IMG/VR virus record: IMGVR_UViG_3300036828_000149
Location: 1-22,798 of that record
Origin: a virus
DNA: 22,798 bases
Reading direction: 5' to 3' (one strand)
Positions 1 through 22,798 of the stretch are shown here, in pieces (position 1 is the stretch's first letter; each line of letters starts with the position of its first letter). The notes beneath the pieces are model-generated. The model ran no database searches and was not told the DNA's origin. It saw only the letters and a program-made list of their open reading frames with translations. The position numbers were made by a program, and so were the translations under genes.

Positions 1-2
1 CG

Positions 3-119
3 TCAATGGCTCCAGGGCTCGTCCCGTTAGATGGAACGGCAACGACTATGAAAGGGGCTTCGAGATTTGCAAATACTCCAATTCCAACAATCGATGGGGC
101 TAACAGTATAAGGAGCTAA
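3..119 (+). CDS. 3' end of an unidentified upstream gene (partial)
   Basis: Two plus-strand frames are open from the window edge: frame 3 to a TAA at 117-119 and frame 2 to a TAA at 101-103. I favour frame 3. It has a strong purine bias at first codon positions and few G at second positions, and its stop lies one base before the next ATG, like other junctions here. The visible 38 residues end in GANSIRS and contain no motif I recognise. By T7-like synteny a capsid-region gene would be expected just upstream of this module, but nothing visible proves that. The frame-2 alternative ends in NSNNRWG. Confidence 0.45.
   Translation, partial: SMAPGLVPLDGTATTMKGASRFANTPIPTIDGANSIRS
110..115 (+). promoter_or_regulatory. 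Shine-Dalgarno of the 184-aa gene
   Basis: AAGGAG lies five bases before the ATG at 121 and is embedded in the end of the upstream reading frame. It is one of the few strong ribosome sites in the window, so this gene is probably translated independently of its upstream neighbour. Confidence 0.7.
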
Positions 120-120
120 C

Positions 121-675
121 ATGGCCAGATGGAAACTGACTGACGCCCATTACCTCAATGTCCCTGGGACGGAATGGGAATACAGAGAAACCAATCGTGA
201 TACCGGCCGGCAAGCTAGAAAGGTCTATGAGATCCCGATGTATCTGAGTCCAAAGGATCCAGCAGACTTCAACTATCCACAGGATGAAGCTATCGTCGTC
301 TCCAATAAGTTCGATCCAGTCTATCCTAGAGATATCATCTTTCGTGGCCCGCCTACACCAGACATGGAACCTTTGGATGATGAGGCTCAAACCATCACTC
401 AAGGCTTTATTGAGAGTGGTGCATGGAAGCATCCAATTGAAGCCCTCAACATGACCTACTCACAAAGCGTACTGAGTGAGTTTGAGCAAAAGCTTGCAGA
501 GCTTATGACTCAAGGCCTGCCTAAGTACTCTGGCCAGTCAGTGTCGACTAAGGGAGTCGATCAAGCGGCGTTTGAAAGGCTTCAACAGCAAGTGGCTCAG
601 TTAGTGGAACGGAATACCCAACTCGAAGAGACTGTAGCTAAATCCTCTGCTGGAGCGATGCGAAGGCGGGTTTGA
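121..675 (+). CDS. Hypothetical phage structural-region protein, 184 aa
   Basis: I cannot assign a family. The start is fixed by a strong AAGGAG at 110-115. The first two thirds are rich in Pro, Tyr and Trp (for example LNVPGTEWEYRET near residue 13 and IPMYLSPKDPADF near 39), which suggests a compact beta-rich domain. Residues about 145-176 (VDQAAFERLQQQVAQLVERN and on) form a probable coiled coil, followed by a basic tail ending RRRV. It lies between an unseen upstream gene and the fibre cassette, so a virion or head-tail role is plausible (inference). Its TGA overlaps the next ATG by one base, implying translational coupling. Confidence 0.75.
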   Translation: MARWKLTDAHYLNVPGTEWEYRETNRDTGRQARKVYEIPMYLSPKDPADFNYPQDEAIVVSNKFDPVYPRDIIFRGPPTPDMEPLDDEAQTITQGFIESGAWKHPIEALNMTYSQSVLSEFEQKLAELMTQGLPKYSGQSVSTKGVDQAAFERLQQQVAQLVERNTQLEETVAKSSAGAMRRRV

Positions 676-1088
676 TGGACCTTGACCAAAGCGGCAATGG
701 TTGGCAAGTAGCTAGGGTCTATCTAGGCCCTTCGCTTGGGTGGGTTAATGTTCAGATCAAACCCACTCGATCAATCGTTGCTGCTGGTACGTCTTCGATT
801 CTTCCAGGTGATAGCATAATACTCGTTAATGTTGCTGGGGCGGTTGTACTTAATCTCCCAGATGTTCGTCTATGGGTGCAGGAACCAGCTTATCAGCCAG
901 CTACAGCCTTTGAGAGAGTTCTTTACATCAAAGATCTAGGCGGCGTCGCTGCGGCCTTCCCGATTACAATCACACCATTTGGCACTCAAACGATTGATCT
1001 GTTAGCGCAGAGTTTCATTATCGTTCAGAATCGTCAAGTAATTCGACTATATCCATTGAATGACTTGAGTGGATGGTGGGTGGGATGA
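675..1088 (+). CDS. Hypothetical beta-rich protein preceding the fibre genes, 137 aa
   Basis: The ATG at 675 shares its A with the upstream TGA. A TTG at 672, one codon earlier, is a weaker alternative start. The protein is dominated by short hydrophobic beta-like strands, such as GDSIILVNVAGAVVLNLPDV and VLYIKDLGGVAAAFPITITP, and it ends in YPLNDLSGWWVG. Such repeats of strand and turn are typical of fibre or appendage domains, and it sits directly before two fibre-type genes. I read it as a probable tail-fibre accessory or short appendage protein (inference from composition and position). It has no Cys and no catalytic motif. Its stop overlaps the next gene's ATG as ATGA. Confidence 0.7.
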   Translation: MDLDQSGNGWQVARVYLGPSLGWVNVQIKPTRSIVAAGTSSILPGDSIILVNVAGAVVLNLPDVRLWVQEPAYQPATAFERVLYIKDLGGVAAAFPITITPFGTQTIDLLAQSFIIVQNRQVIRLYPLNDLSGWWVG

Positions 1089-2035
1089 AACGATATCTGA
1101 TCCCTCTCCTGTTGGTTGCGTCAGCTGCTTTAGCGCAAGACATCCCTAACCACTCTATCCCTATTGGTCGTGGGCCAGGAGCGGTAGGTTTCGGTTTCGG
1201 TGGTCCATGTCCTGCTGGCCAGGCGTTGGTGTGGAGTGGGCCGACAGTAGATCCAGTCTGCGGGACGGCTGGAGGAGGGGGAGGAGGCGGCGTTACTACA
1301 TTAAATGGTCTTAATGGTGGTGTTAATATAACTGCAGGTAGCGGCGTGACCGTATCTACCAGTGCCCCTAACATCCAAATTGGCCTTAGCCCTCCACCAA
1401 ACCCAACTGCGCAGAAGTTTCTTAGCGGTAGCGGAACTTACACAACACCGGCTGGAGCGACGTGGATTGAGATAACTTTAGTTGGTGGTGGAGGTGGAGG
1501 CAGTGGGGGCGGAACGGCGGGTGGCGGCAACGGAGGTAACGGCGGAGCCTCTTGTTGGAACACATCTGGGGCGGCATGTACCACCCCAGTTTATTCCGCA
1601 GGAGGCGGCGGCGCTGCAATATTTGCTGGCAATGGTGGCGCAGGTGGTTCCATCACTGGTAGTGGAACTTGTTCAGACTCTGTGGTCGGTGGTAGCGGAA
1701 CTGGTACGGTTATTACGAATGGTAATTCTGGTGGGCCAGTTGGTGGGAGTTCGATTAGAGGTGGCGCAGGTGGTGGTAGTATATCAGGGGCGGGCGTAGC
1801 TGGGGCTGCCAACTCAGGTAGCGGTGGTCAAGGTGGGCCTATCGGTGTCGTTGGTCCCAATGGGGCTAGTGGTGGAGCCGGAGCTTCCTGTTATGTCACT
1901 ATCCTTGGTCCTGCTGCAACCTACACCTACGCCGTCGGAGCGGCTGGAACGGCCGGAACCGCTGGAACAAGCGGTTTTGCCGGTGGCGCTGGGGGCAGTG
2001 GGATTATCTTCGTTGTGGAGCATTACGCACCATGA
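1085..2035 (+). CDS. Glycine-rich fibre/adhesin-like protein with N-terminal signal peptide, 316 aa
   Basis: I start it at the ATG at 1085, which overlaps the upstream TGA as ATGA. An in-frame ATG at 1073 would add only MVGG. Residues 1-17 form a textbook Sec signal peptide: a KR n-region, a YLIPLLLVASAA core and an ALA cleavage site before Gln18, with no lipobox Cys. Residues 70-100 (LNGLNGGVNITAGSGVTV) resemble repeats common in phage tail appendages. From about 112 to the end it is a glycine-rich domain: an entry strand (FLSGSGTYTTPAGATWIEIT), long GGGGGGSGGG-type runs likely to pack as polyglycine-II helices, and a closing strand (GSGIIFVVEHYAP). This layout is known for phage tip adhesins and fibre ends. 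Receptor binding is the likely role. A cleavable signal on a virion protein is odd. Confidence 0.75.
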   Translation: MKRYLIPLLLVASAALAQDIPNHSIPIGRGPGAVGFGFGGPCPAGQALVWSGPTVDPVCGTAGGGGGGGVTTLNGLNGGVNITAGSGVTVSTSAPNIQIGLSPPPNPTAQKFLSGSGTYTTPAGATWIEITLVGGGGGGSGGGTAGGGNGGNGGASCWNTSGAACTTPVYSAGGGGAAIFAGNGGAGGSITGSGTCSDSVVGGSGTGTVITNGNSGGPVGGSSIRGGAGGGSISGAGVAGAANSGSGGQGGPIGVVGPNGASGGAGASCYVTILGPAATYTYAVGAAGTAGTAGTSGFAGGAGGSGIIFVVEHYAP

Positions 2036-3315
2036 CCGTAAACACCACAACTAGTATTATAACCTATGCTGGCAACGGATCTACGACGCTGTGGAGCTTT
2101 CCATTTCCTGCAATCGATCCAACGTTTATTCAAGTCTTTATCACTGATCCTACTGGTAATGTTACTCAGCAAGCTGCTAATTTGTATACAGTAACTCTTA
2201 ATTCTCCAATTGCCCCTAACCCAACTGCTGCTGGTGGAACAGTCCTGTTTCCACTGATTGGATCTCCACTTGCTGTTGGGAACCAAATAACGATACTTAG
2301 GAATTTACCTGCAACTCAGACGGTTTCGATTTCCAATCAGTCAATTGTGTATCCTCCAGTGATTGAAAAGGAATTTGACTATCTGACGTTGCTGGGGCAG
2401 CAGACTCTGACCGGCTCTACTCGTGCCTTTAGCGTTGGGCCCTCTGATCCAATTCCGGCCCTGGTGCCGCCAGTTGCGTTGCGAAAAAGTCAGGGTGCGT
2501 TTTTTGATTTATTTGGGAATCTAACTGCTGGTGCGTTCACGAGTCCAGGTGTTGTAGTCTCAGCCGCTATGCAGCCGGTTGTTGGCGCATCAACACTTCC
2601 ATTGGCGCAAGTCGCAATGGGCGTTGCGCCAATCAATTCTCCAGTCTTTACTGGCAGTCCGCAAGCTCCTACTCCGTTAATTACCGATAACAGTGCAGAG
2701 CTTGCTACGACTGCGTTTGTGCAGGCTTTGCAAGCAGCAATCTTCTCCACTGGCGATTTGAAGCCGACTCATAAAGTTGTGGCTGATCCTGGGTGGATTT
2801 TATTGGTAGACGGTGCAATAGGTGATGCGGTGTCAGGGGCTGGTATTAGATCTAATGCTGATACTCAGGCTTTATTTACTCTATACTATAACAGTTACTC
2901 CGATGCTATTTGTCCACTAGCCACTAATAGTGGTGTCTCTACCACTAGAGTAGCACAGGGTGTAGCCCTGGCTGCATTCAATGCCCATTGTAGAATTGGG
3001 CTACCACTGATGGCAGGCAGAGCACTTGCGATTGCTGGGGCTGGGGCTGGGCTGACAACTCGAGTGGTGGGCAGTACGACTGGTACTGAGACCACGACGC
3101 CGACAACTCTCACAACGGCATTTCACAATCACCCCTTCATTGGTACCAGTAGCGGTTTGGCTACCACTACAATTGCTGTATATAATCCTAATGCTAATAT
3201 ATCCTTTGCTGGTGCTCAAGGAGTAGAAGCCGCAGCAATGCAAGGAATAGGTGCCGGTAATCCATTTAACGTCATGCAACCATCAACCTTCGTCAACATA
3301 ATGGTGAAACTATGA
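2032..3315 (+). CDS. Tail fibre protein with T7 gp17-like anchor and collar-like tip, 427 aa
   Basis: Residues about 5-135 match the N-terminal tail-anchoring domain of T7-type fibres: YAGNGSTTLWSFPFP, then IQVFITDPTGN, a TILRNLPATQ strand, and YPPVIEKEFDYLTLLGQQ before TGSTRAF. Residues about 200-232 (SPVFTGSPQAPTPLITDN followed by ATTAFVQAL) are the phage fibre repeat seen in many tail fibres. Residues about 250-370 resemble a phage tail-collar domain: GWILLVDGAIGD, a RIGLPLMAGRALAIAGAG core, and HNHPF, a likely metal-binding His pair at the tip. The protein should link the tail to the receptor. It starts by ATGA overlap with the glycine-rich gene, so the two are probably co-translated. It lies upstream of the tail-tube genes, unlike T7 gene 17. 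Confidence 0.88.
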   Translation: MTVNTTTSIITYAGNGSTTLWSFPFPAIDPTFIQVFITDPTGNVTQQAANLYTVTLNSPIAPNPTAAGGTVLFPLIGSPLAVGNQITILRNLPATQTVSISNQSIVYPPVIEKEFDYLTLLGQQTLTGSTRAFSVGPSDPIPALVPPVALRKSQGAFFDLFGNLTAGAFTSPGVVVSAAMQPVVGASTLPLAQVAMGVAPINSPVFTGSPQAPTPLITDNSAELATTAFVQALQAAIFSTGDLKPTHKVVADPGWILLVDGAIGDAVSGAGIRSNADTQALFTLYYNSYSDAICPLATNSGVSTTRVAQGVALAAFNAHCRIGLPLMAGRALAIAGAGAGLTTRVVGSTTGTETTTPTTLTTAFHNHPFIGTSSGLATTTIAVYNPNANISFAGAQGVEAAAMQGIGAGNPFNVMQPSTFVNIMVKL

Positions 3316-3794
3316 GTATGGTTCAACAGAATGCAGATGGAATGATCTTTGTCCGTACACCTGGCGGTACTTATATGGACACGATCGCCAACTTTCAATT
3401 GGACTTCAATGATACTGTATCACCGTTACCGCAAGGTGCCAATGATCGTGTCTACGATCAAGGAGTTCGCCATGCAATCTCAAACAATTTTACCATCATT
3501 GCTGCTGGTCATATGCCCTGGCCGCAGGGTGATGCTTGGATTGCCAATATCTCTGCCGGTCTCTCCGCTCAAGCCGCCAGAATAGCTGCAAAACCCAAAC
3601 CGCCGATTCCAGGAGGCCAGAATGCCCTCAACATCTCCCAAGCAAGCCAAGATGATGGCAGCAGTAGCCCACAACCCCAAGTTCGCCAAGAAAGTAGGAG
3701 TCCCACAATCGGTGGGGAAGGAGTTCAATCAAGCAGACGCAAAGACTGGCATCTTGCGAAAGAAAAAACCGAAGAGCTAAAGAGGCGTCTATGA
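3312..3794 (+). CDS. Hypothetical protein, 160 aa, with an out-of-frame gene nested in its 3' third
   Basis: It starts by ATGA overlap with the fibre gene. Residues 1-103 look like an ordinary folded domain (MSMVQQNADGMIFVRTPGGT, then MPWPQGDAWIANISAGLSAQ), after which it turns Pro/Lys rich at AAKPKPPIPGG. Residues 104-160 are Ser, Gln and Arg rich and of low complexity, and exactly this stretch overlaps the 52-aa gene at 3622-3780 in the +1 frame. The reading frame nevertheless stays open to an ATGA overlap with the next gene. The first domain is probably real. Whether the tail is functional or only open because of the overlapping gene is uncertain. I know of no function. Its position after the fibre suggests a virion-associated or fibre-assembly role. 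Confidence 0.65.
   Translation: MSMVQQNADGMIFVRTPGGTYMDTIANFQLDFNDTVSPLPQGANDRVYDQGVRHAISNNFTIIAAGHMPWPQGDAWIANISAGLSAQAARIAAKPKPPIPGGQNALNISQASQDDGSSSPQPQVRQESRSPTIGGEGVQSSRRKDWHLAKEKTEELKRRL
3611..3616 (+). promoter_or_regulatory. Internal Shine-Dalgarno for the nested 52-aa gene
   Basis: A perfect AGGAGG sits five bases before the ATG at 3622, inside the coding region of the 160-aa gene. A perfect site at ideal spacing in front of an alternate-frame ORF supports real internal initiation. Confidence 0.75.
3622..3780 (+). CDS. Small nested phage protein, 52 aa, in the +1 frame of the 160-aa gene
   Basis: This ORF is preceded by a perfect AGGAGG (3611-3616) and ends in TAA at 3778-3780. Its product begins MPSTSPKQAKMMAAVAHNPK and continues with FAKKVGVPQSVGKEFNQAD, then a lysine-rich tail. 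I recognise this as a recurring small phage protein of unknown function, in which the QARLMAAVAHNP..AKKVGVPQSVGKEF core recurs. It is therefore likely to be the conserved gene of the overlapping pair. It is basic and helical in its first half, with no Cys and no membrane segment. It lies wholly inside 3312-3794 and is easy to miss because of its size. The function is unknown. Neighbouring small genes suggest a virion or assembly accessory role. Confidence 0.8.
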   Translation: MPSTSPKQAKMMAAVAHNPKFAKKVGVPQSVGKEFNQADAKTGILRKKKPKS

Positions 3795-4045
3795 ATTCAC
3801 CAATAGACCCTACTGGGCTTGACTTGGATCGGAAGGTCCCAGCAGGGATAATGCGGATTACTCAGCACTATCACAATCTAATCTACATCCGAGCCTTCTG
3901 GGAATCTATCGGTCAACAGCCTCCTGATTGGATCAAGAAGGAAATGACTAGAGTCGATAGAGTTCTTCAGAATGAGTTAGACTTTGAGGCAGGCCAAGGT
4001 GGCCTTTTACATGGAGATGGAGATGCGACAAGGAAGAGCAGATAA
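3791..4045 (+). CDS. Hypothetical small protein, 84 aa
   Basis: The ATG overlaps the stop of the 160-aa ORF as ATGA. The product has an acidic/basic helical core (VPAGIMRITQHYHNLIYIRA, then FWESIGQQPPDWIKKEMTRV and DRVLQNELDFEAG) and a short Gly/Lys tail. The predicted helices could form a small bundle. There are no Cys, transmembrane or signal features. The last 35 bases overlap the next gene's start. I do not recognise a family. It belongs to a run of five small genes between the fibre and the tail tube, possibly assembly or head-completion accessories (inference). Confidence 0.65.
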   Translation: MNSPIDPTGLDLDRKVPAGIMRITQHYHNLIYIRAFWESIGQQPPDWIKKEMTRVDRVLQNELDFEAGQGGLLHGDGDATRKSR

Positions 4046-4253
4046 GAGCGGAAGAGAAAGTTGGAAGGTGGAGCCTAATCCCAAAGCCGTCCACGAATCC
4101 GCAGTTGCTGACTTGGGGATGGCTGTTCAATACGAAAAGAAGCCACTTCACGGCGGTCAGGGTTACAAGCCTCCTGGTCCTGATCGACCTGCGCTAGGTC
4201 CAGGAGGGGGCCGTACCATTCACCACAGTGGGTCTCAAGGTAAACACAAGTAG
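4011..4253 (+). CDS. Hypothetical small Gly/Pro/His-rich protein, 80 aa
   Basis: The frame is open further upstream from a TTG at 3984, but I choose the ATG at 4011, eight bases after AAGGTGG at 3996-4002. ATGs at 4017 and 4023 are also possible, since GGAG at 4013-4016 would suit 4023. The first residues are MEMEMRQGRADKSGRESWKV, followed by a short helical stretch (ESAVADLGMAVQYEKK). The disordered C-terminus is rich in Gly, Pro and His and ends HHSGSQGKHK. No family is recognised. It overlaps the 84-aa gene by 35 bases, and its TAG overlaps the Shine-Dalgarno of the next gene, which suggests coordinated expression. Confidence 0.6.
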   Translation: MEMEMRQGRADKSGRESWKVEPNPKAVHESAVADLGMAVQYEKKPLHGGQGYKPPGPDRPALGPGGGRTIHHSGSQGKHK

Positions 4254-4257
4254 GAGG
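4252..4257 (+). promoter_or_regulatory. Shine-Dalgarno of the coiled-coil protein gene
   Basis: A perfect AGGAGG overlaps the TAG stop (4251-4253) of the preceding gene and lies five bases before the ATG at 4263. Confidence 0.75.
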
Positions 4258-4262
4258 TTGCA

Positions 4263-4550
4263 ATGGAGAAAGAAACCGAACACGAAGGTCTTGACGCCGA
4301 AAGAATCAATGGGCTTCTTGAGATTGTACATAAGACCAGAGAGCTTCCCAATCTTAGCGCAATCAATGGAGCGGCGATTATTGAGTTGATGCAAATAAAC
4401 GCTGAGGTTGCGGAAGCTCACGCCAAAGCTGTCGAAGAGGCGAAGAAGAAGGCTGGGGAAGAGGCGGCAAAGAAAGCTGAAGAAGAGAAGAAGAAACAGG
4501 AAGCTGAAGCAAAGAAGGCAGAACCGAAGAAGGAGCATGAGTATGCCTAG
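4263..4550 (+). CDS. Hypothetical protein with Ala/Lys/Glu-rich helical tail, 95 aa
   Basis: The start is set by AGGAGG at 4252-4257. Residues 1-50 are a mixed helical domain (GLDAERINGLLEIVHKTREL, then AAIIELMQINAEVAEA). From about residue 50 to the end it is an extreme Ala/Lys/Glu sequence (AKKKAGEEAAKKAEEEKKKQ-type), which predicts a long single helix or coiled coil. The coding strand here is almost pure purine for about 100 bases. There is no signal peptide or membrane segment. The function is unknown. A scaffold-like or linker role is possible, but low-complexity helices are poor evidence. Its 3' end overlaps the next gene by 8 bases. Confidence 0.7.
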   Translation: MEKETEHEGLDAERINGLLEIVHKTRELPNLSAINGAAIIELMQINAEVAEAHAKAVEEAKKKAGEEAAKKAEEEKKKQEAEAKKAEPKKEHEYA

Positions 4551-4803
4551 AGACATTCTAAGTGAGTATGGAAAAGACGTTTCCCACCCACAAGCCGCTA
4601 GGGCTACCACTGGTGGAGTCAAGTCTGCAAGAGACGTTATGAACTACTCTCCCCCTAAGGGTCCTTCAAACATCAATGACCCAAAATCTCCGGGCCTTCA
4701 TGGCGACTCTCATGGAATGGCCAGATGTCCTACTGCTGGTCGTGGTAGCGGCGGTCCTGGAATCGGTGGTTCTAACCATCGTTCAGGGTCCCAGCGAGGA
4801 TGA
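4543..4803 (+). CDS. Small glycine-rich phage protein, 86 aa
   Basis: I choose the ATG at 4543, seven bases after GGAG at 4532-4535. The ATG at 4537 leaves only one base of spacing, and an earlier non-ATG extension would be a lysine/arginine-rich shadow of the coiled-coil gene. The protein begins MPRDILSEYGKDVSHPQAAR, continues with KSARDVMNYSPPKGPSNIND and PKSPGLHGDSHG, and ends in a Gly/Ser-rich tail with one Cys at residue 62. The ARDVMNY-PPKGP core recurs in small proteins of phages with this gene order, always without known function (recalled pattern, not searched). It appears largely unstructured. Its TGA overlaps the tail-tube gene's start as ATGA. Confidence 0.72.
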   Translation: MPRDILSEYGKDVSHPQAARATTGGVKSARDVMNYSPPKGPSNINDPKSPGLHGDSHGMARCPTAGRGSGGPGIGGSNHRSGSQRG

Positions 4804-5609
4804 CGGCTGAGGTCGACATTGCGAATCGGGCCCTAAGCTCAATTGGTACCCGATCGCAAATCACCGACTTGGCAGAGGACTCCAACGAAGCTAGAAACTG
4901 TAAGCTTCTGTTGGAGCCTTTGCGGGATGAACTTTTGCGGATGGCACCATGGAATTGTGCCATGAACTTCAACAATCTGTCGTTGGTTTGCTCAGCTCCA
5001 GGAACGCCAGAGAATCCGACTACTGGAATGAATGTTTGGGAGAAAGGAATTCCTCCCCCGCCATGGAGTTATGAGTATGCTTATCCATCAGATTGTCTTC
5101 GGCCTATTTATGTTGTGCCTCAGTTTACTACTGGTTTCACTAGCGGTGTTCCTATTACTACTGCTGTTACTGGAGGGGCACCGGCGTTTTGGAACGGACC
5201 CCCGGTTAGATTTAAGGTTGCGATTGATCAGATCGGCCTTGATGGAAGACCCAACCCACAAGGGCTTGACCAAAGGGTGATTCTGACTAATCAAGAGCAA
5301 GCAATCCTCGCCTATATCAAGCGGGTCATCGATCCCAATGTCTGGGATGATCAATTTCAGCAGGCCTTGGTCTCTGCACTTGCAGGAAGGTTAGTCATTT
5401 CCTTGACCGGTGACAAAGGCTTAGCTCAGCTGAAGCTTCAAGAGGCCAACGAACACATAAAACTAGCTCGTCAGACAGACGGTAATGAAGGTCTGACCAT
5501 CAATGACGTAACTCCAGACTGGATCCGAACTCGTGGAATTAGCTATCAAGCTTGGGAATTCTCACCCAACATCATGTTCGACTGGGGACCAATGTTAACG
5601 ATGTTCTGA
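4800..5609 (+). CDS. Tail tubular protein A (T7 gp11-like adaptor), 269 aa
   Basis: This family forms the ring between the portal and the tail nozzle. The N-terminal signature is clear: DIANRALSSIGTRSQITDLA (residues 6-25), then SNEARNCKLLLEPLRDELLR, then MAPWNCAMNFNNLSL. This is the classic 'A.NRAL..IG...I..L.E.S.EA..C......RDELLR..PW.FA' pattern. A Pro/aromatic-rich central part (PPPPWSYEYAYPSDCLRPIY) and a helical C-terminal half (LAYIKRVIDPNVWDDQFQQA) follow, with a terminal WGPMLTMF. At 269 aa it is longer than T7 gp11 (196 aa), mainly through a central insertion around residues 75-145. It is immediately followed by tail tubular B, as in T7. Confidence 0.88.
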   Translation: MTAEVDIANRALSSIGTRSQITDLAEDSNEARNCKLLLEPLRDELLRMAPWNCAMNFNNLSLVCSAPGTPENPTTGMNVWEKGIPPPPWSYEYAYPSDCLRPIYVVPQFTTGFTSGVPITTAVTGGAPAFWNGPPVRFKVAIDQIGLDGRPNPQGLDQRVILTNQEQAILAYIKRVIDPNVWDDQFQQALVSALAGRLVISLTGDKGLAQLKLQEANEHIKLARQTDGNEGLTINDVTPDWIRTRGISYQAWEFSPNIMFDWGPMLTMF

Positions 5610-5610
5610 A

Positions 5611-8202
5611 ATGTCTGACAATGCTATTCAGCCATCATTTGCTTCTGGTGAACTTTCCCCTAGCCTCTTCGCTAGGGTCGATGTCGCCAAGTATCATTCC
5701 GGTGCGGCGACGATGCGGAATTTCTTTGTTGATTACAGGAGCGGAGCGAGCACAAGGGCGGGGACGGAGTTTATTCGTCCAACAGACCAAAACTCCGGGC
5801 CGGTAAGGATAGTAAGGTTTCAGCAATCCGTTAACGTTACCTTCGTCTTAGAGTTCGGAAGTAACTATCTTAGGTTCATCTCTGATGGCGCCTCAATTGT
5901 AGAGCCTGGCTTCATCATCATCAACATCGCTCCGACAAATCCTGCGCAAGTAACAGCGCCTGGGCATAACTTCGTTAACGGGAATTTGATCTTTATCACT
6001 GGGGTTTTGGGGACGCTTCAGGCTGACGGGAGGTATTTTACTGTCAGGAATGTTGTTGGAGCTACCTTTACTTTAGAAGACTCTCTAACCGGCGCACAGG
6101 TGGATGCTACTAATTGGTTCACCTATAGCGGCGGCGGCTTGGCTCAAAGGGTTTACACTATCGCTACCCCTTATAACTCTGCTGAATTAGCTCAGTTGAA
6201 GTTTTCTCAAAAAGCTAGCGTTATGAATATTACTGATCCGTTCCATCCTCCCTATGTTTTGACGTTGATCAGTGCTACGAATTGGACTTTAGTTCCAGCG
6301 GTTATCGGAGCTACCGTCGGATCTCCTACAGGATTGAGTGCTACTGGGTCGGCGGCAGGGCCAGTTAACTATAACATTGCGGTAACGGCTGTAGATGGCG
6401 GTGGACAGGAGTCACCACCAGGCATTGTTGCGGTTGCGGCGACGCTTGATTTAAGAGTTACTCAGGGGACGATTGTAGTTAGTTGGGCTGCTGTAGCTGG
6501 GGCTACAGCTTACAATGTCTACTTTACATCTCCGTCTGTGTCTGCTGCTGGAGCGTCTTTTGGATTTGTTGGTACAACGACCAGTACTTCGTTTTTCAAT
6601 TCTAACATCTCACCAGACTTTGGACAGACTCCACCAATACATCAGAATCCATTCGTTGGAGTCGATTCCGCCCCTCAAGTCTCTAGTTATTTTCAACAAC
6701 GGTTGGTTTATGGTAACGGTGGTGGAAATGACGTAGATGAGTTTTGGATGTCTAAACCGGGAGCTTACTATAATTTCGATGACTCCAACCCAAGCCAAGA
6801 TGATGACGCCCTTACGGCAAGATTGGTTAGCCTTGAGGTAAATGAGATTAAAAGCTTCGTCCCGATGCCCTCCGGACTAGTCACCTTTACCACTCGAGGC
6901 GTCTGGCAAATCTCAGGTGGTGCAGGAGGCGTTGCTACTCAAGGAGGTCCGGTTACGCCATCTACTTTAACAGCAACTCCACAAGCTTATGTAGGAGCTA
7001 ATGATGTTCCACCCATCCTCATCAACTACGACATCTTTTTTGTTCAACAGAAAGGATCCATCGTCAGAAACCTGTCCTACAACATTTACGCTAACATATA
7101 CACCGGCAATGATGTCTCTATCTTATCCTCTCACCTATTCTACGGTCACCAAATCCTCGAGTGGTCCTATGCCGAAGAACCCTTCAAAATGATATGGGCG
7201 GTTCGTGACGACGGAATTCTCTTATCTCTGACAGTTATAAAAGAACAAGACATGTACGGGTGGGCCAGACACGACACGTTAGGGAATTTCCTCTCTACTT
7301 GTACAGTCACTGAGGGTCAGACTGACGCAGTCTATTTTGTAGTTGAACGTCCTAACACCGCTACCGGTATCGGATTCACTCGATGCATTGAGAGAATGGC
7401 TGATAGAACCTTTCCATTCGGGGCGGAAGATGCTTGGTGTGTGGATTGTGGGGTTAAAACAGTAGCTAACACTCCAAATGCTAATTTAACTCCCTTGGCT
7501 CCTACTGGACTAACTACGTTCTTAACAAACCCAGGAGTCTTCACTTCAGCGATGGTTGGTTGGGTCATCCGTGCTGGTGGCGGAGTGGCGACGGTGACTC
7601 AATTCATCGATGCCCAACATGTAATGGCACAAATAACTCAACCAATCACCAACCTTCTTCCTAACGATCCACTTAACCGTCCAGATACCCTTCCTCCAGG
7701 TGATTGGTCTATTGACAAACCGATTCAACGGATCTTCGGGTTGGATCATTTAGAGGGTCAACGGGTGGCGGTTCTAGCTGATGGAGGAGTAGTTAATGGT
7801 TTAACTGTCCATCAGGGCTCAATCACTCTTCCAGTTCCTGCGACTAAAGTCGTAGCTGGCTACGGATTCCAAGCTCAACTCCAAACCATGTACTTAGACC
7901 TTGGGCAGGAGACTAATACAGTTCAGGGTAAGCGGAAGAAAATTAACGCCTTGACTGTCAGAGTCAAAGACAGTCGAGGAATAAAGGCTGGAAGGACGTT
8001 TAACACTGTGACCCCAATTAAGGAACTTAATCGATTAACCGTTATGGGTCAACCGATTCAATTAGTCACAGCGGACGAAAGAATCGTAATGGATCCACTT
8101 TGGGATGTTCCGGGGCAGGTTTGTCTCCAAGTCGACGATCCGGTTCCTTCTACAGTCTTAGGGGTGATCCCTGAGATAACTGTTGGGGATACGGCCAAAT
8201 GA
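5611..8202 (+). CDS. Tail tubular protein B / nozzle (T7 gp12-like), 863 aa
   Basis: The start MSDNAIQPSFASGELSPSLF, followed by ARVDVAKYHSGAATMRNFFV and the SGASTRAGTEFI strand, is the typical opening of podophage nozzle proteins, and the order after tail tubular A agrees. Inserted domains are visible. Residues about 105-172 (APGHNFVNGNLIFITGVLGT, then RYFTVRNVVGATFTLE) resemble the FCCH-like beta domain found in phage tail proteins. Residues about 238-335 (SPTGLSATGSAAGPVNYNIA, then TIVVSWAAVAGATAYNVYFT) look like a fibronectin type III domain. A third insert near residues 625-690 has similar beta character. The conserved nozzle core resumes around YFQQRLVYGNGG and FVVERP. Its length is close to T7 gp12 (794 aa) plus inserts. 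One base separates its ATG from the upstream TGA. Confidence 0.87.
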   Translation: MSDNAIQPSFASGELSPSLFARVDVAKYHSGAATMRNFFVDYRSGASTRAGTEFIRPTDQNSGPVRIVRFQQSVNVTFVLEFGSNYLRFISDGASIVEPGFIIINIAPTNPAQVTAPGHNFVNGNLIFITGVLGTLQADGRYFTVRNVVGATFTLEDSLTGAQVDATNWFTYSGGGLAQRVYTIATPYNSAELAQLKFSQKASVMNITDPFHPPYVLTLISATNWTLVPAVIGATVGSPTGLSATGSAAGPVNYNIAVTAVDGGGQESPPGIVAVAATLDLRVTQGTIVVSWAAVAGATAYNVYFTSPSVSAAGASFGFVGTTTSTSFFNSNISPDFGQTPPIHQNPFVGVDSAPQVSSYFQQRLVYGNGGGNDVDEFWMSKPGAYYNFDDSNPSQDDDALTARLVSLEVNEIKSFVPMPSGLVTFTTRGVWQISGGAGGVATQGGPVTPSTLTATPQAYVGANDVPPILINYDIFFVQQKGSIVRNLSYNIYANIYTGNDVSILSSHLFYGHQILEWSYAEEPFKMIWAVRDDGILLSLTVIKEQDMYGWARHDTLGNFLSTCTVTEGQTDAVYFVVERPNTATGIGFTRCIERMADRTFPFGAEDAWCVDCGVKTVANTPNANLTPLAPTGLTTFLTNPGVFTSAMVGWVIRAGGGVATVTQFIDAQHVMAQITQPITNLLPNDPLNRPDTLPPGDWSIDKPIQRIFGLDHLEGQRVAVLADGGVVNGLTVHQGSITLPVPATKVVAGYGFQAQLQTMYLDLGQETNTVQGKRKKINALTVRVKDSRGIKAGRTFNTVTPIKELNRLTVMGQPIQLVTADERIVMDPLWDVPGQVCLQVDDPVPSTVLGVIPEITVGDTAK

Positions 8203-8612
8203 CTCGAATCGAACGAATAGATGGGAATGAGGCTAGAGAGTTAACGAAGAGTTTAGCTCTGAGTGAAATTGATAAGAAGGGAATGGAATTCTGTTTTGTG
8301 ATGAGTACGGATGTTTGGGTCGGATTTATTGACGATGAGATCGCTTGTATGTGGGGGCTGATTCCTCCTACTTTTCTCTCTGGTCAAGCTTATCTCTGGC
8401 TCTATACTACCGATGTGATTAAGGAGCATCAGTTTGTTCTAGTCAGGCATTCTCAAAGGGTCATGGAGAAGTTACTGGAAAAGTATCCGTCGATCGTCGG
8501 TCACGCTACGCTTGGAAATAAGAAGGCGATTCGATGGTTGAGATGGTTGGGGGCGGAATTTGGGTATCCGCAAGGAACGGGAATGCCATTTAGGATAAAG
8601 AAACATGGCTGA
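8199..8612 (+). CDS. T7 gp13-like protein with GNAT-type fold, 137 aa
   Basis: Length (T7 gp13 is 138 aa) and position between tail tubular B and a gp14-like protein identify it. Residues 30-70 (EFCFVMSTDVWVGFIDDEIA, then CMWGLIPPTFL) and the C-terminal NKKAIRWLRWLGAEFG (107-122) match the acetyltransferase-like fold of the phage gp13 family (formerly DUF2833). In T7, gp13 helps morphogenesis of the internal core, and no enzymatic activity is established for it. The GNAT-typical acetyl-CoA loop (Q/RxxGxG/A) is not evident, so I expect a structural or assembly role. It starts by ATGA overlap and ends eight bases inside the next gene. Confidence 0.78.
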   Translation: MTRIERIDGNEARELTKSLALSEIDKKGMEFCFVMSTDVWVGFIDDEIACMWGLIPPTFLSGQAYLWLYTTDVIKEHQFVLVRHSQRVMEKLLEKYPSIVGHATLGNKKAIRWLRWLGAEFGYPQGTGMPFRIKKHG

Positions 8613-9294
8613 TCCAATGACGATGGTTGGGTTAGGGGCAACAGCTCTTGGTGGTGTCGCTTCCGCAGAGGGAGCGCAGATTACGGCTAAAGGGAAACAG
8701 ACTGATATTATGGGGCAGATACTTGCCACAGTTGGCAAGGCATTTGGTTTCGAGGTTCAGGCTCAGCAGCAGACTTATCAAAGCGATGTAGAGACTTACC
8801 AAGCCGGCGTAGCTGAGGTTAATCGACAGATTGCGGAACAGAATGCTTCATACGCCAGAGACGTAGGAGAAGTCTCCGCTAGTCAGGAGGGAATGAAGGA
8901 TCGAGCTGCACTCAGTTCCGCTAAAGCCTCTCAAGGAGCGTCAGGCCTTGACGTTAACACAGGTTCTGCTGTTAACGTTAGGGAGAGTATGGTTGAGATG
9001 GGACAGTATAATCAGGCTGTGATTAGATCGAACGCAGCTAAGGTAGCTTATAATTTCGATGTAACAGCAACTCAAGACGCCGCTCAAAGGGACCTCCACA
9101 CTTACGCAGCAGGCCAAGATAAAATCCAAGCAGCTAATGACATGACAGCGGCAGGATTGACTATGGAGGCGATTCCGTTGCAACAGCAAGCTTTCGCATT
9201 AGCTGGTTCGGCTGGAGATATCTCCTCTATCGGATCCTTGCTTGGCGCTGCTGGAAGCGTTGCGTCGAAGTGGTCAACGTTTAAGTCTACTTAG
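8605..9294 (+). CDS. Internal virion protein B-like (T7 gp14-like ejection protein), 229 aa
   Basis: The N-terminus has a Gly/Ala-rich hydrophobic segment (MVGLGATALGGVASAEGAQI, residues 7-26). A long Gln/Ala-rich helical body follows (VQAQQQTYQSDVETYQAGVA and VNRQIAEQNASYARDVGEVS), then a SAKASQGASGLDVNTGSAVN segment typical of this family. The C-terminus is again hydrophobic (SIGSLLGAAGSVASKW). T7 gp14 (196 aa) is ejected first and sits in the outer membrane during genome delivery. Size, composition and the position ahead of two larger internal proteins support the same role here. It overlaps the gp13-like gene by eight bases and is followed 11 bases later by the next gene. Confidence 0.78.
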   Translation: MADPMTMVGLGATALGGVASAEGAQITAKGKQTDIMGQILATVGKAFGFEVQAQQQTYQSDVETYQAGVAEVNRQIAEQNASYARDVGEVSASQEGMKDRAALSSAKASQGASGLDVNTGSAVNVRESMVEMGQYNQAVIRSNAAKVAYNFDVTATQDAAQRDLHTYAAGQDKIQAANDMTAAGLTMEAIPLQQQAFALAGSAGDISSIGSLLGAAGSVASKWSTFKST

Positions 9295-9305
9295 AGGACC
9301 TGGAA

Positions 9306-11132
9306 GTGGCAGTTAATTACAAACCAATCCCAGATGCTCAGCCTCAGCTAGCGCCAACTCCGTCTATCCGTGAAGACGTTCCTCAGGTACGGTTTTCCGG
9401 AGCGGTTGGTGAAGCCCTTCAGTACGTTGGACGTGCTGGGTACGGTGCTTTAGGGCAGGCTACGGAAGACGTAGGAAGAGCCTTTGACAGTCTGGGTAAG
9501 AACGTTGAAGGCGCAGGACGAGAAATCTTCCAACGGGCAATCGCCTTAAAGGAATTGGAGAGCAATAAGAAGGTCGACGATCTGGTCATAGCATACAATC
9601 AAAAGCAGACGGACTTGGGAGAAAAGTTCAGAAATCAGTATGGAGAGAAGGCTGGACCTGATGCCTTAACTGCTCACATAAATGAAAGTAAGAATCTCCG
9701 TGCTGGAATGCGGGCAGGGCTGACTCCATACCAACTGAATAGATTCGATGATGAAACCAGAGGAATATTTTCGGCTAACGCAAGACAAAGTCTCGGACAT
9801 TCTGCGGCTCAATTTAAACATTCCTTAATGGCTACTAATGAAGCTAAGATTTCTATGGAACAGGATGCGATGGGGAAGTCACAGACTGATGAGGAACTCC
9901 AACAGCATCATAATAAGATTGAGCGGCTTACAAGAGAAGGAGGAGACTTAGCTGGGAAGACTCCTGAGATACTGGAGCACGATTTGAATATGAATTTGTC
10001 TAAAGGTTTTGCTAGCTACATTTCTGCTTTGTCGGACAGAGATCCTACAAAAGCGATGCAATTGTTGATGGCCAAAAAAGATGAAATCATGAATCCATTC
10101 TTCGATAAACTTAAAGACGAGATTCAAGGTAAACTTGATGATAGGACCGTCCGTTTAGCAGCACAGGCAGCGGGGCAGGATCAAGAAGCAGACTTAGCAG
10201 ATAAGGTGAAAAAGGCTGAGAAAGAGGCTAGGAAGACCACTGACGATCCTAGAGTCATAGATAAAGCTATACGAAGGACTGAAGGTGAGCATAGTGAGTA
10301 TGAAAGGGAAAAATTTAATCGTCAGCGTAAAGCCAACGATATGATGGATGCATTCACTCACGGCAGGCTTAATCCAGAGGGAAAACTCCCGACTAAAAGA
10401 GAAGAGATAGATATCGATCCTAGGACTAAGCAAGCCTTTGACCTTCTAACAAATAAAGAGAAGGATGCGGTTGAGACGCAGCTTACTCGGAATTCCCTAG
10501 AACAATACGCTGAAACTCCCGATGAAGTCCAACGGTTCCATGATATCAGAGAGCGTAGCTACGACCCGGCGAACTATGAAGAATTCAGAAATCTTAGAAT
10601 TAATGGTGATCTTCGCCTTTCAGTAAGGCATCGGAACGCATTGCTTGACCGTAAGGATGAGATAGAGAAGCAAGGTATTAAGGCTATGGATAATCCGCAT
10701 GTCAAAAGAGCAGAAGGTATATTATTGAGTCAGGGGCTCATACCTGAAGTTATTCGGACTGATCGAGATAGTATGAATAGACTTAGAGGGGTTCTTCATG
10801 ATGAGATAGACTTGCAGCAGAAATTACAGAGACGTGAAATGACTGATGGCGAAATACGATCACTCGGTTTACGAATTTTAGCAACGGATCCAAATAGCGG
10901 AATGGATACTGGATGGTTTGGTAAGTGGTTTACAAAGCCAGCGTTTGAGACAATGAGCGAGGCGACTAAGAAACGTGTGGAAGACTATAAAAAGGAGGTC
11001 TCCGGTGCTACGGATGACGAAGCCATGAGGGCGATTGCGAATTCTGAATACCAACTGATGTTTGAGAAGTATTTTGGTAAGAAGAAAACTGCGCCATCAA
11101 AGGCAGGACCTGCCGCACCACAGAGTCAATAA
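9306..11132 (+). CDS. Internal virion protein C-like (T7 gp15-like), 608 aa
   Basis: It starts at GTG 9306, seven bases after AGAGGA at 9293-9298, which overlaps the upstream TAG. The N-terminal 40 residues are Pro rich (PIPDAQPQLAPTPSIREDVP). The rest is long, charged and alpha-helical (GRAFDSLGKNVEGAGREIFQ, AIALKELESNKKVDDLVIAY, then a Lys/Glu-rich helix around residues 295-345). No enzymatic motif or membrane segment is seen. T7 gp15 (747 aa) builds the internal core and then the periplasmic part of the ejection tube. Location between gp14-like and gp16-like proteins and helical content make the equivalent role the best reading. Sequence similarity cannot be shown by eye. The stop overlaps the next ATG by one base. 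Confidence 0.72.
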   Translation: MAVNYKPIPDAQPQLAPTPSIREDVPQVRFSGAVGEALQYVGRAGYGALGQATEDVGRAFDSLGKNVEGAGREIFQRAIALKELESNKKVDDLVIAYNQKQTDLGEKFRNQYGEKAGPDALTAHINESKNLRAGMRAGLTPYQLNRFDDETRGIFSANARQSLGHSAAQFKHSLMATNEAKISMEQDAMGKSQTDEELQQHHNKIERLTREGGDLAGKTPEILEHDLNMNLSKGFASYISALSDRDPTKAMQLLMAKKDEIMNPFFDKLKDEIQGKLDDRTVRLAAQAAGQDQEADLADKVKKAEKEARKTTDDPRVIDKAIRRTEGEHSEYEREKFNRQRKANDMMDAFTHGRLNPEGKLPTKREEIDIDPRTKQAFDLLTNKEKDAVETQLTRNSLEQYAETPDEVQRFHDIRERSYDPANYEEFRNLRINGDLRLSVRHRNALLDRKDEIEKQGIKAMDNPHVKRAEGILLSQGLIPEVIRTDRDSMNRLRGVLHDEIDLQQKLQRREMTDGEIRSLGLRILATDPNSGMDTGWFGKWFTKPAFETMSEATKKRVEDYKKEVSGATDDEAMRAIANSEYQLMFEKYFGKKKTAPSKAGPAAPQSQ

Positions 11133-14100
11133 TGGCTGATGAACAGGATCCAATACTAGCTAGAGCCCTAGCCAATAGAAAGGCTCAGACTCAAGGCCGA
11201 GTTATTGACAGCCTTGACGCTGACCCTGAGAAGGCTGCGACGGCATCTAAGCTAGGGAATGATACTGGGGCTGATCCGAACGTAATCTATCATAACTTCG
11301 ACGATGTTATGAGAGAGCATCAAAAAGCTCTTACGAATGGAATTATAGAAAATAGTCCACCTCTACAGGAATATGTCAACTCTCATCCCCTTGCCGCTAA
11401 AGTGAGTAAAGATGATTGGGGAAATCTGTCTAAGCTTATGGATGTCCTTGGGTCTACTCCTCTAACCAGACCACTGGCCCAACTTGGCAAGTCCCCAGCA
11501 GGGAGAGATATCGTTAGTTCTTTATCAGGAGAAATGCCAGGGGTAGGGCCTATTGTCAGTGGGACTATAGAAAGAGCTAAGGAGGGCTTTGGCCAAGAGC
11601 CTGTGGGATATAGGGATCCATGGATTGAGGCTCTGCATTTAACCCCAGAGGCAGAGGCACAGTTCAAAGAAACCAGGTGGATGACTCCAGGGAAGCCGTA
11701 TTTCTTTCAGCGACCCACTGACCTAGCGACCCTATGGTCACTTTATGAATTTGTTACCAGAGCTTCTGTTGGTGGCGCCGCTGGTGGGATTGCTGGTTTC
11801 TTGGGTAGCACTCTTGTGGAGCTTGGTATGGAGCCGGCTACGGCTGCAAGTGGCATGAGAGACGTGCACGCTGTATCTGAGATAGTTTTACAGCTACTAC
11901 TTGGCGGTCTAGGGCCCAAGGGTGCACGACGAGCGACTATGGGTGTGTCTGGAGCTTTAGAATCACCGGCCCTCAGAGGGAAGCATCCAGAACTTTTAGA
12001 GTTGGAGAAAGAGACTGGCCTTAAGACTAAGGCAGACTATAAAGTCCTTCAAGAATGGAATAAGCTTGGAGATTCAGTCGAACGGGCCCTTCCGTACATC
12101 AAAGAGGGCGAAGAACCTCCTGTACGTTTAGATCCAGACATCGACAAAATGATTATGGATGACTCTAAAGAGGGGCTTAAGGAACTCAAAGAACAGGAGA
12201 AAGCCGCCAATAAGACAGTGACTAAAGAACGTGATCGAGATATGTTAGAGTTAGCTATATCTAAAGCTACCAAAGGCCAGAATGTTGGGTTGGAATGGGA
12301 CGGCGTTAAGGCTCTCTACGGTGATAAGCTTCCGGAGCCTGGAGATGGACTCTTAGGAGACATTCCTGGAGTAGCGGAGAAGTTTCAGGCTTCTATGACA
12401 TCAGGGGAAGATATTACAGTCCCGAAGTCTCAATGGCTCTCTAAAGTAGAAAAGGAGGTTTCTGAAAAATTGGACGGATTCGTTAAACATCGCCCTGGGG
12501 CTCTGTCGGAACGGGAGATCGAATCTCTTGGTAAGGCTGAAGAAATTCCGCCTATAGAGCCAGGAGTATCTAATTGGCAGAATGTCGTGGATGGAGTTCG
12601 ACGGGCAGCTGGGTTGGAGCCTTTGCTTAAGAAACTGCCAAAGGCAAGAGAACCAACCCAACTCGAACTCGGCGTCACACGTCAAGAAGACATCCCTCTC
12701 TTTAAGCCAGGGGCTTTGATGCCCAAGCGGATGTACGATCAATATTTCAACCAGATGAATAAGATCTTTGACGCAGATAAAGAGAAAGATTTAAGGGTAG
12801 CTGAAAGAGAAGAACGCCGAAGGCAGATGCCGGAATGGACCGAAAACTACAAGAAAGAACAGGAGAAGGTTGTTGAAGACATTAAAAATTCACGTCCTTT
12901 TAGGTTCAGTGATTTCTTCCGTAACGGAATCCTTAACGGCGAAGATGTGGGAGTCAAGCCAAGGATCCGTACAGATTCCTTAACTCCAGAACAGCGAGCC
13001 GCCATTCCTGCTAAGTTTCAAGCTAAGAATGGAATAGACCCTGACCTCATTGCTAGGGCTTTAGACTACCAGACAGGGTCCGAAATGATTAACGATATAA
13101 TAGCTTTCGAAGAGACGAGAAAGGAGGCTGGAGATAAGCCTGGGGAGTTCTTTAATCGGTTGGTTAAGAGAGAAACAGACAGGAGAATGGAAGTCAAATA
13201 TGGAAAGTTCGAAGAGAACGTCGCTGCCGCTGCTAGAGAGCATGTGATTTCCCCCACTGCCTTTGACCTCGTTCATCAAGAGGTAATGGCTTTAGCGATG
13301 CGGGCAGGGCAGAAGATGCCTATGAGTAAGGACGATCTTAGGCAGCAGGCATATATAAGGTTTACTGATTCGATCGCCAGTGAGCAAGATCTATCTAAAT
13401 ATGTTGGACTCTTAGGGAAGGCAGGCAGAGCAGCTGAAGAGGCTTGGCTTAAAGGTGATGTTGTAGAGGCGTTTAAGCAGAAACAACTACAAGCCCAGCA
13501 TATGGCCGTAGCGGCGCTAGCGAAAGAGTTTCAGAAAGAACAAAGGGCTTGGGATAGAGGAAAGAAAGCACATTCAGGGGAAGAGGATAAGAGCCTCCCT
13601 CAAGAGTATCAAAACTGGCTGCATGATCTTTATTACAGAGTTGGAGAAACCACCAAGCGTTCTTTGGATACGGTCAAGCAGAGCATCCAAGACCATGAGC
13701 ATAAAACATTTCAAGAATTTGCTGACAAGAAAAACATGAACGGCCTTCCTGTAGGGGCTGGAGAATACGGAGAAGCCTATACTCCAAAGATTCCGATTAC
13801 TCCATTTCTCTATGATCAGCCATTCAACAAGACTATGGATAAAGTCACAGTAGGAGAGTTTAGAGCAATTAACAACACTGCGCAAGCCTTGATTAAACTT
13901 GGTAGAGGAGAAAAGCAAGTCCTCGTAGGCGATAAGTTGACTATGTTTGAAGAAGCAAAAAAGGAACTTTTAGACTGGGTAAACCAGACACATCCAGACA
14001 AGCCATTTATACACAATCCAACAGCTTGGCAGAAGAGGAGAAAGCAACTTGCTACCATGAGAGTTGGGTTAATGCAGTTAGAGCATTTCTTTAGAATGGT

Positions 14101-16147
14101 TGACGCGGAAGATCCTAGAGGAATAGCCTCAAGGTCTCTTATTTATCCGCTTATGGAGGCTGGGAATAAGGTCGATACTACGGGCAGAATGTACGCTAAG
14201 ATATTACAGACTCTAGATAAGTTCACGACTGACTTCGAAAAGCCAGTTCCGAACACTGTCTTCCATGATCCTTCCACCTTTGACAAGGATCCAAAGACAG
14301 GGAGGCGGAGTCTTAAACAAGGAACCCCACTCTACCTTGAGATGAACAGGGAGAATATGTTAGCTGTTGCAATGAATTGGGGAAATAAAAGTAACAGGGA
14401 TGTTTTAGTTAGAGGTCATTTAGTCTCAGAAGCAGATGTTCAAGGTTGGCTCGACACTCATATGACAAAGCAAGATTGGCAATTAGTTAAAAGTCTTGGG
14501 GATATTATGGCTAAGCTCCAGAAGGCAGAAGATAGAATGACTATGGATACGAATAATAGTGTCTTAGATAAGCTTATATTAGGAAAAGTCCAAACTAAGC
14601 TTGGAGATAAGCTTGTAGAAATGGATGGATGGTATTGGCCAGTTAAGTATCATCCAGATTTTACCAAAGGGAATGCTGCTGAAGGGATACTAGGAGATAA
14701 ACCTTTCTTTAGAGTCCAAACAGAGCACGGATGGACGAACGCAAGAACAGGATACGCCGCACCTTTAGACTTACACATGAGCAACGTAGGGGATATTATT
14801 GCTAGAAGGATAAGACATACAGGATTGAGCCCAGCCATTGCGCAAGTCTCAAAACTGATGTTGGACGGAGACTTCATGGAGGCCATCAATAGGAAGTTTG
14901 GATCCCATTATTCTGGTCTATTTGAGAAATACTTAAAAGATATAGCCGGTCAAGGAGGGTATACGTCGCCGGCTGCTAACGTTGGTAATAGACTTGGGCA
15001 GCATATCCTAGCTAATACAGTATCTACACTTGTTGGTTATAACCCAGGAACCATAATCAAGCATAGCTTAACAGCCTTTGGACAGAGTTGGAGGGAAGTT
15101 GGGACAGGGCCTTTTCTAAAAGCTATGATTGATCTATATAGAACTAGTAAAGTAGTTCAGGATTCGAACGATAAATTCATAACAGAAGGCGGTCAGGTAG
15201 GGACGCTTGATTGGAAAGGATCAGATGAAATCAACCGCCGTCCACAACACTGGCTGCAAACTCTCGGTGGCGCTTCAGAAATGCTCTTTCATCCAAGCAA
15301 ACTCGAGGCGGCGAGACGGCGAGGTATGGAGCGTAGGACTTGGATGCTTGCTACCATAGATCAATGGATATCCAAGGTAACCTGGCTAGCTAAGTACCGA
15401 ACAATTAACGAGGAGAATCTTGGACCAAAGGGAATGAGTGTAGAAGAGGCTCATTTGGACGCAGTTCGGATGGCCGATCGAGCAGTGAGGAACACTCACG
15501 GATCTACGATGGTTGCGGCAAGACCGGAGTTTATGCGATCGAATAATGCTATGGTACAGTCGTTAACGAGCTTGGGCTTATTCTATAATCACATCCTCAA
15601 TCGCTGGCTAACAATGGGGCCTAGAGGCGTTAGGGCCTATGGAAAGTGGAAGCGTGGGGAGCCTGTGGCAGAAGATGTTAAAGACTTGACGAAGGATGTT
15701 TTGATGTATGTGGTCTTTCCGTCTGTTGTTCACGAGATAATGGATCCGACTTGTAGTTCTGAAGAATGGAATAAGAGCTGGGGTACGTGTACTGGCATGA
15801 CTCTGGGAGTGGCTGGTCTTTCACCAATATTTCTAGCAAGAGACATGGCTCATGCTGCCGTAACTGGCCATGATCCAGGTTTAGGGATGTTTGGGTCGGC
15901 GGCTAAGCCAGTGACGGATATGCTTAAGGATATGCAGCATATTGGAGATAAGAGATACCTTGGAAGGCAGGTTGAAGATGCTAACGCTCTGCTTGGGGTT
16001 TCTAAAGGATTGGCTAGCAGACAGGTAGGTAGGTGGGAGAAGTACTTCATCAACACTATGTTAGCCCAAGACCATCTACCAAGAGGTCCGGGAGAGGCTA
16101 TGAGAGTACTGAGATTTGGGGTCACTAAGGAAAGGAAACACAGATAA
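11132..16147 (+). CDS. Large internal virion protein (T7 gp16-like position), 1671 aa
   Basis: The largest gene in the window. Residues 1-100 (LARALANRKAQTQGRVIDSL, then DPEKAATASKLGNDTGADPN) carry an Ala-rich repeat often seen at the start of large podophage ejection proteins. A Gly/Ala hydrophobic stretch at 211-231 (SVGGAAGGIAGFLGSTLVEL) and another at 250-260 could insert into a membrane. A very long charged helical body follows. The C-terminal 150 residues have further hydrophobic helices (VLMYVVFPSVVHEIMDPTCS and LGVAGLSPIFLARDMAHAAV) with a Cys pair near residues 1545-1557. T7 gp16 (1318 aa) forms the inner-membrane part of the ejection conduit and has a transglycosylase domain. I see no such domain here. 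The TAA shares its last A with the endolysin ATG. Confidence 0.75.
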   Translation: MADEQDPILARALANRKAQTQGRVIDSLDADPEKAATASKLGNDTGADPNVIYHNFDDVMREHQKALTNGIIENSPPLQEYVNSHPLAAKVSKDDWGNLSKLMDVLGSTPLTRPLAQLGKSPAGRDIVSSLSGEMPGVGPIVSGTIERAKEGFGQEPVGYRDPWIEALHLTPEAEAQFKETRWMTPGKPYFFQRPTDLATLWSLYEFVTRASVGGAAGGIAGFLGSTLVELGMEPATAASGMRDVHAVSEIVLQLLLGGLGPKGARRATMGVSGALESPALRGKHPELLELEKETGLKTKADYKVLQEWNKLGDSVERALPYIKEGEEPPVRLDPDIDKMIMDDSKEGLKELKEQEKAANKTVTKERDRDMLELAISKATKGQNVGLEWDGVKALYGDKLPEPGDGLLGDIPGVAEKFQASMTSGEDITVPKSQWLSKVEKEVSEKLDGFVKHRPGALSEREIESLGKAEEIPPIEPGVSNWQNVVDGVRRAAGLEPLLKKLPKAREPTQLELGVTRQEDIPLFKPGALMPKRMYDQYFNQMNKIFDADKEKDLRVAEREERRRQMPEWTENYKKEQEKVVEDIKNSRPFRFSDFFRNGILNGEDVGVKPRIRTDSLTPEQRAAIPAKFQAKNGIDPDLIARALDYQTGSEMINDIIAFEETRKEAGDKPGEFFNRLVKRETDRRMEVKYGKFEENVAAAAREHVISPTAFDLVHQEVMALAMRAGQKMPMSKDDLRQQAYIRFTDSIASEQDLSKYVGLLGKAGRAAEEAWLKGDVVEAFKQKQLQAQHMAVAALAKEFQKEQRAWDRGKKAHSGEEDKSLPQEYQNWLHDLYYRVGETTKRSLDTVKQSIQDHEHKTFQEFADKKNMNGLPVGAGEYGEAYTPKIPITPFLYDQPFNKTMDKVTVGEFRAINNTAQALIKLGRGEKQVLVGDKLTMFEEAKKELLDWVNQTHPDKPFIHNPTAWQKRRKQLATMRVGLMQLEHFFRMVDAEDPRGIASRSLIYPLMEAGNKVDTTGRMYAKILQTLDKFTTDFEKPVPNTVFHDPSTFDKDPKTGRRSLKQGTPLYLEMNRENMLAVAMNWGNKSNRDVLVRGHLVSEADVQGWLDTHMTKQDWQLVKSLGDIMAKLQKAEDRMTMDTNNSVLDKLILGKVQTKLGDKLVEMDGWYWPVKYHPDFTKGNAAEGILGDKPFFRVQTEHGWTNARTGYAAPLDLHMSNVGDIIARRIRHTGLSPAIAQVSKLMLDGDFMEAINRKFGSHYSGLFEKYLKDIAGQGGYTSPAANVGNRLGQHILANTVSTLVGYNPGTIIKHSLTAFGQSWREVGTGPFLKAMIDLYRTSKVVQDSNDKFITEGGQVGTLDWKGSDEINRRPQHWLQTLGGASEMLFHPSKLEAARRRGMERRTWMLATIDQWISKVTWLAKYRTINEENLGPKGMSVEEAHLDAVRMADRAVRNTHGSTMVAARPEFMRSNNAMVQSLTSLGLFYNHILNRWLTMGPRGVRAYGKWKRGEPVAEDVKDLTKDVLMYVVFPSVVHEIMDPTCSSEEWNKSWGTCTGMTLGVAGLSPIFLARDMAHAAVTGHDPGLGMFGSAAKPVTDMLKDMQHIGDKRYLGRQVEDANALLGVSKGLASRQVGRWEKYFINTMLAQDHLPRGPGEAMRVLRFGVTKERKHR

Positions 16148-17391
16148 TGGCATGGAGAGGCAGAGCAACGGCGCTGAAATGTAATACTCCAGAGGAATTC
16201 AGTAGGTATCTTAACAGTCTGAGTTTCTCTAACTGGAAACCGAGCGGAATGGTGCTTCACAATACCGCTTCTCCTACTTTAGATCAGTGGTGGCACGGAG
16301 GGACTTCGCCGGAACAGAGGATGAGGAACCTTAAATCTTACTACCAAAGCTTGGGCTGGAGTGCAGGACCCCATGCATTTGTGGATGGAGTTTCTATCTG
16401 GGTGATGACGGATTTTAACGTCAAGGGAGTTCATTCCCCAAGTTGGAATGGGACGAGGCTTGGGATTGAGATGGTTGGGGATTATGCTAAGGAAGAATTC
16501 GACTCTGGTCCAGGCGCCAAGGTGCAATCTCTTAGTGAAGCTCTGTTCGGTGAATGCCATTCTTTCTTTGGGTGGGAGCCTAGCGGGACTTCGATTAAAC
16601 TCCACAAAGAGGATCCGAACACCAACCACGATTGTCCTGGGAAAAAGGTTTCTAAGACCGCTTTTATCAATGGAGTAACTGAATACATCAACGAAGGCGG
16701 CGATCATGGACCAGAAACTCCGTTCGAAGAAACTCCTGGTACCGTTGTTGGTGTTCCTAGCGGTGATAAGCTCAACATCCGTGCTAGCTCTTCTTCTAGC
16801 GCTCCTGTTATCGGTGAAGCCGAGAATGGAGATGTGGTTCGGGTGGTAGGGGAGGCTATGAATGGATCGACTAAGTGGGCCAGGTTTAGGATAGGAGAGG
16901 CAGAAGGGCCTGCTGTTGCAGTTTACGGATGGGTCTCAGCGAAGTATCTTGAGTACGAGAGTTCGGTTCCAACCGTACCAGAGGCTGTAGTATGGAAGTC
17001 GAACATCACTGCCACAGTCTTCGGTGTAGGGAGCGATGCGCAGCAAGGAGCCTATGGAGGATGGATCAATGGAAACACAAGGGGAGTGGCGCTACCGTAC
17101 AAATGGCGAGGGCCTGAGCCAAGACCAACACTCATCGTCAGTGGCCCTAAAGGTGAGTATACTTGTGGGGTTGTCGATGTTGGGCCCTGGAATATTAATG
17201 ATCCTGACTACGTGTTACATGATGCTAGGCCACTAAGCGAGAGTCAGTTTAAGAACCATACTAAAGCTCAGAATGGTCAAGTCCCGACTAATGACGCTGG
17301 GATAGACCTGACGGGGCCTGTTGCGGCGGCAGTTGGGATCAAAGGTAAAGGTAAAGTTAAGTGGCGGTTCACCCCTAAAGAAGGAGTGTGA
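16147..17391 (+). CDS. Endolysin: N-acetylmuramoyl-L-alanine amidase, SH3-like and RlpA-like beta-barrel domains, 414 aa
   Basis: Residues about 30-185 are an Amidase_2 (PGRP-type) domain that cuts the bond between MurNAc and L-Ala in peptidoglycan. Likely zinc ligands are His38 (GMVLHNTAS), His153 (KLHKEDPNT) and Cys163 (NHDCPGKKV), and PHAFVDG and GIEMVGDY strands are present. Residues about 195-275 form a bacterial SH3-like wall-binding domain (VPSGDKLNIRASSSSSAPVI, then VYGWVSAKYLEYE). Residues about 286-409 resemble a double-psi beta-barrel of the RlpA type (NITATVFGVGSDAQQGAYGG, CGVVDVGPWNIND, then AGIDLTGPVAAAVGIKGKGK), with an Asp in VVDVGP where RlpA-type enzymes carry their catalytic acid. 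There is no signal peptide, so export needs a holin. It is first in the lysis cassette, overlapping the ejection gene by one base. Confidence 0.88.
   Translation: MAWRGRATALKCNTPEEFSRYLNSLSFSNWKPSGMVLHNTASPTLDQWWHGGTSPEQRMRNLKSYYQSLGWSAGPHAFVDGVSIWVMTDFNVKGVHSPSWNGTRLGIEMVGDYAKEEFDSGPGAKVQSLSEALFGECHSFFGWEPSGTSIKLHKEDPNTNHDCPGKKVSKTAFINGVTEYINEGGDHGPETPFEETPGTVVGVPSGDKLNIRASSSSSAPVIGEAENGDVVRVVGEAMNGSTKWARFRIGEAEGPAVAVYGWVSAKYLEYESSVPTVPEAVVWKSNITATVFGVGSDAQQGAYGGWINGNTRGVALPYKWRGPEPRPTLIVSGPKGEYTCGVVDVGPWNINDPDYVLHDARPLSESQFKNHTKAQNGQVPTNDAGIDLTGPVAAAVGIKGKGKVKWRFTPKEGV
17381..17386 (+). promoter_or_regulatory. Shine-Dalgarno that fixes the start of the single-TM protein
   Basis: AAGGAG, six bases before the ATG at 17393, sits in the last codons of the endolysin. 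It favours the 103-aa start over an upstream in-frame extension that would only be an endolysin shadow. Confidence 0.75.
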
Positions 17392-17392
17392 C

Positions 17393-17704
17393 ATGGCAAT
17401 GCAGGAGATAGGCAAAGCCACAGGTAGCTTCTTTGACATAATGAAGCGAGAGCCATTGAGTTTGGCTCTTGTGCTTATGAATCTCTGTCTCTTGTTCTTC
17501 TTCTATGTGATTTTGAATCGGGTAGCGGATCAACGGAAAGATGAGATATCTCTTCTTTATGCGGATAAGAAGGAGGTAAGGGATCTTTTAGCTAAGTGCG
17601 TTGTCCCTGACCGGAGGACAGAGAGTGAACTTCCTATGATGAAGGGGTATTTTGAATTGCCGAAGGCTCAAGTAACTGACCCAGATAAGCCATCGGAGCA
17701 ATGA
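17393..17704 (+). CDS. Single-transmembrane lysis-cassette protein (holin or inner-membrane spanin candidate), 103 aa
   Basis: The start is set by AAGGAG at 17381-17386. Residues about 21-43 form one strongly hydrophobic helix (PLSLALVLMNLCLLFFFYVI). Residues 44-68 are charged and helical (VADQRKDEISLLYADKKEVR), with one Cys at 69, followed by a Pro-rich tail. The amphipathic N-terminal 20 residues and single helix right behind an endolysin lacking its own signal suggest a small holin. The charged periplasm-length helix equally suits an Rz-type inner-membrane spanin. No overlapping Rz1-like lipoprotein with a lipobox is visible, which weakens the spanin reading. Topology cannot be settled by eye. 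Confidence 0.7.
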   Translation: MAMQEIGKATGSFFDIMKREPLSLALVLMNLCLLFFFYVILNRVADQRKDEISLLYADKKEVRDLLAKCVVPDRRTESELPMMKGYFELPKAQVTDPDKPSEQ

Positions 17705-17887
17705 ATGCCTGACACCAAAGCTATGCCAGACTCAAACTGTAGTACCTGTATGTATTGTGTAGATAGACAGGGCTTGGAATGCCATTTTGACCCACCTACA
17801 TACATACCCGGTCTGCATGAATGGCTTGGCCAATGGCCAAGGGTATTAGATACGGATTGGTGCGGCCATTATCAATTAAAGTCTTAA
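17705..17887 (+). CDS. Small cysteine-rich, probable zinc-binding protein, 60 aa
   Basis: The ATG follows the upstream TGA with no gap. Five Cys (12, 15, 18, 26, 53) occur in the pattern CSTCMYC, ECHFDPP and a terminal DWCGHYQ. This matches a widespread small protein type in phages and bacteria (CxxCxxW...C.R.PP...W....DWCGEF), which I take to be a zinc-ribbon-like fold of unknown function. It is the last gene of the rightward unit. Its TAA (17885-17887) interlocks with the opposite gene's stop, and a 17-base palindrome lies inside it. It might bind nucleic acid or protein, but nothing visible decides this. Confidence 0.7.
   Translation: MPDTKAMPDSNCSTCMYCVDRQGLECHFDPPTYIPGLHEWLGQWPRVLDTDWCGHYQLKS
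17825..17841. repeat. 17-base perfect inverted repeat near the convergent junction
   Basis: CTTGGCCA-A-TGGCCAAG is an exact 8-bp inverted repeat around one central base, able to form a six-pair stem with a CAATG loop. It lies in the cysteine-rich gene, about 43 bases before the stops of the converging transcription units. No U-tract follows on either strand, so it is not a standard intrinsic terminator. It could be a protein-binding site, a weak bidirectional attenuator, or chance plus codon content (WLGQWP). Confidence 0.5.
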
Positions 17888-19131
17888 GTCTCAAAAGTCC
17901 GTACCCCCTGCTTATCGATATCTGTGGCTTTGATTATCCTTGCAGCTTGGAGAGCTTCCATTATGTATTTAATATGCATTGCCCCGATCCTCTCTCTGAT
18001 AAAGTTGTAGATTAGATACTCCTTTACCTTTCCGTTCATCCTAACAAAATGGGCGACCTCATCCATAACTCTGCTGTCTGGGACTATTGCGCCTTCTTGA
18101 AAGATTTTTGGCATCAGTCTCTCTGCTTCAATTAGCCAAGTCATTGCTTGATTGAAGTCTTCGACTTCTAGAGTGAGGTCGTTGGAACGGTCAACTGAGC
18201 ATACCATAGCTAACTTTAAGAGATGCGCCCATCTACGACTGTTGTAGTGACGGAGTTTTGGATGTGACGGTTCAGGCGCCAGCTTCATTATCTTCCAGTC
18301 ATGCATTGCCTTTCCGAAAGCTTTAGAGGCTTTGAACTCTCCTTGAAGTTTCGCTATCATCTTTATGTCGTGGATTAAATCTGTAGGTTTAGTCTTAAGT
18401 GGTTCGTTGAATACATCAATTAGGGGACGGTCTTCTGAGTAAACCATTATCACCCGACTCATTAGACCTTGGTCCCAGACGTAGTCTTTAAGGGTGTGGA
18501 TTAGATTTGAGGGGGTTGAGCCAGCTAGGATAGAGAGTTGCGGCCGAGCGATTTTGATACGGATGTTCGCTACTCTGCGACCTTCTGAATAAGGATTAAC
18601 GTCGTAAAACTCTACTAGGACAGACACAAGACTGGAGTCGTACTCATGCATAAAGGCAGAGAATTCATCTGCTGTTACTACTAGGGAGTTGTATTCTATT
18701 GGCGGATCTGGGAGTTGAGGGAGGAATCTCTTAGCTTCATTCATAAAATCCGCAAGAGAAGCACGAGTCATAGAGGTTGCGCCAAAGAAGATTTCAGGTA
18801 CGTTTTCTCTAACGAGATTCGACGCAGACATAATCGCTCGGGACTTCCCAATCCCAGCATGACCAACGAGAAAGATGTACATATTTGGATAGAGGAATCC
18901 GCCGGTATTCGCCCATACCTTCTGTTCAAGAGTAGCTGAGATCATCGAGATCGCAGACCACTTCCTGAAGAGTTCGGCGGATTCAAGATTTGACGTATGC
19001 TCGACGAACCGTCCTATCCAAGATGTGCACTTCCGGAGTCCTTTTCCGTTTATCTTTGGGTCTGTAGCTTTTGAGTCCGTCTGGGTTTGACTCGCCGAAG
19101 TCGCCCCAGTTCCAGCCTGTTTTGCAGCCAT
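17884..19131 (-). CDS. Replicative ATPase/helicase-like protein (DUF3987-like), 415 aa
   Basis: Residues 38-100 carry the family opening: WIGRFVEHTSNLESAELFRK, then YPNMYIFLVGHAGIGKSRAI, a Walker A with GHAGIGKS at 90-97 (Lys96). A Walker B-like LVVTADEF lies at 150-157, a sensor-like ILAGSTPSN at about 201-209, and a probable arginine finger in QGLMSRVIM (Arg226). The C-terminal third is helical. DUF3987 proteins are P-loop NTPases of phage and plasmid replication modules, thought to act as helicases or primase-helicases. No primase motif is seen. The first 37 residues are low-complexity Ala/Thr/Ser/Gln and overlap the polymerase's 3' end by 149 bases. ATG 19131 is the only Met before the conserved part, though its Shine-Dalgarno is poor. 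Its TAA shares TTAA with the opposite gene. Confidence 0.78.
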   Translation of the reverse strand: MAAKQAGTGATSASQTQTDSKATDPKINGKGLRKCTSWIGRFVEHTSNLESAELFRKWSAISMISATLEQKVWANTGGFLYPNMYIFLVGHAGIGKSRAIMSASNLVRENVPEIFFGATSMTRASLADFMNEAKRFLPQLPDPPIEYNSLVVTADEFSAFMHEYDSSLVSVLVEFYDVNPYSEGRRVANIRIKIARPQLSILAGSTPSNLIHTLKDYVWDQGLMSRVIMVYSEDRPLIDVFNEPLKTKPTDLIHDIKMIAKLQGEFKASKAFGKAMHDWKIMKLAPEPSHPKLRHYNSRRWAHLLKLAMVCSVDRSNDLTLEVEDFNQAMTWLIEAERLMPKIFQEGAIVPDSRVMDEVAHFVRMNGKVKEYLIYNFIRERIGAMHIKYIMEALQAARIIKATDIDKQGVRTFET

Positions 19132-20488
19132 ATGGGATAGTCAGCGTTCTGTCGTGGCGGAGCGGGATCTCGTGATGGAGTAGGGATTGGATCTTTGGGA
19201 CGATTTCATCTTCTCTCTCCTCGGGATATTGGATTAGGATGGAATCATGATTCTGCATTAAGAGTTGACAGATCCCTGCTCGCCATGCTTGTAGCATGCC
19301 TTTATTTACTATGTCTGATAGAGAACCTTGTGGATCGTAAGCGATAGCTTCTCTGAGGATGTCTGAGGAATCTCTGCGGCCGAAGAAGTGTCTGAGCCTT
19401 CCTGTAAGGCTGGTTAGCTTGCCGTAAGAACGAATCTGAGTCTCTACCCAAGCGTGCCAGTTTAAGTGGGCGGGGAAGGCCTTGAAGTATTTTTGTTGAA
19501 AGTCGGTGATGATGCTAAGATCAGTCTTAGTCTGACTGGACATTGTCCCCGGTTTGCCGCCATAGTTAGTTCCGTGCCCAAGCTTCTTACACATGAATCG
19601 TCGAGAGTAATGTCTATAATACGGGCGCTCGGCGAGATCTCTGTCACCTTCCAGGGTGTTGGTCCAATTGAGATCGGGCCAGCATATCCTGGCCACTGCT
19701 GTATGGAGGTCTCCGGACTCACATGCATCCAAGTAACGCCCGTCTCTGAAGAGGTTCCATTCGATTGCTCCGACAACACGGCTTTCTCCTTGTTCTGCGT
19801 CAAAGTTAGCGAGCTTCATTCCTGGGTCGGCGATGAAGATTGATCTGAGGGATTCTTCGATGTTTTGTAGGTTTCCGCCAGTACCAAACTCAGATAAACT
19901 AGAAGAAAACCTACCGGTGCTAGTACCAGCAATATTATAAGATGTACGTATTCTGCCGTCATAATCTACCTCGGTTTTTAAGACTTCGATTCTCTTCTTT
20001 AAGTCTCTCATTGCGGTCATGTGATTGATGACCGGCTGAGCAATGAGATAGGCTTCCATCTTTTCTAGGGCGGCACGGTTAGCAGTTAGGCGGCCCTCTT
20101 TGGTGCGGATTTCTGGGATTTTGAAGATGTCGTAGAAGAGTGTTTGTAGACAGTCCGAAGATTTCCAATTGAAACCGATAAATCCTGTTCCCTCCCTAAC
20201 TATTCTTTCAAGATTAGTCTCTAATCGATCTAAGCGGGTGAACATCTCTTCAACGACTTCTGCTCGACGGGCAAGATCGATTTTTACTCCTTTGATCCGC
20301 ATGTCGAGGACTGGCCCTTGAAGAGCTTTAGAGAAGGCGTAAGTAGTTGAGGTCTCAGAGCCTAGTTGAGGGAGCAAGGCTTCCAAGACTTCAGCTGTTA
20401 TGCAGCAGTCTAGGCCATTGTAGACCCAGTCCTTTTCAGCGCCTTTGAGTTTATCAGGGACTGTAATATTGGTGTGGATGATTTTCAT
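18983..20488 (-). CDS. Family A DNA polymerase, polymerase domain plus Exo III fragment, 501 aa
   Basis: Polymerase motif A is FDAEQGESRVV (Asp230, Glu235, Arg237), motif B is RFMCKKLGHGTNYGG (Arg297, Lys301, Tyr309) and motif C is QNHDSILIQYP (His414, Asp415). TGRFSSS and NLQNIEESLRSIFIADPG also fit family A. The N-terminus holds YNGLD (Tyr23, Asp27), the Exo III motif of the 3'-5' exonuclease, while Exo I and II lie in the preceding gene. So this chain lacks a complete proofreading site of its own. Its ATG overlaps the upstream TAA as TAATG, so the two proteins are probably made together and associate. After the usual family end (TGWNWGDF) there is a 37-residue basic extension that overlaps the ATPase gene. 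It should copy the phage genome. Confidence 0.88.
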   Translation of the reverse strand: MKIIHTNITVPDKLKGAEKDWVYNGLDCCITAEVLEALLPQLGSETSTTYAFSKALQGPVLDMRIKGVKIDLARRAEVVEEMFTRLDRLETNLERIVREGTGFIGFNWKSSDCLQTLFYDIFKIPEIRTKEGRLTANRAALEKMEAYLIAQPVINHMTAMRDLKKRIEVLKTEVDYDGRIRTSYNIAGTSTGRFSSSLSEFGTGGNLQNIEESLRSIFIADPGMKLANFDAEQGESRVVGAIEWNLFRDGRYLDACESGDLHTAVARICWPDLNWTNTLEGDRDLAERPYYRHYSRRFMCKKLGHGTNYGGKPGTMSSQTKTDLSIITDFQQKYFKAFPAHLNWHAWVETQIRSYGKLTSLTGRLRHFFGRRDSSDILREAIAYDPQGSLSDIVNKGMLQAWRAGICQLLMQNHDSILIQYPEEREDEIVPKIQSLLHHEIPLRHDRTLTIPYGCKTGWNWGDFGESNPDGLKSYRPKDKRKRTPEVHILDRTVRRAYVKS

Positions 20489-21498
20489 TAGTCTTCTCTT
20501 TTAATCGTAGTCTTCTTCTCTCTCATTTGCTTCCAGGCACCTTCGTCAGTGTAGATACTCCCTAAAAATCCCAAACTCTTCAGGCTTTCTGGCTGAAGAG
20601 TATGATGCAGCAGCATCGTATCTTCCTCTGCTCCATACACACTTATCTTCAAGGACCTTTTAAGGAATGCAATGTCGTATAACCCGTTCTGAAAGACTTT
20701 CGGCGTTGGTCGTCCCAATATGTCTCTAATAGCACGCCAAACCTTACGTGCTGTTGGTGCATCAGGCCAATAAGGTCGTCCTGCTCTTCCTGAGATAACC
20801 CACGGAATGACGAGACTAAGACTCGAACTGGGAGCAAATCCAATACAAGTAACGATTGCTCCAGTCGTCTCAATGTCGACCGCAATTCTTTGAGCGGGTT
20901 TGAGGTAGGCCTCATCGAACTCATAGATATCCTCCAAGGTTGGTTCGATCCAGATCTGACGTTCAGGGCGACGGATTTCTGGATAGAGACTTTCACGACT
21001 AGCTTTCAGGAGGTCAACCACGACAATTGGCCGTAGACTCCATTGTTTAAAGATAGCAGCTGGGTGATAGGTAGGGAGAACCTTAAATCCAGTAATAGTG
21101 TGAGTAGAGAGTTGGGCGGTTCCTCTAAGCTTAGAGATAGTAGTCTTTCCCAATAGGGCCCAGCTTGCGGTGTTTCCGAAGGCTACGACTACGTTTGGGT
21201 TAGTCTCCTCTATTTCGTCTGCGAGCCGCTCTAGTTCTCCTCTGAATTCCTTACGGAGATAGCCTTTAACCAAGGCTGGGTACCCATCTACTCCTTCTCC
21301 TTTAGGACCACACAAGGCGCTTACATCATTCTTTGGCGGTCTGAAGTTAAACACGTTAGTAAGGAAGCATTCGTACCTGCGGATTCCTGCTTCCTTTAAC
21401 AGTTGATCCAAAAGGTAACCAGTTGGGCCCACAAACGCCTTCCCTTCTCTCTCTTCCACTTCACCCCAAGCTTCGCCTAAGAGAAGGATCTTGTTCAT
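20488..21498 (-). CDS. Uracil-DNA-glycosylase-like domain fused to DNA polymerase 3'-5' exonuclease (Exo I and II), 336 aa
   Basis: I start at ATG 21498, which puts MNKILLLGEAWGEVEEREGK directly at the fold's first strand. A TTG at 21534 would add 12 residues overlapping the upstream gene. Residues 1-170 match alpha/beta glycosylases near families 4/5: GEAWGEVEE (8-16), GKAFVGPTGYLLDQLL, TNVFNFRPPKND and the C-terminal YHPAAIF (144-150). The Fe-S cysteines typical of family 4 are absent. Residues 200-320 are DnaQ-like exonuclease: Exo I AVDIETTG (Asp208, Glu210), Exo II VFQNGLYDIAFL (Asp275) and EEDTMLLHHT. The chain stops before Exo III, which opens the next ORF. Glycosylase-like domains fused to phage polymerases are known (SPO1). 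Here the polymerase part is a separate chain. Confidence 0.82.
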   Translation of the reverse strand: MNKILLLGEAWGEVEEREGKAFVGPTGYLLDQLLKEAGIRRYECFLTNVFNFRPPKNDVSALCGPKGEGVDGYPALVKGYLRKEFRGELERLADEIEETNPNVVVAFGNTASWALLGKTTISKLRGTAQLSTHTITGFKVLPTYHPAAIFKQWSLRPIVVVDLLKASRESLYPEIRRPERQIWIEPTLEDIYEFDEAYLKPAQRIAVDIETTGAIVTCIGFAPSSSLSLVIPWVISGRAGRPYWPDAPTARKVWRAIRDILGRPTPKVFQNGLYDIAFLKRSLKISVYGAEEDTMLLHHTLQPESLKSLGFLGSIYTDEGAWKQMREKKTTIKRED

Positions 21499-21511
21499 GG
21501 GCCCAAAACGG

Positions 21512-21982
21512 TTAGACCTTAGCCGTCTTGTCAATGTTGGCGAAGATCATTTCTCCGTCGTCTGATGGGGTGTGTTTGACGTGGCCCCAGAACTGACGGC
21601 TGGGTACGTCTTGCATCATATCCCTTATTTTTCTTGGGCTGCCGTCTTCATCTTCTTCGTCGATATCGAGGTCGGTGAGAAACTTCTTCAGCCGGTAAAG
21701 TGAGTCATCCGTGTGGTAGAATGTAATCCGAAGGGACCGATCCCGTAGTGGAACGACCTCGCCGGAAGCCTTGGTTAGGCTGGCTTTAAGGGCATCAGCG
21801 TCTACGTCGTCGCTAGCCTCTAAGGCCTTACAGGTATATTCTGAGAACTCTGTCCCTTTTCTTGTTGATTTGTCTATTCGTGGAAGACCTACGATCATCC
21901 AGAGATAGGTACCTTGTGGTAGAGGTTTTGGACGGGAGATTTCGGTTGCTGGTGTGTCGAGGATATCAGAGAAGTTTGGCAT
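21512..21982 (-). CDS. Candidate single-stranded DNA-binding protein, 156 aa
   Basis: Residues 19-55 (KPLPQGTYLWMIVGLPRIDK, then GTEFSEYTCKALEA), 79-105 (LRDRSLRITFYHTDDSLYRL) and 128-150 (SRQFWGHVKHTPSDDGEMIF) look like strands of an OB-type barrel with a helix between. The PxGTY opening and kGTEF strand recur in small phage proteins next to recombination ATPases. It has an acidic stretch (DLDIDEEDEDG, 104-114) but no acidic SSB-type tip at the end (FANIDKTAKV). It lies one base after a Sak4-like ATPase and before the polymerase genes, the context expected for an SSB partner. I cannot exclude another DNA-metabolism role. Confidence 0.6.
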   Translation of the reverse strand: MPNFSDILDTPATEISRPKPLPQGTYLWMIVGLPRIDKSTRKGTEFSEYTCKALEASDDVDADALKASLTKASGEVVPLRDRSLRITFYHTDDSLYRLKKFLTDLDIDEEDEDGSPRKIRDMMQDVPSRQFWGHVKHTPSDDGEMIFANIDKTAKV

Positions 21983-21983
21983 T

Positions 21984-22798
21984 TTACAGTCTCTTCAGTT
22001 TGAGTTGAGTCGGTTTCTGCTGTGTCTTGGGTGGTCCTCGAAGAACTTCAAAGAAGTCTGCTAGCCCAGTTTCGACAGGGTATTCAGGGAGCATCGCAAA
22101 CGGCTTTGGATTCTTTAGGTCTATCATAGCGGTTGCGGCTGTTTGGATTACACGTTTACCTCCTGGTTTGGTTCGGCAAAGGGCCACAGAGTTGAAGTAT
22201 GCAGGAATCTGTGGACTCAGAGCTGCTCCTACGGCAGTTGGGTATCCTTTCCTAGTACCATCTTCGTTATCGACATATCGAATGTGTGTGTTAACGATAA
22301 CGTTGGTACGGAAAGATTCGCTTGTAAGGAGAGCGATAACTTTCTCGATTGAGTCTTGGGCATCTTTGTATACCGCTCTCTGATCATACTTGCCGTCTCG
22401 AGAACGAGGAACAAGAGGTTCTCTGAAGTCGAACGCTGCGTCAGAGAAGAAGGTAAGAGAGTCGAGCACGAAAATGCAGTCCGGTCCCCATTCAGCTGGA
22501 ACTCCCAAGTCAACTTCGGTGCCGTCATCAGTTTTATATTTCCATCGGTCAAGCATTTTGATGCCGTCGATAAAAGCTCTTGGGAGGCCGTCAATAATCG
22601 GCCCGTCAGGGGATGCTTTTCGTTTATCTCTAAGAGTTCGATACTCGACGTTTTGTAGTTTGTCTGGCGAGTCAATGTATACGAAGACCTTAAGCGGCTC
22701 GAGCCCATTATCATAGTCTAGGATCCGTAGTTTGTAGCCTGCTTTGACAAGAGAGGCGAGGGCTCCTGTCTTTCCAGAGCCTGGGTCGCCTTCAACGA
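21984..22798 (-). CDS. RecA-like P-loop ATPase, probable Sak4-type annealing protein (5' end off the window)
   Basis: The open frame runs through the window edge, so the upstream end is missing. An internal ATG at 22556 is not the start, because conserved motifs lie before it. The first visible residues are VEGDPGSGKTGALASLVKAG, a Walker A (GDPGSGKT), followed by RILDYDNGLEPLK. Walker B is CIFVLDSLTFFSD (Asp112 of the 270 visible residues). VIVNTHIRYVDN (near residue 170) and the KGYPTAVGAALSPQIPAYFN strand fit the RecA-like fold of Sak4 and related AAA_24 phage ATPases, which anneal single strands with an SSB. Lys/Gln-rich residues end it (KPTQLKLKRL). It is followed after one base by the candidate SSB. 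Confidence 0.8.
   Translation of the reverse strand, partial: VEGDPGSGKTGALASLVKAGYKLRILDYDNGLEPLKVFVYIDSPDKLQNVEYRTLRDKRKASPDGPIIDGLPRAFIDGIKMLDRWKYKTDDGTEVDLGVPAEWGPDCIFVLDSLTFFSDAAFDFREPLVPRSRDGKYDQRAVYKDAQDSIEKVIALLTSESFRTNVIVNTHIRYVDNEDGTRKGYPTAVGAALSPQIPAYFNSVALCRTKPGGKRVIQTAATAMIDLKNPKPFAMLPEYPVETGLADFFEVLRGPPKTQQKPTQLKLKRL

Follow-up and report, generated by a model that had tools for sequence, protein, structure and literature searches.

The question raised by this locus is whether two adjacent open reading frames, A and B, encode the two parts of one DNA polymerase whose proofreading site is divided between two proteins. The window, meaning the whole stretch of DNA that was analyzed, is a 22,798-base IMG/VR virus record with a replication cassette on the minus strand, in the order Sak4-like ATPase, 156-aa protein, ORF A, ORF B and DUF3987/primase-type protein (Table 1). 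Isolated phages gave zero nucleotide matches to the whole window. Between the structural genes and an amidase there is also a 1671-aa ORF (11132-16147) that matches phrog_9880 (function unknown) and is possibly an internal virion protein.

Table 1. Features of the replication cassette and of the split polymerase in the window.
Feature	Position	Strand	Remarks
ORF A, UDG-like domain and first half of the 3'-5' exonuclease domain	20488..21498	-	336 aa, ATG start
UDG superfamily domain	20998..21498	-	A residues about 1-167; E9, N48, H145 kept 50/50
Exo I motif, Asp208-x-Glu210	20869..20877	-	invariant 62/62
Exo II motif QNGLYD, Asp275	20674..20691	-	invariant 62/62
Conserved C-terminal tail of A, WKQMREKKTTIKRED	20491..20535	-	A ends ...TTIKRED (stop)
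TAATG stop/start overlap (fission point)	20486..20490	-	
ORF B, Exo III motif and whole family-A polymerase domain	18983..20488	-	501 aa
Exo III motif YNGLD, Tyr23-x3-Asp27	20408..20422	-	invariant 63/63, also in the compared fused relatives
Pfam DNA_pol_A domain	19103..20245	-	B residues 82-462
Polymerase motif B (O helix), RFMCKKLGHGTNYG	19559..19600	-	His at the E. coli Phe762 position
DUF3987/primase-helicase-like protein (phrog_14296)	17884..19131	-	downstream in the same cassette
156-aa protein without a family match	21512..21982	-	upstream; precedes A in most relatives
Sak4-like ATPase (phrog_124)	21984..22796	-	upstream; cut by the window end

All motifs of a DEDDy 3'-5' exonuclease (Exo I, D-x-E; Exo II, D; Exo III, Y-x3-D) are present, and they are spread over two chains; neither A nor B carries one continuous exonuclease domain in a single polypeptide. 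An earlier note on this DNA had described a break after Exo II and before Exo III, with a TAATG joint, and the break, the joint and all five residues (D208, E210 and D275 in A, Y23 and D27 in B) are where it placed them. The overlap sequence in the window is GACTAATG. The note closed the feature at 19900, a position that falls inside ORF B, which extends to 18983.

The UDG-like domain described for the first half proved real. ORF A matched Pfam UDG with 76.9 bits (cut-off 24.3) over residues 13-167, counted from an alternative TTG start at 21534 (the ATG is at 21498). The match of A to DNA_pol_A_exo1 was weak and truncated (20.2 bits, below the cut-off of 23.6), as expected for a protein holding half a domain. 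Similarity to family 4 enzymes (1vk2, 1ui0) is seen in the UDG domain, which retains the family-4-type motif residues (GEA, TNV, HPA). The four-cysteine 4Fe-4S set of family 4 is absent from A, which has no N-terminal Cys pair, and the only conserved cysteines of the domain are C63 (96%) and C44 (80%). Of the proposed tie between uracil recognition and proofreading, the motif residues are thus in place and the Fe-S cysteines are not, and uracil recognition is predicted from the conserved residues. The domain might cut uracil or merely bind it, and any role we assign to it is putative. Plasmid-borne UDG relatives span just half of A, and the annotated ones are UdgX-like proteins.

ORF B matched Pfam DNA_pol_A (PF00476) with 109 bits (cut-off 34.3), and its palm and finger residues are conserved (D230, R297, K301, Y309 or F, and D415). 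The position equivalent to Phe762 of E. coli PolA, H305 in B, is His in 61 of 61 informative sequences of the split clade and also in the unsplit Mel-JY34, ctMlz233 and EBPR podovirus 3; a study of virioplankton sorts this position into Phe, Tyr or Leu (PMC6302109).

We searched IMG/VR proteins with A, B, the family alignment, Kuura and the unsplit Mel-JY34 protein as queries. Both parts were found at at least 192 loci (IMG/VR and phage records, among the matches listed). The window's clade contributes at least 162 of these, corresponding to 104 distinct junctions from IMG/VR contigs, Caulobacter phage Kuura and one MAG contig. Among the matches listed, to which all counts of split and unsplit members refer and beyond which rarer unsplit members could exist, every one of the 104 junctions is broken at the same homologous point, which places the split far beyond chance. 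Whether relatives share the split had been suggested as a check; all of them do, and no continuous polypeptide was found in the close relatives. The clade is large and consists mainly of soil phages that are uncultured, and the cut is ancient and clade-wide, an extent that the earlier note did not anticipate.

The sole isolated phage with the same split, among the matches listed, was Caulobacter phage Kuura (OQ067476). Its proteins are about 38% identical to those of the window, and the order is 029 (UDG-exo, 'hypothetical protein'), two small genes that the window lacks at this point, and 026 ('DNA polymerase'). The Kuura paper names a DNA polymerase, with the glycosylase and exonuclease unmentioned (PMC9959647). 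One scan of bacterial genome contigs gave a single close relative, a 7.4-kb contig (L107) binned in a Terriglobia MAG; this may be a clue to the host or a contaminant of the bin, and it says little about the host.

Unsplit relatives include Mel-JY34, ctMlz233, vir526, EBPR podovirus 3, Tiera, SPO1 (with an intron) and Mel-like IMG/VR contigs, and the nearest ones sampled are Mel-JY34-like sequences. A tree built from 105 polymerase parts needs one change between the split and fused states, with 85 split rows on one side of a branch (SH-aLRT 95). Because this was a quick tree without bootstrap and with flagged long branches (Kuura, Mel-JY34 and the outgroups), we regard a single origin of the split as likely rather than proven.

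We consider it probable, from the sequences and the structure models, that A and B make up a two-chain proofreading polymerase that shares one exonuclease site. An ancestral single-chain UDG-exo-polymerase gene would have undergone one fission, in the loop that connects the helices of Exo II and Exo III. The products would since have been made separately, probably in a fixed order and with translational coupling where the genes abut, as at the TAATG here. The chains would then assemble, bringing D208, E210 and D275 of A together with Y23 and D27 of B in one two-metal site beside the polymerase, and A and B would be subunits of one replicative family-A DNA polymerase. Exonuclease activity of such a pair is to be expected from the sequences and the models. 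Of the earlier suggestion that one active site lies across two proteins, the invariant residues, purifying selection, the single family-A gene and the modeling all speak for it, and the assembly itself is a prediction.

The new ends created by the break are themselves conserved. A ends 13 residues past an invariant Trp-Lys, and its C-terminus reads TIK[RK][DE][DE] in 50 of 62 sequences. B begins with M[KR]II.T in most relatives, and the Exo III Tyr follows 22 residues later in the window. These ends (...TIKR[DE][DE] of A and M[KR]II.T of B) may now be conserved parts of a loop or of an interface. Between Exo II and Exo III, unsplit relatives have a linker of about 14 residues, and the two tails of the split proteins add up to about 33, a difference of about 19.

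To model the two parts as one enzyme, we used a relative (L024) in which A and B are in-frame with one TAA between them; the TAA was read as Gln, giving an 839-residue chain with the DNA unaltered. The AlphaFold2 alignment had 86 rows, made up of A alone, B alone and a few relatives that are read-through or naturally single-chain. The result was a complete Klenow-like enzyme with a pLDDT of 93.3 and a pTM of 0.90, values that apply to chains joined artificially through one residue and that describe AlphaFold confidence, which is not stability. In Foldseek comparisons the model aligned with nearly all of the Klenow fragment (645 columns with 8oo6, TM on the target 0.75) and scored 0.72 against phage G20c PolI (7r0k). 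The break lies in a low-confidence loop (blocks of 61 and 66, neighbors 86-92). The tails are the least reliable part of the model, because in most A-only rows the final residues were misaligned by MAFFT. Modeled alone (50 rows), A of the window was confident over the UDG domain and Exo I/II and dropped to a pLDDT of 35-48 from residue 291 on, and residues 291-320 had a pLDDT of 86-96 in the joined L024 model. This loss of confidence fits a domain that is completed by B; part of the gain may stem from the alignment, as the joined one was deeper and contained single-chain relatives.

Of the 104 junctions, 39 overlap or abut, one has a gap of 115 bp, and 64 have gaps of more than 120 bp (134-1071 bp). 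The overlapping or abutting junctions are ATGA-type, TAATG, TGATG, TAAATG and others. The gaps of more than 120 bp are mostly filled with unrelated ORFs on the same strand. This cargo comprises about 50 unrelated small families, those with Pfam matches including HNH endonucleases, a GH25-type enzyme and DUF3102, and its presence switches about 23 times on the tree. As for a link to homing endonucleases, HNH-type genes lie in several junctions and none lies in the window, and they may be later arrivals. In one relative, a GH25-type (lysozyme-like) gene is located between the polymerase halves (L104, 6107-6820). Gaps of more than 120 bp were found at 62% of the A/B junctions, at 54% of the junctions between the 156-aa gene and A (51 of 94 loci), and at 2% of the junctions between B and the DUF3987 gene (2 of 83). 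Because the gap upstream of A varies alike, the cargo between A and B is not special, and the break behaves as an ordinary gene boundary, a second point beyond the earlier note. The comparable gap upstream of A (54% against 62%) also rules out the A/B boundary as a special insertion hotspot.

The cargo bears on a special case of the two-chain polymerase, in which proofreading would be detachable: B polymerizes alone as a complete exo-minus enzyme, A joins or leaves and completes the exonuclease site, the A:B ratio sets fidelity, and the UDG domain serves as a uracil sensor. If this were true, changes in the A:B ratio could let the phage adjust how often it mutates, or proofreading could be linked to the detection of uracil. 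Such an arrangement would be in keeping with the separate genes and with cargo whose repeated gain and loss could shift A:B ratios. However, the likewise variable gap upstream of A means that the cargo need not concern that ratio, and we judge this special case, drawn from gene arrangement, to be unlikely.

It is also conceivable, and in our estimate quite unlikely, that the exonuclease is vestigial, B being a proofreading-deficient polymerase and A being kept solely as a uracil-recognition protein. In its favor, B contains an entire polymerase domain of its own, and the motif residues of the UDG domain persist in A. Against it, none of the Exo I, II and III residues varies among the 62 A and 63 B sequences, although a vestigial domain should have decayed across the divergence that separates the clade from Kuura. 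The exonuclease part of A has a dN/dS of about 0.09-0.22 in close pairs, indicating purifying selection; the Exo III stretch is too short for a firm value. Conserved exonuclease residues report past selection, which is distinct from activity in vitro.

We analyzed 18 longer relatives (25-52 kb), of which 17 exceed 40 kb and the completeness of which was not estimated. Each has one DNA_pol_A gene; in one record the match is broken into two segments within an open frame of equal length. An RNase_T/DnaQ-type exonuclease gene or a second family-A polymerase gene was absent from 18 of 18, and PolB and PolIII-alpha were absent from all 16 that were checked for them. Provided that the phage relies on an enzyme of its own to proofread, the split domain is the sole candidate found.

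We regard it as very unlikely that A and B are fused in the infected cell by recoding or splicing (a frameshift, read-through, an intron or an intein). Five distinct junctions have an in-frame B start directly after the stop codon (TAAATG or TAAGTG), and read-through could fuse those. In general, however, the abutting junctions use TAA, TGA and TAG in several relative frames, and 64 of the 104 junctions contain unrelated coding sequence. With frames, stop codons and gap lengths all varying, programmed frameshifting or read-through is out as a general explanation. No Rfam intron reached the gathering threshold in the nine loci searched. No intein fragment was found at the C-terminus of A or the N-terminus of B, and with A ending so soon after the Trp-Lys and B starting so shortly before the Exo III Tyr there is no space for one, in agreement with the earlier note. 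That note had also doubted a simple frameshift, and the sharing of the split by all 104 distinct junctions bears this out.

Faulty sequencing or assembly, or a lesion that arose recently in a single isolate, has next to no chance of being the explanation. Nothing beyond the general risk of metagenome contigs speaks for it, and the split relatives refute it: a second contig (IMGVR_UViG_3300036785_000363; L034/L035) has an identical junction, with A 100% and the first 76 aa of B 99% identical, and the distinct split junctions include that of an isolated phage genome.

The two-chain proofreading polymerase appears to be a natural, long-lived example of one catalytic site that two proteins share, and the enzyme concerned is probably indispensable to the phage. 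The split is present throughout a clade and also in Kuura, which can be cultured in the laboratory. A and B offer a ready-made split polymerase for fidelity studies, and the separability of proofreading from polymerization, and their recombination in trans, become directly testable. Annotation pipelines miss half of such enzymes, A of Kuura having been deposited as 'hypothetical'.

Split phage polymerases are a known class. In the literature that we covered, mostly open-access, no paper described a polymerase broken within the exonuclease domain, and the unusual position of the cut, after Exo II and before Exo III, sets the present split apart. The single-chain UDG-exo-PolA proteins (SPO1 gp31, Mel-JY34 of Microcystis, ctMlz233 and vir526) have the same domain order and motifs as A and B, but in one ORF that runs across Exo II and Exo III. 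Kuura 029 and 026 share the split point of the window. Other UDG-PolA relatives are cut elsewhere, inside the polymerase domain or after Exo III (L005, 3657-4189; L194, L195 and L200; L203, 2986-3138), and because the places differ, fission of this gene looks recurrent. The PolI of Thermus phage G20c has extra sequence in its exonuclease domain, the SbetaalphaR motif, as an insertion in one chain rather than a break (PMC9629493). From the text of that paper, the motif seems to sit on the stretch that separates the Exo II residue from those of Exo III, where A and B are broken, and this region therefore seems tolerant.

In the OM43 phages MEP401 and MEP402, a family-A polymerase is likewise encoded in two ORFs, placed around a small gene in an arrangement common to most of that phage group (PMC10580990). 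There, unlike in A and B, the break is inside the polymerase domain, the proofreading domain is on one chain, and no UDG domain is reported. The T4-like Aeromonas phages 25 and 44RR likewise have a two-chain replicative polymerase, gp43A and gp43B, but of family B and without a UDG domain. In phage 25 the two proteins co-purify and have polymerase activity, and the split NrdA of Aeh1 is fully active (PMC2988022); among experimental precedents for A and B, these come closest. The gp43A/gp43B split has been described in few phages, whereas the split between A and B is mapped over a whole clade.
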